Below are positions 1 to 64,000 of a stretch of DNA of 64,000 nt, one piece after another (within the stretch, counting starts at the first letter, position 1; each line of letters starts with the position of its first letter). Below the pieces are notes generated by a model. The model was not told the origin of the DNA, did not search any database, and saw only the letters and a program-made list of their open reading frames with translations. Made by a program: the position numbers and the translations under genes. This DNA comes from Candidatus Fermentithermobacillus carboniphilus (GTDB lineage: Bacteria; Bacillota; Sulfobacillia; Fermentithermobacillales; Fermentithermobacillaceae), in the NCBI GenBank assembly GCA_018208355.1, contig CP062796.1, positions 2,168,517-2,232,516 on the forward strand, read 5' to 3'.

Positions 1-1848
1 ACGCTCGATATCCCTAGTACCCACTTTCGTGAACTTCTCGTAACGGGCCTCCATTTCTTTGATGGCCCACCTCAAGGCGGCCGCAGCCTTCCTGGGATCT
101 GTCACCACCGGGGCTATGAGGTGCGGGATCCTGGACCACACCGAAAGTTCCACTCTCTTCGGGTCGATGAGGAGCATTTTAACCTGGTCGGGCCGGGCCT
201 TGTAAAGGAGGCTCGCTATCATAGAGTTTATGCAGACGCTTTTTCCGGCTCCGGTGGCTCCTGCTATGAGAAGGTGGACGCAGCGGTCGAGGCTTGTCAC
301 CACGGGTCTTCCTGAAATATCTTTTCCCAGGGCAACCGTTAGGGTAGATTGAGAGTTGCGGAACTCCCTCGTTTCCAAGACGTCCCTCAAATGCACCAGC
401 GATATCTCTTTGTTCGGTACCTCTATGCCGACGGCGGATTTACCGGGGATCGGAGCTTCTATTCGGACGTCCTGGGCGGCCAAGGCCAGGGCCAGATCCT
501 GAGACAGGTTTACTATGCTGGCCACTTTGACGCCCGGCCCGGGCTGAAGTTCAAACCGGGTGACTGCCGGTCCCTGGGTGACGTCCACGACTTTCGCCGC
601 CACGCCGAAGGAAAGAAGGGTTTTCTCGATGATCTTTGCGCGCTCTTCCAGAGCCTGCGTCGTGCGGGTTTTCTTCTGGACATCTGATTTCTGCAAGATA
701 GATAACGGCGGCATTTCGTAGAAAAGGTCCTCATGGAGAGGAGGTTGCTCCATTTGCTTTGGCGAAAAGTCGTCGGGGGTTCCGGAAGGTATCTGATTCC
801 CTGCGATACCCTGCCCGGCCTCTTTTACGGGATATGCTCCAGGGATGGTTCCTGCAGGTCCTGAAGCTGGCCCTGAACCTGGCAAGGTAGCTGCTTGTGC
901 GCCCGGTCCTCTGCTGGTTCCTGCGCTCGGTCGCGGGCCGCGGATGGCGCCGTCCGAACCTGGGAGGGTTCCGCTATCTTCGGTTCCGGCCCGCAAAGAG
1001 GACCCTTCGGCAGCTTCTGACCGGGAAAGACGTTCTTTCAGCTGCGATACGATGGCGCCCAATCCCTGGGCCGGTTCCCCGAGATTGCCTGTGCGCCCGG
1101 GTGCCGGGGAATGGTCCAAACCCTCGCCGGCGTCAGATTCGGCCGAGGTTCCAAATTGTTCATCGCCCGGGCTTGTGCGCTTTCTGTCTCTTGAGATTTC
1201 TTCCAGTGCCTCATATTCGATTTCTTCCAGAGAGGGGCCGTAGGGTTTGAAAAACTCTGCCATGAGTTTCTTAATCCACTGCCAGAAAGAAATGAAACCC
1301 ATCCAGAGCACGGTGAATGGAGTGTACGGCGATTTATTGAAGAGCAGGCTGACGCCAACCCACATGCCGAGGAAAATAATCAGCATGGCGGGGATCCTCC
1401 CCAGGGCCGCCCTGAAGAACCAGTCGATAGAGGCACCCAGAAGTCCTCCGCCTGCTCCCATCCTGGCCATAGCGAAGGTGTCTTTCCAGGGAACCTGGAT
1501 GTCATGCCAGAAAGCCGCCCCGAAAACGAGGATGGTCCAAAGCCCCCAGATGAATCTCGGCAGGCGTTCCAGGGGCCTTGCGGCCTTCACCAGCGACGTG
1601 AAAGCCAGAAGGAAACAAACATACGTGGTGAATACACCGGCTATTGAGGCCACCCCTCTTGCAGCCCAGAGGGTCGCGCGCAAGAGCAGGCCGTTTCCGC
1701 TAGGCTTGGAGGATGAGACTCCCAGGGCCGCCACGAGGGAAACGCTCAAAAGGCAAAGGGCTACCCAGGGCCAGCGGTTCCCTCTCTTTTCCGGGGACTC
1801 AACGTTCCTTTTGCCTTCAACTTTCTTCAGCCTGTACCTCTTGGCCAC
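1..1848 (-). CDS. ftsK: DNA translocase FtsK/SpoIIIE, C-terminus cut off by window start
   Basis: ATP-driven DNA pump that moves chromosome through the closing division or sporulation septum. The 616 visible residues show an N-terminal membrane region with about four hydrophobic segments (roughly residues 26-44, 62-86, 100-116, 148-168), a Pro/Gly/Ser-rich linker (about 230-340), then the start of the motor. The Walker A motif GATGAGKS lies near residue 533, and a RDIER segment typical of the family is the last thing before the edge. The Walker B region and the gamma DNA-reading domain lie outside the window. The start is GTG at 1848 behind GGAGG with good spacing; the in-frame region upstream has no start codon before a stop. 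In a spore former it could be SpoIIIE; the sequence seen does not separate it from a vegetative FtsK. Confidence 0.95.
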
Positions 1849-2177
1849 CTTAAAACCTCCGGTATTACGCTTTTTTCCGGTGTACTCTGGCGATTGTCGG
1901 CTTTCTTCTCCACTTCAAGTATGATTTCTATTGCGAAACTGCATTTCCTCCTTTTTTATCTCTCGGTAAAGACGCTTCTCAATAGTAGGTCAAATCAAAC
2001 TACCATCCCTTCGGTTGCTTTCCTCTGATAAACCGGCCCCATCGACCTATGTTCGCTGAAGGGAATCGACACACGGACCGAGAAGTAATTTCGAGATCCA
2101 AAGGATTCTCGACCCTTGCAAAGGCCTAGCACCGGTCAGGAGGTAGGTGATCTGAAATCGAAAGCAAAGGTCTCGTA
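1849..2177. other. Divergent intergenic region between ftsK and cobO
   Basis: About 330 bases separate the divergent ftsK and cobO genes and should hold promoters for both. I see no clear sigma-A promoter pair and no cobalamin riboswitch signature upstream of cobO. An AGGAGGT at 2138-2144 is well placed for a start near 2152, but no standard start codon in the cobO frame follows it before 2178. Confidence 0.5.
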
Positions 2178-2687
2178 ATGGTGTACACGGGCAACGGGAA
2201 AGGGAAAACCACGGCAGCCCTGGGGCTTGCCTTAAGGCAGGTGGGCTGGGGCAGAAGAGTTCTCTTTCTGCAGTTCATGAAAGGCAAAGGGAACGTGTAC
2301 GGGGAAAGGATCGCTGCCGAAAAATACCTGCCCCTTCTCGAAATGGAGCAGCACGGGAGGGACGAGTTCGTCAACCTGTCGAACCCGGACCCGGTAGACG
2401 TGGAACTGGCCCACCGGGCCCTTGAGAGGGCGAAAGCGGCTCTTTCCTCGGGAAAGTATGGCATGGTTGTCCTGGACGAGGTCAACGTGGCGGTGGCTTG
2501 CGGGCTCCTTTGCGTAGAAGAAGTGATGGGACTAATCGATTCCAAGCCGGAAAACGTGGACCTGGTCCTCACCGGGAGGTACTGTCCCAAGGAAATTTTG
2601 GACAGGGCGGACATGGTCTCCGAGGTACAGGAAGTAAAACATCACTATTCAAAGGGAGTGGCCGCAAGAGCTGGTATCGAATATTGA
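2178..2687 (+). CDS. cobO: Cob(I)alamin adenosyltransferase, CobO/BtuR type
   Basis: Transfers the adenosyl group of ATP to cob(I)alamin to make adenosylcobalamin, in the cytosol. The protein opens directly on the P-loop GNGKGKTT characteristic of the CobO/CobA/BtuR family, followed by ALGLALRQVG and, near residue 97, VLDEVNVA. At 169 residues it is close to the usual length of about 170-200. ATG 2178 is the first standard start after an in-frame TGA at 2148, so the N-terminus is a little shorter than usual. An AAAGG at 2166-2170 can serve as SD. It stands alone among cobalamin genes, so it may serve B12 salvage. The next gene follows after 124 bases. Confidence 0.93.
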   Translation: MVYTGNGKGKTTAALGLALRQVGWGRRVLFLQFMKGKGNVYGERIAAEKYLPLLEMEQHGRDEFVNLSNPDPVDVELAHRALERAKAALSSGKYGMVVLDEVNVAVACGLLCVEEVMGLIDSKPENVDLVLTGRYCPKEILDRADMVSEVQEVKHHYSKGVAARAGIEY

Positions 2688-2811
2688 CGAAGAGTTTTGC
2701 CAAGATAATCGGCCTCGAAGAAGTTGCCACGTGCCCGGCGCGTGTTCGCGAAAAAGAGATACCGTTTGTTGACGGAAACGGGAAAGAGGAGGAGAAAGGG
2801 GGCAAGAGGTT

Positions 2812-4485
2812 TTGAACAAGCCTGATTTCACGAAATATATGGATTACGGGGAACTTACGTCGGCGCTGGAGGACCTGGTCAAGGAGAATCCGGGGCTCTC
2901 AAAGATGTACTCCATCGGAAAGACGTATGAGGGCCGGGATATGTGGCTCGTTGAACTCACCAACTTCGCGAAAGGCAACCCGGATGAAAAACCGGGCATG
3001 TACATAGATGGGAATCACCATGCCGGCGAGGTAACCGGGTCGGCGGTCTGCCTTTACACTATCTGGTACCTGCTTTCAAATTACGGGGAAGACCCCTTCG
3101 TCACGGAACTTCTAGACGAAAAGACTTTCTATGTCCTGCCAAGGATATCGATAGATGGTGCGGAGATTTTCCTGCACACGCCTCTTTCTCTCCGTTCGAG
3201 CACACGGCCATACCCTCCGAGGGATAGAGAGGAAGGGCTTGTTCCCGAAGACATAGACGGGGATGGATGGATCCTTCAGATGCGAGTGAAAGACCCTGAC
3301 GGTGACTGGAAGGTATCCGATAAGGACCCGAGGCTGATGGTGAAAAGACAGCCGTGGGATAAGGAAGGTCCATTTTACAAGGTATACCCCGAAGGGATCA
3401 TAAAGAACTGGGATGGTGGGGAGATAAGGGTGGCGCCTCCCAAGTGGGGGCTGGATATCAACAGGAACTACCCGGCCAACTGGGAACCCGAAGCCAACCA
3501 GAGAGGGTCCGGCCCGTATCCCCTGTCGGAGCCTGAGACGAGGAACGTAGCGGACTTCATCCTCGCCCACCCGAACATCGGCGGTGCCATGTCCTACCAT
3601 ACTACAATGGGGGCGATATTGCGGCCTTCCTGCACCAAACCTGACGAAAAGCTTCCCGCACTGGATGTGGCTATTTACAAGACCATCGGTCAGAAGGGCA
3701 CGGAACTCACGGGGTATCCGCACGTATCCACGTATGAAGATTACACGACTGACAAGGCCCACCCCCTCAAAGGGGTGTTCATGGACTGGCTCTACGAGCA
3801 CATGGGCATCATCACGTTTTCCACGGAACTCTGGGATGCTTCGGTCAGGGCCGGGAATAAACTGTTCGATAGACAGTCAAGGTCAAGCGAAGAAGGCCAG
3901 CTCAACCTCCTCAAGTGGAACGACAGGGAGCTCGCGGGTAAGGCCTTTTCTCCCTGGAAGAAGTTCAATCACCCGCAGTTGGGCGAGGTAGAGATAGGCG
4001 GGTGGAAATCCAAGTTCACACTCATGAACCCGCCTCCACAGTTCCTGGAAGGTGAGTGTCACAAGAACTGCCTGTTCACCCTGTACCACGCCTCGTGTCT
4101 CCCGAAACTTGCCATTGAAAAGGTGCTGGCGGAAAAACTTTCTGACGGACTCTACAAGGTCACGGTTACGGTGAAGAACAAAGGCTATATGCCGACGAAC
4201 GTATCCCAGCAGGCGATCGCCGCCGGGCGAGCGAAACCGGTGATCGTCGAAATCGAAGGTAGTTCCCTCCAAATCGTCGCAGGAAAGGCTCGAGAAGATA
4301 TAGGACATCTCGATGGCCTGGCTTCCGTTGGAAGAAGCTATTTCGGTTGGGCCGGGGAACCTGCGCCTTCCAGGAAGAAAGAGGTCCAGTGGGTCGTTAA
4401 GGGGCAAGATGGGATGGTAGTAAGGGTGAAGGCGTCCTCGCCGAGGGCGGGGGTTGCTGAGGCCACTATCCGGCTGGGAGAGTAG
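2812..4485 (+). CDS. Zinc carboxypeptidase-like M14 peptidase (first of a tandem pair)
   Basis: Probable metallo-carboxypeptidase acting on peptides. Zinc ligands are visible as H70 and E73 (HAGE), and H263 (SYH). The substrate-carboxylate pair is N217-R218 and the general base is E339 (TELWD). Before the NR motif lies an insertion with a DIDGDG loop at about 147-152 that resembles an EF-hand calcium loop, and an MRVKDPDG segment. Residues after about 430 form an extra beta-rich domain. There is no signal peptide, so it should be cytosolic. It starts with TTG at 2812. The next gene is a close paralogue 14 bases downstream, so the two are surely one operon. The substrate is unknown; peptides or a D,L-peptide of cell wall origin are both possible. 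Confidence 0.9.
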   Translation: MNKPDFTKYMDYGELTSALEDLVKENPGLSKMYSIGKTYEGRDMWLVELTNFAKGNPDEKPGMYIDGNHHAGEVTGSAVCLYTIWYLLSNYGEDPFVTELLDEKTFYVLPRISIDGAEIFLHTPLSLRSSTRPYPPRDREEGLVPEDIDGDGWILQMRVKDPDGDWKVSDKDPRLMVKRQPWDKEGPFYKVYPEGIIKNWDGGEIRVAPPKWGLDINRNYPANWEPEANQRGSGPYPLSEPETRNVADFILAHPNIGGAMSYHTTMGAILRPSCTKPDEKLPALDVAIYKTIGQKGTELTGYPHVSTYEDYTTDKAHPLKGVFMDWLYEHMGIITFSTELWDASVRAGNKLFDRQSRSSEEGQLNLLKWNDRELAGKAFSPWKKFNHPQLGEVEIGGWKSKFTLMNPPPQFLEGECHKNCLFTLYHASCLPKLAIEKVLAEKLSDGLYKVTVTVKNKGYMPTNVSQQAIAAGRAKPVIVEIEGSSLQIVAGKAREDIGHLDGLASVGRSYFGWAGEPAPSRKKEVQWVVKGQDGMVVRVKASSPRAGVAEATIRLGE

Positions 4486-4499
4486 GAGGGATAACCAGA

Positions 4500-6176
4500 T
4501 TGAACATAACGTTTGACAGGTATCACGATTACGAAGAGGTCAGGCGGTTCTTGGATGACTGTGTAAAAGAACACCCGTCTCTATGCAGGGTGGAAGTAAT
4601 AGGCAAGTCCTATCAGGGCCGCGACATACTCATGCTGGAGATAACAAATCACGAAACCGGGCCAGGAGAGGATAAGCCGGCCATATACGCCGACGGCAAT
4701 ACCCACGCGGGTGAGGTCACCGGGTGTGAGGTCATACTCTACACCATAAAACACATCCTCGATGGATACGGGAAAGACCCGCAAATTACCTTCCTGGTGG
4801 ATACCCGGACTTTCTACTTCGTCCCGAGGATCACTGTGGACGGGTCTGAATACTACCTTTCGACTCCGTACATGTTGAGGTCGAGCCTGCATCCCTGGCC
4901 TCAAGACGCAGACGAAAAACCCGGGCTTTATCCTGAGGACATCGACGGGAACGGAAAAATCCTTACCATGCGCGTGAAAGACCCGGACGGGGGATGGAAG
5001 GTATCGGATAAAGATCCCCGCCTGATGGTGCGCCGGCGCCCTGACGAGATCGGGAAGCCGGGAGAAACGTACTACAATCTCTACGTCGAGGGACTAATAA
5101 AGGAGTTCGACGGAGACCTTCCGATAAAGCAGCAGCCGTCGAGATTCGGAATCGACTTTAACCGGCAATATCCCACTAACTGGGCAGTTTACACGCGGCA
5201 GCGAGGTTCAGGCGATTATCCTTTCTCTGAACCCGAGATGAAGGCCATCGGGGACTTTTACCTGTCGCACCCCAACATAGTATCGTCCATGTCCTACCAC
5301 ACCAGCGGAGGATACGTCTTGAGACCCTTGTGCACGGAAAAAGATGGTTCCATGGACTCGAGGGACCTGGACATTTACATTGCTATCGGTGAAATAGCCG
5401 AGGAAGTGACCGGCTATCCGTGCAAGTCCGTGTTCGAGTGGTTCACCTACGACCAGAAAAAACCGGAAGTAGGTAGCGATCTCGAGTGGGTCTATGAGAC
5501 CTTGGGAGTGCTGGCTTTTGAGACCGAGCTCTGGGATATGCGCGGGAGAGCCGGGATACCGAAGAAGCCATTGCCATCCCTCAGGACGATGTCGTGGAAG
5601 GATAGGGAAGAGGAAGAATTGAAGATCTTGAAGTGGAACGACGAAGTCATGGGAGGCAGGCTGTTCAATCCGTGGAAGCCTTTTGAGCACCCACAGCTGG
5701 GCGAGGTCGAGATCGGCGGATGGGAGCCCAAGTTCGGGAGGCAGAATCCGCCGCCGGAACTACTTGAAGAAGAATGCCGAAAGAATGCCCTGTTTAACCT
5801 CACAAGGGCGGCGATAACTCCGCGCCTCGCCATGGAGAAGGTGAAAGTCGCTTCTCTGGGCGGAGGGTTCTACAAGGTGGAGGTCGTCGTCAAGAACGAA
5901 GGTTACCTGCCTTCTCACGCAACCTTCCAGGCCCTAAAGATGAAACAGGCAAAACCGGTGAGAGTGCTATTGGAAGGAGTGAACGGCGAGGCGGGGCCCG
6001 TGCTGGTTTCCGGGAAAGAGGATCAGGAAATAGGGCACCTTGGAGGCAGAGCGGGCGGCGGTGACCCCAAACGGAAAATCTCCTGGGTCGTCAGGGGAAA
6101 AGAGGGGGACAAATTTACCATAGTAGCCCACACACCCAGGGCGGGAAAAGTCCGGGCTGAGGTTTGCCTGAGGTGA
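4500..6176 (+). CDS. Zinc carboxypeptidase-like M14 peptidase (second of a tandem pair)
   Basis: Paralogue of the preceding gene with the same length (558 residues) and architecture. The zinc site is H69-A-G-E72, with a later SYH histidine. The FNRQYP and FETELWD motifs supply the N-R pair and catalytic Glu. The EF-hand-like loop is present as DIDGNG. It has no signal peptide and starts with TTG at 4500, 14 bases after the previous stop. The pair presumably arose by tandem duplication and then diverged, because the intervening loops differ clearly. An M42 aminopeptidase follows 55 bases later, pointing to joint peptide breakdown. Family assignment is firm; substrate is inferred only as peptide-like. 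Confidence 0.9.
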   Translation: MNITFDRYHDYEEVRRFLDDCVKEHPSLCRVEVIGKSYQGRDILMLEITNHETGPGEDKPAIYADGNTHAGEVTGCEVILYTIKHILDGYGKDPQITFLVDTRTFYFVPRITVDGSEYYLSTPYMLRSSLHPWPQDADEKPGLYPEDIDGNGKILTMRVKDPDGGWKVSDKDPRLMVRRRPDEIGKPGETYYNLYVEGLIKEFDGDLPIKQQPSRFGIDFNRQYPTNWAVYTRQRGSGDYPFSEPEMKAIGDFYLSHPNIVSSMSYHTSGGYVLRPLCTEKDGSMDSRDLDIYIAIGEIAEEVTGYPCKSVFEWFTYDQKKPEVGSDLEWVYETLGVLAFETELWDMRGRAGIPKKPLPSLRTMSWKDREEEELKILKWNDEVMGGRLFNPWKPFEHPQLGEVEIGGWEPKFGRQNPPPELLEEECRKNALFNLTRAAITPRLAMEKVKVASLGGGFYKVEVVVKNEGYLPSHATFQALKMKQAKPVRVLLEGVNGEAGPVLVSGKEDQEIGHLGGRAGGGDPKRKISWVVRGKEGDKFTIVAHTPRAGKVRAEVCLR

Positions 6177-6231
6177 ACGTCTTGGGCGATATATCGGAAT
6201 AACTTTGGGGAAAGAGGGCGGTGTTTAGAGA

Positions 6232-7305
6232 TTGGTGACTAACGGAATCAAGATGAATGTGGATAATGTTCCCGACATCGAGTATATGACCGAAAAACTG
6301 GTGACCCTGGCCAGGATACCGAGCGTGACAGGGGATACGGTTGAGGCCATCGAATGGGTGAAGAAAGAGTTCGCCAACCTCGGATATGAGGCGCGACTCA
6401 CAAACAAAGGCGGGCTTATGGTGACGATTCCCGGACGCCTCCCTGGAGACGAGCGAGCTCTTGCAGCTCACGTCGATACCCTCGGCGCCATGGTGGCGGA
6501 AGTTAAGTCCAACGGGCGCCTGAAGCTGGCGGCCATAGGCGGGGTACAATGGGCAACCGTCGAAGGGGAGCATGTATTCGTGAAGGCCAGTTCCGGGAAG
6601 GTATACACCGGGACAATCCTGGTCACCAAGGCCTCCACCCACGTTTTCGGGCAGGAGACGGCGAAACTCGAGAGAACCGCAGAAAACATGGAAGTGCGCC
6701 TGGACGAGAAAGTCAAATCCAAAGAGGATACGCTGGCCTTGGGCATCAAGCCGGGGGACTTTGTGGCATTCGATCCTCGAACCGAGGTGACCCAGTCTGG
6801 GTTCATCAAGTCTAGGCACCTTGACGATAAAGCTTCGGTGGCGGCTCTCTTGGGGGCGGCGAAATACCTGGCTGACAAGAAACTGCAGCCGACGTACACC
6901 ACCCATCTATTCATCACTAACTACGAAGAGGTAGGGCACGGCGCGTCTTCGGGAATCCCCGATACAGTGAGAGAACTCATAGCCGTGGACATGGGGTGCG
7001 TCGGAGATGGTCTTTTGGGTAGCGAGTACACCGTGTCCATTTGCGCTAAAGACTCTTCAGGACCCTACGACTTGGGAATTAGGAAGCGTCTGGAGAGACT
7101 TTGCGAGGAGAACGATATCCCGTATGTGGTGGACATTTTCCCATACTACGGATCAGACGCCAGTGCTGCTTTGAGGGCAGGTGCGAACGTACGGGCGGGG
7201 CTCATAGGACCTGGAGTGGACGCTTCGCACTCTCATGAAAGGACGCACAAAGAGGGACTCCTGGCCACGGCGAGGTTAGTGGTAGCGTACATGCTGGAGA
7301 AATGA
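6232..7305 (+). CDS. M42 family aminopeptidase
   Basis: Cytosolic two-metal aminopeptidase of the M42 (tetrahedral aminopeptidase / FrvX / CelM) family that trims N-terminal residues from peptides. Visible metal and catalytic residues are the His in AAHVD, the Asp in RHLDDKAS, the Glu pair in NYEEVGHG, the Asp in AVDMG and the C-terminal His in SHSHERTH. Length (357 residues) fits the family. The start is TTG 6232; a GTG directly after it is equally possible. It ends a three-gene run of peptidases and is followed by a convergent unknown gene. Confidence 0.93.
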   Translation: MVTNGIKMNVDNVPDIEYMTEKLVTLARIPSVTGDTVEAIEWVKKEFANLGYEARLTNKGGLMVTIPGRLPGDERALAAHVDTLGAMVAEVKSNGRLKLAAIGGVQWATVEGEHVFVKASSGKVYTGTILVTKASTHVFGQETAKLERTAENMEVRLDEKVKSKEDTLALGIKPGDFVAFDPRTEVTQSGFIKSRHLDDKASVAALLGAAKYLADKKLQPTYTTHLFITNYEEVGHGASSGIPDTVRELIAVDMGCVGDGLLGSEYTVSICAKDSSGPYDLGIRKRLERLCEENDIPYVVDIFPYYGSDASAALRAGANVRAGLIGPGVDASHSHERTHKEGLLATARLVVAYMLEK

Positions 7306-7373
7306 CGAGACGTAGAAATACCACCATAAGGTGGTTGACCTGACAAAGGAGAGCGTGGGGGTAGCTTGGCCGG

Positions 7374-7952
7374 TTAAGACTCGGCAAGCTGCCTCATCTT
7401 CTTGTTCAGTTCCTCCAGCTGCTGGCTTAAAGACTTAAGCTGCTGTTCGGCGAGTTTCATGTAAAAGCCCAGTTCCTTTTGTCTCTCGGGGCTTGAGTCT
7501 TTGAGCATGTTCTTGCACTCTCTGTATATATCGAGGGTGCGATCCATTTCCTGTCTCAGGGCCTCGGATTCTTCCCGGGCAGCCTCTATGGCGTTCGTGA
7601 CGTACGATACGTTGGGTAAGACCACTTCTTGATACCACGGGGTTTCCTCGGCGTGGTCGAAATCCAATGAAACGCAGATGGGGGTGTTTTCTTGGTTCAC
7701 GGATCTGACCAGCGTAAACGGGTTGGGCATCGCCACGCCGCGTACGAACGCCTTAAAGGGTTCATGAGGCCATACCGCGGTCCGGCGAATCGAGATTTTC
7801 ACGGCGATATCCGCGCCCGTCAGGTCGTCCACGAAATTCACCCTGTCCACCTGTCCGGCAAGATAGCCCATGAGGTAGGCGAACATCGGGCTCTGTCCCA
7901 CCATAACAGTGAAATTGTAGATCGCGTCAAGTTTCTTTGACCTTGGTACCAT
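7374..7952 (-). CDS. Uncharacterised protein with C-terminal coiled coil
   Basis: I do not recognise a family. The 192-residue product has a mixed alpha/beta N-terminal part (about 1-125) that includes two aromatic, Pro-containing stretches (WPHEPF, TPWYQE). A long charged helical segment follows (about 130-190) with heptad-like Leu spacing, very likely a coiled coil. There is no signal peptide or obvious membrane segment, so it is probably cytosolic and oligomeric. The ATG at 7952 has GAGGTG upstream. It is convergent with the M42 peptidase and divergent from the WYL regulator. A small hairpin (CCACC/GGTGG) near 7323-7336 lies between it and the peptidase. Confidence 0.75.
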   Translation of the reverse strand: MVPRSKKLDAIYNFTVMVGQSPMFAYLMGYLAGQVDRVNFVDDLTGADIAVKISIRRTAVWPHEPFKAFVRGVAMPNPFTLVRSVNQENTPICVSLDFDHAEETPWYQEVVLPNVSYVTNAIEAAREESEALRQEMDRTLDIYRECKNMLKDSSPERQKELGFYMKLAEQQLKSLSQQLEELNKKMRQLAES

Positions 7953-8190
7953 AATAACACCTCATAGTTATTGTACCGGTTTGGCGAGGAGAAGATAAGA
8001 CCTCGTATCTTGAGGCGCCCTCTCAATTTTCCTGACTCGAAGGTTTGTCGGGTTTGCCGGAGAATATAGCAATATCATCCAGCGGTTACGTCCTGAAGTT
8101 TTTGGGCTGTGGTTTTGGGTTGCTACAAGGCGTATTTCGGCCTCGTTCCGGGCGTTTGACGATGTTTTCCGAAACGGAGGTTGCAGTCAG

Positions 8191-9225
8191 ATGACTTCCC
8201 GGCGTTCCTTTAAATCAAGCTCTCCGGATGACCTTCCTACGAACCTTACCGGTTTCTGGCGTCTATGCGAGATCCACCGTCTAGTTTCTCAGGGAACTTA
8301 TCCCAATTGCAATACTCTTGCCGCTCATTTCGAAGTTCACAGGCGGACTATTGAGCGGGACATTGAGAGGTTGAAATACCTTTTCGGTGCCCCGATCGAG
8401 TACGATCCTTCCCACCGGGGCTATCATTACACTGAACAGTTCTCTTTGCCCGCAATGAGACTGAGGGAAGGGGAAGCGGTGGCGCTGTTCTTGGGCCAGA
8501 AGTTTCTCATGGAGTGCAGGGGAACGCCTTTTGAGGAGTTTATCCGCCAGGCCATGGCGAAAATAAGGATGTCGCTTCCTCGCGAAGTGGAAGTCAGCCT
8601 CGAAAGGGCCATAAATGCCGTATCGTTTCACGTTGATCCCCTTCGGGGCGAGGAGATCGAGGTTGCCGAGACGTATCGGCTTTTAGTCAGCGCCATCCAG
8701 CAGCAGCGCACCGTGGAAATGGACTACTACTCCGCCGGAAGCGATACGGTCACGAGACGAAAGGTCGACCCTTACCATTTGCGTTTCGTGGATGGGGCGT
8801 GGTATTGCATCGGGTTTTGCCATACTAGAAATGAGGTACGCACCTTTGCCCTGGACCGGATGATGAACGTTTCGATGACGGCGCACAAGTTCGACTACCC
8901 CGAGGATTTTTCTCTGGAGGACTACCTGGCATCCAGCTGGATTATTGAACGAGGCGAACCCACGGAGGTCGTCATCGAGTTCGATGCCGAAGAAGCCAAG
9001 TATGTCAGAGGACGGAAATGGCACTCCAGTCAGAGATTAGAACAACTTGAAGACGGCTCTGTCAGGCTGTCCTTCTTCGTCGGAGGTATGGGAGAGATTA
9101 TGCGCTGGATCATGAGTTTCGGAAGGCATGCGCGTGTCGTAAAGCCTAAGGAACTTCGAGATAGGATTGTCAGGGAACTGGAACTTGCGTTGAGGAGCTA
9201 TGGGGTGGGTTCGGAGACGCATTAA
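8191..9225 (+). CDS. WYL-domain transcriptional regulator with N-terminal HTH
   Basis: Cytosolic DNA-binding regulator. The N-terminal helix-turn-helix of DeoR-like type sits around residues 40-75 (AAHFEVHRRTIERDI). The WYL domain follows at about 165-240, with WYC in place of the WYL triad and the ligand-associated R..ALDRM segment. The C-terminal WCX-like extension completes the usual architecture of about 320-350 residues. ATG 8191 is preceded by GGAGG. It lies between the peptidase cluster and an M20 amidohydrolase and faces away from the unknown gene at 7374-7952, so it may control either or both. That is inference from position only. Confidence 0.9.
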   Translation: MTSRRSFKSSSPDDLPTNLTGFWRLCEIHRLVSQGTYPNCNTLAAHFEVHRRTIERDIERLKYLFGAPIEYDPSHRGYHYTEQFSLPAMRLREGEAVALFLGQKFLMECRGTPFEEFIRQAMAKIRMSLPREVEVSLERAINAVSFHVDPLRGEEIEVAETYRLLVSAIQQQRTVEMDYYSAGSDTVTRRKVDPYHLRFVDGAWYCIGFCHTRNEVRTFALDRMMNVSMTAHKFDYPEDFSLEDYLASSWIIERGEPTEVVIEFDAEEAKYVRGRKWHSSQRLEQLEDGSVRLSFFVGGMGEIMRWIMSFGRHARVVKPKELRDRIVRELELALRSYGVGSETH

Positions 9226-9286
9226 GAGGCTCCGAGGTTTTTCACGCGGGTCGTGGGTCTGCGGTACGATGGACTGGGTCTTCTCG

Positions 9287-9316
9287 ACCGCCTTTTCCTT
9301 AACCGCCTTTTCCTGA
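9287..9316 (+). repeat. 15-base tandem direct repeat
   Basis: Two adjacent 15-base copies (ACCGCCTTTTCCTTA and ACCGCCTTTTCCTGA) differ at one position. They lie in the gap between the WYL regulator and the M20 amidohydrolase, about 135 bases before the latter's start. They could be a repeated regulator site or a slippage duplication. Confidence 0.6.
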
Positions 9317-9450
9317 AGGATACTCCGCGCCCCCTGCAGAAATGGTAACTGGGATTCCTCAGCGTAAGCGGTTGTACAGGGCTGTTGTACAGAATCCGTT
9401 CTTCATCGAGATTTTGTCCGGATTCAAATTCTCACAAGGGAGATGGTCTT

Positions 9451-10872
9451 GTGGTGGTTAAGGCGCAAAATGCTCTGGCGTACATAGAGCAAAAGAAGGA
9501 CCTCATCGTGGAGGTCTCCGATAAAATTTGGCGGTTTGCAGAAGTGGGGCTCCATGAATACCGATCAGCCGAATGTCTTGCAAAGGCCCTGGAGGAAGAG
9601 GGTTTCTCCGTAGAGCGAAACGTTGCCGGCATGCCTACGGCATTTGTGGCTACGTGGGGTTCGGGGAGTCCGGTCATCGGGTTTTTGGGTGAATACGATG
9701 CCCTGCCGGGGCTTTCCCAGAAAGTGAGCACCACCAGGGAAGAACTGGTCCCCGGCGGTGCCGGCCACGGTTGCGGCCACAATCTCCTGGGAGCGGGGGT
9801 TTTCGGTGCTGTTATCGGCTTAAAGGAGGAACTCTCCTCCCGAAACCTTAGCGGCACGATTAAGTATTTCGGTTGTCCCGCCGAGGAGAACTTCAGCGGC
9901 AAGGCCTTCATGGCCCGGGATGGTCTCTTCGACGATTGCGACGCTTGCCTCACGTGGCACCCGGGATCTGTGAACCGGGTATGGACCGGGTCTTCTCTGG
10001 CCAATAACGCGATGAACGTTCACTTTTACGGCCTGTCGGCCCACGCCGCGGGAGATCCGTACAATGGCAGGAGTGCCCTGGATGCCCTTTTGCTCATGAA
10101 CATGGGTGTCGAGTTCTTGCGCGAGCACATGCCGCCTAAGGCCAGGATCCACTATGTCATCACCGATGGTGGCCGCCAGCCTAATGTCGTTCCGGCTAAA
10201 GCCAGCGCGTGGTACCTGGTTAGGGCTCCTCGCAGGGAAGAAGTCGATGACCTTTACCGGAGGGTCCTCAATTGCGCGTACGGTGCAGCGCAGATGACGG
10301 AGACGCGGTGTGAGGTCGAACTCATCAAGGCTATCTGGAACGTCTTGCCCAATCCGGTCCTGGAGGATGTACTTGAAGAAGCGATGAAACGGGTGGGGCC
10401 TCCTGAGTTCGGCCAGGAGGAGTACGAATTTGCTCGGGAGATCCTCAAGACCATACCGGAAAACCAGCGGCTGGCACTTTTGCGAGAGTCGCAGGTGCCG
10501 GAGGAGGAATGGGGAAAGGTGCTGAACGACACCGTTCTTCCGAGACCGGGTAACGTCGAAGATGTAAAAGGTTCCACTGACGTTGGCGACGTGAGCTGGT
10601 GCTGTCCGACCGCCCAGTTCCGGACGGCCTGTATAGCGCTGGGAACGCCCGGGCACTCATGGCAATACGTAGCCCAGGCGGGGATGGGCATAGGTCATGC
10701 GGGGATGCTGACTGCTGCCAAGGTCCTGGCTGAAGCCGGGTTCGATCTTATGACCAATCCGAAGATATTGTCGAAAGCCAAAGCCGAGTTTACACGGCTT
10801 ACAGGCGGTAAGAAGTATAAGTGCGCCATGCCCGAGAGTCACAAACCTGCCTTCAATCAGTTGAAAGTATAG
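9451..10872 (+). CDS. M20 family amidohydrolase, AbgB/p-aminobenzoyl-glutamate hydrolase-like
   Basis: Metal-dependent hydrolase of amide bonds in N-acyl amino acids, p-aminobenzoyl-glutamate or dipeptides. Motifs seen in order are GEYDALPGL, GAGHGCGHN (metal His), GCPAEENFSGK (metal Glu) and a C-terminal PGHSWQ, all typical of the AbgB-like branch. The open frame extends upstream to 9385, but GTG 9451 has GGGAG eight bases before it and gives the normal N-terminus, so it is preferred. The product is 473 residues with no signal peptide. Alone after the WYL regulator, it fits the peptide/amino acid catabolism theme. The exact substrate cannot be told. Confidence 0.88.
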   Translation: MVVKAQNALAYIEQKKDLIVEVSDKIWRFAEVGLHEYRSAECLAKALEEEGFSVERNVAGMPTAFVATWGSGSPVIGFLGEYDALPGLSQKVSTTREELVPGGAGHGCGHNLLGAGVFGAVIGLKEELSSRNLSGTIKYFGCPAEENFSGKAFMARDGLFDDCDACLTWHPGSVNRVWTGSSLANNAMNVHFYGLSAHAAGDPYNGRSALDALLLMNMGVEFLREHMPPKARIHYVITDGGRQPNVVPAKASAWYLVRAPRREEVDDLYRRVLNCAYGAAQMTETRCEVELIKAIWNVLPNPVLEDVLEEAMKRVGPPEFGQEEYEFAREILKTIPENQRLALLRESQVPEEEWGKVLNDTVLPRPGNVEDVKGSTDVGDVSWCCPTAQFRTACIALGTPGHSWQYVAQAGMGIGHAGMLTAAKVLAEAGFDLMTNPKILSKAKAEFTRLTGGKKYKCAMPESHKPAFNQLKV

Positions 10873-10947
10873 AGTGTAGGGCATCTTTTACCTTTGCGGA
10901 CATGGCTGTGAGGCTGGCTCACATCAGTTGAAAAGGTAGATCGTGGT

Positions 10948-12732
10948 ATGCGGTCCGTGAAGTCCCGGTATCTCCTCTTCCAAAAGGCCGAGGCTGCTCT
11001 CATCGAGGAGAAAGCCGAAAAACTCTTCGGCATCACGCGGCTCTTGGACTCCTATCTCGAAGGAGATTACGAAGACATACTCCAGCGGAGGTTGTGTTCG
11101 GACCCGAGCGGCCCGGCCTCGCCGTACGCCCTCACGCGAGAAAAGAAAATTGCTGTTCTGAACGAGGCTCTGGCCCCTTTTACCGACAGGGTGGCCGCCT
11201 CGTTTCCCGGAGTGGGGGTCGGTTACTATTCCCGTGATCTGCGGGCCATCCTGACTTACGGTCCCAGTTCAGACTTTGGTTCGAAAGTCGGCCTTGATCT
11301 GGGGCCGGACCACCTGGGCTGGCAGGCTATGGAGACCGGGAAAGAGACCGTGGCTGTCGGCTCCATGGTTCGAGGAGAGATCATGAACTGTATGCGGCCT
11401 CTCATCCGGAAGGGGAGAGCTATAGGATTTGTCTGGGCCAACGAGACCCTTGAAGACATTTACGCGCAGATCCAGCTGGGGGCCAAGAAACTGTTCTTCT
11501 CTCCGGAGATCGAGCCTCTTTTGGGTCTAACGGGCCTCCTTTTGTTTTCGTCGAGAGTGCTTGTTTCGGGGAAATGGAGTGGAGGGGGACATGCCCAGCT
11601 GGTGCGCGATGTCGAAAGGCTCGAGCGCTACCTCAAGCTCTTCCTCAACAGCCTGAGCCTGGCGGTGATCCTTTCGGATTCGGACGATAGGATCACCTTC
11701 GTATCCTCGGGTATAAAGGATATCCTGGGAGAGGAAGTGCCGGAACTTACCGGGATGAACGTCCGCGAGGCTCTAGCCGGTATCGGGATTGACCCTCACG
11801 TCGCTCTGGACGATTCACTCAACGGCGCCAGGAACCAGTTTATCAATGTTCCCATCAAAACCCGCGATGGAGAAAAGCTCATAACCATGGTGTCAACGGT
11901 TGTGAAAGGTCCCGAAGATGCACGGAAATCGGGTGAAGGGGACCAGGTAGAGACGGCCCGCGGGGAAATGGTGGAGACTGGCGGAGGCGAGCATGGTCGG
12001 GTCATAATCCTGGAAGACTTGAAAGAAGCGAGAGCACAGGAGGAAAGGCTGGAGCGTGCCGAGAGGCTCGCGGCAGTGGGAGAGCTGGCGGCTGCCATAG
12101 CCCACGAGATTCGAAATCCCCTGACTGTCTTGAAGGGGGGCATTGGCCTCGTACCCGAGAAGCTCGACAACCCTGAGTTTTTGAAGAAGTTCTCTGAGGT
12201 AGCCACCGGAGAGATGGACCGTATAAACCGCACCGTCGAGTCTCTCTTACAATTCTCTCGCTATTCTCAGCCCAATATGTCTGCCATCGATCTCGAAAGA
12301 GTGATATCAACGGCTTGCGACGTGATATCTGCCTACGCAAAAGTTAACAAAGTCGAGATTGAATTGCGTTGTCCGGAGGTTGTTCCGCCTATTTGGGGAG
12401 ATGAAGACCATCTGATTCACGCGTTCCTGAACCTTTTTCTCAACGGCATCCAAGCCATGCCTTCTGGCGGAAAACTCCTGATCGAGCTGGCCTGGAAATC
12501 CGGGGCCAGGTACGTCCATATCTTCGTGAAAGACTCCGGGGTTGGCATACCTCTCGAGCACAGGGACCGGATCTTCGACATGTTTTTCACCACAAAAACC
12601 GGCGGGACCGGACTTGGACTGCCTCTCGTTCAGAGGATCATCTACGAGCACCAAGGCTTCATCGAGTTCGAATCGGAGGTCGGAGTAGGAACTACCTTCA
12701 TCATCAAGATCCCTGTTGCGTCTGAGAGCTGA
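10948..12732 (+). CDS. Sensor histidine kinase with PAS domain, AtoS/NtrB-like
   Basis: Autophosphorylating sensor that pairs with the regulator encoded immediately downstream. The N-terminal 180 residues form an unrecognised input region. A moderately hydrophobic stretch is at about 182-202, a PAS domain at about 228-330 (SDSDDRITFVS), the HisKA box has H386 in AHEIRNP, and the ATPase domain has NLFLNGIQAM (N box) and GTGLGLP (G2). No convincing pair of membrane segments is present, so the signal may be cytosolic. ATG 10948. The stop (12730-12732) touches the next gene, so they are translated together. The ato-type operon downstream suggests a short-chain acid or its CoA ester as signal; this is inference. 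Confidence 0.93.
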   Translation: MRSVKSRYLLFQKAEAALIEEKAEKLFGITRLLDSYLEGDYEDILQRRLCSDPSGPASPYALTREKKIAVLNEALAPFTDRVAASFPGVGVGYYSRDLRAILTYGPSSDFGSKVGLDLGPDHLGWQAMETGKETVAVGSMVRGEIMNCMRPLIRKGRAIGFVWANETLEDIYAQIQLGAKKLFFSPEIEPLLGLTGLLLFSSRVLVSGKWSGGGHAQLVRDVERLERYLKLFLNSLSLAVILSDSDDRITFVSSGIKDILGEEVPELTGMNVREALAGIGIDPHVALDDSLNGARNQFINVPIKTRDGEKLITMVSTVVKGPEDARKSGEGDQVETARGEMVETGGGEHGRVIILEDLKEARAQEERLERAERLAAVGELAAAIAHEIRNPLTVLKGGIGLVPEKLDNPEFLKKFSEVATGEMDRINRTVESLLQFSRYSQPNMSAIDLERVISTACDVISAYAKVNKVEIELRCPEVVPPIWGDEDHLIHAFLNLFLNGIQAMPSGGKLLIELAWKSGARYVHIFVKDSGVGIPLEHRDRIFDMFFTTKTGGTGLGLPLVQRIIYEHQGFIEFESEVGVGTTFIIKIPVASES

Positions 12733-12733
12733 G

Positions 12734-14155
12734 GTGAACAGACAGTTGTTGCTGGAAAAGATCCTGGTAGTGGACGACGAGCCGAACATGGCCTGGCTTT
12801 TCTCCCAGGCATTTTCAGGCGTCTGTGAGATTTTAGCGGCAAACTCGGGAGAAAGGGCTCTGGAAATGCTCAGGGATATTGACGTGGACCTGGTCATGCT
12901 GGACCTCCGCCTTCCGGGTATGGATGGTCTTAGGACATTGAGGACCATGAGGGAGCAGGGCTTTATGGGACCGGTCATAGTAATGACGGCTTACGGTGAA
13001 GTGAAAACCGCGGTAGAAGCCATGAAACTCGGGGCTCACGACTATATCACGAAACCCTTCGATATGGAGGAACTGAAACTGGTGGTCCAGGGAGCCTTGA
13101 GGTACTCGAGGCTATCCCGGGAGGTTTCCAGGCTCAGGCAAGAGATAGAGGAACGTTTTCACGTCGGCAACATAGTCACGGTTTCCCCCAAGATGATGGA
13201 GGTCTTTTCCATAATCGAGAAGATCTGTTCAAGCGACGTTTCTGTGCTGATTCAGGGCGAAAGCGGGACGGGCAAGGAGCTTGTGGCCAGGGCTATACAC
13301 TATGGTTCTCCCCGCAGGGAGAAACCTTTTGTTCCTGTGAACTGCGCAGCCCTTCCGGAGAACCTCCTTGAAAGCGAGCTTTTTGGCTACGAGGAAGGCG
13401 CTTTTTCCGGAGCCCGGAGGAGAAAACCGGGGAAGTTCGAGTTGGCGGCTGGAGGCACCCTGTTTTTGGACGAGGTGGGCGACCTGCCTCTTTCGATGCA
13501 GCCCAAAATCTTGCGAGCGATTGAGGAGAAGGTCATCGAGAGGCTGGGCGGGACCCAGAGGGTTCCGGTAGACGTCAGGGTGGTGGCGGCCACAAACCGG
13601 GACCTCAAGAAAGAGGTAGTGGAGGGGAGGTTCCGCCAGGACCTCTACTTCAGGCTGGCGGTAATTCCCTTAACCATCCCGCCGTTAAGGGAGCGGCGGG
13701 AGGACATCCCTGTGCTTGCCAGGTATTTTTTGAAGGAATGCTGCGGTAAGGCGGGGAAACCCGTTCCCCTCATCGACGATGAAGCCATGGCCGTCCTCGT
13801 ATCTTACAACTGGCCCGGCAACGTCCGCGAGCTCAAAAACGTTATCCAGCAGCTCAGCCTTCTCTGTGACGGGAAAGTTATTAGGAAGAACGACCTTCCG
13901 TTCCAGACCGTGTCCTTGCCCGCAGTCACTGCGGGTACGCCGAGTCTGTCTTTCTCGTCCCAGCCTACAGAGACCCCACCGGCTATTCCCCTCAAGAAGT
14001 TGAAGGACGTGACCTGGAGCGAAACCGAGAGAGCGAGGATAGCCGAAGCTCTTGCCCTTTTTAGGGGCAACCGGACCCGCGCAGCGGCATATCTTGGGAT
14101 TTCCCGACGCGCTCTTTTCAATAAGATTAAAAAATATGGGCTTGGAGACAATTAG
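12734..14155 (+). CDS. Sigma-54-dependent response regulator, AtoC/NtrC family
   Basis: Phosphorylation-activated enhancer-binding protein that drives sigma-54 RNA polymerase. Counting from GTG 12734: receiver domain with D14, D15, phosphoacceptor D57 and K in ITKPFD; AAA+ domain with Walker A GESGTGKE (about 177), the sigma-54 contact loop as GAFSGA (G222, Ser where Thr is usual), and Walker B LDEVGD. A Fis-type helix-turn-helix at the C-terminus ends in ALFNKIKKYGL. Starts at TTG 12716, GTG 12734 or TTG 12746 are all in frame; 12746 has GAGGTG nine bases upstream. A sigma-54 promoter at 14362-14377 is the obvious target. Confidence 0.95.
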   Translation: MNRQLLLEKILVVDDEPNMAWLFSQAFSGVCEILAANSGERALEMLRDIDVDLVMLDLRLPGMDGLRTLRTMREQGFMGPVIVMTAYGEVKTAVEAMKLGAHDYITKPFDMEELKLVVQGALRYSRLSREVSRLRQEIEERFHVGNIVTVSPKMMEVFSIIEKICSSDVSVLIQGESGTGKELVARAIHYGSPRREKPFVPVNCAALPENLLESELFGYEEGAFSGARRRKPGKFELAAGGTLFLDEVGDLPLSMQPKILRAIEEKVIERLGGTQRVPVDVRVVAATNRDLKKEVVEGRFRQDLYFRLAVIPLTIPPLRERREDIPVLARYFLKECCGKAGKPVPLIDDEAMAVLVSYNWPGNVRELKNVIQQLSLLCDGKVIRKNDLPFQTVSLPAVTAGTPSLSFSSQPTETPPAIPLKKLKDVTWSETERARIAEALALFRGNRTRAAAYLGISRRALFNKIKKYGLGDN

Positions 14156-14279
14156 ACCGCCAAGTTCCCCGCAAGTGGTGAAGGGATATTCCCACTTTTC
14201 CCGGTTATGGGAAGCTCCGTTCTCACAAACCTTCAACCAGAAAAGCCGGTAACCGCGTTTTCCATGCTGTCCCCTGGTG

Positions 14280-14293
14280 AGACGTTAGCGTCT
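14280..14293. promoter_or_regulatory. Inverted repeat, candidate enhancer site for the AtoC-like regulator
   Basis: AGACG-TTAG-CGTCT is a perfect 5-bp inverted repeat with a 4-base spacer, centred about 76 bases upstream of the -24 element. Position and dyad symmetry fit an upstream activator site bound by a Fis-type HTH dimer. I saw only one copy, whereas such regulators usually bind two sites. Confidence 0.4.
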
Positions 14294-14361
14294 AATGGTA
14301 CCCTTCAGCAAGGTGACCCACTTCTGAGGTACTACATCTCCTAACAGGCATTCCATCGCAG

Positions 14362-14377
14362 TGGCACACCTATTGCT
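14362..14377 (+). promoter_or_regulatory. Sigma-54 (-24/-12) promoter
   Basis: TGGCAC at 14362-14367, five bases, then TTGCT at 14373-14377. The invariant GG (14363-14364) and GC (14375-14376) are exactly ten bases apart, as sigma-54 requires. It lies on the coding strand between the AtoC-like activator gene and the transporter gene, so transcription should start near 14388 and read the transporter, CoA-transferase and thiolase genes. Confidence 0.85.
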
Positions 14378-14587
14378 CTCGTCTCACTGAGAGAGGCACG
14401 AGCCAGGACTGGTAAGGGCTATAGTTCCTGTGGCACTTGGAGTCTTCCGGTACCAGCCGTGGGATCACCGTACAGAGACCGCGGGCTTTTGATGACCGCA
14501 TGTGCCCAAAGTGTCTCAATGTAACAAGCCCTGCCATGTCTTGATCCCGGCGCTCAAAAGACCAATGACCCGGTTGGAGGTGTTTCC

Positions 14588-15943
14588 ATGGTCAGAAGAT
14601 TGGGTGAATTTTTCACAAAAGTCATGGAAAAGTACCTGCCCGACGCGTACCTATTTGCGGTGATCCTCACGTTCATCTCGATGGTTCTCGCGCTCATCTT
14701 CACCGATGCCGGCTTTATGGGGGCGATAAATGCCTGGTGGAATGGGATATGGGGTATCCTGGCCTTTGCCATGCAAATGACCCTCATCCTGGTCACAGGT
14801 CACAGCCTCGCCCTGGCGCCGCCTGTCAAGAAGCTCCTATCGAGAATCGCAGACGTTGCCAACACACCGGCCAAAGCTGTATTCATCGTAGCTCTTGTAG
14901 CCGGTTTCTGCTCCTGGCTTCAGTGGGGGTTTGGGCTCATAGTAGGAGGACTCCTGGCGGTGGAAATTGCAAGGCGCGTGGAGAATGTGGACTATCCCCT
15001 TCTCATCGGTGCCGCTTACGCGGGTTTCCTCACCTGGCACATGGGGATATCGGGCTCTGCCCCCCTTACCATAGCTACTCCGGGGAACCCTGCTAACCAC
15101 ATAGAAAAGCTTACCGGTAGGGTAGTGCCTGTCACGGAAACTATGTTCGCCCCCTGGAACTTCTGGCCCGCCATGTTCCTCATCGTCACGGTAGCCGTGC
15201 TTTTGGTCCGGGCTATCCCGTCAAGGGAGAAGACCAGGCCGCTTTCAAAGGACGCGATCGCGCGGCTGGTGGAGGAGGAGTTGAAGGAAGAAGCCGAACG
15301 CAAAGAGGTAAAGGTTGAGACCTGGGCCCAGCGTATCGAGAACTCCCGGCTAATCAACTACTGCTTTGCCGCGATGGGAGTTGTGTACCTCGTCAACTAT
15401 TTCATCAAGAAGGGCTTTGCTCTTGACCTAAACCTTGTCATCGGGATCTTTCTGTTCCTCGGGATAATCCTTCACGAAAGGCCGATCAATTATGTACATG
15501 CGGTCAATAAAGCCATAAGAGGAGCGGGCGGGATAGCCCTCCAGTTCCCTCTTTACGGCGGTATCCAGGGCCTCATGATGGGCACAGGCCTCGCTTCTGT
15601 GATCGCGGGCTGGTTTGTCGCCATATCCAACCAGAGGACCTTCTACATGCTGCAGTACTGGGCCGCAGGTCTCATAAACGTTTTTATCCCGTCCGGCGGA
15701 GGTCAATGGGCCGCCCAGGGAGCCATTACCGTCAAAGCCGCGCAGATGATGGGGAAGGATGCGGTCAAGGCCGCCATGATGGTTGCCTGGGGCGACCAGT
15801 GGACCAACATGATCCAACCCTTCTGGGCCTTGCCCCTTCTGGGACTGGCCAACCTCAAAGCAAGGGACATCATGGGTTATACCACCCTTGTGCTTTTGTG
15901 GAGCGGCCTCGTCCTCAGTATAGTTGCTCTACTCATCGCTTGA
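14588..15943 (+). CDS. atoE: Short-chain fatty acid transporter, AtoE family
   Basis: Polytopic membrane carrier for short-chain fatty acids such as acetoacetate or butyrate. The 451-residue protein has about ten or more hydrophobic segments and a charged cytosolic loop around residues 215-250 rich in Glu and Lys. It opens with RRLGEFFTKVMEKYLPD, typical of the AtoE/TIGR00366 family, and carries SGGGQWAAQGAI and WGDQWTNMIQPFW segments near the C-terminus. ATG 14588 is preceded by GGAGG. It is first in a four-gene operon with CoA-transferase A and B and thiolase, the same function set as E. coli atoDAEB but in a different order. Confidence 0.93.
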   Translation: MVRRLGEFFTKVMEKYLPDAYLFAVILTFISMVLALIFTDAGFMGAINAWWNGIWGILAFAMQMTLILVTGHSLALAPPVKKLLSRIADVANTPAKAVFIVALVAGFCSWLQWGFGLIVGGLLAVEIARRVENVDYPLLIGAAYAGFLTWHMGISGSAPLTIATPGNPANHIEKLTGRVVPVTETMFAPWNFWPAMFLIVTVAVLLVRAIPSREKTRPLSKDAIARLVEEELKEEAERKEVKVETWAQRIENSRLINYCFAAMGVVYLVNYFIKKGFALDLNLVIGIFLFLGIILHERPINYVHAVNKAIRGAGGIALQFPLYGGIQGLMMGTGLASVIAGWFVAISNQRTFYMLQYWAAGLINVFIPSGGGQWAAQGAITVKAAQMMGKDAVKAAMMVAWGDQWTNMIQPFWALPLLGLANLKARDIMGYTTLVLLWSGLVLSIVALLIA

Positions 15944-15967
15944 TTCCAGATAGGAGGTACCAGAAAC

Positions 15968-16978
15968 ATGGCGTTACCCGAACAAGTAGCCGGCGAGCAC
16001 ACCGCCGCAGAAATTGGCTTGGGAAAGATTTTCACGGACCCTGATCCCGACAAAGCCCGGGAGTTTTTCAGGACCAAGTCCAGGGTTCTTAAAGAAAAAG
16101 TGATGACGGTGAAAGAAGCTGTGTCTCTCCTCGTGCGAGATGGAGATTACGTGGCGGTAGGGGGATTCGGCACGAACAGGATCCCCACGGCGGTGCTCCA
16201 CGAGATCCTGAGGCAGGGGAAAAAGAACCTCGGGCTATCCGGGCACACTGCGACACATGACTTTCAGATAATGGCCGCCGGTGGGGTCATCGACAGGGTG
16301 GATGTAGCCTATGTGGTGGGTCTTGAGGCCAGGGGCCTCTCGAAGGCGGCCAGACGCCTCTTCGAGGAGGCAAGGGTAGAGGTCACTGAGTGGACCAACG
16401 CGGCCCTCGCCTGGAGGTATAAGGCGGCTGCTATGGGGGTGCCGTTTTTGCCCGCGAGAGTGATGTTCGGCACAGATACCGCGAGGTACAGCGGGGCAAA
16501 GGAGATCACCTGTCCCTTCACCGGCAAAAAACTCCTGGCTTTGCCGGCCCTTTATCCGGATGTGGCGATTATCCACGTCCACCGCGCCGACCGGTTCGGC
16601 AATGCTCAGATAGACGGGATAAGCGTATCCGATTTCGATTTAGCGAGGGCGGCCAAGAAACTCATCCTTACTACGGAGAAGATAGTCTCCGACGATTTCA
16701 TCCGCAATGACCCGTCCAGGACCGTCATTCCTTATTTCTGCGTCGACGCAGTTTGCGAGGTGCGTTACGGGAGCTACCCGGGTAACATGCCTTATGAGTA
16801 CTTCTCCGACGAAGAACACCTGAAAGAGTGGCTCGCCGCGGATTCCAGTCCCGAGACGTTAAAGCCTTTCCTCGACAAGTACATTTACGGGACGAAAGAC
16901 TTTTCTGAATACCTGGAATTGTGCGGAGGCGAAAAGCGAATGGAGGAGCTTAGGCGGCTGGAATTCCTGCAAGAGTGA
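15968..16978 (+). CDS. CoA-transferase alpha subunit, GctA/AtoD-like
   Basis: Alpha subunit of a class I acyl-CoA transferase that activates imported acids using another acyl-CoA. The core starts around residue 46 (VKEAVSLLVRDGDYVAVGG) with the GGFGTNRIP loop, closer to glutaconate CoA-transferase GctA than to E. coli AtoD. The first 45 residues are an extra leader unlike the short family N-terminus. ATG 15968 has AGGAGGT upstream; 24 bases separate it from the transporter. The beta subunit is encoded next. Donor and acceptor cannot be fixed from sequence, but the transporter and thiolase suggest an acetoacetate- or butyrate-type acid. Confidence 0.9.
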   Translation: MALPEQVAGEHTAAEIGLGKIFTDPDPDKAREFFRTKSRVLKEKVMTVKEAVSLLVRDGDYVAVGGFGTNRIPTAVLHEILRQGKKNLGLSGHTATHDFQIMAAGGVIDRVDVAYVVGLEARGLSKAARRLFEEARVEVTEWTNAALAWRYKAAAMGVPFLPARVMFGTDTARYSGAKEITCPFTGKKLLALPALYPDVAIIHVHRADRFGNAQIDGISVSDFDLARAAKKLILTTEKIVSDDFIRNDPSRTVIPYFCVDAVCEVRYGSYPGNMPYEYFSDEEHLKEWLAADSSPETLKPFLDKYIYGTKDFSEYLELCGGEKRMEELRRLEFLQE

Positions 16979-17095
16979 CTTCTTGGAGAGACGGTTTTCC
17001 GGGGAGTTAGTCTTTCCCGTCAAGGGAGAGCGTGTTCCCATAGGGATAGGGTGGGTTTCAATAGGCAATCAGCGCTCCGAGGAGGAGGTCAAAAA

Positions 17096-17869
17096 ATGGA
17101 ATATAACGCGATGGAACTCATGATAACCCTAGCTTCCAGGGCCCTCGAGGACGGTTCCACTGTAGTTGTGGGGACCGGGGCCCCATGCGCCGCTGCCATG
17201 TTGGCCCAAAAGACGCACGCGCCCAACCTCATGATCCTCTTCGAGGCGGGAGGGATAGGGCCTCTTCTTCCCACGATGCCCATATCCGTCGGCGATTCCA
17301 GGACTTTCCACAAGGCGATTATGGCGTCCAGCATGCCGGATGTCATGGAAGCCTGCCAGCGCGGGATGATAGACTACTGTTTTTTGGGCGGGGCCCAGAT
17401 CGACAAGTACGGGAACATAAACTCCACCGTCATAGGTGACTTCCACAAACCAAAAGTGCGTTTCCCGGGCTCCGGCGGCGCCAATGACCTTGCGTCTTTA
17501 TGCTGGCGGACCATGGTCATTTGCCCTCACGATCCCAGGCGGTTTGTCGAGAAAGTGGATTTCATCACGACTCCGGGTTACCTCACCGGAAAAGGTGCCC
17601 GTGAGGCCGCTGGCCTCCCGCCTGGAACAGGTCCCTACAAGATCATCACTAACCTGTGCGTCATGGGTTTTGACGAAGACACCAAGCGGATGAAGGTGGA
17701 AAGCATCCACCCGGGTATAACCAGGGAGGAGATCGTGAAGAACACTGGGTTTGAGCTCCTTTGGGCCGACGAGGTCGTCACGTCCACACCTCCTACAGAG
17801 GAGGAGTTGAGGATACTCCGGGAAGAAGTAGATCCATTACGGTATATTATTGGTCGCCAAGCCAGTTAG
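17096..17869 (+). CDS. CoA-transferase beta subunit, GctB/AtoA-like
   Basis: Partner of the preceding alpha subunit. It carries the active-site region LFEAGGIGP, in which the Glu is expected to form the gamma-glutamyl-CoA thioester, and the segment GGAQIDKYGNIN typical of the family. The open frame continues upstream to 17051, but ATG 17096 sits behind a perfect GGAGGAGG with good spacing, giving 257 residues. A 117-base gap separates it from the alpha gene. The thiolase follows after 30 bases. Confidence 0.9.
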   Translation: MEYNAMELMITLASRALEDGSTVVVGTGAPCAAAMLAQKTHAPNLMILFEAGGIGPLLPTMPISVGDSRTFHKAIMASSMPDVMEACQRGMIDYCFLGGAQIDKYGNINSTVIGDFHKPKVRFPGSGGANDLASLCWRTMVICPHDPRRFVEKVDFITTPGYLTGKGAREAAGLPPGTGPYKIITNLCVMGFDEDTKRMKVESIHPGITREEIVKNTGFELLWADEVVTSTPPTEEELRILREEVDPLRYIIGRQAS

Positions 17870-17899
17870 TTACAGTCAAGCGGGGAGGAGGAGTGCTAA

Positions 17900-19078
17900 T
17901 TGAGGCGAGCGGTAATCGTTAGCGCGGTGAGGACAGCGATAGGCGCATTCGGAGGGTCACTCTCGAGCGTGCCTGCGGTTGAGTTGGGGGCGACTGTCAT
18001 TAGGGAAGCGATCAGGAGAGCAGGGATCGAGGCCGGATCTTTGGACGAAGTTATAATGGGGAATGTTCTTCAGGCTGGACAGGGGATGAACGTCGCCCGT
18101 CAAGCGGCGCTGAGGGCCGGTGTTCCCGCGGAAATCCCCTGTATGACGGTGAACAAAGTATGCGGTTCCGGGTTGAAGTCGGTGATCCTGGCCGCCCAGG
18201 CCATCGCGTGCGGAGATGCCGAGGCTGTCGTTGCCGGAGGGACCGAGAATATGGACATGGCCCCATACCTTGTACCGAAAGCCCGTTACGGCTACAGGAT
18301 GGGCCACGCGGAGCTGGTGGATGACATGATCGCGGACGGGTTGTGGTGTGTCTTCACTAACGTCCACATGGGTGTCACTGCCGAGATCGTGGCGGAAAGA
18401 TGGGGGATTACCAGGGAGATGCAGGATGAGTACGCTGCAAAGAGCCAGAACAAGGCCGAGGCGGCCATAAAAGCCGGCAAGTTCAGCGACGAGATCGTTC
18501 CGGTAGAGATTCCCCAGAAGAAAGGACCTCCCGTGATATTTTCTCAGGATGAGCACCCGAGGTTCGGGACTACCGTCGAGAAACTATCCGCGCTGAGGCC
18601 CGCATTCAAGAAAGACGGGACCGTGACCGCCGGAAACGCCTCGGGGATAAATGACGGTGCCGCGGCCCTCGTCCTGTTGTCGGAAGAAAAGGCTGAAAAA
18701 CTGGGGTTGGAACCTCTTGCGTGCGTCAGGGTCTACGCTTCTGCCGGGGTGGCTCCCGAGATTATGGGTATAGGGCCCGTCCCTGCCACGAAGAAAGTGC
18801 TGGAAAAGGCCGGGCTTTCTATCGATGATCTGGACCTTTATGAGGTCAACGAAGCGTTCGCGGCCACCAGCATCGCGGTGGCCAAAGAACTAGGCCTCGA
18901 TGCGGAAAAACTGAACGTGAACGGTGGGGCGATAGCCCTGGGCCACCCCATCGGCGCCAGCGGCGCCAGGATCCTTGTGACGCTCCTCCATGAGATGAAA
19001 AAACGAAACTCCAAACGCGGCCTTGCCACCATGTGTATCGGGGGAGGCATTGGTATCGCTCTTTTGGTTGAAAGGTAA
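17900..19078 (+). CDS. atoB: Acetyl-CoA acetyltransferase (thiolase)
   Basis: Cytosolic thiolase that cleaves acetoacetyl-CoA to two acetyl-CoA or runs in reverse. The nucleophilic Cys is in [12 protein letters not shown] (about residue 87), the catalytic His in [17 protein letters not shown], and the second Cys in [11 protein letters not shown]. Length 392 is standard. It begins with TTG 17900 behind GGGAGGAGGAG. It is last in the ato-type operon, so imported acid would be activated by the CoA-transferase and then split by this enzyme. Downstream lies an inverted-repeat region before the convergent ABC operon. Confidence 0.96.
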
Positions 19079-19103
19079 GGTAGGTATCGACAGTTCGAGA
19101 AAC

Positions 19104-19208
19104 TGCGGGCCGGATCCTTTTTCGTGCGCCCGTTCCAGAGTGGTCGGCAAGGTCGTTTTCGGGCGCGCAGCCAGACAGGGGTGGAGCTTTTTGAGGACCC
19201 GGCCCGCA
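19104..19208. repeat. Long nested inverted repeat between convergent operons
   Basis: Outer arms 19104-19117 and 19195-19208 are 14 bases long and complementary at 13 positions (TGCGGGCCGG core). Inside them, near-complementary arms lie at 19123-19131 (GTGCGCCCG) and 19160-19168 (CGGGCGCGC). T-runs follow the left outer arm and precede the right outer arm. It sits exactly between the thiolase gene and the convergent ABC operon, so a two-way terminator or a small degenerate mobile element are the main options. Confidence 0.55.
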
Positions 19209-19232
19209 ATATCTTACGCTGTAGCCCAACGC

Positions 19233-20057
19233 TCAAAGCGGCTTGAGATCCATCTGCCGTGACCTCTGCACTTCTTCTGAAAGCAGGTGCCACACCTCTT
19301 TGTATAGCTCGATGAAGTGCGGGTTCGACCTGAGAGAAATTATGTCTCTGGGTCGTTCCAGGTCGACTTCGATGATCTTTTTGACCTGCCCGGGTTGGGC
19401 GGTCATGACGAGGAGCCTGTCTCCCAGGACCAGTGCCTCGTCGACGCTGTGAGTGATGAATATGGTGGTCTTGCCTGTGCCCTCCCAGATCTGCATGAGT
19501 TCCTTCTGCAGGATCAGGCGGTTTTGCTCGTCCAGGAGCCCGAACGGCTCATCCATGAGGAGGATTTCCGGGTCTGCCGCGAAGGCTCTGGCGACGTTGA
19601 CCCTCTGTTTCATTCCTCCGGAAAGCTGGTGAGGGTAACAGTATCTGAAGGCCAGAAGGCCGGTCATCTTCAGAAGGTGATGAACTTTTTCATCGCGAAC
19701 TGCTTTCGGGACCCCCTGCATGTCAAGCCCGTAACCTACGTTTTTCTCCACGGTCATCCACGGAAATATCGAATCGGTCTGAAAGACCATTGAAGTAAGT
19801 GGACGGTTCACGCGGCGACGCCGGATGATTACCTTCCCTCCAGTCTGCCGTTCCAAACCGGCGATTATCCTGAGCAAAGTAGTCTTGCCGCATCCCGAAG
19901 GTCCTACTATGCATAGAAACTCTCCTTCATTCACGACGATGTTCAGGTCCTTGATCGCCGCAAAATAGCTTTTGCCCTTCCGGAATGTCTTAGTGAGGTT
20001 TTCGATCCTTATCGCGACAGCGTCAGGGTTGACCGTATCTTCCGTCAATGGTTCCAT
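19233..20057 (-). CDS. ABC transporter ATP-binding protein, NitT/TauT (SsuB/TauB) type
   Basis: Cytosolic ATPase of an importer. Walker A is GPSGCGKTT, the signature is LSGGMKQR, Walker B is ILLMDEPFG followed by LLDEQ, and the switch His is in IFITHSVDEA. At 274 residues it is normal for the SsuB/TauB family. The ATG is at 20057, 19 bases after the permease stop. Order on the minus strand is binding protein, permease, ATPase. Substrates of the family include nitrate, sulfonates, taurine and thiamine precursors; none can be chosen here. Confidence 0.94.
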   Translation of the reverse strand: MEPLTEDTVNPDAVAIRIENLTKTFRKGKSYFAAIKDLNIVVNEGEFLCIVGPSGCGKTTLLRIIAGLERQTGGKVIIRRRRVNRPLTSMVFQTDSIFPWMTVEKNVGYGLDMQGVPKAVRDEKVHHLLKMTGLLAFRYCYPHQLSGGMKQRVNVARAFAADPEILLMDEPFGLLDEQNRLILQKELMQIWEGTGKTTIFITHSVDEALVLGDRLLVMTAQPGQVKKIIEVDLERPRDIISLRSNPHFIELYKEVWHLLSEEVQRSRQMDLKPL

Positions 20058-20076
20058 TGAAGACCCTCCGTAAGCC

Positions 20077-20919
20077 CTACCTGTCCTTCCAGGGTATGAT
20101 CAGTTTCTCTAACCAGTCCAATGCGTGGGAGAAAATGTAACCGAGGAAGGCCAGGGTTATGAGCGCTGAAAACATTCTTTCTATGTCGAACATGTCGTAG
20201 GCCCTCCAGACCATCCACCCGACGCCGGCCTGGGCAGCTGAAAGCTCGGCTGCGACGATTAGGAGGAGCGCCGTGCCCATCCCAAGTTTGAGTCCCGCGA
20301 AGACCATCGGCAGTGAGCCGGGAAGGGCCACCGTCAGGTAAAACTGGCACCGGGAGGCGCCGAAATTCTTTGCCACGTCCAGGTAAATTGGATCTATGTT
20401 CAGGACCCCGGTCATGGAGTTGATTAGTACCAGGTAAAATACGCCGATGGCTATCGTGAATACTTTAGATGGTTCTCCGAGCCCGAACACTATCAGGATG
20501 AGCGGCATTATGGCTAGCTTGGGGATCGGGAAAGTGCTTGCCACGAGCGGCATCAGGCACACTCGCACCGGAGGGAATAATCCCATCGATAAACCCAGGA
20601 CTACTCCCGGAACTGCCCCGCACAAAAACCCGAGGATAATCCTTTCCATGCTGACCAGGGTGTGCCTCAAGAGCTCTCCGGACCGGACCAATGGCACGAT
20701 TGTTTCAAATATTAGGGAGGGCCTGGAGAACAACCGAACGTCGATGACGCCGGCGCGGGATAGGACCTCCCAGAGGACAAGTATGAGCGATGGGGAGAGG
20801 AAAGCGATGATATGTCCCAGGACCTTACGATTGAGAAGACCTGCGGCGGGTTCTTGTGCTTCCTCAAGGACCACCGCCTGACCCAAAACCCTCGTTTCCT
20901 GCGCCCGCTCGGTGCTCAC
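20077..20919 (-). CDS. ABC transporter permease, NitT/TauT (SsuC) type
   Basis: Membrane subunit of the importer. A cytosolic N-terminus of about 30 residues precedes about six hydrophobic segments. The EAA-type loop appears as VAKNFGASRCQFYLTVALPGSLP (ATPase contact). At 280 residues it fits the SsuC/TauC family. ATG 20919 has GGAGGG upstream on the minus strand. It lies 29 bases after the binding-protein stop. Confidence 0.92.
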   Translation of the reverse strand: MSTERAQETRVLGQAVVLEEAQEPAAGLLNRKVLGHIIAFLSPSLILVLWEVLSRAGVIDVRLFSRPSLIFETIVPLVRSGELLRHTLVSMERIILGFLCGAVPGVVLGLSMGLFPPVRVCLMPLVASTFPIPKLAIMPLILIVFGLGEPSKVFTIAIGVFYLVLINSMTGVLNIDPIYLDVAKNFGASRCQFYLTVALPGSLPMVFAGLKLGMGTALLLIVAAELSAAQAGVGWMVWRAYDMFDIERMFSALITLAFLGYIFSHALDWLEKLIIPWKDR

Positions 20920-20948
20920 CTTCGACCCTCCTTTACTTACGTAAAAGG

Positions 20949-22046
20949 TTACTTCTGGTACTTGCCGAGGACTTTCAGGGCGTAGTCGACGTAAGAGTTA
21001 TCCACGGCTTTTTCCGCGGTGAGGTCGCCTTTGAGAAGGTCGCGGGCTTTGTACCAGTCAAGATCCATCTGTATACCTTTCATTCGGACATACCCGTCGG
21101 GGTTCAGCCCTGCGGGGTACATTTTCTCGAACAGGGCCGGATCTTTCACTGTAGAGTACTCCACGAGGATCTTGATGACCTCATCTTTATTCTTTCCTTT
21201 GAAAAATGCATCGTTGTAGTCCCTTATAGACTGGATATACGCTACCATGAACAGCCTGGCGACTTCCGGACGCTCGATCATGCTTTTCCCATACACTAAA
21301 AGCGCAGTTTGGGCATGGGGATCATACTCCGAAGGGTCCTTCCAGGGATCGGCAATTCCTTTGCTCACTGCCTGAGTTACGAAAGGCTCTATTACCATGC
21401 CCCCGTCGATGCTTTTGTTGGCAAGCGCCGCCACGATGTCGGGGAAAGACCTGATCACCTGGAGATCAACGTCTTTGGTGGTGAGGTTGGCTTTATTGAG
21501 GACCCTATCAAGCGCGATTTCGTCGAGAGAAGCCGTGCCCACGATGGCCAGTTTTCGCCCTTTGAGGTCGGCGTAGTCCTTTATCTGGTCCACAAGATCC
21601 TTCCGGATCAACAACCGGTAGTAACCTTGTCCTGGGACGTTGGTTCCTTTATCTGCGACGATCTTAACGGGTATGTCCCTTAGCATGGCGTTGAACAGCC
21701 CCGAGGCCGTGACTGTGCACCCCACGTCGAGCTGGCCCGCTGCAAGCGCGTTGATCATGTCCTGGCCCGTGGCGAACTGCGTCATTTCTATCTCTATGCC
21801 AAGTTCCTTATAGTAACCTTTTGCCACTCCTATCAGGACGCCTGCGTCGGTTACGGCCTGCTTGAGTCCTACAGTTACCTTTGCGGGCGGCGAAAGCGGT
21901 TTTACGAGTTTAGAGAGTTTTGTTCCTGTTTGGGATTTTGTCCCGGTGCCCGCCTCGTTCACATCTTTTCGTGCGCACCCGCCGAGGGTGAGCGCCAAGA
22001 GAGTGACCGCACAGATAAGAGCTACAAGTGAGAGAAAACGTTTCAA
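20949..22046 (-). CDS. ABC transporter substrate-binding lipoprotein, SsuA/NMT1-like
   Basis: Extracytoplasmic binding protein of the importer. A signal peptide with lipobox LTLGGC (about residues 19-24) indicates a lipid anchor. The mature part has the NMT1/SsuA-like start VTVGLKQAVTDAGVLIGVAKGYYKELG and the typical GQLDVGC segment. The product is 365 residues. It is first in its operon and divergent from the aldo/keto reductase gene, with about 180 bases between them. Ligand is not determinable; family members bind sulfonates, nitrate, or pyrimidine-type compounds. Confidence 0.92.
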   Translation of the reverse strand: MKRFLSLVALICAVTLLALTLGGCARKDVNEAGTGTKSQTGTKLSKLVKPLSPPAKVTVGLKQAVTDAGVLIGVAKGYYKELGIEIEMTQFATGQDMINALAAGQLDVGCTVTASGLFNAMLRDIPVKIVADKGTNVPGQGYYRLLIRKDLVDQIKDYADLKGRKLAIVGTASLDEIALDRVLNKANLTTKDVDLQVIRSFPDIVAALANKSIDGGMVIEPFVTQAVSKGIADPWKDPSEYDPHAQTALLVYGKSMIERPEVARLFMVAYIQSIRDYNDAFFKGKNKDEVIKILVEYSTVKDPALFEKMYPAGLNPDGYVRMKGIQMDLDWYKARDLLKGDLTAEKAVDNSYVDYALKVLGKYQK

Positions 22047-22224
22047 GGTGTAACCCTCCCCCAGATATTCTCAGGTCATCTTACGTCGGCGTTTTTTGAG
22101 GTGTGCGTGGAGAAAAAGAGTAGGACAGGTTGAAGTGGTTGTGGCCAGAGCCACCTAATACCTTGTGAGTGCCAAAGATACATTGGATAATAAGATTAAA
22201 CCGTAAACCGGAGGCATCGTTAAA

Positions 22225-23181
22225 TTGGAGCGAAGGGAACTTGGAAAGACAGGTCTTGTGGTCACGGAGCTATGCTTCGGGGTCCTGCCGATGGGACCGA
22301 ACCAGTTCAGTCTTGAACCGGAGAAGGGAGGCGAGCTTATCCGGGAAGGGATCCTCAACGGTATCAACTTCCTGGATACGGCCCAATCTTACAGGACGTA
22401 CCCGCACATAAAGTTTGCACTGGATGGCCTGAAAGACGCGGGGAGCGAGGTGGTTATAGCCACCAAGTCGGCTGCAAAGACCTATGAAGAGATGGAGCAG
22501 GCAGTTGAAGAGGCGCGCAAAGCCCTGGACAGGGACGTCATCGACATATTTCACCTCCATGCCGCCCGGGTGGACGCGGGCGTGTTCAAGGAGCGAGCGG
22601 GTGCGCTGGAATGCCTCGTTGACATGAAGGCCAAGGGTATCGTGAGGGCAGTGGGGATCTCGACCCACTCGGTGGAAGTGGTGAGAAAGGCCGCGGAAAT
22701 ACCGGAGATCGACGTGGTGTTTCCCATAATCAACATCGAGGGTCTCGGTATCCTCCACGGCACCAGAGATGACATGGCCCGCGCCATCGTTGACGCGGCG
22801 GAATCGGGGAAAGGCCTTTACGCCATGAAAGCCCTGGGTGGCGGGAATCTACTATCTGACAGGGAAAAGGCCATCAACTATGTTCGGAACCTTAGGGGCA
22901 TAACCTCGGTTGCCGTGGGAATGGTAAGCTACGACGAACTTGAGATGAACCTCTTGATATTCAACGGGCAAAAGGTGCCTGAAGATCTTGCCAGAAGGAC
23001 CGTCCGCACGAAACGCCTGGTTATCCAGGCATTTTGCAGGGGTTGCGGGACTTGCGTGAAGATCTGCCCTAACGGGGCAATGACTGTCGTTGATGGTAAA
23101 GCCCACAACGACCGCGAGAAATGCATTCTGTGCGGTTACTGTGCGCCTGTATGCCCGGAGTTCGCTATAAGGTTGGTTTAG
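22225..23181 (+). CDS. Aldo/keto reductase with C-terminal 2x[4Fe-4S] ferredoxin domain
   Basis: Redox enzyme combining an aldo/keto reductase barrel (about residues 1-255) with a ferredoxin tail. Likely catalytic residues of the AKR tetrad are visible: Asp in FLDTAQ and the following Tyr, Lys in IATKS, and His in FHLHAAR. The tail has two CxxCxxCxxxC clusters, CRGCGTCVKICP and CILCGYCAPVCP. TTG 22225 has CGGAGG upstream. A second gene of the same build lies at 36156-37106. Such fused enzymes are common in anaerobes and of largely unknown substrate; electron transfer between NAD(P)H or substrate and ferredoxin is inferred. Confidence 0.92.
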   Translation: MERRELGKTGLVVTELCFGVLPMGPNQFSLEPEKGGELIREGILNGINFLDTAQSYRTYPHIKFALDGLKDAGSEVVIATKSAAKTYEEMEQAVEEARKALDRDVIDIFHLHAARVDAGVFKERAGALECLVDMKAKGIVRAVGISTHSVEVVRKAAEIPEIDVVFPIINIEGLGILHGTRDDMARAIVDAAESGKGLYAMKALGGGNLLSDREKAINYVRNLRGITSVAVGMVSYDELEMNLLIFNGQKVPEDLARRTVRTKRLVIQAFCRGCGTCVKICPNGAMTVVDGKAHNDREKCILCGYCAPVCPEFAIRLV

Positions 23182-23216
23182 TTATCTTTGGCTGGATGAT
23201 GAGAGGGACGGTAGAC

Positions 23217-23921
23217 TTGACGGGCACACTTATCAATGTCGGAACTGTATTGTTAGGAAGCCTTGCAGGTACGTTACTCGGAAACCGGTTACCTGACAGG
23301 ATGCGCCTCACGGTCATGGACGGGCTTGGCCTCGCAACAGTGGTCATCGGCGCGAAGATGGCTTTGGCCACTTCCAATATTCTCATAGTGCTCGGTAGCC
23401 TCATACTCGGGGGGATGCTCGGGGAGTTCCTGGACATCGACTCTGCCGTGAACAACCTGGGAAAATGGGTCGAGACGAGAGCTCTCGGCAAGAACCCGAA
23501 CTCTTCGGGATCAAACGGAAAGTTCGCCAGGGGATTTGTCAGCGCTTCGCTGCTTTTTTGCGTGGGTCCAATGGCGATCATGGGGTCGATACAGGACGGT
23601 TTGACGGGGGATTTCAGCACTCTCGCGGTAAAAGCAACTCTGGATGGTTTTGCGGCGCTGGCCTTTGCTTCCTCTCTGGGACCGGGAGTTGGGTTTTCGG
23701 CACTTTCGGTCCTGGTCTACCAGGGACTCATCACCCTGGGGGCCGGGTTCTTTCAGGGTATACTGACAGAACCCATGGTAAACGAATTGACGGCCACGGG
23801 AGGGCTACTGATCCTCGCCATTGGCCTTGGCCTTCTCGAACTGAAGAAAGTCAGAGTGGCCAACCTCCTGCCGGCCATATTCCTCGCGCCGTTTATCTAT
23901 TACATTACGAGCCTTTTGTAA
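23217..23921 (+). CDS. DUF554 family membrane protein (YdfK-like)
   Basis: Integral membrane protein of unknown function. It shows about six hydrophobic segments and the conserved GTLINVG at the N-terminus, EFLDID near residue 65 and CVGPMAIMGSIQDGL near 115-130, all usual for DUF554. The open frame runs back to 23121. TTG 23217 is preferred because it gives the family's normal N-terminus and has an AGAGGG eight bases upstream; ATG 23196 or 23199 are alternatives. It follows the aldo/keto reductase by 35 bases, probably in one transcript. Confidence 0.88.
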   Translation: MTGTLINVGTVLLGSLAGTLLGNRLPDRMRLTVMDGLGLATVVIGAKMALATSNILIVLGSLILGGMLGEFLDIDSAVNNLGKWVETRALGKNPNSSGSNGKFARGFVSASLLFCVGPMAIMGSIQDGLTGDFSTLAVKATLDGFAALAFASSLGPGVGFSALSVLVYQGLITLGAGFFQGILTEPMVNELTATGGLLILAIGLGLLELKKVRVANLLPAIFLAPFIYYITSLL

Positions 23922-23965
23922 GGGACATTGCCGCCAGCCGGTGGGCGCCCAAAGGGTGCCGGGTA

Positions 23966-23974
23966 TGCTATAAT
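23966..23974 (+). promoter_or_regulatory. Candidate extended -10 promoter for the MFS gene
   Basis: TGCTATAAT is a perfect extended -10 (TGn-TATAAT). No good -35 hexamer is seen, which is tolerated by extended -10 promoters. It lies 130 bases before the MFS transporter start. Confidence 0.4.
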
Positions 23975-24104
23975 CTAATATTGATGTTCTAAAGCCGTTG
24001 ACGAATATCTGTATCCCCAGGGTCAACCTCGCTTTCTGCGACGGACCGGCAGCCGCCACAGACGCGACTGACTCAGGGTGAGGATGGGGAACAGGGGGAA
24101 GGGC

Positions 24105-25466
24105 ATGGGGCGGCTCAAGACTGCGGTCGGTACTGTACTCGAGGATTTGCGCCAGAGAGATGTTGAACGTGCGCGCGAGCCCGATGTCTGCAAAACCGAC
24201 AGAAATATCCGCATCAATGTCTACCACGGTATCGTCAGCATCATATCTGTCAACCTGGCTGCCCCTTTCATAGGCATATTCGCCGTAAAATTGGGTGCAT
24301 CCAACTTTGAGGTCGGACTTTTGTCGTCAGGGCCAGCCCTGGTGAGCCTCCTCTCCATGATCCCCGGGGGCAAGTTCATAGACCGGCGTCCCGATCAGAA
24401 ACGGATACTGGGACGCCTCATATTCTTGCAAAGACTTTTCTACCTGTTCATAGCTACCATCCCGTTCTTCACTTCCGATTCGCGGGCGCCCCTTCTGGTT
24501 GCCGCGGTAGCCCTCATGAACATGCCAGCCTCCATAGCGAACGTCGGGTGGCAGGCATTCATCTCGAGGATAGTGCCTCCTGCGCGGCGGGCTGAGGCGT
24601 TTGCGTCCAGAAACCGGCTGATGAACCTGGTGGGGACGCTCGTAGTGTTACTTACAGGTAGAATCATAGACGTCGTAGGGTTTCCACTGGGATACCAGAT
24701 AGTGTTCGCGGCTGCCTTCGTCGTGGCGTTGGTGGAAATTTGGGTCTTCAACCACATCGACGATAGCACGGCCAAGTCATATGGTCCGGCGGATATCCTA
24801 ACACCGGATAAAGCCTCGAAAGGGGTGCTCGCTTCCATAGTTGACGATATCAGGCAAATCTTCAGGCAGGGGCCTTTCAAGCGTTACCTGCTCGCCTCGG
24901 CCGTCTTCTATTTTGCCTGGCAGACTCCCTGGCCTCTGTTCACCTTGTACCAGGTCAAAGTCCTCGGCGCTAACAATCTGTGGGTGAGTCTCTTGAACCT
25001 GGCCAATACAGGTGGTTCGCTCGTAGGCTACGGGTTCTGGGTACGAATGATGAATAAGCACGGGAACCTGAAAACCCTCTTTATGTCCAGTATATGGATA
25101 TTCATCGTACCTCTCGTGTACGGCTTCTCGCACAGCCTAACCACCGTCGCCGTGTTCAACCTTCTCACGGGAGCCATCTTTTCCGGAGTGAACCTAGCCC
25201 TTTTTAACGCCCTCCTCGAGGTGACTCCCGAAGAAAACAAGGCCACCTACATCGCGTACTACACCACGGCCGTGAACGGTTCTGCCATTCTGGCTCCCAT
25301 GGCCGGGGTTGCCCTCCTCGATGCACTGGGCTTTTTCTGGGCGTTCATGGTGTGCGCTGCACTCAGGATCGCGGGGAGCCTGACGTTCTTGGTTGTGAAC
25401 TACCTCGAGAGGAGGACCTCGTCCAGGCCCAGCGCGACGACAGGCACGGCAGTCCCGGCCTCTTAG
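24105..25466 (+). CDS. Major facilitator superfamily transporter
   Basis: Membrane transporter with about twelve hydrophobic segments. The first half shows the MFS loop 2-3 motif as GGKFIDRRPDQKR (about residue 85-97). The N-terminus has about 45 hydrophilic residues before the first segment. The open frame starts at 24078, but ATG 24105 has an AGGGGG six bases upstream and is chosen; ATG 24084 is also possible. The central cytosolic loop precedes a second-half repeat beginning around FKRYLLASA. Substrate unknown. Confidence 0.9.
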   Translation: MGRLKTAVGTVLEDLRQRDVERAREPDVCKTDRNIRINVYHGIVSIISVNLAAPFIGIFAVKLGASNFEVGLLSSGPALVSLLSMIPGGKFIDRRPDQKRILGRLIFLQRLFYLFIATIPFFTSDSRAPLLVAAVALMNMPASIANVGWQAFISRIVPPARRAEAFASRNRLMNLVGTLVVLLTGRIIDVVGFPLGYQIVFAAAFVVALVEIWVFNHIDDSTAKSYGPADILTPDKASKGVLASIVDDIRQIFRQGPFKRYLLASAVFYFAWQTPWPLFTLYQVKVLGANNLWVSLLNLANTGGSLVGYGFWVRMMNKHGNLKTLFMSSIWIFIVPLVYGFSHSLTTVAVFNLLTGAIFSGVNLALFNALLEVTPEENKATYIAYYTTAVNGSAILAPMAGVALLDALGFFWAFMVCAALRIAGSLTFLVVNYLERRTSSRPSATTGTAVPAS

Positions 25467-25576
25467 GAGATTCTGCTTATATCTTCCGGATTGTGGCAGG
25501 TATTTCACGACCCGGGTCAGAAGATCAACGCGAAAGACTGTCTCCGCACACCACGCAAAGATAGGGGGTGTTCTAG

Positions 25577-26293
25577 GTGGGTGCGACACAGCCTGTGAGG
25601 GTCCCGGGGACGGGGCTTTCGCGTGCTGCAGGTTTCTTGCGTCTTATGTTTTGGGCGATAGCCTACATCCTGCTGGTCCCGGTGGTTGTTTTGACTGTTC
25701 TGTGGGGAGCGGTGACCTATTTCCCGGAGCCCACGAAAAGACTTCTGGGACCGGTTTTTGAGGCGATCGTACCGGCCTCCTCTTCCAACCTGGAAACCCG
25801 CGTCAAGGAGGAAGTATCCAGGTATTTTTCTCAGGTAGAAACCGAGGTAACAAGACTCAAGGACAACATTTCCGCTCTGGAGGAGCGACTTTCTCTCGTT
25901 GAAAAGTCGGTAAGCGCTCAAGGGGCGACCTCCAAAGAGGATCAAACTGGAGAAAGCCCTGGGTCCCAGGGCATTTCCGCCAGCGAGGTCTCTCGCGTTA
26001 TTGTGGAGAAATCACGGGTTTTCACGGCCCTCGCCGCTCTCACCACCGCCAGGGTCGAGTATCTCCAGGGGAACAAGGGGTCCGCTCTCCGGGAAGTGCG
26101 GTTGGCCCAGGCTGTCCTGGGCAGCACATCCGGGCTTTCCGGCGAGATCGACGACATGCTGTCGAGGGCCGCGACGGAGGTGTCAAAAGACTCTCCTTCC
26201 GCCCAGGACTGGCTTTCCCTTGTGTGGCACCGGATATTCCAGGAGGTAGCGGAGGATAAGACGGCCGAGTCAAAAACCGCGAAGACAGAGTGA
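25577..26293 (+). CDS. Uncharacterised membrane-anchored coiled-coil protein
   Basis: I do not recognise a family. The 238-residue product has one strong hydrophobic segment at about residues 21-45, then a coiled-coil-rich region (about 68-115, heptads with Leu and Val), a polar linker and a C-terminal helical domain (about 135-215) that resembles a short helical repeat (RVEYLQGNKGSALREVRLA). Topology is probably N-in with the bulk outside or in the cytosol as a single-anchor protein. GTG 25577 follows GGGGG by eight bases. It stands alone upstream of the SAM riboswitch. Confidence 0.75.
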   Translation: MGATQPVRVPGTGLSRAAGFLRLMFWAIAYILLVPVVVLTVLWGAVTYFPEPTKRLLGPVFEAIVPASSSNLETRVKEEVSRYFSQVETEVTRLKDNISALEERLSLVEKSVSAQGATSKEDQTGESPGSQGISASEVSRVIVEKSRVFTALAALTTARVEYLQGNKGSALREVRLAQAVLGSTSGLSGEIDDMLSRAATEVSKDSPSAQDWLSLVWHRIFQEVAEDKTAESKTAKTE

Positions 26294-26368
26294 GTTGGAT
26301 GCACCCTGATAGCCGCGGCCACTCTTGAGTTCCTCCCCGGGCTTCAGAAAATATTTTTGCGCGAAGTA

Positions 26369-26398
26369 TTGACAGCCGTCTTACCCGTATGCTACAAG
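26369..26398 (+). promoter_or_regulatory. metN: Sigma-A promoter for the metNIQ leader
   Basis: A perfect -35 TTGACA (26369-26374) is followed 18 bases later by TACAAG (26393-26398), which matches four of six -10 positions. The SAM-I riboswitch begins about 30 bases downstream, as expected for a leader transcript. Confidence 0.55.
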
Positions 26399-26428
26399 TT
26401 TGCCAATATAACTGAATATCCACTGGAC

Positions 26429-26542
26429 CTTATCCAGAGCAGGTGAGGGACTGGCCCGATGACCCTGCGGCAACCCGCACTTTTGGTGCGAAGGTGCCAA
26501 TTCCAGCAGAACCGGTCCAGAAAAACGGTTCTGACAGATAAG
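26429..26542 (+). ncRNA. SAM-I riboswitch (S box)
   Basis: The closing helix P1 is CTTATC (26429-26434) with GATAAG (26537-26542). Core S-box sequences are present in order: CCAGAGCAGGTGAGGGA, CTGGCCCGATGA, CGGCAACC, the GGTGCGAAGGTGCCAATTCC stretch split by a hairpin loop, GCAGAA and TGACAGATAAGG. It precedes a methionine-type ABC transporter. High S-adenosylmethionine should favour the terminator that follows. Confidence 0.97.
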
Positions 26543-26552
26543 GGGACGTAAG

Positions 26553-26582
26553 ATGCCTCTCTCTTGTCAGGGAGGCATTTTT
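26553..26582 (+). terminator. Rho-independent terminator, expression platform of the SAM riboswitch
   Basis: Stem ATGCCTC (26553-26559) with GAGGCAT (26572-26578), followed by TTTTT at 26578-26582. It begins ten bases after the riboswitch core and would stop transcription when SAM is bound. It ends directly against a possible ATG at 26583. Confidence 0.92.
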
Positions 26583-26606
26583 ATGTCCCGGGTGGAGGTG
26601 AAAATC

Positions 26607-27344
26607 GTGATAAGCGTTAAGGGGGTCTCCAAGACCTTTAAGACGCCTCAGGGCCCGGTGACAGCGCTCAAAGATGTTTCCCTGACAGTTTCCCGCGGAG
26701 AAGTACTGGGGATCTTTGGACCATCTGGAGCTGGAAAGACCACTCTTTTGAGGTGCCTCAGCCTTCTCGAACGGCCAGATACCGGTGAAATATGGATTGA
26801 CGGTCAGGATATCCTTACCCTTTCGGGGAAAACCTTGAGGGAAGTCCGCATGAACGTAAGCGTGGTGTTCCAGGGGTATAACCTTTTGTATTCCAGGAAC
26901 GCCCTGGAAAACGTGATGCTCCCCTTGGAGATACGCGGTATCAAAGGGGAAACCGCCATAAAGAAGGCCCGCGCGTTTCTGGAACTCGTCAGCCTCGGAC
27001 ACAGAGAACGGTTCTACCCATCCCAGATGTCAGGCGGGGAAAAGCAGCGGGTGGCGATAGCGAGGGCTCTCGTCACCGATCCCAAAGTCCTCATCCTAGA
27101 TGAACCCACTTCTGCCCTGGATGTTGACACTGCACTATCTATTCTCCGTTCCGTGCGGGATATAAACCAAAAGTACGGTCTCACGGTTCTGATAGTTACC
27201 CATCAAGTCGACCTGGTCGGGGATTTCTGCCACCGGGCGGTCTATCTGAAGGACGGGATGGTGACTGACTACCCGCTGACGTGCGGCGAAGGATCGCCTA
27301 ACAAACTCCGTTTTTTGCCCGCGGTGGGATTTGAGAGGGAGTAG
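26607..27344 (+). CDS. metN: Methionine ABC transporter ATP-binding protein, short form
   Basis: Cytosolic ATPase of the methionine importer. Walker A is GPSGAGKTT, the Q-loop is VVFQGYNLL, the signature is MSGGEKQR and Walker B is VLILDEPTSALD. The open frame extends into the terminator (26553), but GTG 26607 lies eight bases after GGAGG and gives the standard MetN opening ISVKGVSKTF. At 245 residues it ends soon after the ATPase domain and so lacks the C-terminal NIL (ACT-like) domain by which E. coli-type MetN is inhibited by methionine. The stop is adjacent to the metI start. Controlled by the SAM-I riboswitch. Confidence 0.92.
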   Translation: MISVKGVSKTFKTPQGPVTALKDVSLTVSRGEVLGIFGPSGAGKTTLLRCLSLLERPDTGEIWIDGQDILTLSGKTLREVRMNVSVVFQGYNLLYSRNALENVMLPLEIRGIKGETAIKKARAFLELVSLGHRERFYPSQMSGGEKQRVAIARALVTDPKVLILDEPTSALDVDTALSILRSVRDINQKYGLTVLIVTHQVDLVGDFCHRAVYLKDGMVTDYPLTCGEGSPNKLRFLPAVGFERE

Positions 27345-28016
27345 ATGCCCGTGTTTGTACTGGAACTTGAGCGCATTGCTGGACTGATCGTGCCGGCAAC
27401 GCTGGAAACCCTGGGAATGGTGCTGGCATCGCTGATGTTTTCCCACATCTTTGGTGTCCCAATCGGGATACTGCTGGTCCTCACCGGGCCCGGAGGAATC
27501 AGGAAGAACAAGGCGGTTAACGCCGTCCTTGGGACCATAGTGAACGTGGGAAGATCGATCCCTTTCGTCATACTCATGGTCGCCATCATCCCGTTTACCA
27601 GGTTAGTTACGGGCAGCTCCATTGGTCCCGTCGCCGCCGTTGTTCCCCTGACGGTTGCGGCCATACCCTTTGTGGCTAGGCTCACCGAGGCGGCCATGCT
27701 CACCGTCGAGCCCGGCGTGATAGACGCCTGCATTTCCATGGGGGCGACGGCAAGTCAGGTCGTGAGATACGTGCTCATCCCGGAGTCCCTGCCATCGCTG
27801 ATCTCCGGGGCCGCGATCACGGCGGTCAACCTCGTAGGATACTCGGCTATGGCGGGGGCCGTAGGAGGAGGTGGTTTGGGAGACCTGGCTATACGGTATG
27901 GGTACCAGCGCTGGCAACCCGACGTTATGTTCTTCTCGGTGGTAGTGCTGGTAGCCATGGTGCAAGGGATTCAGCATCTCGGAGACAAGGTCTCTAGGAA
28001 ATACAGGAGAAGGTAA
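27345..28016 (+). CDS. metI: Methionine ABC transporter permease
   Basis: Membrane subunit with about five hydrophobic segments and an EAA-type loop, DACISMGATASQVVRYVLIPESLP, that contacts MetN. The GYSAMAGAVGGGGLGDLAIRYG segment is highly characteristic of MetI. Length 223 fits. ATG 27345 follows the metN stop with no gap, so translation is coupled. Confidence 0.96.
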   Translation: MPVFVLELERIAGLIVPATLETLGMVLASLMFSHIFGVPIGILLVLTGPGGIRKNKAVNAVLGTIVNVGRSIPFVILMVAIIPFTRLVTGSSIGPVAAVVPLTVAAIPFVARLTEAAMLTVEPGVIDACISMGATASQVVRYVLIPESLPSLISGAAITAVNLVGYSAMAGAVGGGGLGDLAIRYGYQRWQPDVMFFSVVVLVAMVQGIQHLGDKVSRKYRRR

Positions 28017-28097
28017 GTGTTTCGCTTTGTAGATTAGGACGCAATGGTCCCGGCTGGCGCACTTGAAACCAGATTTTGAGAGGAAGGGGAGATAGAA

Positions 28098-28907
28098 TTG
28101 AGACCGCGTGCCAAGTCGTTCACATGCAAATTCATCGCGATTTCCTGCATTACAGCACTTTTAGCTGTGTTCATAGCTGGGTGCAAGCCCCGGGGTCTTA
28201 AGGTGGGAGCAACCGCGGCGCCTCACGCTGAAATCCTGGAGGTAGTGAAGCCCATCCTCAAGAAAGAAGGGATTGACCTCCAGATAGTGGAGTATGACGA
28301 CTACGTCAAGCCCAACATCGACCTTGCCGACAAGCAGATTGACGCCAACTACTTCCAACATGTGCCATACCTCGAGGATTTCGCGGCATCGAGGAAACTT
28401 GACCTAGCATGGGTCGCCAAAATCCACATCGAACCCATGGGGATATACTCGAGCAAAATCAAATCTCTTTCGGACCTTGCGGAAGGCGGCAAAGTAGGGA
28501 TACCCAACGATGCGACAAACGGAGGTAGGGCTCTGGCATTGTTGGAGAAAGCGGGACTCATCAAACTCAAAGAAGGCGTTGGGATAAAAGCCACCGTCAA
28601 GGACATCGTCGATAACCCGAAGAAACTAGACATTGTCGAACTGGCTGCCCCCATGCTTCCGAGAACTCTGCCGGACCTGGATATAGCAGTCATCAATGGT
28701 AACTTTGCTCTACAGGCAGGACTTTCGCCGACCAAAGACGCGCTGTTCTTAGAGAGTGGCGACTCGCCTTTCGCCAATGTGCTGGTGGTCAGAAAGGGCG
28801 ATGAGAAGAGGGCCGACATACAGAAACTTGCCAAGGCCCTGCAAAGCCCCGAAGTCAAGAGGTTCATCGAGGAGAAGTACAAGGGAGCAGTTATCCCTGC
28901 GTTCTGA
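28098..28907 (+). CDS. metQ: Methionine-binding lipoprotein, NlpA family
   Basis: Extracytoplasmic binding protein of the methionine importer. The signal peptide ends in lipobox FIAGC (Cys about 28). The mature part begins LKVGATAAPHAEILE and continues with DYVKPNIDLADKQIDANYFQH, both hallmarks of MetQ. TTG 28098 follows a strong purine-rich SD (GGAAGGGGAG). It is last in the metNIQ operon; a hairpin follows at 28985-29024. Confidence 0.96.
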   Translation: MRPRAKSFTCKFIAISCITALLAVFIAGCKPRGLKVGATAAPHAEILEVVKPILKKEGIDLQIVEYDDYVKPNIDLADKQIDANYFQHVPYLEDFAASRKLDLAWVAKIHIEPMGIYSSKIKSLSDLAEGGKVGIPNDATNGGRALALLEKAGLIKLKEGVGIKATVKDIVDNPKKLDIVELAAPMLPRTLPDLDIAVINGNFALQAGLSPTKDALFLESGDSPFANVLVVRKGDEKRADIQKLAKALQSPEVKRFIEEKYKGAVIPAF

Positions 28908-28984
28908 GCCGAAATGCCTGGTTTGCAGGCCTAGTACCAGTTCCTGACATCCCCTCGTGGTCCCGGGTGAGAGCAAGAAACGAG

Positions 28985-29024
28985 GCGGAGGCGAGGGGAA
29001 GATGGTTCATCCCCTGGCCTCCGC
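28985..29024 (+). terminator. Strong hairpin, probable terminator of metNIQ
   Basis: Stem GCGGAGGC (28985-28992) with GCCTCCGC (29017-29024), reinforced by inner GGGGA/TCCCC. The following bases TTGTTCTGT are only moderately T-rich. It sits 78 bases after metQ and before the proS promoter. Confidence 0.65.
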
Positions 29025-29085
29025 TTGTTCTGTCCTCAGAGGTGGTAAGCGCCTTTGTGTCCTGCCGTTCCCGAGCCCGTCGTCG

Positions 29086-29114
29086 TTGACCCTCCTTTTT
29101 ACGGTGGATATAAT
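29086..29114 (+). promoter_or_regulatory. proS: Sigma-A promoter for proS
   Basis: TTGACC (29086-29091), a 17-base spacer and TATAAT (29109-29114). Transcription should begin near 29121, leaving a leader of about 80 bases before proS. No T-box motif is seen in that leader. Confidence 0.85.
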
Positions 29115-29201
29115 TTCTGTAATGTTGGTAGCGAACTATTTCCCAATAGGCATTTTTAAGGCCATTTGCCGGGACAGGCCAGTTGTGGGGGTACATACGC
29201 T

Positions 29202-30941
29202 ATGCGGATGACCAAAGCATTTGGAAAAACCCTTCGTGAGAAACCTTCGGAAGCCGAAATGGCATCCCACGAGCTTATGGTTCGCGCGGGGCTCATAGCG
29301 AAACTTGCGGCGGGGATCTACGATTACCTGCCTTTAGCCTGGCGAAGCGTCAGGAAAATCGAAGATATCATGCGCAGGGAGATGGACGCTATAGGCGGGC
29401 AGGAGATTAACATGCCCGTGGTTAATCCGGCTGATATCTGGCAGGAATCGGGCCGCTGGTACGACATAGGCCCCGAGATGGTCAGGTTCAAAGATAGATC
29501 AGGCAGGGACATGTGCCTTGCAATGACCCACGAAGAAAGTGTTACCGATCTCGCCCGAAGGTATGTTGATTCGTACCGGCAGTTGCCCTTCGTCCTTTAC
29601 CACATCCAGACCAAGTTCAGAGATGAACCCAGGTCCAGAGGCGGCTTGGTCAGGGCGAGAGAGTTTATAATGAAAGATGCTTACAGCTTTCACCGGGATT
29701 CGGAGGACCTCCAGAGATACTATCCGCATGTGTGCAGGGCTTACGAGCGCATCTGCAATGCCTGCGGTGTGCCGGTGGTTAAGGTCCTTTCGGACGTTGG
29801 CATGATGGGCGGCAATATGGCCCATGAGTTCACGTATCTCACAGACGCGGGCGAGGACACCCTGATTCTCTGCCCAGAATGCGGTTATGCCGCCAACAGG
29901 GAAGTAGCCACGTTTAGGAAAGAGCGGGCGGGTACTGTCGGATCTGAACTGCCAAAAGTCGGCGCTACCGAGAAGGTCAGTACCCCCGGGAAGAACACCA
30001 TAGAACTCGTTTGCGATTACCTTGGCGTTGACCCAACTGCTAGCATCAAGACGATGATCTACTTTCCGCAGGGAGGGGAAAAGCCTGCGCTCGTTGCGAT
30101 ACGCGGAGATCTGGACATCAACGAAAGGAAACTCGCCAATTGCCTCAAAACCTCTGAAGTACGCCTTGCGACTCCGGAAGAACTCGAGAAGTTCGGCCTT
30201 GTCCAGGGTTATATGTCACCCGTGGGGCTCGAAGGGTTTACGGTAGTGGCCGATGACAGCCTCCAGGAAGGCTCAGGATACGTGGCGGGAGCCAATGAAA
30301 AAGATTTCCATCTGAAGAACGTGGTTCCCGGCAGGGACTTCAAGGCGGACGTATGGGCTGACATCGCTTCAGCCCGGGAGGGGGCCCCCTGTCCCGTTTG
30401 TGGTCATCCTCTCGACGCGAGGAGAGGGATAGAGGTAGGTAATACCTTCATGCTGGGAACAAAGTACTCTGCTTCCATGGGAGCGTATTTCCGGGACGAG
30501 GACGGGAGTTTAAAGCCCATGGTCATGGGCTGTTATGGTATGGGCGTAGGGAGGCTCCTTGCCTGTATCATCCAGGAAAACAGGGACGAAAAAGGTATCA
30601 TCTGGCCTGTGACCGTAGCTCCCTACCACGTGCATCTTCTCAGTCTCGGTACCTCGGCAAGGGTGAAAGATGCGGCCGAGGGCGTGTACCAGCGGTTCAA
30701 CGAGGGGAGAGTGGAAGTCCTCTACGATGACCGAGACGAGTCTGCCGGGGTTAAGTTCAACGACGCCGACCTTTTGGGGATGCCGGTCAGGGTGACCATA
30801 TCCGAGAGGAGCCTTGACCGCGGAGGAGCGGAGATAAAGCTCAGGAGAGAGAAGGGCAGCACCATAGTCCCGCTGGAAGAACTCTACGCCACCGTAAACC
30901 GGATGATACAAGAGGAATTCGAAAGGTACCGGCAGGACTAG
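29202..30941 (+). CDS. proS: Prolyl-tRNA synthetase, bacterial type
   Basis: Charges tRNA-Pro with proline in the cytosol. The N-terminal FGKTLREKPSEAEMASHELMVRAG is typical, class II motif 2 contains FRDEPRSRGGLVRAREF, and motif 3 is MVMGCYGMGVGR. The editing (INS) domain lies between them (about residues 225-400), as in bacterial-type ProS. ATG 29202 gives 579 residues; the open frame begins at 29166 without better support. The alaS gene follows after 58 bases. Confidence 0.96.
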   Translation: MRMTKAFGKTLREKPSEAEMASHELMVRAGLIAKLAAGIYDYLPLAWRSVRKIEDIMRREMDAIGGQEINMPVVNPADIWQESGRWYDIGPEMVRFKDRSGRDMCLAMTHEESVTDLARRYVDSYRQLPFVLYHIQTKFRDEPRSRGGLVRAREFIMKDAYSFHRDSEDLQRYYPHVCRAYERICNACGVPVVKVLSDVGMMGGNMAHEFTYLTDAGEDTLILCPECGYAANREVATFRKERAGTVGSELPKVGATEKVSTPGKNTIELVCDYLGVDPTASIKTMIYFPQGGEKPALVAIRGDLDINERKLANCLKTSEVRLATPEELEKFGLVQGYMSPVGLEGFTVVADDSLQEGSGYVAGANEKDFHLKNVVPGRDFKADVWADIASAREGAPCPVCGHPLDARRGIEVGNTFMLGTKYSASMGAYFRDEDGSLKPMVMGCYGMGVGRLLACIIQENRDEKGIIWPVTVAPYHVHLLSLGTSARVKDAAEGVYQRFNEGRVEVLYDDRDESAGVKFNDADLLGMPVRVTISERSLDRGGAEIKLRREKGSTIVPLEELYATVNRMIQEEFERYRQD

Positions 30942-30999
30942 GGTCAAAGTGAGGCTCGTGAAGCGATAGAAGTTTCCCAAGACTAGAGGAGGATCTGCA

Positions 31000-33708
31000 A
31001 TGGGTGAAAAACTGGGGAAATACCTTCTTTCATCCGAGATACGTAGTTCATTCTTAAAATATTTCGAGGACCGCGGGCACACGGTGGTACCCAGTTCCTC
31101 CCTGGTCCCGCTGGGAGACCCTACCCTCCTTTTCACCAACGCGGGTATGGTACAGTTCAAGGATGTATTCCTGGGCCTTGAAAAAAGGTCGTACACGCGA
31201 GCCACCACCGCTCAGAAATGCGTCAGAGCCGGGGGGAAGCATAACGACCTCGACAACGTGGGATTCACCGGCAGGCACCATACCTTTTTCGAGATGCTCG
31301 GTAATTTCTCTTTCGGCGATTATTTCAAGGAGGATGCCATTAAGTTCGCGTGGGACTTCCTCACCAACGTCCTGGAACTACCCAGGCACCGTCTCTGGGT
31401 GACTGTGTACAAGGACGACGATGAGGCAGAGGAACTCTGGAAGAAGATAGCCGGGATACCCTCTTCTCGGATAGTGCGTCTTGGCGAAAAGGACAACTTC
31501 TGGGCCATGGGTGAAACGGGTCCTTGCGGGCCGTGCTCGGAGATTATCATCGACAGGGGAGAAGATCTGCGTTGCGGGCAGTCTTGCGGGATAGGCACTT
31601 GTGATTGCGACAGGTGGCTGGAACTATGGAACCTCGTGTTCATGCAGTTTTTCCGGGATGAGGAGGGGAACATGACCCCTCTTCCCAAGCCCAGCATAGA
31701 TACGGGGATGGGGCTCGAGAGGATATCTTCAGTCCTTCAGGGTGTCGATAACGATTTCGAGACGGATCTATTTGTCCCCATTATCGAAAAGATCCAGGAG
31801 ATTTCCGGGGTTGAACCTGGAAAAGACGTCCCCGTGTTCCCGTTCAGGGTCATCTCCGACCACGTACGGGCCTGTACCTTTTTAGCTTCCGACGGCGTAC
31901 AGCCCTCGAACGAAGGAAGAGGTTACGTCATGCGGCGGATCCTGAGAAGGGCCGTCCGTTTCGGCAGGGTCCTAGGGATCCGTGAACCTTTCATGGGCCA
32001 GCTCGTCCCGATTGTGGCAGCGACAATGGGAGAGGCGTACCCGGAGATTCGGGAGAGGCAAGGTTATATCGCGAAAGTCCTTGCTCTAGACGAATCCAGG
32101 TTCCTCAACACCCTTGAGGAAGGCCAGAAGAAGGCCGAGGACATTATGGCACAAACGCGCGAAAGAGGCGAGACCGTCCTCAGCGGGCGGGATGCTTTCC
32201 TCCTCTACGATACATTCGGGTTCCCCATCGACCTGACCAAAGATATGGCCAGGGAAAGAGGTCTTGTCGTCGACGAAAAAGAATTCGAAAAAGCCATGGA
32301 GGAGCAGCGGGCGAAGAGCCGGAAAGCCCGGAAAACTGGTTTTGAGGACGTTCTGGAACTTCACGAACTTGTTCAGGATGTTCCTCCCACAAAGTTCGTG
32401 GGTTACGATAACCTCACGGCTGAATGCAAGGTCCTCGCCATCGTTTCCGGGAATTCTCGGCTTACGGAAATGGAACCGGGCGATGAGGCTCTCGTCGTCC
32501 TCGACGTCACCCCTTTCTACGCCACGTCGGGCGGTCAGGAAAAAGACCTTGGCACCTTGGAGTTTCCTTCAGCTCCGGGCGAAGTGGGGAGGGTGGCCGG
32601 TTCGGTCACCGATGTCATGAAGGGCCCGGGTGGAATCATTTTCCACAGCGTCAAAGCCACGAGGCAGGGAATAATGGTGGGCCAGACCCTGGTGGCCCGG
32701 GTCGATGCGAAAAGGCGAAGAGGGCTCGAACGTCACCATACTGCGACACACCTTCTCCACAAGGCTCTCCGGTCGGTCCTGGGAGAACACGCCCAGCAGT
32801 CGGGTTCCCTGGTGGATGAATCGCGCCTCCGGTTCGACTTTTCTCATACCGGAGCCCTCACGAAGGAAGAACTCAAGAAAGTCGAAGACATGGTAAACGA
32901 GATGATAATGGCCGACGTGCCGGTGCTGGTCGAAGAAACCAACCTGGAAGAGGCCAGGAGGAAGGGGGCCATCGCGCTTTTCGGCGAGAAGTACGGTGAG
33001 AAGGTCCGAGTTGTTGAAGTTGAAGGGTTCTCCAAGGAATTGTGCGGGGGGACTCACGTCCGGAGAACGGGAGAAGTCGGACAGTTTCAGATCATTTCTG
33101 AATCAGCCGTGGCTGCCGGGGTAAGGAGAATCGAAGCTGTTGCAGGTGAGGCGGCACTTTCCCGTAGCCAGTATATGGCCAGCGTTATATCGGAGATCAC
33201 GGAAAAACTTGGAGTTGGGCCGGACGAATTTAGTTCCAAGATAGATTCGCTGCTGAACACTATCGCCAGTCTAGAACGTGAGATAGCCGCGTTAAGACAG
33301 GAAAAGCGCAAAGACCTGGCGGATCTTCTGATACGAAATGCCAGCACAGTCTCGGAAGCAGGGAACCGGAAGATAGTGGTCTCTCGTCAGGATTCACTGA
33401 AGCCGGACGAAATGAGGAATTTGGGAGACGTCCTCAAAGAAAAGGGTGCAGCTGTCGTGATCCTGGGCTCGGCTGGAAGCGAGCGTCCGTTCCTCCTCGT
33501 CATGGTGGACGAGGATTCGGTTGGTGCGGGAGTCGATGCCGTGAAGATTGTCAGAAAAGGTGCGGAGGTCATGGGCGGCTCGGGCGGAGGCAAGAGCCAC
33601 ATGGCCCAGGCAGGAGGGCGGAATCCCCAGGAGCTCGACAGGGCTCTCTCCTCGGCCCTGGAGGAGGCCAGGCGACAGCTGATCGAGGCGTATAGAGGCA
33701 AGCCTTAG
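31000..33708 (+). CDS. alaS: Alanyl-tRNA synthetase
   Basis: Charges tRNA-Ala and edits mischarged Ser and Gly. Class II core at the N-terminus (FTNAGMVQFKDVFLG), editing-domain zinc residues in HHTATHLLH and CGGTHVRRTG, and the C-terminal DHHA1/C-Ala region with GGSGGGKSHMAQAGG. The length of 902 residues is slightly above average. ATG 31000 has AGAGGAGG. It heads the conserved Bacillota order alaS-ireB. Confidence 0.98.
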   Translation: MGEKLGKYLLSSEIRSSFLKYFEDRGHTVVPSSSLVPLGDPTLLFTNAGMVQFKDVFLGLEKRSYTRATTAQKCVRAGGKHNDLDNVGFTGRHHTFFEMLGNFSFGDYFKEDAIKFAWDFLTNVLELPRHRLWVTVYKDDDEAEELWKKIAGIPSSRIVRLGEKDNFWAMGETGPCGPCSEIIIDRGEDLRCGQSCGIGTCDCDRWLELWNLVFMQFFRDEEGNMTPLPKPSIDTGMGLERISSVLQGVDNDFETDLFVPIIEKIQEISGVEPGKDVPVFPFRVISDHVRACTFLASDGVQPSNEGRGYVMRRILRRAVRFGRVLGIREPFMGQLVPIVAATMGEAYPEIRERQGYIAKVLALDESRFLNTLEEGQKKAEDIMAQTRERGETVLSGRDAFLLYDTFGFPIDLTKDMARERGLVVDEKEFEKAMEEQRAKSRKARKTGFEDVLELHELVQDVPPTKFVGYDNLTAECKVLAIVSGNSRLTEMEPGDEALVVLDVTPFYATSGGQEKDLGTLEFPSAPGEVGRVAGSVTDVMKGPGGIIFHSVKATRQGIMVGQTLVARVDAKRRRGLERHHTATHLLHKALRSVLGEHAQQSGSLVDESRLRFDFSHTGALTKEELKKVEDMVNEMIMADVPVLVEETNLEEARRKGAIALFGEKYGEKVRVVEVEGFSKELCGGTHVRRTGEVGQFQIISESAVAAGVRRIEAVAGEAALSRSQYMASVISEITEKLGVGPDEFSSKIDSLLNTIASLEREIAALRQEKRKDLADLLIRNASTVSEAGNRKIVVSRQDSLKPDEMRNLGDVLKEKGAAVVILGSAGSERPFLLVMVDEDSVGAGVDAVKIVRKGAEVMGGSGGGKSHMAQAGGRNPQELDRALSSALEEARRQLIEAYRGKP

Positions 33709-33808
33709 GGCTCCTGAAGCTTGTGCGGACGCAGTTTGAGCCGAAGACCGTGGCTGGAAGGATATGCCCTGGACCGTGGCGAATCCTTTGTAAACGGGGG
33801 GACTGAGC

Positions 33809-34075
33809 ATGGCCGAGTTCGAAGAAACCAGGTTTTTTAAGATGAAGACAGACAAAGAGAACGAGACCCGGGACATAATCCTTAAGGTTTACAGGGCTCT
33901 CAAAGAAAAAGGCCATAATCCTGTCAGCCAGATCGCAGGCTATCTCCTTTCGGGTGACCCCACGTACATCACCAACCACAACAACGCTCGGAGCCTGGTG
34001 AGGAAAGTCGAGAGGGATGAGATTCTGGAGGAACTCATAAGGGCCTACGTAACTATGTACCAGGAGATAGATTGA
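33809..34075 (+). CDS. ireB: IreB family regulatory phosphoprotein (YrzL/UPF0297)
   Basis: Small cytosolic protein of the IreB family, known in Enterococcus as a target of the Ser/Thr kinase IreK that affects cephalosporin resistance. The 88-residue sequence has the conserved ETRFF start with the phosphorylatable Thr region, [20 protein letters not shown] and [13 protein letters not shown]. It follows alaS, as in many Bacillota, but here its usual neighbour ruvX lies 3.1 kb further on. Confidence 0.96.
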
Positions 34076-34082
34076 CTGGGGT

Positions 34083-34112
34083 TTAGAGCCGCGTTGCGGG
34101 GGGAAGCTCTAA
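34083..34112. terminator. Weak hairpin after ireB
   Basis: TTAGAGC (34083-34089) pairs with GCTCTAA (34106-34112). There is no long T-run, so it may be a weak terminator or an RNA-processing structure between ireB and the rhomboid gene. Confidence 0.35.
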
Positions 34113-34147
34113 TCTTGGGCTAAAACCCGGGCTAAAAGCAGGGTGGG

Positions 34148-34843
34148 ATGACGATGATACCGATCCGAGATACGCAGCGTTCCCGGCGCCGGCCGGTGGT
34201 GAACTGGGCGATCATACTCATAAACATAGCGGTTTTCGCTTATGAGCTGACCCTCACTGACCGGATGCTAGAGTCATTTATCGTGAAATGGGGAGTCATA
34301 CCAGCCGTCATCACAAGCCCGGGGCTATTCCCGAAAGAAGTTTTGGCCCAGACATCGGGTCCCGTAGGTCTCTTCACGTCCCTTTTCATCCACATGGGAT
34401 GGGTGCATATGATCGGCAACATGCTATACCTTTTCATATTCGGGGATAACGTCGAGGACCTTCTGGGACACGGCAGGTACCTTCTTTTCTATCTCGTCTC
34501 GGGTGTCTTCGCATCGCTGGCGCACATAATGTCCAATCCCACGTCAACTGTCCCAACTGTGGGTGCGAGCGGTGCCATCGCAGGTGTCCTCGGGGCATAT
34601 TTCGTCAATTTTCCCCGTTCGAGGGTCCTTGCCCTCATTCCCGTCGGCTTTTTCCTGCCAATGGTAGAGGTTCCCTCCATAGTGTTCCTTTTCCTGTGGT
34701 TCTTCACGAACCTTCTATCGGGGGTCGCTTCACTTGGCGTTGAAGCTCAGGGTGGTGTAGCCTGGTGGGCGCACATCGGAGGTTTTGTCGTGGGGATGTT
34801 TCTGTCTATTATTTGGAGGCGACGGCGGCAAACGGTCCTGTAA
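34148..34843 (+). CDS. Rhomboid family intramembrane serine protease
   Basis: Membrane protease cutting transmembrane segments of other proteins. About six or seven hydrophobic segments are visible. The catalytic Ser is in GASGAIAGVLG (about residue 141) and the catalytic His in WWAHIGGFVVG. The HMGWVHMIGNMLYLFIFGDNVED loop with the conserved HxxxN is present. ATG 34148; ATG 34154 is also possible. It is one of three genes inserted between ireB and ruvX. Confidence 0.94.
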   Translation: MTMIPIRDTQRSRRRPVVNWAIILINIAVFAYELTLTDRMLESFIVKWGVIPAVITSPGLFPKEVLAQTSGPVGLFTSLFIHMGWVHMIGNMLYLFIFGDNVEDLLGHGRYLLFYLVSGVFASLAHIMSNPTSTVPTVGASGAIAGVLGAYFVNFPRSRVLALIPVGFFLPMVEVPSIVFLFLWFFTNLLSGVASLGVEAQGGVAWWAHIGGFVVGMFLSIIWRRRRQTVL

Positions 34844-35003
34844 CGCCGCGCTGCTCGTAGACGGCATTGCCTCATTCTCCAGGCGATCCACTCTCTGAAA
34901 AAGCTTTTTCTTCTCGTCTCCTTTTCTTCTTGGGGAGGAAAATGTGCTGATAGAGAGAAATAGTTTTTCTTGGTTTTCTATCATTCAACCGGGGGGATAG
35001 TAG

Positions 35004-36101
35004 TTGCCTAAAGTAACGCTTTCGGTGATAAAAGCGGATGTAGGCGGTTTCGTGGGGCATTCCAGCGTTCACCCGGATCTCCTCGAGGCCGCCCGAAACC
35101 ATCTCTCCACAGCCGGCAAAGATATGCTGATCGACTTCTACGTCACTCATGTGGGCGATGACATCGAGCTCATAATGACCCACGATAAAGGTGTAGATAA
35201 CCCAGACATCCACCAGCTGGCGTGGGACGCTTTTGTCAAGGCGACAGAGATCGCTAAGAAGTACAAACTTTACGGAGCCGGGCAGGACCTTCTGGCGGAC
35301 TCCTTTTCGGGGAACATAAGGGGCCTTGGTCCCGGAGTTGCCGAGATGGAGTTCGAAGAAAGGCCTTCCGAGCCCGTGGTCGTGTTCATGGCCGATAAGA
35401 CTGAACCCGGCGCATGGAACTTTCCGCTGTACAAGATCTTCGCGGACCCGTTCAATACGGCGGGCCTCGTCATAGATCCCAAGATGCACAAAGGATTCGA
35501 TTTTGAAGTCCACGATCTCATAGAACACAAGAAAGTCGTGTTCCATTGTCCTGAGGAAATCTACGATCTTCTCGTGTTAATCGGGGCTCCGGGCCGTTAT
35601 TGCGTGAAAGCGGTGTACTCCAGGACCACCGGCGAAATCGGAGCCGTATCCTCCACCCAGAGGCTGAACCTACTAGCGGGAAGGTACGTCGGTAAAGATG
35701 ACCCCGTGTGCATAGTTAGGTGCCAGAGCGGAATGCCTGCCGTCGGCGAAGTCCTCGACCCCTTCGCAAAACCTCACCTTGTGGCGGGATGGATGAGAGG
35801 ATCCCACCACGGTCCACTCATGCCGTCGGGTCTCGATCATAGCACTCCCACCAGGTTTGATGGACCTCCAAGAGTTGTGGCTCTTGGGTTCCAGCTTGCC
35901 AACGGCAAACTCATCGGGCCTCAGGACTTCTTCGCCGATCCCTCTTACGACAGGGCCAGAGCGGTGGCCAACGAGATCGCCGACTACATGCGTTCGCTCG
36001 GGCCCTTCGAACCCCACAGGCTGGGACTTGAAGAACTCGAGTATACTACCCTTCCGGACGTGATGAAAAAGATTTCCGGAAGACTTGAACCGATCGAGTG
36101 A
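35004..36101 (+). CDS. fbp: Fructose-1,6-bisphosphate aldolase/phosphatase, class V
   Basis: Bifunctional gluconeogenic enzyme that condenses triose phosphates and removes the C1 phosphate to give fructose 6-phosphate, first known from archaea and deep-branching or thermophilic bacteria. The opening KVTLSVIKADVGGFVGH is diagnostic. A Y199-x-x-K202 pair fits the Tyr and Schiff-base Lys of the family. Metal-binding Asp clusters are seen (ADKTEPGAWN, GDD). TTG 35004; 365 residues. It is unusual in this position, within the alaS-ruvX region. A strong hairpin follows at 36109. Confidence 0.95.
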   Translation: MPKVTLSVIKADVGGFVGHSSVHPDLLEAARNHLSTAGKDMLIDFYVTHVGDDIELIMTHDKGVDNPDIHQLAWDAFVKATEIAKKYKLYGAGQDLLADSFSGNIRGLGPGVAEMEFEERPSEPVVVFMADKTEPGAWNFPLYKIFADPFNTAGLVIDPKMHKGFDFEVHDLIEHKKVVFHCPEEIYDLLVLIGAPGRYCVKAVYSRTTGEIGAVSSTQRLNLLAGRYVGKDDPVCIVRCQSGMPAVGEVLDPFAKPHLVAGWMRGSHHGPLMPSGLDHSTPTRFDGPPRVVALGFQLANGKLIGPQDFFADPSYDRARAVANEIADYMRSLGPFEPHRLGLEELEYTTLPDVMKKISGRLEPIE

Positions 36102-36108
36102 AAAGGCA

Positions 36109-36136
36109 CGGGTCCCTTCGACCGGGAAGGGACCCG
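36109..36136 (+). terminator. Perfect 11-bp hairpin after fbp
   Basis: CGGGTCCCTTC (36109-36119) pairs perfectly with GAAGGGACCCG (36126-36136) around the loop GACCGG. There is no T-run, so termination would be weak. The 3' arm contains AAGGGA, an SD-like sequence for a possible TTG start at 36138, which the fold would hide. Confidence 0.6.
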
Positions 36137-36155
36137 GTTGAAACGGTGGTATCCT

Positions 36156-37106
36156 GTGAATTACTCCAGATTGGGCAACACAGGGCTCAAGGTTTCTGTC
36201 TTGTGCATGGGCTCGCTGGTTATCGGTCCCGCTCAATACAACCTCAACCTTGAACGAGGACAGTCTCTCATTTCCAAAGCTCTTGCCCTCGGGGTCAATT
36301 TCTTCGATACCAGTGAATTCTACGGAACATATCCGTACCTGCGAAGAGCGGCCAGGCACCCAGGCGTCGTCATATCGTCGCGGAGTTACGCTTCCACCGC
36401 ACGGGAGATGCAAAGGAGCCTCGACCTCGCGAGAAAGGAGCTCGGCAAAGATACAATCGAGGTTTTCGGCCTCCACGAGCAAGAGTCCGGGCTTACTCTT
36501 AAAGGCCACAGGGAGGCCCTTGATTACCTCGTGAAAGCAAAAGATAAGGGCCTCGTCCGCGCTATTTCCGTGTCCACCCATTACGTATCTTGCGTGAGGT
36601 CTGCAGCAATGTTGCCTGAAGTCGACGTGATACTGGCTCTCTTGAATTTGGAAGGGATCGGCATTCCCGACGGGTCCAGGCAGGATATGGAAGAGGCTCT
36701 TAAATTTGCAAGGTACATGGGCAAAGGAGTCTACATAATGAAGGTTCTTGGCGGCGGCCACCTTTACAAAAGAGCTTATGAGGCCTTATCGTATGCCCGG
36801 GACTTTGCCTTCAAAGATAGCGTAGCGGTGGGGGTTAAGGACGAACTAGAGCTCGAGTTTGCCGCGAGAGTGCTTTCGGGAGAGAGTTACACTGAAGAGA
36901 TAGAACGGCTGGCATGCCTGGCAGCCGGAGGAGAAAAACGAATAGTGGTGGAAGACTGGTGCCAGGGGTGCGGTCAGTGCGTGGAGAAATGCAGTTTTTC
37001 TGCCATCGAAGTTTATCACGGCAAAGCCAGGGTCGACCGGGACAAATGTATGTTGTGCGGATATTGCGCGAGAGCCTGCCCCCACTTTTGCTTGAAGGTT
37101 TTGTGA
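36156..37106 (+). CDS. Aldo/keto reductase with ferredoxin tail, second copy, altered active site
   Basis: Same architecture as the gene at 22225-23181: barrel domain then two [4Fe-4S] motifs, CQGCGQCVEKCS and CMLCGYCARACP. The Asp (FFDTSEFY) and His (GLHEQ) of the AKR site are kept, but the position of the catalytic Lys reads VISSRSY, so Lys appears replaced by Arg (or lost). GTG 36156 aligns the N-terminus with the first copy (NYSRLGNTGLK against ERRELGKTGL). TTG 36138 is an in-frame alternative whose SD would be buried in the hairpin. It may have another chemistry from classical reductases. Confidence 0.88.
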   Translation: MNYSRLGNTGLKVSVLCMGSLVIGPAQYNLNLERGQSLISKALALGVNFFDTSEFYGTYPYLRRAARHPGVVISSRSYASTAREMQRSLDLARKELGKDTIEVFGLHEQESGLTLKGHREALDYLVKAKDKGLVRAISVSTHYVSCVRSAAMLPEVDVILALLNLEGIGIPDGSRQDMEEALKFARYMGKGVYIMKVLGGGHLYKRAYEALSYARDFAFKDSVAVGVKDELELEFAARVLSGESYTEEIERLACLAAGGEKRIVVEDWCQGCGQCVEKCSFSAIEVYHGKARVDRDKCMLCGYCARACPHFCLKVL

Positions 37107-37195
37107 CGACGTGTAATAATTCCGGTAATCTCACGAATTTCTCGAAACTGAAAGGCGGTAGAGGCGGCCTGGGCGCTTGTGGCGAGAGCGAAAAG

Positions 37196-37636
37196 GTGGG
37201 CCGGGTCATAGGCATTGACCTCGGAGAGAAGAGGGTCGGCGTTTCGATCAGCGACGAAATGCTCGTTTTCGCGCATCCTCTGTGTGTGATTCCCTTCAAA
37301 AGCACGTCCTTTGTGTTGGAAGAACTCTCGAGTCTTGCAGAGCGATACGGGGTCGGGTCTTTTGTCGTGGGGATCCCCAAGAACATGGATGGCTCTCTTG
37401 GGGAGCCGGCCAGGCGGGCCATACGCTTTTCCCGAAAGCTCCAGTCGAGAAGCGGCCTCCCGGTGATATTGTGGGACGAACGCCTCACCACTTCCCAAGC
37501 AGAGAAAGAAATGATAGGCTTTGGATTGTCCAGAAAGAGGAGACGGATGAGCATAGACGAGGCCGCGTCCGTACTTATACTGGAAAGCTATCTCTGGAAC
37601 CGGAGGAATAATCCGGATCAAAGCGAAAGGTCGTGA
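37196..37636 (+). CDS. ruvX: Holliday junction resolvase-like protein RuvX/YqgF
   Basis: RNase H-fold nuclease of the YqgF family, linked in bacteria to pre-16S rRNA 5' end processing and proposed as a Holliday resolvase. The first acidic residue is in GIDLGEKRVGVS, then VVGIPKNMDGS, the Glu in LWDERLTT and the last Asp in SIDEAAS. GTG 37196 gives the usual N-terminus and 146 residues; the open frame runs far upstream (36914) through the previous gene without support. The next gene begins four bases after the stop. Confidence 0.93.
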   Translation: MGRVIGIDLGEKRVGVSISDEMLVFAHPLCVIPFKSTSFVLEELSSLAERYGVGSFVVGIPKNMDGSLGEPARRAIRFSRKLQSRSGLPVILWDERLTTSQAEKEMIGFGLSRKRRRMSIDEAASVLILESYLWNRRNNPDQSERS

Positions 37637-37640
37637 CAGC

Positions 37641-38120
37641 ATGCCGAAGCGTGATGATGAAAAGGCGTCCAAAAGAGAACCCGGTGACGAGGTCCTGGAA
37701 GAAGATGTGATAGTGCTCGAGGACGAAGAGGGGCGTGAAGAGCGCTTCAAGATCTTGTTTGACTCGCTGTTCGTCGGAGACAGGCAGTATGTTGTCCTCA
37801 TGCCGTTGAACGACGAGGGAGAGTACGAGCCCGAGGTCGTCATCCTCCGGGTCGAAGAGATGGGTGGCGGTGACACCACGCTGGTGACAATCGACGATGA
37901 TGATGAGTGGGAAGAAGTGCTCAAGGAGTTCGAGCAATTGGACATTGAGGAAAACCTGGGTGACTACGAGATAGAGGTCGTCGATGACGAAGACGATGAT
38001 GAGGAAGACGACGAAGACGACGACGAAGAATATGACGAAGAATATGACGAAGAAGAAAGCGAGTTTGACCCCGAGGATATCCCCAAGAATGGAAGGAAGA
38101 GACGGGATTCGGGCCGCTAG
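37641..38120 (+). CDS. DUF1292 protein (YrzB/UPF0473) with long acidic tail
   Basis: Small cytosolic protein of unknown function found with alaS-ireB-ruvX in Bacillota. The DUF1292 core (about residues 23-85) has DEEGREERFKILF and EVVILRVEE. Residues about 115-150 are almost purely Asp/Glu with a few Tyr, encoded by GAC/GAA/GAT runs. That makes the product 159 residues against about 90 for the core family. ATG 37641 lies four bases after ruvX. Confidence 0.9.
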   Translation: MPKRDDEKASKREPGDEVLEEDVIVLEDEEGREERFKILFDSLFVGDRQYVVLMPLNDEGEYEPEVVILRVEEMGGGDTTLVTIDDDDEWEEVLKEFEQLDIEENLGDYEIEVVDDEDDDEEDDEDDDEEYDEEYDEEESEFDPEDIPKNGRKRRDSGR

Positions 38121-38173
38121 GTGATTAGCGGAAGATCCGTTACCCTTCCTGGAAGAGGTATTGAACCCAGAAG

Positions 38174-39214
38174 GTGACTACCGGAGGAACGTCCCATAAA
38201 TTCCTGCTGCTCCAGAAAAGCCGCCATATTGGGATCTGGCTTCTCGTGGCTTTTGCCCTACTGGCGGCTTTTACTTACTGGGCTTCCTGTCCCCTACCGA
38301 AGAATGAGGACCCGGTTCTGGTTAACGTTGAATCCGGGACATCTACAAGGCAGGTCGGAGAAATCCTTTTTGAGAAAAAGGTCATACGGAGTCCTTTCTT
38401 GTTCCGAGTCATGGCCAGAGTCCTGGGGGCGGACAACAAGCTCCAGGCGGGCGAATACCTTTTTGAACCCGGGATTTTTGTCTGGGACACCATCTTCAGC
38501 CTCGTACGGGGGAAAACAGTATATTACAGCCTCACGGTGACAGAAGGCCTGGCTGTCGAAGAGGTCGCCAGTCTCATCGAGGAGAGGGGGTTCGGCAGCA
38601 AGGAACGTTTTTTGGCTCTCGCACGCGACGCGTCTTTAGTCTCGGAATTCGTCTCTCCCGAGGAACTGAAGGACACGAGATATCCTCTTGAAGGCTACCT
38701 TTTTCCCGACACCTATTACATCAGGAAAGGGATGTCCGAGAAGGAGATAATTGCGCTCATGCTGCGCCGGTTCTCTCAGGTGTTCACCAAAGAGATGAGA
38801 GAAAAAGCGCGGAGCATGAAACTTTCGTTACACCAGGTTGCCACCCTGGCCTCTCTGGTTGAAAAGGAAGCTGTTGTGGACGACGAAAGGCCCATTATAG
38901 CGGCGGTATTTCTCAACCGGTTAAGGTCCGGGATGAAGCTGGATGCGGATCCGACCGTCCTGTACGCCACCGGTAAATTACGGGGGACGCCCCTTTACAA
39001 AGACCTTCAGGTTGACTCACCTTACAACACCTACAAGTATCCCGGGCTTCCGCCGGGTCCCATCTCGAATTTCGGCAAGGCCTCCCTCGAAGCGGTCCTG
39101 AACCCCGCTAACGTCGACTACCTTTATTTTGTCTCCCGGAACGACGGGACCCACGCTTTTTCCCGCACCCTCTCTGAACACAACAAGAACGTAGCCCGGT
39201 ACCAGGGTAAGTGA
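38174..39214 (+). CDS. mltG: Endolytic murein transglycosylase MltG (YceG-like)
   Basis: Membrane-anchored enzyme cutting nascent peptidoglycan glycan strands. One membrane segment at about residues 17-35, a LysM-like region (VESGTSTRQVGEIL) and the catalytic domain with LEGYLFPDTY, LVEKEAV (catalytic Glu) and LDADPTVLYA follow. Length 346 is normal. It starts with GTG 38174; the SD is weak. Its place after ruvX and DUF1292 is usual for Bacillota. Confidence 0.95.
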   Translation: MTTGGTSHKFLLLQKSRHIGIWLLVAFALLAAFTYWASCPLPKNEDPVLVNVESGTSTRQVGEILFEKKVIRSPFLFRVMARVLGADNKLQAGEYLFEPGIFVWDTIFSLVRGKTVYYSLTVTEGLAVEEVASLIEERGFGSKERFLALARDASLVSEFVSPEELKDTRYPLEGYLFPDTYYIRKGMSEKEIIALMLRRFSQVFTKEMREKARSMKLSLHQVATLASLVEKEAVVDDERPIIAAVFLNRLRSGMKLDADPTVLYATGKLRGTPLYKDLQVDSPYNTYKYPGLPPGPISNFGKASLEAVLNPANVDYLYFVSRNDGTHAFSRTLSEHNKNVARYQGK

Positions 39215-39298
39215 ATCCTCGAAAACCTGAATAATCCCCGCCATTTCCCAGGCATTCTAGGATCGTGAACCTCTCTTTCGCACTTTTTCGGGGAAGGG

Positions 39299-39787
39299 AT
39301 GAGTATGTTAAAAAAACGCCTTTTGTGCCTATTTGCCACAGCACTCACAATCTCTGCAGGTTTTTCCATAAGTTCAGACACACCCGAATGTCTGGCCGCC
39401 CCCGAATGGGCCCTGGCGGCACCGCAGAGCTGGTGGGACGAGGTCAACCTCATCTCCAGGCTAATAATGGGGGAAGCCACGGGTGAACCTTTCGCCGGCC
39501 AGGTAGGGGTTGGGGCGGTGGTGCTCAACAGGGTCAGGAGTCCCGAATTTCCCAACACGGTACCCGGGGTCATATATGAACCTGACGCTTTCGAGTCAGT
39601 TTCCAACGGTCTCATCTGGTCACGTTCTCCCTCACCGACAGAAATGAGGGCAGCTCAACTAGCCCTGAACGGCTGGGATCCGACTTACGGCGCCCTGTTT
39701 TTCTGGAACCCCGCCAAACCGGTGAGCCCCTGGATGTGGACGAGACAGATCATCACCCAGATAGGGCGGCATGTTTTTGCCAGGTGA
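39299..39787 (+). CDS. sleB: Spore cortex-lytic enzyme SleB, short form
   Basis: Lytic enzyme that degrades spore cortex muramic-lactam peptidoglycan during germination. A signal peptide covers about residues 1-35. The Hydrolase_2 domain follows, with the catalytic Glu in IMGEATGEP and the segments VGAVVLNRVRSPEFP and FFWNPAKP. At 162 residues it lacks the N-terminal peptidoglycan-binding domain of Bacillus SleB (about 300 residues). Identity as SleB rather than CwlJ is supported by the signal peptide and by ypeB 30 bases downstream. Confidence 0.92.
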   Translation: MSMLKKRLLCLFATALTISAGFSISSDTPECLAAPEWALAAPQSWWDEVNLISRLIMGEATGEPFAGQVGVGAVVLNRVRSPEFPNTVPGVIYEPDAFESVSNGLIWSRSPSPTEMRAAQLALNGWDPTYGALFFWNPAKPVSPWMWTRQIITQIGRHVFAR

Positions 39788-39817
39788 ACCTTTAACCACG
39801 AAAGGGGGTTTTGGGCT

Positions 39818-41200
39818 ATGAAGTGGAGTTCGAGGACTTGGGCCATTTTTGGGGCGGCAATCGTGGCAGTGGCCCTCGTTTTTGGCTTGGCCCAGTACAG
39901 GCAGGCCAGGGCGCTGAGACTCCGGATGGAAGCTTCACGCCAGCGGGCCGTCTTCAATCTCATATCGCACATCGAGAACATGGAGGGGAGTCTCGCGAAA
40001 GCCCGGGCAGCGTCCACAGTGGGACAGCAAACCACTTTCTTGACGACTTGCTGGTCCCATTCACAGGCAGCGCAGGAGAATATCGCGAACCTGGGACTTT
40101 CCGACATGGATCTTTCAAAGATGCAGAGGTTTGTTGCACAGGTCGGAGATTATTCCCTGGTTCTTTCCCAAAAGCTTGCTCGAGGAGACGCGGTCACCCA
40201 AGCTGAATGGCAGGAACTGGGTAGATTGGAGAACTCCGTAAAAGACCTGGCGCGAGCCCTTTCGGAGACGGGGATGAGTGCTGCGGTGACTGGGGCGCGT
40301 TTTGGCCTGGCGGCCCTCGGCAACCTGGGCTTTCTGGCGTCTCCTACCGACGAGGCATTGCACAGGGGGTTTTCTGAAATCGATAGCTTGGTGCAGAGCG
40401 TCCCTTCGCCCACTTACGACGGACCTTTTTCCGACAGGAGCCTTGCGACGAAACCCCTGGCCAACCCCGGTCCTGAGGTATCTTTGGAGGATGCGCGGAA
40501 AAGGGGGCTTGGCTTCTTGCATCCCGGTGAGCCCTACAGCTCGACCAGGGTCGAGACTATCGACGGGGCGATTCCCTGCTATATGGTCACCGGGAAGAGA
40601 GCCGATGGCAGCGAAGTGACCACGGCCGTAACCCGCCAGGGCGGCGCCCCTCTCTGGTCGGTCGATCAGAAGGTCCGCGGTGCTCCCAGGATGGATGTGG
40701 CCACAGCCAGGAAAGCGGCGGAGGATTTCCTTACCTCCAGAGGATTGACTTCGTTGAAAGAGACCGGGTGGCGAAAACCAGGGCGGAACGCCGACAGGGT
40801 GATATTCACGTTTGCCGCCACTGCGGTCCTCCCCGATGGCGGGGGCACTGAACAGGTCATCCTGTACCCTGACATGGTGAAAATAGAGGTTGCGCTGGAT
40901 ACAGGGGAAATTATCGGATTCGACCAGACCGCCTACCTGACGAACCATAGGGAAAGGGGCCTCAAGGCACCTCTCGTCTCCCGGGACGAGGCCGGGAAAG
41001 TGCTGAAAAGTGATCTCAAAATCTCGGATCTGCCGAGGCTCGCCGTAATTCCCCTGCTTCCCACCAGGGAGGTACTGGCGTGGGAGTTCAGGGTACAACA
41101 TGGGAACGATTTCTATCTCGTATACGTGAACGCCATGACGGGCCAAGAAGAAATGGTGCTGCAGATGGTCACCGATGATACGGGTACCATGACCATGTGA
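39818..41200 (+). CDS. ypeB: Germination protein YpeB
   Basis: Inner-spore-membrane protein needed to hold and stabilise SleB. One N-terminal membrane anchor (about residues 8-25), a helical YpeB domain (SHIENMEGSLAKAR and following) and C-terminal PepSY-like repeats (about 210-455) are seen. At 460 residues it matches the family. ATG 39818 with AAAGGGGG upstream. Forms the classical sleB-ypeB operon. Confidence 0.96.
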   Translation: MKWSSRTWAIFGAAIVAVALVFGLAQYRQARALRLRMEASRQRAVFNLISHIENMEGSLAKARAASTVGQQTTFLTTCWSHSQAAQENIANLGLSDMDLSKMQRFVAQVGDYSLVLSQKLARGDAVTQAEWQELGRLENSVKDLARALSETGMSAAVTGARFGLAALGNLGFLASPTDEALHRGFSEIDSLVQSVPSPTYDGPFSDRSLATKPLANPGPEVSLEDARKRGLGFLHPGEPYSSTRVETIDGAIPCYMVTGKRADGSEVTTAVTRQGGAPLWSVDQKVRGAPRMDVATARKAAEDFLTSRGLTSLKETGWRKPGRNADRVIFTFAATAVLPDGGGTEQVILYPDMVKIEVALDTGEIIGFDQTAYLTNHRERGLKAPLVSRDEAGKVLKSDLKISDLPRLAVIPLLPTREVLAWEFRVQHGNDFYLVYVNAMTGQEEMVLQMVTDDTGTMTM

Positions 41201-41275
41201 CGCGTTCGCCATCTTAGAATATCTGCCCGAGGCAAGAGGAATGATATTCACGGTTCTGAAGGGAGGTGAGTGATA

Positions 41276-41458
41276 TTGCCGCTGACCCAGACTGAAACCT
41301 GGTATCTCTCGGAATGCATCAAGGGCGAGACACTCATGTGCCAGAAATTGGCCAGCTACGCAAACCAGGTTCAGGATCCGCAGCTCAGAAACCTCGTCAA
41401 TGACTTACAGCGGACTTGCCAGCGCCACGTCGACATGTTGACCAATCATATCCGGTAG
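41276..41458 (+). CDS. Small spore coat-associated protein, CotF-like
   Basis: A 60-residue, wholly helical, polar protein (QTETWYLSECIKGETLM, then NLVNDLQRTCQRHVDML) resembling the short CotF-family partners of Clostridia. It contains two Cys. TTG 41276 has GGGAGGTG eight bases upstream and is preferred over GTG 41270, which overlaps the SD spacing. It is followed after 29 bases by a longer coat-like gene, so the two are probably a sporulation operon expressed in the mother cell. Confidence 0.8.
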   Translation: MPLTQTETWYLSECIKGETLMCQKLASYANQVQDPQLRNLVNDLQRTCQRHVDMLTNHIR

Positions 41459-41487
41459 CTGAATTTGCACGAAGGAGGTATGTTGGA

Positions 41488-42504
41488 TTGTCTCAGATGT
41501 TCGGAACAACCGGACAGAGGGTTCTCACGGATAGAGAGATCGCCGAAGACATCCTAACCAGTCACAAATATCTTTCAAACTACTACTACGCACCGGCCAT
41601 CCTCGAGTCAATGGATCCGGGCCTCCGGTCCACCTTTCAGCAGATCCATAACGACACTCAGTCGGAAGCAAAACAGGTCTTCGATTACCTGAACGCCCGT
41701 GGCTGGTACAGGCCGAGGCAAGCGGATGCCCAGTCGGTCACGGAGCTCAGGAACATCGCGGAAGAGTCAAGACAGATAGTCTCTGCGCTTTCAAGCGGAG
41801 GCCAAAAGTTTGGAACCACAGGAGGAGTGACAGGTCAAACTGTGATAGGACAGACAGGTATTGATGTGCAAACTGGATTTGGAAGGCCCGCCACGCAGGG
41901 AATTGCTATGGGCGGGACAACTGGTGGTACATGGGGCGGAACCGCAGGAGCCGCCTCAGTGGGTCAGACCTGGCAATCTACTGCAGGCCAGGGCAACTTG
42001 CAGGCGGGCACGGGCTGGCAGCCGAGCTACAGCCAGCCGGGTCAGTGGACCGGCACCCAGGCGGGCGAAGGCCAGAGCGGGATGGGGCCCAGTAGCGTGG
42101 CCCAGTGGGCCAGGTGGGGCGGGCAGCCCAGCTGGACGGGGCTCCAGTCAGGAGGCTGGTCCGGGCATGGCGGTGTAACAGCCGGAACCGCGGGAGCCGC
42201 TTCTGCGGGCCAGACCTGGCAATCCGCAGGCCCGAGTACTTGGCAGGCGGGCACGGGCTGGCAGCCAAGCTACAGCCAGCCAGGCCACTGGACCGGCACC
42301 CAGGCGGGCGAAGGCCAGAGCGGGATGGGGCCTAGCAGCCTGGCCCAGTGGGCCAGGTGGGGCGGGCAGCCCAGCTGGACCGGGACCCAGTCAGGAAGCT
42401 TGATCGGCCAGACCGGGGTCGCAGGCGCGACCGGCATCACCGGGGGCTTCCAGAGTACGGGCGCTTATGCCCAGAGCGACATAAGGAACAGAGAGCTGTC
42501 GTAA
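41488..42504 (+). CDS. CotF-domain spore coat protein with Gly/Gln/Trp-rich repeats
   Basis: The first 75 residues are a CotF-type four-helix domain (TDREIAEDILTSHKYLSN, and NDTQSEAKQVFDYLNARGW). From about residue 110 the protein changes to a low-complexity region rich in Gly, Thr, Ser, Gln and Trp that contains two nearly identical repeats of about 81 residues, each with AGTGWQPSYSQPG and AQWARWGGQPSWTG. TTG 41488 lies eight bases after AAGGAGGT. The repeat region could form a surface or adhesive layer. A strong terminator follows. Confidence 0.88.
   Translation: MSQMFGTTGQRVLTDREIAEDILTSHKYLSNYYYAPAILESMDPGLRSTFQQIHNDTQSEAKQVFDYLNARGWYRPRQADAQSVTELRNIAEESRQIVSALSSGGQKFGTTGGVTGQTVIGQTGIDVQTGFGRPATQGIAMGGTTGGTWGGTAGAASVGQTWQSTAGQGNLQAGTGWQPSYSQPGQWTGTQAGEGQSGMGPSSVAQWARWGGQPSWTGLQSGGWSGHGGVTAGTAGAASAGQTWQSAGPSTWQAGTGWQPSYSQPGHWTGTQAGEGQSGMGPSSLAQWARWGGQPSWTGTQSGSLIGQTGVAGATGITGGFQSTGAYAQSDIRNRELS
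41941..42400 (+). repeat. Two-copy in-gene repeat of about 243-246 bases
   Basis: Copy one starts near 41941 (ACCGCAGGAGCCGCC) and copy two near 42187 (ACCGCGGGAGCCGCT). DNA identity is very high in the stretches after 42001 and 42244 (CAGGCGGGCACGGGCTGGCA). The high nucleotide identity points to recent duplication or gene conversion. Confidence 0.85.
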
Positions 42505-42532
42505 CGGCCTTGAACTTCGGTTGAGGGCGTGG

Positions 42533-42559
42533 AAAAGGGGTAGATCTTCTACCCCTTTT
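42533..42559 (+). terminator. Rho-independent terminator after the coat operon
   Basis: AAAAGGGGTAGA (42533-42544) pairs perfectly with TCTACCCCTTTT (42548-42559) around a TCT loop; the 3' arm supplies the T-tract. The A-tract on the other side makes it potentially bidirectional. Confidence 0.85.
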
Positions 42560-42635
42560 GGATCGAAAAGCGCCGGTCCCGGGTAACCCCGGCGTTGTAG
42601 CCTGAACCAAACTTATCTTGAAAGGACGAACATCT

Positions 42636-43709
42636 TTGCCCGAACTTCGCTACGACATCTTATCAGGCTCTTTTTCGATAATAGCAACCGAGAGGGCCAA
42701 GAGACCTTCCGACTTCAAGTCCGCACAAAGGGAGAGCCCAAGACTTCCCGAGAGAGATCCCCATTGTCCGTTTTGCCCCGGAAACGAAAGGATGACTCCT
42801 CCAGAAGTCTATGCTTTGAGGAAAGAGGGCTACAGGGACGGGCCGGGATGGGTCGTGCGGGTGGTGCCCAACAAGTTTCCGGCGCTGGTGCCAAAGGAAA
42901 CTTTGAGTGAAACGGAGCTTGAAGCGGTGGATTCGGGACTCGGCCATCTTCCCGAGAACGACGATGCTTCCATGTACTGGGAGGTACCGGCTGTAGGGGC
43001 TCACGAAGTAGTCATAGAATCTCCGAGACACGATGCCACGCTGGGCACTCACGATATCTCTCAGATGTCTACCGTCCTCAATACTTTACGGGAGAGAAGT
43101 CTCGTCCTTTATGACCAAAAAGATGTAAAGTACGTCCAGGTTTTCCGAAACTGGGGGGAACGTGGAGGGGCTTCTCTAGTTCACCCTCATTTCCAGATCA
43201 TCGGGCTTCCAGTGTTCCCCAACAGCGTCGCGGGGGAAATGGCCCGGCACAAGGAATACGAGGCCAAGACAGGTCGTTGCCTCCTCTGTGACCTCATCGA
43301 GAGGGAAGCGGAAAAGGACCTTAGGGTGGTGAGCAAGAACGAGCACTTCATCGTGTTGTGTCCTTTCGCGTCGCGGTACTCGTTCGAGACAATGATAGTC
43401 CCTCGCAAACATCTCCCATCCTTCTTTGATGCCGGTGCCGAAGATATGCGCGAGCTGGCCAATGTCATCGTCAGGCAGTTTTCAAAATACGAGGAGTTAT
43501 TTTCCTCCTTGTCGTACAACGCTATCCTGCACAGCGCCCCTCCGGCCAGAGGGAGAAAACAGGCAACTTATCACTGGCACATACACATCTATCCGAGGTT
43601 AAACGTGGAGGCCGGGTTGGAACTGGGGACAGGCGTCTACATAAACCCCACGCCTCCCGAATTTGCTACCCAGCAGTTCGCGGGCAAAGGAGCGGAACGA
43701 GATGCTTGA
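42636..43709 (+). CDS. galT: Galactose-1-phosphate uridylyltransferase (GalT/HIT family)
   Basis: Nucleotidylyl transferase that swaps UMP between UDP-glucose and a hexose 1-phosphate. Zinc-type CPFCPGNE near residue 47, SLVHPHFQIIG, a second CLLCDLI, and the nucleophilic His triad WHIHIYPR are all present. TTG 42636 follows AAAGGAC at good spacing and gives the family's opening ELRYDILSG; the frame extends to 42618. Its stop overlaps the start of glgA by eight bases, suggesting a role in glycogen or sugar-nucleotide metabolism. Confidence 0.9.
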   Translation: MPELRYDILSGSFSIIATERAKRPSDFKSAQRESPRLPERDPHCPFCPGNERMTPPEVYALRKEGYRDGPGWVVRVVPNKFPALVPKETLSETELEAVDSGLGHLPENDDASMYWEVPAVGAHEVVIESPRHDATLGTHDISQMSTVLNTLRERSLVLYDQKDVKYVQVFRNWGERGGASLVHPHFQIIGLPVFPNSVAGEMARHKEYEAKTGRCLLCDLIEREAEKDLRVVSKNEHFIVLCPFASRYSFETMIVPRKHLPSFFDAGAEDMRELANVIVRQFSKYEELFSSLSYNAILHSAPPARGRKQATYHWHIHIYPRLNVEAGLELGTGVYINPTPPEFATQQFAGKGAERDA

Positions 43710-45177
43710 CACAGGTCTCAAAATCCTTTTGGTGGCGTCTGAAGTGGCCCCTTTCGCCAAAACCGGGGGACTTGCCGATGTGGCGGGGTCGCTTCCCAAG
43801 GCCCTTCTCCTGCAGGGTAACGATGTTCGAGTAGTGCTTCCCAGGTACAGAAGCATTTCCGGGTTCAACACCATCGGAGACTTTCCTGTTCAAGTGGGCC
43901 CGAGGAAGGAAACCTGCATCGTGCGGACATCACAGATTGAAGCCAAAAGCCCCGAGGGAGTCCGGTTCGTGCCCGTGTATTTCCTGGACAACTACCACTA
44001 TTTCGACAGAGAACGTTACTACATGTTTCCCGACGAAGCTGAAAGGTTCGCCTTTTTTGACCTCGCGTGCCTCAAGATGTGTGAGGCGCTGAATTTCATC
44101 CCCGACGTGGTGCATTGCAACGATTGGCAGACCGGATTCATACCTCTTCTCATTAAAGAGAGGGCCCGGAACAACCCCGTGTGGGAAGGCGTTGCCTCGT
44201 GCTTTACCATCCACAACTTGCGCTACCAGGGGAACTTTCCCAGGGACGTACTGTACCTTCTCGGTCTCGGCCAGGAGTATTTCCATCCAGAGGCGGTGGA
44301 GTTTTACGGACAGGTCAGCTTCATGAAGGCTGGAATCATGTACGCCGACGTCATCAATACCGTATCGGTAACGTATTCCCGGGAAATACAGACCCCCGAA
44401 TACGGAGAAGGGCTTGATGGTGTCCTGCGCAAGAGGGCGAAGGACCTTTACGGCATAATCAACGGCATAAACTACCATGAGTTTGACCCCAAAACGGATC
44501 CCAGGATTTTTAAGAATTTTGGACCTGATGATCTGGAAGTTAGGAAGGAAAACAAGTATGCCCTCCAGCGGGAGGTCGGCCTGCCCATTTCCGACAAACC
44601 CCTCATCGGAGTGGTCTCAAGGCTCGTGGACCAAAAAGGCCTTGACATCCTCCTTGAGGCCATGCCTTCCATATTATCTCTGGACGTCGAGTTTATCCTC
44701 CTGGGGACCGGCGATAAGTTCTACGAGGAGGCATTTTCTGCCCTGAAAAAGAGGTACCCCGACCGCGTAGCCGTGTTCATCGGGTTCAATGGCGTCCTCG
44801 CTCAGAGGATCTACGCGGGGTCGGACATCTTCGTCATGCCTTCAAGGTTTGAGCCTTGCGGGCTGGGCCATCTCATCGCCATGCGTTATGGTTCTATTCC
44901 CATCGTTAGGAAGACAGGCGGGCTGCGGGATACCGTCATGGACTATGACCGGGATAGCGGGACTGGCAACGGGTTCGTGTTCGAAGAGTACAGCGCGGAG
45001 GCATTGACCGAGGCCGTTCGCAGGGCAGTCTCTGTATACAGAGACGCCGGCTATTGGCAAAGACTGGTTCGGGATACTATGGGACTTGATTTTTCGTGGA
45101 ACAAATCGGCTGCCCTTTATACCGAATTGTACCTTGAGGCCCTGGGCAGGAAGAGACGGGTTGAGCGCCCCGCCTGA
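43702..45177 (+). CDS. glgA: Glycogen synthase (ADP-glucose type)
   Basis: GT5 enzyme elongating alpha-1,4-glucan from ADP-glucose. The N-terminal KTGGLADVAGSLPKAL contains the donor-binding KxGGL motif, the middle has HCNDWQTGFIP, and the C-terminal domain has SRFEPCGLGHLIAMRYGSIP and TGGLRDTV. Length 491. ATG 43702 overlaps the end of galT and has AAAGGAG upstream. Convergent with the GT4 gene. No glgC or glgB is in the window. Confidence 0.96.
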   Translation: MLDTGLKILLVASEVAPFAKTGGLADVAGSLPKALLLQGNDVRVVLPRYRSISGFNTIGDFPVQVGPRKETCIVRTSQIEAKSPEGVRFVPVYFLDNYHYFDRERYYMFPDEAERFAFFDLACLKMCEALNFIPDVVHCNDWQTGFIPLLIKERARNNPVWEGVASCFTIHNLRYQGNFPRDVLYLLGLGQEYFHPEAVEFYGQVSFMKAGIMYADVINTVSVTYSREIQTPEYGEGLDGVLRKRAKDLYGIINGINYHEFDPKTDPRIFKNFGPDDLEVRKENKYALQREVGLPISDKPLIGVVSRLVDQKGLDILLEAMPSILSLDVEFILLGTGDKFYEEAFSALKKRYPDRVAVFIGFNGVLAQRIYAGSDIFVMPSRFEPCGLGHLIAMRYGSIPIVRKTGGLRDTVMDYDRDSGTGNGFVFEEYSAEALTEAVRRAVSVYRDAGYWQRLVRDTMGLDFSWNKSAALYTELYLEALGRKRRVERPA

Positions 45178-45260
45178 AAGGGGACCGACTAGAAGATGGC
45201 TGACCGACCGCCGAAGGACGGGGCGTCTTGAGAACTCGCCAGGCGCGGATCGCCGAAGAG

Positions 45261-46388
45261 TTACTGCACGCTCTTGTAACACTCCAGGAGTTTTCTGGCC
45301 GTTTCCTCCTTGGAGAAGCGGAGGGCGGCTTTTTTCGCGTTCTCCTTCATTTTTCGGAGAAGCGACGGATTCTCCAGGAGGAAGATGACTCTTTCTGCGA
45401 TTTCTTCGGGTTCATTCCGGCAGAGAAAGCCGTCTACCTGGTCTTCGACCATATCTTTGACTCCGAGGGCTGCCACGGCCACGGCAGGGAGCCCCGCGGC
45501 CTTTGCCTCGACGATGACCAGACCCTGGGTATCGGTAAGGGAAGTGAAGAGGAAAAGATCTGCTCCGGCATAAATGTCAGGCATCCTACCGGGAGAGACG
45601 GTTCCGGCGAAAATCACGCGTTCGGATATTCCCAGGGTAACCGAAAGAGCCTTCAGAGACTCTCTCTCGGGACCGTCGCCTACGAGGAGTAGGACCGAAT
45701 CGACTTTCTGAGAAACGATCGAAAACGAGCGGAGGAGGGTATCCAGATTCTTCTCCTTTCCCAGCCTTCCGCAAGTCAGCACCACCGGGACTCCTTCGGG
45801 AATGCCGAAGGCTCTTCTCAAAAAACCACGGTCTCCATTTTGAAACTCCGGTACGTCGATCCCGTTGGGTATCACGAATACCTCTGACTTCACCCCGTTT
45901 TCCCTGAGATAATCCCGGATCGCGGAAGAAGGAGTTATGAGGACATCCGCCTGATTTGCGGTCTTGAAGGTAGCTAGTTCAACCAATCGGGACGCGCTTC
46001 TACCCAGAATCGGAACGTAATGGGAGTACATACCATACATGGTATGATAGGTAAAAACTACGGGCACGTCTAGCCTCTTGCCGAACCTCAGCCCGAGTTT
46101 TCCGAGGTTGAACGGAGAATGGATGTGGATGACTTCCGGCGACTGGGCGCGAAGCGTGGAGAACAGTCCGGGACGCAATGGTATGGCCACGTAATAGCCG
46201 GGATTAGTCGGAGCCTTGAACGAAGGCAGCCGGTAAATATCTTCCTCGGGCCGGGTCCCCGGGTAACTGGGGCAGAACAGTGAGACTCGGTGACCCAGGG
46301 CTTTTAGGGCTTCCCTGGAGGTGGCTATGGATCTTGTCACGCCGGAGACGTAAGGATAGTAGCTATCGCTCCACATGGAAATGTGCAT
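45261..46388 (-). CDS. GT4 family glycosyltransferase
   Basis: Retaining glycosyltransferase with two Rossmann domains. The opening MWSDSYYPYVSGVTRSI, FTYHTMYGMYSHYVP, the GID-containing hinge and ADLFLFTSLTDTQGLVIVEA (catalytic E-x7-E region) place it near the diacylglycerol glucosyltransferases that build glycolipid anchors. The frame runs back to 46457, but ATG 46388 is just after AGGTG and gives a normal start. Next to galU, which would supply UDP-glucose; lipid glucosylation is therefore plausible but inferred. Confidence 0.88.
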   Translation of the reverse strand: MHISMWSDSYYPYVSGVTRSIATSREALKALGHRVSLFCPSYPGTRPEEDIYRLPSFKAPTNPGYYVAIPLRPGLFSTLRAQSPEVIHIHSPFNLGKLGLRFGKRLDVPVVFTYHTMYGMYSHYVPILGRSASRLVELATFKTANQADVLITPSSAIRDYLRENGVKSEVFVIPNGIDVPEFQNGDRGFLRRAFGIPEGVPVVLTCGRLGKEKNLDTLLRSFSIVSQKVDSVLLLVGDGPERESLKALSVTLGISERVIFAGTVSPGRMPDIYAGADLFLFTSLTDTQGLVIVEAKAAGLPAVAVAALGVKDMVEDQVDGFLCRNEPEEIAERVIFLLENPSLLRKMKENAKKAALRFSKEETARKLLECYKSVQ

Positions 46389-46576
46389 CATCATCACCTG
46401 AACTATTATGGGTTCAAAAGAGAGGGCCGTGCAAGGCAGATCTGGCCCGGCAGGCAAAACCGGGCATTGATCCCTGGTGTTGCTTTATATGGTATAGTTC
46501 GGCAGAAGGTGGTCTTACCTTTGACCGCGGTTGGGTTTAGAATAGCTTATAGCACAACGAAAGGAGCGTCCTCTTT

Positions 46577-47461
46577 ATGCCGATTAAGAAAGCCGTCTTG
46601 CCGGTGGCCGGCTTAGGCACAAGATTCCTTCCGGCGACGAAAGCCCAGCCTAAAGAAATGCTTCCCATCGTGGATAAACCGACGATCCAGTACGTGGTCG
46701 AAGAAGCCATAAAATCCGGTGTGGATGACTTCCTCTTCGTGACAGGAAAGGATAAGAGAGCGCTCGAGGACTATTTTGACCATTCGGGCGAACTCGAACG
46801 CCATCTTTCAGAAAAGGGAAAGACTGAGCTTTTGGAATTGGTGCAGACCATAGCCTCTATGTGCCAGGTCCACTACGTGAGGCAGAAAAAACCCCTCGGG
46901 CTCGGGCATGCCGTATATTGTGCCCGCCAGCATGTGGGGAACGAATACTTCGCGGTACTTTTAGGCGACGACCTCGTGATTTCGGAGGTACCGTGCCTCA
47001 GGCAGATGATGGACGTCCACGAGGCAACCGGTAAGCCTGTGATCGCCATAAGGCGGGTTCCCCACCAAAACGTATCCTCTTATGGGATAATAGCCGGGAA
47101 GCCCGTAGGTGACAGGACCTGGGAAATCACCGACCTTGTCGAAAAGCCCAAACCCGAGGATGCGCCGTCCGATCTGGCCGTCATAGGACGCTATATCCTT
47201 CCTCCTGACATATTTCCCATACTGGAGAACCTCCCCCCGGGAGTAGGTGGGGAAATCCAGCTTACAGATGCGTTGAGGGAACTGCTGAAGAAGACTCCAA
47301 TTATCGGCTACGAATTTGAAGGTATCAGGTACGATGTGGGCGATCCTAAGGGGTTCCTCGTGGCCACGGTTGAGATCGCCCTATCAAGAGACGATCTCAA
47401 GGGCGACTTCGGAAAGTACCTCGGCCGTCTCGTACGTGAGCGGGGGCTTCTTCCCGAATGA
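46577..47461 (+). CDS. galU: UTP-glucose-1-phosphate uridylyltransferase
   Basis: Makes UDP-glucose from UTP and glucose 1-phosphate. Nucleotide-binding GLGTRFLPATKAQPKEMLPI, VDKPTIQYVVEEA, LLGDDLV and YDVGDPKGF are all conserved. Length 294 is typical. ATG 46577 has AAAGGAG at a long spacing. It is divergent from the GT4 gene and ends at a strong terminator. Confidence 0.97.
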   Translation: MPIKKAVLPVAGLGTRFLPATKAQPKEMLPIVDKPTIQYVVEEAIKSGVDDFLFVTGKDKRALEDYFDHSGELERHLSEKGKTELLELVQTIASMCQVHYVRQKKPLGLGHAVYCARQHVGNEYFAVLLGDDLVISEVPCLRQMMDVHEATGKPVIAIRRVPHQNVSSYGIIAGKPVGDRTWEITDLVEKPKPEDAPSDLAVIGRYILPPDIFPILENLPPGVGGEIQLTDALRELLKKTPIIGYEFEGIRYDVGDPKGFLVATVEIALSRDDLKGDFGKYLGRLVRERGLLPE

Positions 47462-47763
47462 ATCCGGCAAGACCTCTTGTCGCTTGCGGCGATGCCGACG
47501 GAGCGTGAAAAACTCTTATCGGGGCAAAGTAACTCCGGTCACAGGAGCGGCGCGGGGATAACCTACAGGTAGCAAGACCTGGGATTCCCCGCGCCCTCGT
47601 TTTTCCGGGTACTTGGATTTGGCTATAGGACTTGACCCGGCCTCTTTCCGGAGGATGTATAGCGACTCCCGGTCTTCCCCATCCCCGTCAGGGCAGTTTG
47701 CATAAAAAGACCCTGATATTCACAAATATACTATGATACCAAGTACAGGAAGGAGATGCAGAA
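47462..47763. other. Intergenic region after galU
   Basis: About 300 bases hold the galU terminator (47549-47604) and then the upstream region of the RsfA-like gene. A GCATA at 47698-47702 and the AT-rich stretch at 47720-47740 could be part of a forespore-type promoter, but the match is too poor to call. Confidence 0.4.
47549..47604 (+). terminator. galU: Rho-independent terminator of galU
   Basis: GGCGCGGGGA (47549-47558) pairs perfectly with TCCCCGCGCC (47586-47595), then CTCG and TTTTT (47600-47604). The loop contains a small AGGT/ACCT hairpin. Confidence 0.88.
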
Positions 47764-48456
47764 ATGGCGGTTACAGAGAGAGACTCGAGGTGTAGGTGGA
47801 AAGACGGGAAAGAACAAGAGCTTTTGGCCTTTGTCGATGACAGGATACGAGGCGGGGCGACGGTGACCTCGGCCCTTAAGGAATACGGCGAAAGACACGG
47901 GATGTCGTGGCTCACCGCCAGGTGGAAGTACTATCAGATGAAGCGCAGGGCATCGAGAGTTTCCGTCGTTCCCGAAAAGACACCGGAGCCAGATTCCCGG
48001 GGGAGGGTCGCACCGGAAGAGACACTGCATCCGTATCCAGGGGGGACCGGTAATTCAAAAGATGCCTCTTTGGCCCGCGATCAGGGCGATTTCCTCGGTT
48101 CTCTGTCCAGTCTTATTCGAGCTTCAGGTGAGGTGGGAGAAGATGTGGTCTCCCTCATCAGAGGGCTTTCGCGTATGGCGGAGCTGGCCAAAAACGCCCT
48201 CGAGGCTAAAGAACTCCTGTTACAGGCCCGGATGAAAGAAGTTCAGCTCGCCGAAGAAGCTGAAAAGGTCCGGACGGTCATACTCGAAAGCCTCAATGAC
48301 CTCAGAGAGTTCAACGAATTCATCGACGGCTGGCTCGAAACTCCGCCTGTTGACAGGGTAGCCGGTCTTTCCGATTTTACCTCGCGTCTTGAAGCCGGGA
48401 GAAACACCCTCGCCGAAATCATCCGGCGACTTTCCGGGGTAGCGAAAACGTCATGA
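47764..48456 (+). CDS. RsfA-like (Myb/SANT-type) sporulation regulator, tentative
   Basis: The first 60 residues contain three Trp-spaced helices (WKDGKEQELLAFVDDRI, ALKEYGERHG, SWLTARWKYYQ) resembling the Myb-like DNA-binding domain of the RsfA/YlbO prespore regulators. A polar linker follows (about 65-105), then two long helices (about 110-175) likely to form a coiled coil. Length 230 is in the RsfA range. ATG 47764 has AGGAGAT. Its TGA overlaps the ATG of the PBP gene (ATGA), so they are co-translated. Assignment rests on pattern similarity only. Confidence 0.6.
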   Translation: MAVTERDSRCRWKDGKEQELLAFVDDRIRGGATVTSALKEYGERHGMSWLTARWKYYQMKRRASRVSVVPEKTPEPDSRGRVAPEETLHPYPGGTGNSKDASLARDQGDFLGSLSSLIRASGEVGEDVVSLIRGLSRMAELAKNALEAKELLLQARMKEVQLAEEAEKVRTVILESLNDLREFNEFIDGWLETPPVDRVAGLSDFTSRLEAGRNTLAEIIRRLSGVAKTS

Positions 48457-50111
48457 CGCAAGGTTGGGATAATTCAACGGCCGCCCGCAGGCTCCGGGAG
48501 CTTATAGCCTGTTTCGGGACGGTTTTTGCGTTTTTCCTGGGCATGTTCATCCGTTACCAGCTGTTAGGCCCTCTTGAGGAAAACGCCTTCGCAGAGTCTG
48601 CGTTCCTGCAGCGCCAGAAAGGAGTTCCCGTTTCTCTGGCGCGCGGGTATATACTGGACCGACACGGGACGCCCCTGCATTGCCCTTACTGGGACAGCGC
48701 CCTCGCGCTGTTCCCGGAGAAAGTGGAGGACCCTGAGTCGCTGAGATCGTGGTTAAACGGCCTTTTCGGAGGGAAACTCGATAACCTAGAACTGGCCGGC
48801 GCGAGAGAAAACGGGCCCTTCAAAGTGGCCAGGGAACTTTCGCCCGAGCTGATTGACGAAATACTCAAAAACCCCAAGCCCGGTCTATTAGTAATACCCG
48901 AAGAGGTGCGTTACGGCCCCGGCTCTTTAGCGCGTCACGTTGTGGGTCACGTGAGGCCCAACGCTTACCTGAATCCGGACGATAATGTGGGAGAAGGAGG
49001 GCTCGAGAAGCAGTATCAGGGAGTACTGGCCGGAACAGTACCCGCGTGGGCGGGAACGCTGGTAGGAGGGGATGGCAGTGAGCTTCCCGGTACCGGGCTG
49101 AGGATAGCGGCTTCGCCGAAACCACCCGCTGATCTATATACAACCCTGGATGTGGACATTCAGCATGCTGTGGAGAAAGTCCTGGACGAAAGACGCATCC
49201 GGAAAGGCGCTGTGGTGGTCCTGGATGTCCGGACCGGCGAAATCCTGGCCATGGCCTCTCGGCCCCAGTTCGATCAAAATCATCCGGAGAAATCTTTTAA
49301 CACCCAGGATGCACCCTTTGTAAATAGGGCTATTTCCGCTTTCGTTCCGGGTTCAGTTTGGAAACCGGTGGTGCTCGCCCTCGCCCTGGAAAAGGGGTAT
49401 GTCGGGGAGCGAGAGACATTTCTCTGCCAGGGAAAGATCAAAGTAGGCCCGACAGAGATCAAGTGCGGGCACCAGCCAGGAGGTCACGGCATCTTGAGCG
49501 TCGAAGAAGCCCTGGCACAGTCCTGCAATTCCGCGTTCATTCAAATAGCTCTTAGGGTAAATCCTCATGAGCTTGTGGACTATGCCAGAAAGTGTGGTTT
49601 TGGGGAAAAGACGAGAATTCCGCTCCCCGAGGAGATGAGAGGAGTCCTGCCAGACCCCTCGATGATGCTCCTCGGTGACGTGGCCAATTATGCGATAGGA
49701 CAGGGCTATCTGACCGTCACTCCTCTTCAGGTAGCGTCTTTCTTTCGGGCTATCGTCAGCGGGGGGAAGTGGATAAGGCCGACCCTCATTTTAGGAGAAA
49801 AAACCGAAGAAAGGGAGATCTTTTCAGAAAAGACCGCGCGTGTCCTCGAGAACGCCCTGCTTGCGGCCACAAGGCATGGAACGGGACAAGAGGCGTGGGT
49901 CGCAGGGTACGGTTCGGCGGGGAAGACCGGCACCGCGGAGACGGGACTTCCTTCAGGCAAAACGCATGCCTGGTTTTGCGGCTGGGCCCCGATCCTGGTA
50001 CCGCGCTACGTAGTCTCTGTCTTTGTCGAAGAAGGCGGTGACGGGCCCGGCGTCGCCGCGCCGATTTTCCGGGAGATACTGGAGGAAATACTTTCTCCCG
50101 ATAGATTCTGA
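48453..50111 (+). CDS. Class B penicillin-binding protein (transpeptidase)
   Basis: Membrane-anchored peptidoglycan transpeptidase. One N-terminal membrane segment (about 17-35), a dimerisation-like region with the conserved RGYILDRHG (about 64-72), and the transpeptidase domain with S301-VWK (SxxK), S357-C-N (SxN) and K491-TGT. At 552 residues it lies in the range of PBP2/SpoVD/PbpA proteins but has no PASTA domains. Starts at ATG 48453 inside the stop of the RsfA-like gene. Coupling to that gene and proximity to sigK suggest a sporulation-specific enzyme; this is inferred. Confidence 0.92.
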   Translation: MTQGWDNSTAARRLRELIACFGTVFAFFLGMFIRYQLLGPLEENAFAESAFLQRQKGVPVSLARGYILDRHGTPLHCPYWDSALALFPEKVEDPESLRSWLNGLFGGKLDNLELAGARENGPFKVARELSPELIDEILKNPKPGLLVIPEEVRYGPGSLARHVVGHVRPNAYLNPDDNVGEGGLEKQYQGVLAGTVPAWAGTLVGGDGSELPGTGLRIAASPKPPADLYTTLDVDIQHAVEKVLDERRIRKGAVVVLDVRTGEILAMASRPQFDQNHPEKSFNTQDAPFVNRAISAFVPGSVWKPVVLALALEKGYVGERETFLCQGKIKVGPTEIKCGHQPGGHGILSVEEALAQSCNSAFIQIALRVNPHELVDYARKCGFGEKTRIPLPEEMRGVLPDPSMMLLGDVANYAIGQGYLTVTPLQVASFFRAIVSGGKWIRPTLILGEKTEEREIFSEKTARVLENALLAATRHGTGQEAWVAGYGSAGKTGTAETGLPSGKTHAWFCGWAPILVPRYVVSVFVEEGGDGPGVAAPIFREILEEILSPDRF

Positions 50112-50135
50112 CCAAATCGTATGGTAGCATGTTGA

Positions 50136-51578
50136 GTGATGCAGAGAGGCGTGCCAGACCGAATGGGGGCCGGAAACGTGCGTTTGATCGGAATCTACAT
50201 CGCGTGGTTGTTAGACGTTCTCGGACTCAAAAGGCTATCCCGTGCGTGGTTCGCCAAACTTGCAGGACCCGAACATCCCCCTTATGTGGTGTATGTTGCC
50301 GCGAAAGCCTTTATTTCCCAGGGTGAAATCGAAAAGGCCAAAAGTCTTTTAGCGGGTTCCATGATGCGGAGACCCTCTGTCAGGTGCGGACGCCTCCTGA
50401 TGCATCTCTTCATAAGATCGAGGGAGTACGACAGGGCGCTCGAAGTGGCGGCTACTTTGTGCGAGAAATCCCCGCAGAGTCCATGGCCTTACCTTCTCTT
50501 GGGAGACGTTTACAATTTCTTCCTCGGTTGTAAGGAAGACGCTTACCAGAGCTATCTCCGGGCACTGGAGATAGCCAGATCGGGGAGTAGCGGAGTGAAT
50601 CCCCTTAAAGTGGCCTATAAAAGGATATGCCTCCTCCTGAAAGAACAGGGGAACGAAGATCAACTGGTCGAATATTTGTCGGAGTTCTTAAAACTCCAGG
50701 CTTCGAATTTCCACGACAACGAGTTTGTGCTCCTGACCAGGGGGCTCATGAGGCAGGGAAGGACGGATGAGGCGAAAGAGGTCCTCTCCCTCGGGGTCAA
50801 AGCCTACCCGAGAAGTGGCCCGTTGCGTGAGCTCTGGGAAACCCTCGGTTTTGGGAGAAAAGAGGAGCTCCCGCCGATGCCTGTTAGAGGAAAAGCTCCG
50901 CCTTCTTCGGTGAGGCTCGTCCCAGTGAGGACAAGGTTGTTCCTGGAGGGCGAAGATCCGGTACAGGCCATGCAAGATTACGTCAGGGATGTTGCGCCTG
51001 GAGATATCGCCACGTTGTCTTCCTGCGTGGCGGGGCTCATGGAGGGCCGCATTTTCATGGAAGGCGCGGTTGAACCCGGTTTTCTGGCAAGGACTCTCTC
51101 GAGATTCGTCGATCAAAAAAACGTTCCCTTCGGCGGCGCCGCCCCTATGTCGAATCCCCTCTCCATGCAAGTCCTTTTGGAGGAAATCGGGAGTTTGAGG
51201 ACTCTTGTCGCCGCATTTGCTGGTGGCCTCGGAAAGATTCTCGGCAAGAAAGGCTGGTTTTACGTGATCGGTGGGAAGGACGCGGGTCAGATCGATGATG
51301 TCCTGGGTAGCCTTCCTCCGTATGATTACTACGTGATCATGGGCCCGGAAGACCCCTGTGGTTTGGCCAGGCGTATCGCTTCTGCGCTGGGGTGTGAAGC
51401 AGCCATAGTTGATGCCAACGATCTGGGAGTTGCGTGGGCGGTCGGGTATTCTGACGGCGTAGATCCCCGGTGGCTCGAACAGGTCATGTCGACAAACCCC
51501 GCCGGGAACCAGGAGCAGCAAACCCCGATCGTTCTGGTAAGAAAAGTTCCGGAGATCGAGGCATCTGAACCCCGCTGA
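50136..51578 (+). CDS. TPR protein fused to a CofE-like (F420 gamma-glutamyl ligase fold) domain
   Basis: The N-terminal half (about residues 40-250) is a chain of helical TPR-like repeats (SREYDRALEVAATLCEKSP, SPWPYLLLGDVYNF). From about 255 the sequence changes to a domain resembling coenzyme F420-0:gamma-glutamyl ligase CofE: VRLVPVRTRLFLEGEDP, DIATLSSCVAGLMEGR, then DPCGLARRIASALG, VDANDLG and TPIVLVR near the end. No other F420 gene is near. GTG 50136 is the first start; ATG 50163 is also possible. It lies between a PBP and sigK. Function unknown; a fold relative rather than a true CofE is likely. Confidence 0.75.
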   Translation: MMQRGVPDRMGAGNVRLIGIYIAWLLDVLGLKRLSRAWFAKLAGPEHPPYVVYVAAKAFISQGEIEKAKSLLAGSMMRRPSVRCGRLLMHLFIRSREYDRALEVAATLCEKSPQSPWPYLLLGDVYNFFLGCKEDAYQSYLRALEIARSGSSGVNPLKVAYKRICLLLKEQGNEDQLVEYLSEFLKLQASNFHDNEFVLLTRGLMRQGRTDEAKEVLSLGVKAYPRSGPLRELWETLGFGRKEELPPMPVRGKAPPSSVRLVPVRTRLFLEGEDPVQAMQDYVRDVAPGDIATLSSCVAGLMEGRIFMEGAVEPGFLARTLSRFVDQKNVPFGGAAPMSNPLSMQVLLEEIGSLRTLVAAFAGGLGKILGKKGWFYVIGGKDAGQIDDVLGSLPPYDYYVIMGPEDPCGLARRIASALGCEAAIVDANDLGVAWAVGYSDGVDPRWLEQVMSTNPAGNQEQQTPIVLVRKVPEIEASEPR

Positions 51579-51684
51579 ATCCCCGTTTTTCCTCCCGGAC
51601 ATGCACATCGAGACCTCACGAGGAATAGTATGTATCTGTCCTCAATGGGTCGACCCATGAATCTTTACCGGGGGGAAAAGACGC

Positions 51685-52383
51685 GTGCAGGCTTTCGCAG
51701 CAAGCCTTGTCTTTGTTTTGCTCAAACTCTGGGAGACTTGCTTTGGCTTTATCACAGGCAATCACTTTCCTCTGCCACTTTCGGAAGAGGAAGAAAAGAA
51801 GTACCTGGAGGCCGTCAAAACAGGAGACATCGCGAGCCGGAATACCCTGATAGAACACAACCTGCGTCTGGTGGCTCACATCGTCAAGAAATTTGATCCC
51901 GGTCCCCAGGAAATCGAAGACCTCATTTCCATAGGCAGCATTGGTCTGGTCAAAGCTATAAACACCTACCGTGAGGACAAGGGCACGAGACTGGCGACTT
52001 ACGCTTCCAAGTGCATAGAGAACGAGATCCTCATGCACCTTCGGGCGACCAAGAACGACAAGATGGAGCTGCACCTTTTCGACCCCTTGAGTTCGGAAGA
52101 TGATGAACAAGAAATGTCATACATCGATATCGTCCGGGACGAAGAGCCGGACGTCGCGGATGTTGTAACATCCAAGGTCCAGGCAGAGAGCGTCCTTTCG
52201 CAGCTGAGCATCCTGGATGACAAAGAACGGGAGGTCCTGGAACTCAGGTACGGTCTCGGTGGAAAATCTCAGAAAACCCAAAGAGAGATCGCAAGGCTCC
52301 TGGGGATATCCAGGTCTTACGTTAGCCGAATCGAGAAGCGAGCGCTTTCTAAATTGGCAAGAGCCTGTCAATCGTGCATCTGA
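51685..52383 (+). CDS. sigK: Sporulation sigma factor SigK precursor
   Basis: Late mother-cell sigma factor. A hydrophobic N-terminal pro-sequence of about 20-25 residues (FAASLVFVLLKLW) precedes NHFPLPLSEEEEKKYLEAV, as in pro-sigma-K that is cut by SpoIVFB. Region 2 has NLRLVAHIVKKF and EDLISIGSIGLVKAI; region 4 ends with GISRSYVSRIEKRAL. The reading frame is whole, with no skin-like insertion. GTG 51685 has GGGGGGAAA upstream. Expected targets include the coat genes at 41.3-42.5 kb. Confidence 0.97.
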   Translation: MQAFAASLVFVLLKLWETCFGFITGNHFPLPLSEEEEKKYLEAVKTGDIASRNTLIEHNLRLVAHIVKKFDPGPQEIEDLISIGSIGLVKAINTYREDKGTRLATYASKCIENEILMHLRATKNDKMELHLFDPLSSEDDEQEMSYIDIVRDEEPDVADVVTSKVQAESVLSQLSILDDKEREVLELRYGLGGKSQKTQREIARLLGISRSYVSRIEKRALSKLARACQSCI

Positions 52384-52524
52384 TATCCGAAAGATTTTCC
52401 GGCTGACAACATTCACTGCAGCGTATCGGTCTCTTCAACGGTGGGACGGGTATGGACCCGTCTCTCATCGTTTTTGGCATGATAATCGTCGAACGCTTTG
52501 ATAATATAAGAGGGGGTGATTTTC

Positions 52525-53118
52525 TTGGATCGGGACGGAAAATTGGCAGGATCTTCTGCCATGAAGCTATTCACCCCTTCTCTACACGTTAAAACCATTT
52601 ACGAGATCCCGTTTTCGTGGCTAAAGGAAAGATCTGTCACTTCGGTCATAACAGACCTCGACAATACCCTCGTGCCGTGGAGAGATTACCGGGTGGCGAA
52701 AGACCTTTCCGACTGGTTCGATTCCCTGCATAGCGAAGGTTTCAGGACCGTCATACTGACCAACGCGAGGCCTTCTCCCACCATTCAAAAGATGTCCGAG
52801 GACTTGAAAACTGAGCTTGTAGTCGGAGCGAGAAAGCCGATTTCTAGGTTCTTCCGGTTGGCGCTGGAGAAAGTGAGTGCCCAGCCGCACGAGGCGTGCG
52901 TCGTGGGCGATCAAATTTTCACCGATGTCCTGGGCGGAAACCTCATCGGTTGCTACACGATACTTGTTGACAGGATAGGGGATAGGGAATTCCTGGGTAC
53001 CCGGATAATGCGCCTGTTTGAAAGACTCATCCTCAGGTACGTCCTTGCGGAACCGACTGCCGCAGTGAGTCGTGATGGGAGCCGGAGCGTCGTGTGCGGG
53101 AGAGAAAAATCAAGGTAA
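52525..53118 (+). CDS. YqeG family HAD-type phosphatase
   Basis: Cytosolic HAD IIIA phosphatase of unknown physiological substrate. HAD motif I is ITDLDNTLVPW, motif II VILTNARPS, motif III the Lys in VGARKPIS, and motif IV VVGDQIFTDVLGG. TTG 52525 lies eight bases after AGGGGG; ATG 52561 is an alternative that would give the exact B. subtilis YqeG start. 197 residues. In many Bacillota yqeG is near aroE or the GTPase yqeH; here it stands alone after sigK. Confidence 0.93.
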   Translation: MDRDGKLAGSSAMKLFTPSLHVKTIYEIPFSWLKERSVTSVITDLDNTLVPWRDYRVAKDLSDWFDSLHSEGFRTVILTNARPSPTIQKMSEDLKTELVVGARKPISRFFRLALEKVSAQPHEACVVGDQIFTDVLGGNLIGCYTILVDRIGDREFLGTRIMRLFERLILRYVLAEPTAAVSRDGSRSVVCGREKSR

Positions 53119-53233
53119 ACTTGGTTAGTACGCCGTGCCCCAACTTGCGAGTCTTACATAGCTGCTCCCTCGTTCCGATTATGTACGTTGGAGTGCCTGT
53201 CTGCATTGACCCGATGCATGTAGGAGGCGCTGC

Positions 53234-53917
53234 ATGTTCAACGTACTAGTAGCCATTGAAAAAACCTTGTGGCGAAAAGGATTTCAGGCGATCTTCGCTG
53301 CGTACAGGGACATCAAACTCTGTTACCTCGAGCCACAGATGGCGACGTTATCGAGTGAAGGAGATTATTTTGACGTCATCGTTCTAGATGACGCCGGAAA
53401 GGATAGATCTTCACTGTGGAATAGAGTTTCCAGGTGGAAAAGACGCTATCCGGGCTCGAGGTTCGTCCTGATTTCGGAGAACCTGCGTCTATCCGATATA
53501 TTGGATGGCCACAGGCTTGGGATCTGCGCGTACGTAGACGAAAAAGCCAGCTGTGAGCAATTTCAATGCGCGCTCGACGCAGCTTTCAGAGGAGACCTGT
53601 ACGTATCCTCTGTCCTTGCCAGGAACGTTCAGGGAAGGAGTTGTTCGGTTGACTCGATAGAAGAGATGCTCGACTTGAAAGGAATCCGTGCCGAACAGCT
53701 TAGCGGGCTAAGCGGGCGCGAAATGGAGGTGCTAAGGCTCGTTGCCCGGGGCATGTCTAACAAGTCTATTGCCAAGAGCCTTTTCATCAGCGAGAAAACC
53801 GTCAAGAACCACCTATACAGCATCTTCAAGAAGCTGGGGGTCAGTGGAAGGACGGAGGCTGCGATGTTCGTGGTCAAGGGTCTTTTGTCCCATGAGAATG
53901 GGTCTTTTGGTCCTTGA
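53234..53917 (+). CDS. LuxR/NarL-type regulator with degenerate receiver
   Basis: Two-domain regulator. The N-terminal receiver-like domain (about 1-120) keeps the central Asp (VIVLDDAG) and a Lys (VDEKAS), but the acidic pair after the first beta strand is replaced (VLVAIEKT), so normal Mg-dependent phosphorylation is doubtful. The C-terminal LuxR HTH (about 158-220) is intact: LSGREMEVLRLVARGMSNKSIAKSL, SEKTVKNHL. ATG 53234 with TAGGAGG upstream. No partner kinase is adjacent. A terminator follows at 54003. Confidence 0.9.
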   Translation: MFNVLVAIEKTLWRKGFQAIFAAYRDIKLCYLEPQMATLSSEGDYFDVIVLDDAGKDRSSLWNRVSRWKRRYPGSRFVLISENLRLSDILDGHRLGICAYVDEKASCEQFQCALDAAFRGDLYVSSVLARNVQGRSCSVDSIEEMLDLKGIRAEQLSGLSGREMEVLRLVARGMSNKSIAKSLFISEKTVKNHLYSIFKKLGVSGRTEAAMFVVKGLLSHENGSFGP

Positions 53918-54002
53918 TGAGACTTATATGAAATCCGATTATCTTCAGTGAAATCTCATGGTAGTTGCCGCAGATCACCCCCCGAGATGCGACAGCGACT
54001 TG

Positions 54003-54029
54003 GCCCGGGATGTCCCGGGCGCTTTGTTT
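54003..54029 (+). terminator. Rho-independent terminator after the LuxR-type gene
   Basis: GCCCGGGA (54003-54010), loop TG, TCCCGGGC (54013-54020), then GCTTTGTTT. The stem is perfect and the T-tract moderate. Confidence 0.7.
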
Positions 54030-54156
54030 ATACCAGCCTCAAATGTGGAGGTTGCTTACGTTGTTTGCGTTCATTGGGGCGCAGTATAGGAGTCTTACCG
54101 ATTCACGGAGCAGCGAAACGGCCCCATAAACATTTCGTCGGTTCGGCCCTATTGGC

Positions 54157-54162
54157 TATAAT
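54157..54162 (+). promoter_or_regulatory. Candidate -10 box for the molybdoenzyme gene
   Basis: A perfect TATAAT lies 45 bases before the start of the molybdopterin oxidoreductase gene. The -35 region is poor, so only the -10 is called. Confidence 0.35.
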
Positions 54163-54206
54163 TAATTGAGCTGTTTCCTGGATTCTGGACGCGGGAAGGT
54201 GTGGGA

Positions 54207-56258
54207 GTGGCGAAGATAATCAGGACAGCCTGTCCTTTGGATTGCTGGGATACGTGCACGTGGCTCGTGGAAGTGAGTAATGGGTCTATCAAGCGAGTCT
54301 ACGGGGATCCGGCAAACCCTTATACCCAGGGGAAACTGTGTCCTAAAGCCAGATATCAGGTTGAAAGGGCTATGGACCCCAATAGACCCGTTCAACCGAT
54401 GTTGAAGTCTCATGGCTACTGGAAAGCGATCTCGTGGGACGAAGCATTTGAGCGTTTTGCTGATGCCCTCGAGGAGGCTGTGCAAGAGTATGGCCCATCG
54501 TCCGTCTTATATTACACCGATTCGGGTTCGATGGGCCTTCTAAAGGATCTGGGACTTAGGTTTTTCCGGCGTCTAGGAAACGTGACCGAGACGATCGGCA
54601 GTCTCTGCTGGGCAGCAGGCTTGAAGGCACAAACTTACGATTTTGGCTTGCCCCTTTCCCACGAGCCCAGGGACATTCTGAATTCACGGCTTATCATAAT
54701 CTGGGGAAGAAACCCGGCTTCCACCAACATACATCTTCTACCTTTTGTGGTGGAAGCGAGGAATAAGGGAGCCAGGGTGGTCCTGATCGATCCCGTAAGG
54801 TCACCGAGTTCGGTTTTGAGCCACGAAGTGATTAGCCCTCGCCCGGGCACCGACGGGGCCCTCGCCCTCGGTCTAATAAATGAGGTTCTCAGGCAGAACG
54901 TCGAGGACGTGCCATTCATAGCTGCGTTCACGGCTGGGTTTGGGTTCTTTTCTGAAAGCGTCAAACCTTATACGGCCCGGTGGGCGGAGAAGGTCACGGG
55001 TGTCCCGGCGTCTACCATCGCGGACCTAGCTAGAGAAATGGCGACCCGGAAACCGTGCGCGGTGCTGATGGGATACGGGTTACAGCGGTACTACAGGGGT
55101 GGTAATACCGTCCGCGCAATAGATGCTCTCTGTGCTGTCACCGGAAACATCGGTATCGAAGGCGGAGGGGCAAATTACGCAAACCGCTGGATAGCGTCGC
55201 ACCTGAATCCGTTGGTGCCGCAAGTTTCATCGGATAGTCCTAAAAGATATGTCGCCAAGGCAAAACTTGAGGACTTGGCATCGCTGAAAGACCCACCTGT
55301 GAGACTCATGGTCGTAACATGCGCCAATCCGGTGAATCAGGCCCCCAATTCGCCGGCAGTGATGAAGGCAATCGCTTCCGTCCCTTTCAAGGTAACTCTG
55401 GACCTGAGATGGACCGAGACCTGTGAGACGTCGGACCTGTTCTTGCCGGTGACCACCTCTCTTGAAGATGAAGACCTGTATTTTTGCTCCTGGCATCCGT
55501 ATATCGTCTACGGGGAACGGGCGATTTGCCCTCTGGGACAAGCTTTGCCGGAGTACGTCATATGGCGGGAACTTTCCAAAAGACTCGGGTTCGGGCGGGA
55601 TTTCGAGAGAACCCCGGATGAATGGATAAACCTGGCACTGGAGCCGCTGTGGCCCTATGGTATCACAGCCGGTAGCATAAAGGGCGAACTCGTGAGATTC
55701 CCGGGATTCCCCGCCGTCCCGTATGCCGACGGAAAATTCCTAACTGCCTCCGGGAAATTCGAATTCTACTCGAAGGCCGCTCTGGCTGAAACGGGGCAGC
55801 CGGTGGCGGCCTGGCCTGTGCCGCAAGATTCGGACGGACCCGGCCGTGACTCTGACGGGCAGTATCCTCTAAGGCTCATTTCAGTGAGGAATATCCATCA
55901 CCTTCATTCCCAGTTTTACGATAAAGCGTTGTCTCCGAAGGGACTCCCCTTGGCATATGTCAACCGCAATACCCTCAAAGCGCACGGTCTCCAGGATGGA
56001 GCCGATGTCATACTAGAGTCGCCATACGGCCAGATGAGGGTTGAGGTAAGGGAGTCTGACAAAGTTAGAGAAGATGTTGTGCTCACATATGAAGGCGGAT
56101 CGGTTCTGGCAGGCAAGGGGGCTAACCTGCTTACCCCCAGCGGCGTCACTGACATGGGGTACGGCGCAAGGTATTACGACTGCGTGGTGAGGATCTTGCC
56201 GGGACCTGACCGGGGCCTTGACCGGGAGACTCGCTTATGTGAGTCTCATGTGAAGTGA
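54207..56258 (+). CDS. Molybdopterin-dependent oxidoreductase, DMSO reductase family
   Basis: Catalytic subunit binding Mo/W-bis-MGD and one [4Fe-4S] cluster. Cluster Cys are C9, C13, C17 and C45 (CPLDCWDTC, then GKLCPKA). Later segments are IIIWGRNPASTN, SSDSPKRY and the C-terminal MGD-binding region with VRNIHHLHSQ and AYVNRNTLKAHGLQDG. The Cys in GSLCWAAG aligns with the usual Mo ligand (Cys/Sec/Ser). No Tat signal is present, so the enzyme is cytosolic. GTG 54207 has GGGAAGG upstream; 683 residues. No electron-transfer partner gene is adjacent. Substrate unknown. Confidence 0.9.
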   Translation: MAKIIRTACPLDCWDTCTWLVEVSNGSIKRVYGDPANPYTQGKLCPKARYQVERAMDPNRPVQPMLKSHGYWKAISWDEAFERFADALEEAVQEYGPSSVLYYTDSGSMGLLKDLGLRFFRRLGNVTETIGSLCWAAGLKAQTYDFGLPLSHEPRDILNSRLIIIWGRNPASTNIHLLPFVVEARNKGARVVLIDPVRSPSSVLSHEVISPRPGTDGALALGLINEVLRQNVEDVPFIAAFTAGFGFFSESVKPYTARWAEKVTGVPASTIADLAREMATRKPCAVLMGYGLQRYYRGGNTVRAIDALCAVTGNIGIEGGGANYANRWIASHLNPLVPQVSSDSPKRYVAKAKLEDLASLKDPPVRLMVVTCANPVNQAPNSPAVMKAIASVPFKVTLDLRWTETCETSDLFLPVTTSLEDEDLYFCSWHPYIVYGERAICPLGQALPEYVIWRELSKRLGFGRDFERTPDEWINLALEPLWPYGITAGSIKGELVRFPGFPAVPYADGKFLTASGKFEFYSKAALAETGQPVAAWPVPQDSDGPGRDSDGQYPLRLISVRNIHHLHSQFYDKALSPKGLPLAYVNRNTLKAHGLQDGADVILESPYGQMRVEVRESDKVREDVVLTYEGGSVLAGKGANLLTPSGVTDMGYGARYYDCVVRILPGPDRGLDRETRLCESHVK

Positions 56259-56274
56259 GGGGGCTTGACTTACT

Positions 56275-56937
56275 ATGCCTGGACTTTTCGACGTGCTGGG
56301 GCCAGTCATGATAGGTCCTTCCAGTTCCCACACGGCGGGTGCAGCCAGGCTGGGAAAACTGGCGAGAATTCTTCTGGGTGAGCCTCCCAGGGCAGCGACA
56401 ATCACTCTTCACGGTTCCTTTGCCGCGACCTATAAAGGTCACGGGACGGATCTTGCCCTGGTAGGGGGGCTTCTGGGCTTCTCCACAGATGACGAGAGGA
56501 TAAGGGAAGCTTTTGAACACGCAAGACGACAGGGACTTGGCGTCACGATTAGGACGGGAGATCTCGGGAACGTCCACCCAAATACCGTGCGGTTTGACCT
56601 TGTGGGTGCAAACGGCAAGACTCTGTCGATGGCCGGGTCTTCGATAGGCGGCGGAAAAGTCGAGGTGTTTGAAATCGAGGGTTTACCTGTAAGCATCTCG
56701 GGTGAAAGGCCTACCCTGGTGGCCAGTTATCCGGACAGGCCCGGGGTGATCGCCGCCATAACGGCTGTGCTGGCCCGGGAGAGGATAAATATAGCTACGA
56801 TGAGAGTGACCAGGTCGGGTAAGGGGAAGACGGCCATCGCCGTCCTGGAGACCGACCAGGATATCCCGGAGAAAGTCTTGGACGAGGTTAGGGCCATTCC
56901 CGGCATGGACGATACAAAAGTTCTCCGTCCGGAATAG
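56275..56937 (+). CDS. sdaAB: L-serine dehydratase, iron-sulfur type, beta subunit
   Basis: Beta chain of the [4Fe-4S] enzyme converting L-serine to pyruvate and ammonia. N-terminal FDVLGPVMIGPSSSHTAGAARLG is diagnostic. A C-terminal ACT domain (about residues 148-220, TLVASYPDRPGVIAAI) probably senses serine. ATG 56275; the alpha gene follows 27 bases later. This separate two-gene form is typical of Clostridia and Bacilli. Confidence 0.97.
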   Translation: MPGLFDVLGPVMIGPSSSHTAGAARLGKLARILLGEPPRAATITLHGSFAATYKGHGTDLALVGGLLGFSTDDERIREAFEHARRQGLGVTIRTGDLGNVHPNTVRFDLVGANGKTLSMAGSSIGGGKVEVFEIEGLPVSISGERPTLVASYPDRPGVIAAITAVLARERINIATMRVTRSGKGKTAIAVLETDQDIPEKVLDEVRAIPGMDDTKVLRPE

Positions 56938-56964
56938 GACGTTTGCTGCAGGAGGAATGCTTCC

Positions 56965-57861
56965 ATGCTGCTTTCGGAACTTGCGGCTAGGGCGAAGAGC
57001 GAGGGCGTGAGCCTAGGACAGATGGCGGTGAGGCTTGAGAGTATCGAAGCGGGGGTACCTGCCGAAGTCATAACCGCCAAGGTCCGGAGTATGCTGAAAG
57101 TCATGAAGGAAGCCGTTGAAGAGGGACTCAGAGATCCCGCCCGCCGTTCGAGGAGCGGCCTTTCAGGCGGAGACGCGGCCAAAGTGGCCCGCCGCCTAAC
57201 TCTGGGGAAGTGTTTTCCGGGAAACGATCTCCTGGCAAGGGCGATCTCATATTCTTTGGCTGTTTCCGAAGTCAATGCCTGTATGGGGAAGATCGTGGCT
57301 GCTCCGACGGCCGGTTCGTGCGGCATAGTTCCCGGAACCTTCTTCGCGCTCAAGGAAGCACTTTCCCTGGAAGACGAGGCGCTTGTAGATGCCCTGTGTG
57401 CGGCCGGGCTCGTGGGCCAGGTAATCGCGGAGAAAGCGACTCTCTCGGGAGCAGAAGGCGGGTGCCAAGCCGAGTGCGGTTCGGCGGCCGCGATGGCGGC
57501 GTGCGGACTGACTCAAATGGGCGGAGGCACTCCTGAAGATTGTATCCACGCTGCCGCTCTGGCTTTGAAGGGCCTCATGGGGCTGGTGTGTGATCCGGTT
57601 GCGGGGCTCGTAGAAATCCCGTGTGTAAAACGAAACGCCACGTCTTCTGCAGTTGCTATTGCCAGCGCAGAAATGGCGCTTTCAGGCGTCCGGAGTTTCA
57701 TTCCGCCGGATGAAGTGATATCCGCCATGGCGCAAGTAGGCAGGAGCATACCCGAAAGCCTCCGGGAGACATCGCGGGGAGGGTTGGCCGCGACCGAGAC
57801 CGGGCGGAGCGTGGCTTCAAAGTTCGGTTCTGTTTCCTCAACCCTGGACCGTCAGGGGTAA
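56965..57861 (+). CDS. sdaAA: L-serine dehydratase, iron-sulfur type, alpha subunit
   Basis: Catalytic alpha chain with the [4Fe-4S] cluster that acts on L-serine. Cluster or active-site Cys occur in TAGSCGIVPG, GGCQAECGSAAAMAACG and the later VKRNA-containing ...GLVEIPCVKRN segment. 298 residues. ATG 56965 behind AGGAGG. Its 3' end overlaps by ten bases the convergent small membrane gene. Together with sdaAB it feeds serine from peptide breakdown to pyruvate. Confidence 0.97.
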   Translation: MLLSELAARAKSEGVSLGQMAVRLESIEAGVPAEVITAKVRSMLKVMKEAVEEGLRDPARRSRSGLSGGDAAKVARRLTLGKCFPGNDLLARAISYSLAVSEVNACMGKIVAAPTAGSCGIVPGTFFALKEALSLEDEALVDALCAAGLVGQVIAEKATLSGAEGGCQAECGSAAAMAACGLTQMGGGTPEDCIHAAALALKGLMGLVCDPVAGLVEIPCVKRNATSSAVAIASAEMALSGVRSFIPPDEVISAMAQVGRSIPESLRETSRGGLAATETGRSVASKFGSVSSTLDRQG

Positions 57862-58025
57862 AACCCGTGCTGGTAAAAATAATAAAGGGTCACCGCTGTA
57901 GATGTGACCGCCAGGACGAAACTCCAGAAAGCCCCGGCCAGGTTACCATCCCTGAACAGAGTGAATGCCCACGATAAAGTGTATATCCCCACGATTATCG
58001 CAGAAATGATTCCGGCAAGATGCAT
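57852..58025 (-). CDS. Small two-helix membrane protein
   Basis: The last 57 codons of a minus-strand frame make a compact hydrophobic protein with two membrane segments (LAGIISAIIVGIYTLSWAF and WSFVLAVTSTAVTLYYF). ATG 58025 has CGGAGA about a dozen bases upstream. The frame can be extended to 58202, but that part is polar, unlike a conserved protein, and overlaps the opposite gene start. Family not recognised. It overlaps the 3' end of sdaAA. Confidence 0.6.
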   Translation of the reverse strand: MHLAGIISAIIVGIYTLSWAFTLFRDGNLAGAFWSFVLAVTSTAVTLYYFYQHGFYP

Positions 58026-58188
58026 ATTATCAGTGTCTCCGGATGAGGGCGCCTGAATACCTAGTGCTCCCCGGATTAAATCGCTAGACCGGGGCGGAAC
58101 AGGATGCAGAAAAGATCGCACAGACATCAGGATTAAGCAGGGCGTGGCCACCCGGTTACGCCCACGCCATTTATCTCCGAACCAGGTG

Positions 58189-58641
58189 ATGAAAATGGTC
58201 AAGCCTTATCCTGATGGGTTCTACTGCTCTAAGATTTGTCAGAGCCAATGCTGCAGGAATGTCGATATCTATGTACTAAAAAGTGAGGAGATCAGCTACG
58301 AGTTCTGGAAGGCAAACTATCCTAGTTTAGGCAGGAAGACTTGCGGATGTTTGGATGCTGAGGGCTTGTGTAGCATACATGAAGGGCCGAGACCCCTGAT
58401 CTGCAGGATCTATCCTTACTTCATATACCAGGGGGGAATCATGGCCAGTCTCAACTGTAAGTATGTGAGCGAGGTGGTTTTACCGAGCCTCACAAGTCAC
58501 GTGGTCAGAGACAGAGTCTTCAAGCAAATCCTGGAGTATCTCACACTGGAGTGCTCGGACGAGCAGGTAGTGGAGATCGAGGATAGATTAAGACAGTGCA
58601 AAGGGGTATTCCTGCTTATCAGGGGGAATCTCGATGCTTGA
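58189..58641 (+). CDS. YkgJ-type cysteine cluster protein
   Basis: Small protein of the YkgJ (CxxCxxxxC) family, presumed to bind zinc or an iron-sulfur cluster. Cys residues include CSKICQSQCCR, CGCLDAEGLC and the conserved RPLICRIYPYF. Starts possible at 58144 (GTG), 58186 (GTG), 58189 (ATG) or 58195 (ATG); AGGTG just upstream favours the last group. About 150 residues. Function of the family is not well known; no partner gene is evident here. Confidence 0.88.
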   Translation: MKMVKPYPDGFYCSKICQSQCCRNVDIYVLKSEEISYEFWKANYPSLGRKTCGCLDAEGLCSIHEGPRPLICRIYPYFIYQGGIMASLNCKYVSEVVLPSLTSHVVRDRVFKQILEYLTLECSDEQVVEIEDRLRQCKGVFLLIRGNLDA

Positions 58642-58807
58642 TTTGGGGGATTCCTTTCGCCCTTTTCAAGTAATTTTGAGACAGTTTAGGTCTACGGTCA
58701 TCCTGGCGAGGAGATAGAGAATGGGCCCGCAGGTACTAGTCTAATCTGAGAGAACGTGGTAGATTGAGTAGTGGGATTGGCAAAACTCTACGTAAAGGAG
58801 TGTGGGT

Positions 58808-59866
58808 ATGAGAAAGGTTATATCGACCTTGGTGGTGCTGTCTTTGGCTCTTCTCACCTTGGCCGGATGCCAAAGTGGTCCAACGATAGCGAAAATAGGT
58901 CTCGGGCACATCACCTCTATTAGCAAATCCACCGATCTTACGGTAGACAAGGACGGAAATGTGGTACCTCCAGTAGCGCAGGTAGATACCGTTATTGCGG
59001 CAGTTGCGTTCGACAAGAACGGCAAGGTTGTCAAGGTGACCATAGATACTGCTCAGACTAAGGTGAATTTCGACAAGGACCTCCAGATTACCTCCGATAT
59101 CAAGGCAGAAGGCAAGACTAAGGTTGAGCTCGGCGACCAATACGGCATGGCCAAGGCATCCAGCATCAAGAAGGAATGGTACCAGCAAATAGCTGAACTC
59201 GAAAAGTGGATGGTCGGAAAAACAGTCGATCAGATCAAGGCCATGAAGACCAAGCAGCGTGATGCCGCTCACCCGGCGGTTCCTGATGTTCCGGAACTTA
59301 CATCTCTTGTCACGATAACGGTTCAGGACTACATCGCTGCGGTGGAAGAAGCGTACAAGAACGCCGTTGAGGTTCCCAAGGGTGCTGCCACTCTAGGTCT
59401 GGGGCATATTGTAAAGACCGACAAGTCGGTTGGTTACTCCAAGACAGATACCGCCGAAACGCTTCCCGTTGCCCAAGTGAACACAACGATGGCTGCCGTC
59501 GCATTTGACAAAAACGGCAAGGTTGTGCGCGCTCTAATAGATACCGCCCAGACAAAGGTTCAGTACGATAAGGACGGTAAAGTAACTTCCGACAAGACCG
59601 CTCCGGTCAAAACCAAGAAGGAACTCGGCGACCAATACGGCATGGCTAAAGCATCCAGCATCAAGAAGGAATGGTACCAGCAAATCGCCGAACTCGAAAA
59701 GTGGATGACCGGAAAGACCATAGAACAGATCAAGGCCATGAAAACCAAGCAGCGTGACGCCGCTCATCCCGCTGTACCGGATGTTCCCGAACTCACGTCC
59801 CTCGTAACCATAACTGTTGAGGATTACCTCGCTGCCGTCGCCGAGGCCTATCAGAAGGCAAAGTAA
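58808..59866 (+). CDS. Lipoprotein with two tandem copies of an FMN-binding-like domain
   Basis: The signal peptide ends in LTLAGC (Cys about 21), so the protein is lipid-anchored outside the cell. The rest is two copies of a domain of about 165 residues (roughly 26-190 and 195-352). Each begins with GLGHI, has AQVDT or AQVNT, AAVAFDKNGKVV and IDTAQTKV, then LGDQYGMAKASSIKKEWYQQ, and ends in an acidic helix. I recall similar domains in uncharacterised clostridial proteins related to the FMN-binding fold. The usual ApbE target motif (SGAT type) is not seen. ATG 58808 lies six bases after AAAGGAG. The next gene is ApbE. Cofactor binding is inferred. Confidence 0.85.
   Translation: MRKVISTLVVLSLALLTLAGCQSGPTIAKIGLGHITSISKSTDLTVDKDGNVVPPVAQVDTVIAAVAFDKNGKVVKVTIDTAQTKVNFDKDLQITSDIKAEGKTKVELGDQYGMAKASSIKKEWYQQIAELEKWMVGKTVDQIKAMKTKQRDAAHPAVPDVPELTSLVTITVQDYIAAVEEAYKNAVEVPKGAATLGLGHIVKTDKSVGYSKTDTAETLPVAQVNTTMAAVAFDKNGKVVRALIDTAQTKVQYDKDGKVTSDKTAPVKTKKELGDQYGMAKASSIKKEWYQQIAELEKWMTGKTIEQIKAMKTKQRDAAHPAVPDVPELTSLVTITVEDYLAAVAEAYQKAK
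59129..59860 (+). repeat. 495-base period duplication within the lipoprotein gene
   Basis: The sequence CTCGGCGACCAATACGGCAT occurs at 59129 and again at 59624. The following 85 or so bases differ at only a few positions; identity then declines toward the ends. Proteins copies share the whole domain, so this is an in-frame domain duplication, partly homogenised. Confidence 0.9.
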
Positions 59867-59903
59867 GGCATATAAACCAGTATAGTTTTACGGGTTTAGG
59901 ATT

Positions 59904-59937
59904 TGAAGGCTCCTGCATCGACATGCGGGAGCCTTCA
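59904..59937 (+). terminator. Perfect 15-bp stem-loop after the lipoprotein gene
   Basis: TGAAGGCTCC-T-GCAT, loop CGAC, ATGC-G-GGAGCCTTCA forms an unbroken 15-pair stem with one T-G wobble. Only a short T-poor tail follows, so termination may be partial, allowing some read-through to apbE. Confidence 0.7.
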
Positions 59938-60081
59938 ACATTTGGCGCTGCATGTGGTGTTGCTGCACCACGGTGTTTTGCCATGGTGGCGTGCCGTAAT
60001 ATCGCGGGTTAGTGGCGCAAAGAACCGAGAGCCCTTGCCATAGAGAGAATGCTAAGTTAATGTAGAAAACTGGTGATACTA

Positions 60082-61188
60082 ATGAAAAAACCTCCCGCAA
60101 AATTCGCGGTAACAGTCGCGGTGATCCTTCTGGCTTCGACAGCTTTTCTGGTGCTCCGGAGCCTGGAACCCAGGTGCAAAAAATACACCGATAGCTTCTT
60201 CGATACTTTTGACACTGTTGTCACAGTCGTAGCGTATACGAAGGACAGGCAAGAATTCGACATGTATTTCCAGAAGATTCACTCGCGTTTCCAGGAGCTT
60301 CACAGGTTGTATGACATATACAACACCTACGAGGGCATAAACAACATTAAGACGATCAACGACAACGCAGGCGTAAAGCCGGTTAAAGTAAATAAGGAAA
60401 TAATCGACCTCATCTTGTTTGCTAAGGACTGGTACAAGCGCACAGGCGGGAAGACCAACATCGCTATGGGTTCAGTGTTGCGGATATGGCACGACTACCG
60501 CGAACGGGGTCAGGATGACCCGGCGAATGCAAAACTGCCTCCCATGGAGGCCCTCTTAGAGGCTGCAAAACACACCGACATAGATAAGGTCATCGTGGAT
60601 ACCGAAAACAGTACTGTGTATCTGGCTGACAAAGAGATGAGTTTGGATGTCGGTGCAGTAGCGAAAGGCTACGCAACCGAAATCGTGGCTAGAGAGATCG
60701 CTGCCGCAGGGCTTAAGTCGGGCATGATAAGTTCAGGAGGCAATATAAGGACCATCGGCACACCCCTTGATGGCAGGCGCGAACGATGGAGTGTGGGCAT
60801 ACATGACCCCAGGAAATCTATATTCTCCGAAGAGGATAGCCTGTTAGGCATCGTTTACGTCGGTGATGGTTTCTCGGTTGCAACCAGCGGCGGTTATCAG
60901 AGGTACTATATCGTCGACGACAAGGTATACCATCATCTCATAGACCCCAAGACATTGATGCCCGCAAATTATTACCTTGCGGTTACTGTAGTTGCCCAAG
61001 ATGCCGGCGTGGCGGATTTCATGTCAACGACGTTATTTTTGCTTCCCTATGACAAAAGCCGGTCGCTCGCTGAAAGCCTGGACGGTGTTGAAGCTGCGTG
61101 GGTGATGCCTGATGGCAGTGTGGAGGTCACCGACGGTATGAAAGCTCTTATGGGCGGCCACGATGCATCGGGGACAAAGCAACGATAA
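60082..61188 (+). CDS. apbE: FAD:protein FMN transferase ApbE
   Basis: Membrane-anchored enzyme that attaches FMN from FAD to Thr/Ser of target flavoproteins outside the cell. An N-terminal hydrophobic segment lies at about residues 8-27. ApbE motifs include the FFDTFDTVVTV start, LDVGAVAKGYA, SSGGNIRTIG, the YQRYY...HHLIDP segment and the metal-site ADFMSTTLF. ATG 60082 is preceded by GGTGA; GTG 60073 is in frame too. It follows the duplicated lipoprotein, its likeliest partner in this window. Confidence 0.94.
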   Translation: MKKPPAKFAVTVAVILLASTAFLVLRSLEPRCKKYTDSFFDTFDTVVTVVAYTKDRQEFDMYFQKIHSRFQELHRLYDIYNTYEGINNIKTINDNAGVKPVKVNKEIIDLILFAKDWYKRTGGKTNIAMGSVLRIWHDYRERGQDDPANAKLPPMEALLEAAKHTDIDKVIVDTENSTVYLADKEMSLDVGAVAKGYATEIVAREIAAAGLKSGMISSGGNIRTIGTPLDGRRERWSVGIHDPRKSIFSEEDSLLGIVYVGDGFSVATSGGYQRYYIVDDKVYHHLIDPKTLMPANYYLAVTVVAQDAGVADFMSTTLFLLPYDKSRSLAESLDGVEAAWVMPDGSVEVTDGMKALMGGHDASGTKQR

Positions 61189-61390
61189 CAGGCTATTTCC
61201 GGCGGACCCTGGTCATCTCCCGGTCGTATGCGTCGGGGACAAAGTAACCATAACGCTGGCGAACCCCAGATGAAGTCTCCCAGAAGGGCAAGCGCCCAGG
61301 GATACTTCCTGTTTAAGCCGGAAATCTTACATTTTCCCTGGAATTACCCTCGAAAAGGAGAAGGCATACTAACTCCTGGAGGTGTAGAAC

Positions 61391-62275
61391 CTGAACGTAT
61401 TCTCGGTCGCATCCGCTCGAGCCCTGGATTCTATCCGGCAGCTTCTCGGCCAGGAGATTCAGAACTGGCAGAGACGCGGCGTCAAAATAACCGTGCGCGA
61501 GTCTTCAGCCGGAGATCTCCTCATCTTCCGGTGCGAAATGCCGAGACTGGGTGAACCCTCAGGCAGGGAGATTCTGAACAAGGTCAAAGGTTCTGTAGCC
61601 AACGGACTTTCAGACATCATAGTCGATGAGTATGAGAAACTCCTGGTGGCGCGACTTATCGACGAGAATTACGGTTACCTGGCCTCACGGGATAGGGATT
61701 TTCTCAAGAAAAAAGTGTTTTTGAAGTTGAACGGGCAGGATGGGGCTCGTGTGCGGAAAAGCCAAGGGCCTTATCAGCGAAATCAGAGGAAAAGCAGGGT
61801 CTGGGCTAAGCTCGCCGAGTACCTCGAAGGGGAAGATGAGATCGTCCTCGAGGGTTTCATCACTTTCAGGCTAAAAGAATATCTCGAAGAGCTCTTCAAC
61901 GTGGTCGACGAGACGGTGGAAGAGCATTTAGTCGAGAGGGAATATAGAGAGTTTCTCAAACTCCTCCGGCACTTCATGGACAGGCAGAAATCTCCTGCTT
62001 CGACGATTAACATTGTCCGCCAGTCGGGCGGATCTTACCAGGTCCTAGACGACGATTTTTCGCCCATCAAAGGGGAGGTCGGTACCTTCCTGAAGGGAAG
62101 TCCGGAAGGCCTCGGGCTGGATATCGACGACCTCGTGGTGAGCGCCGTGGTTACACTAGCTCCCGAAAAAGTAGTCTGGCACGGACCGAAAGATGACTCG
62201 CCGTGTTTCGACCTTCTCAAAGACTTGTTTGAAGAAAGATTTGCAATCTGTCCCGGCTGTTCTCTAGAAAAATGA
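61391..62275 (+). CDS. ytxC: Sporulation protein YtxC, with apparent CTG start
   Basis: Member of the YtxC family, found in spore formers, function unknown. Characteristic C-terminal features are DLVVSAVVTLAPEKVVWHGP and ERFAICPGC. The middle contains EGFITFRLKEYLEEL. In frame, a stop (TAG 61385) is followed by CTG 61391 exactly eight bases after GGAGG (61378-61382). The next standard start, GTG 61490, has no SD and would remove about 33 residues. CTG is therefore taken as start, giving 294 residues. Confidence 0.85.
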   Translation: MNVFSVASARALDSIRQLLGQEIQNWQRRGVKITVRESSAGDLLIFRCEMPRLGEPSGREILNKVKGSVANGLSDIIVDEYEKLLVARLIDENYGYLASRDRDFLKKKVFLKLNGQDGARVRKSQGPYQRNQRKSRVWAKLAEYLEGEDEIVLEGFITFRLKEYLEELFNVVDETVEEHLVEREYREFLKLLRHFMDRQKSPASTINIVRQSGGSYQVLDDDFSPIKGEVGTFLKGSPEGLGLDIDDLVVSAVVTLAPEKVVWHGPKDDSPCFDLLKDLFEERFAICPGCSLEK

Positions 62276-62347
62276 CCAGGGAAACCGCAGTTTTCAACCC
62301 AAGCCGAAAAACATCTCCGAGCCAAAATACACAAGCCGAAAGACATC

Positions 62348-62376
62348 TTGATTTCCCTCTCCGGGCAGGTTATAAT
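62348..62376 (+). promoter_or_regulatory. thrS: Sigma-A promoter for the thrS T-box leader
   Basis: TTGATT (62348-62353), exactly 17 bases, TATAAT (62371-62376). Transcription should begin near 62383, just ahead of the T-box leader. Confidence 0.9.
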
Positions 62377-62398
62377 GCCAAAAAACTAATAGTGAAGG

Positions 62399-62663
62399 AT
62401 ATGGCTGTGAAGAGGAGAGTACCGGGAAACGCTGCCAAAGAGAGGGAAGGCCGGTGGCTGGAAGCCTCCCGCAGATAGTTTCCCAGGGAACACCACCTCG
62501 GAGCCTCCGGCGGACGCTCCGTGAGAGATAACGCCGGCGCTGTGAACGCGATAGAGTAAAAAGAGGGCCGGATGTTTGTGGATACTGTGGCTCATATAGG
62601 AGCTTATCCGGCTGAATAAGGGTGGAACCGCGAGATCTCGCCCCTTTCGGGACGAGATTTTTT
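62399..62663 (+). ncRNA. T-box riboswitch, threonine type
   Basis: The conserved T-box AAGGGTGGAACCGCG is at 62618-62632, next to the terminator/antiterminator. Stem I is supported by GGGAAAC/GTTTCCC pairing and GAGG/CCTC near its base. The candidate specifier follows GGGAAC as ACC (62492-62494, or 62495-62497); both read threonine. Uncharged tRNA-Thr should favour the antiterminator and thrS expression. Confidence 0.95.
62635..62663 (+). terminator. T-box terminator before thrS
   Basis: ATCTCG (62635-62640) pairs with CGAGAT (62653-62658), with inner CCC/GGG, and six T residues follow (62658-62663). It overlaps the T-box motif side as required for the antiterminator switch. Confidence 0.9.
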
Positions 62664-62691
62664 ATTTCGATTGCAAAGGAGGAGTCACGGT

Positions 62692-64000
62692 TTGATACAG
62701 GTGAGCTGGCAAGATGAGAAGGCTTCGCTACCGGAAGGGGCCACTTTCCTGGATGTCAAGAAGGCCTTTGGGTGGAAAAACGATGTGCTGATGGTGCTGG
62801 TTGACGGGAAGCCGAGAGAGCTTCGGGATAAGGTGCCTGGAGACTGTAGCGTGGAACCTTTGACTTTCCGGGATGAAGCGGCCAGGAACGCCCTCCGTCA
62901 CTCCACGGCCCACATCCTTGCTCAGGCCGTCAAGAGGCTTTACCCGGAAACCCGGTTGGGTATAGGACCTTCGATCGAAGACGGTTTCTACTACGATTTC
63001 GACGCTCCGGTGGCCTTCGGCCCGGACGAGCTCGAGAAAATCGAGGAAGAGATGAAGCGGATTATTTCGGAGAACGAGCCCATTGTCCGGGAATTCGTCG
63101 AAAAGGCAGAGGCCAGGAAGATCTTCCAGGAGAGAAACGAACCATATAAGTTGGAGATCCTCGAGGAAATACCCGATGGAGAACCCATTTCCATCTACCG
63201 GCAAGGGGAGTTCGTCGACCTGTGCTCAGGACCTCACGTGCCCTCAACCGGTTATGTCAAAGCCATGAAGCTCTTGAATGTGGCAGGGGCCTACTGGCGC
63301 GGAAACGAGAAGAACCCGATGCTTCAGAGGATCTACGGGACGTCCTTCATGGATCAAAAAGAGCTCGACGACTACCTTGTGCGTCTTGAGGAAATCAAGA
63401 AGCGTGACCACCGTAAACTAGGCAAGGACCTCGATCTCTTCAGCATAGAAGAGGAAGGCGGTCCCGGCCTCGTGTACTGGCACCCGAAAGGCGCCATCAT
63501 CCGCGAGATCATCGAGGACTTCTGGAGAAAAGAACACAGGAAAAGAGGGTACCAGCTCGTTTATACGCCACATATCGCCAAACTGGACCTGTGGAAAGTT
63601 TCAGGGCACTGGAACTGGTATAAAGAGAACATGTATTCACCGATGGTGATAGATGAGGTCGAATACCTCCTAAAACCGATGAACTGTCCTTTCCACATCC
63701 TCATCTTCAAGGGCGACACCAGGAGCTACAGGGATCTCCCGATCAAGTACGGAGAATTGGGCACCGTCTATCGTTACGAGCGTTCGGGAGTCTTGCACGG
63801 TATGCTCAGGGTCAGAGGATTCACCCAGGACGATGCCCACATCTTCTGCCGCCCCGACCAGCTCGAGGATGAACTTGTCGGGGTACTGGATCTTGCATCT
63901 TTCATGTTGGAAACGTTCGGATACGATGAGTATTACTGCATGCTTTCGGTCCGTGATCCGGAAAACAAAGAGAAATATATCGGTGACGACGAGGTATGGG
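62692..64000 (+). CDS. thrS: Threonyl-tRNA synthetase, 3' end outside window
   Basis: Charges tRNA-Thr. The 436 visible residues show an N-terminal TGS domain (EGATFLDVKKAFG), the editing domain with HSTAHILAQAVKRL and CSGPHVPSTG, and the class II catalytic core with LLKPMNCPFH and RYERSGVLHGMLRVRGF. The C-terminal anticodon-binding domain is cut off. TTG 62692 follows AAAGGAGGAG. Regulated by the T-box leader immediately upstream. Confidence 0.97.
   Translation, partial: MIQVSWQDEKASLPEGATFLDVKKAFGWKNDVLMVLVDGKPRELRDKVPGDCSVEPLTFRDEAARNALRHSTAHILAQAVKRLYPETRLGIGPSIEDGFYYDFDAPVAFGPDELEKIEEEMKRIISENEPIVREFVEKAEARKIFQERNEPYKLEILEEIPDGEPISIYRQGEFVDLCSGPHVPSTGYVKAMKLLNVAGAYWRGNEKNPMLQRIYGTSFMDQKELDDYLVRLEEIKKRDHRKLGKDLDLFSIEEEGGPGLVYWHPKGAIIREIIEDFWRKEHRKRGYQLVYTPHIAKLDLWKVSGHWNWYKENMYSPMVIDEVEYLLKPMNCPFHILIFKGDTRSYRDLPIKYGELGTVYRYERSGVLHGMLRVRGFTQDDAHIFCRPDQLEDELVGVLDLASFMLETFGYDEYYCMLSVRDPENKEKYIGDDEVW

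Follow-up and report, generated by a model that had tools for sequence, protein, structure and literature searches.

A two-domain lipoprotein with an altered flavinylation motif and its co-inherited ApbE as a probable extracytosolic flavin carrier and loader

The known motif of ApbE is D-x-x-[ST]-G-A-[ST]; mutations of G to A and of A to V in this canonical motif reduce flavinylation, which is still present, and loss of the Asp has a minor effect (PMC12052999). The described substrates include the extracytosolic, apbE-linked domains of FMN_bind (PF04205, FMN-bind1; e.g., NqrC, RnfG, CbFMN4 8p2b, CPE2226 3o6u, and 2kzx), and the DUF2271 and DUF3570 proteins, found via orphan apbE neighbors, whose authors state that less prevalent ApbE substrates are still unidentified (PMC8238504). 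PplA of the Listeria EET locus is a two-site lipoprotein encoded beside ApbE (FmnB), Ndh2, EetA, and EetB (PMC9973259, PMC8906456), EetB being the FAD-export subunit (PMC9973259). A further subtype, FMN-bind2 (Huang et al. 2024, mSystems, PMC11334425), has about 160 aa per domain, occurs often in two or four copies, and is linked to ApbE.

In the 64,000-nucleotide stretch C1:2168517-2232516 of Candidatus Fermentithermobacillus carboniphilus DNA that we analyzed (the window), a gene on the + strand encodes a lipoprotein of 352 aa (P0001; 58808..59866), with its ATG at 58808, aaaggag just 5' of it, and its stop at 59866. A signal peptide with the lipobox LAGC (58808..58870, +; residues 18-21, Cys21) was recognized from the sequence and a weak PF08139 match. 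The rest of the protein consists of two domains of about 160 aa each, domain 1 (58880..59368, +) and domain 2 (59381..59863, +), which share 116/156 identities (74%, E 1e-81) and are nearly the same over the C-terminal 65 residues or so. On the same strand, 215 bp downstream, lies the gene of an FAD:protein FMN transferase, ApbE, with an N-terminal membrane anchor (60082..61188, +; PF02424, E 3.9e-67). A lipid-anchored protein of two near-identical domains ahead of ApbE, as an earlier sequence-only reading had described it, is thus borne out by lipobox, domain identity, and the PF02424 match. Single-domain members of the family also occur (L043, L046, L048), and in Geosporobacter subterraneus (L031:5521-6978) an N-terminal stretch, peptidoglycan-binding-like when read by eye, replaces the lipobox.

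No Pfam family matched the lipoprotein above its cut-off (PF19092, DUF5780, fell under its own and was dropped), and at the gathering score of PF04205 it had no match while five other FMN_bind domains were found in the genome. It resembles FMN_bind in being extracytosolic, apbE-linked, and similar in profile over the motif and final helix, but it differs in carrying DLxSxVT rather than DxxSGAT and about 160 rather than 80-120 aa per domain. The DUF2271 and DUF3570 domains are unrelated to it by Pfam scan. PplA was rejected as an ortholog because its motif and spacing differ (PMC8906456, PMC7074142): its SGAT sites, T143 and T265, are 122 residues apart and the predicted sites of the lipoprotein 165. 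By published description, not member sequences, the lipoprotein is probably the unmodelled FMN-bind2 subtype or its sister: both have an Erysipelotrichaceae example (L044 in our family; PMC11334425), and the FMN-bind2 insertions between b1/b2 and b3/a1 would fit the secondary structure of our domain model (b1 29-37, b2 56-68, b3 73-88, a1 from 105). The FMN-bind2 text, however, mentions a [S/T]GA[S/T]-like motif only and describes no ApbE clade specific to it (PMC11334425), whereas the lipoprotein has a variant motif and such a clade. Our literature search on FMN-bind2 or non-canonical motifs returned no closer description. To call the system undescribed was an overstatement, as ApbE-flavinylated multi-domain lipoproteins are known and the architecture matches FMN-bind2; what is new is the changed motif, the ApbE clade dedicated to it, and the inheritance of the two together, and the motif with the co-inherited clade was not found described in the literature searched.

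The canonical motif is absent from the lipoprotein, and to that extent the remark that no acceptor motif is visible was literally correct; nevertheless, an equivalent of the same spacing, ELTSLVT, with both G and A changed, is present in both domains. From conservation, and for the first copy also from alignment with DVTSGAT of a distant homologue (L117), the predicted FMN acceptors are T169 (motif 59294..59314, +; codon 59312-59314) and T334 (motif 59789..59809, +; codon 59807-59809). The family consensus near the C-terminal end of each domain, just before the last helix, is [DE]-[LI]-x-[STA]-x-V-[TS]. In the alignment of domain 1 copies, position 169 is Ser/Thr in 70/70, V168 is kept in 70/70, and residue 163 is acidic in 71/71; the corresponding counts for domain 2 (positions 334, 333, and 328) are 65/65 each. 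Pooled over both domains, the acceptor Ser/Thr (Thr-to-Ser swaps included) and the Val are kept in 135/135 and the acidic residue at -6 in 136/136. Three distant single-domain homologues hold the canonical motif at the acceptor place (ADVTSGATIS in L117, VDVTTGATMS in L113 and L114); Pfam scans of L117 and L113 gave no FMN_bind match, and likewise for distant family members. One of these cousin domains is borne by a LysM protein (L113:5299-6282). Elsewhere, a canonical FMN_bind domain (VDTVSGAT) is fused in one protein (L034:50-1102) with a remotely homologous version of the lipoprotein domain that ends in DVVAKATMS; immediately downstream of this fusion gene come a gene for a two-domain lipoprotein and apbE.

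Searched with a family profile built without the canonical cousins, 177,635 PDB sequences gave 2kzx as the best match, at a marginal E of 0.0027, and the 2kzx segment TDAISGATIKV falls on the lipoprotein motif. 2kzx itself matches the FMN_bind profile made here (E 6e-10), which also finds 8p2b, 3o6u, 8p2a, RnfG, and NqrC. Aligning the lipoprotein-family and FMN_bind profiles with hhalign gave the same register at a modest probability, 56% with and 25% without the bridging cousins. Although AlphaFold2 gave high-confidence models (pLDDT 93.1 and, for domain 1, 95.5), neither the two-domain nor the single-domain model had a significant solved match in PDB by Foldseek. The structure comparison that had been proposed as a check thus yielded no significant FMN-binding match, and it was the sequence profile that gave 2kzx, marginally. 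Weak Foldseek matches to IscU (TM up to about 0.47, rmsd 7-11 A) were judged spurious, and the one phmmer match of P0001 in PDB was attributed to chance. The cousin motifs, the profile match, and the hhalign register support an FMN-binding-like domain as proposed from the sequence, and homology to solved FMN-binding domains has marginal support in the profile match.

We then examined the distribution of the pair. The lipoprotein was found at 29 GTDB loci, in 12/61 near relatives, and in 41/398 sampled genomes of the phylum (omitting six weak matches); carriers include Clostridia, Paenibacillus, Geosporobacter, Alkaliphilus, Erysipelotrichaceae, and others, and searching a plasmid collection with one family member added one further host, Acetoanaerobium noterae. 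Two genomes (G289 and G400) have two copies each, at separate loci. Among 71 distinct members, 66 had enough flank to evaluate, and in 58 of these apbE lies directly downstream, amid varied gene orders; a search for the domain beside apbE in other genomes, suggested from the sequence, thus found the recurrence and not the absence that would have counted against the idea. In three more copies apbE is nearby: upstream (L042), divergent (L048), or past a second lipoprotein, where two copies stand in tandem ahead of one apbE (L132:5738-8146). The paired ApbE type is present in 12/12 relatives with the lipoprotein vs 0/49 without (Fisher p 6e-13). Searched independently, the ApbE type occurs in 45/398 genomes of the phylum: both genes in 39, the ApbE type alone in 6, and the lipoprotein alone in 2, whose matches are near contig ends (39/41 lipoprotein genomes, p 4e-45). 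Within the same family, five genomes without the lipoprotein also lack the paired ApbE, an ApbE of the other clade being retained in four of the five. Gains and losses of the lipoprotein coincide with those of the paired ApbE type, and the pairing is not due to chance.

The best solved relative of the paired ApbE is FmnB (7esa, E 6e-35), and its catalytic S269, R274, H285, and D312, equivalent to S257, R262, H273, and D301 of FmnB, are kept, as is T316 across the clade. In a tree of 83 ApbEs, the lipoprotein-linked ones form one clade (SH-aLRT 100) on a long stem; members of this clade were mostly retrieved through the lipoprotein, and the independent tests are the ApbE counts in the 61 relatives and 398 genomes. 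Three ApbEs inside the clade that were labelled as other (L042, L048, L049) also adjoin the lipoprotein. The Rnf-linked and other ApbEs fall outside, together with the one encoded close to L117, a cousin with the canonical motif. At otherwise fixed positions the paired clade has the changes M43F, D126N, T128A, G292L (in DPxTGxP; DPxTG to DPxTL), and G322P. In one family (f116; L196:4291-5763, L197:5790-7271), a paired-type ApbE adjoins a fumarate-reductase-like (FAD_binding_2) lipoprotein in which neither motif form was found, and f116 gave no match to the two-domain lipoprotein.

We consider it quite probable (about 0.8) that the two genes encode an extracytosolic flavin electron carrier with two covalent FMNs and its dedicated ApbE loader. 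Sequence, relatives, and gene partners suggest that the lipoprotein is the target of the paired ApbE at the altered motif; its flavinylation, electron transfer, and partners are what we infer from these. The lipoprotein would be anchored on the outer side of the membrane, where the paired ApbE would draw FMN from exported FAD and attach it through a phosphoester bond at T169 and at T334, so that the carrier would hold two flavins. Its domain would be a diverged FMN-binding domain in which D-x-x-S-G-A-T became [DE]-L-x-S-x-V-T, with ApbE changing in step. Co-inheritance with ApbE, the fixed Ser/Thr, and the canonical-motif cousins make an ApbE substrate, one of the options of the sequence-only reading, likely; its other option, a non-covalent flavin carrier, is not supported in view of the cousins and the fixed Ser/Thr. 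Points against the carrier-plus-loader reading are that Gly and Ala are both replaced, that neither Pfam FMN_bind nor Foldseek matched significantly and the 2kzx match is marginal, and, for a dedicated loader, that the ApbE type occurs in six sampled genomes that lack the lipoprotein, so that it may have other targets.

The last of these points would also fit the strongest alternative, to which we give a small but real chance, that the paired ApbE is a general transferase for canonical FMN-binding proteins (an RnfG-like protein, a 2xFMN_bind lipoprotein) and the lipoprotein an unflavinylated partner or accessory with non-covalent flavin or a role in substrate presentation. In six relatives the paired type is the only ApbE detected, yet these genomes also encode FMN_bind domains, and the three that were read (G001, G002, G008) have the canonical motif in them; the specificity of the paired ApbE is therefore probably broadened or shifted rather than exclusive. 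A general transferase, however, leaves unexplained both the invariant Ser/Thr at the SGAT acceptor place, Thr-to-Ser swaps included, and the canonical-motif cousins, and a second ApbE, linked to Rnf, is available for canonical targets in our genome and in others. Less probable still is a degenerate, once-flavinylated domain with a new role (e.g., metal, cell-wall, or solute binding), for which the apbE synteny would be a relic: the GA of the motif is lost family-wide and no FMN-binding structure is among the Foldseek matches listed, but the acceptor hydroxyl is kept in every one of the 135 copies and the lipoprotein is lost along with ApbE across many families. FMN on another Ser/Thr is very improbable, for although S118 and S283 are invariant among family copies, the threonines of DTAQT, suggested earlier as an acceptor, vary to N, V, A, and P (Thr in 31/71 copies at T81 and 44/71 at T84), and the VT site alone aligns with the SGAT of homologues.

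Among the genes that flank the pair, serine dehydratase halves and thrS were recognized by eye (ThrS being the product of the latter), and further flanking genes encode a CxxCxxCC protein, YtxC, and a molybdopterin oxidoreductase. No cluster beside the gene pair is conserved across the relatives compared, and hence the module consists of two genes. The more divergent members have the Gram-positive EET set as neighbors, i.e., an Ndh2-like oxidoreductase, polyprenyl synthetase, NusG_II (EetA), and PF07456 (EetB), some or all of which adjoin L043, L047, L112, L120, and L122-L127; in the EET loci of some relatives the lipoprotein occupies the place of PplA. The electron transfer at the cell surface that had been proposed is supported insofar as the lipoprotein is probably an electron carrier outside the cell. 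Where a relative encodes Ndh2, polyprenyl synthase, EetA, and EetB, demethylmenaquinol would be the electron source, just as for PplA. The EET set (Ndh2, quinone/prenyl genes, EetA, EetB) is not in the window; the 2.3 Mb genome has an EetB homologue at C1:1770441, and no UbiA/MenA and no close Ndh2 were found in it. Its rnf cluster (L054:2433-8039) has its own ApbE and no FMN_bind (RnfG) gene, and an RnfG-like protein with three FMN_bind domains (L052:6657-7835) is encoded far from it. For a published relative, Bu02, the predicted metabolism is fermentative, with rnfCDEAB present and a respiratory chain absent (PMC10215811). Because UbiA/MenA and a close Ndh2 are lacking, the lipoprotein of this host more likely receives its electrons from the Rnf complex, putatively through the three-flavin RnfG-like protein, rather than from quinone.

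There thus appears to be a second, overlooked form of a known electron-carrying machinery in many Gram-positive bacteria, and in the phylum sample roughly every tenth genome carries the pair. Surveys of flavinylation based on Pfam or the motif would miss it, because the lipoprotein members scanned have no match to the Pfam flavin-acceptor families. If the lipoprotein is flavinylated, the target rule of ApbE widens, a second flavin-tag becomes available, predicted non-respiring fermenters would have an outward electron route, and the lipoprotein may be the missing substrate in some genomes with orphan apbE. Conceivably, though we rate this tentative extension slightly below even odds, the ApbE clade and its acceptor have co-evolved into a second flavinylation code, in which the clade-specific changes (D126N, T128A, DPxTL) would let DLxSxVT rather than DxxSGAT be modified efficiently; such a code, if true, would amount to an orthogonal enzyme-tag pair and to a class of substrates that Pfam-based censuses lack.

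Between the lipoprotein gene and apbE lies a hairpin with a 16 bp stem and a 4-nt loop (59903..59938, +; gap fold z -3.3). Stems of at least 8 bp occur at this place in most relatives (L012, L024, L027, L033, and L086 among them), often with the core CTCCCCC/GGGGGAG and sometimes with a U-run, and in the intercistronic alignment four pairs reach consensus, of which three show a double change. The hairpin is possibly an attenuator or a 3' stabilizer and may let the substrate be made in excess over the enzyme. An Rfam scan near the gene pair found no FMN riboswitch or other element and no match for the hairpin; farther away in the window, a SAM riboswitch (RF00162, 96 bits) lies at 26427-26544.
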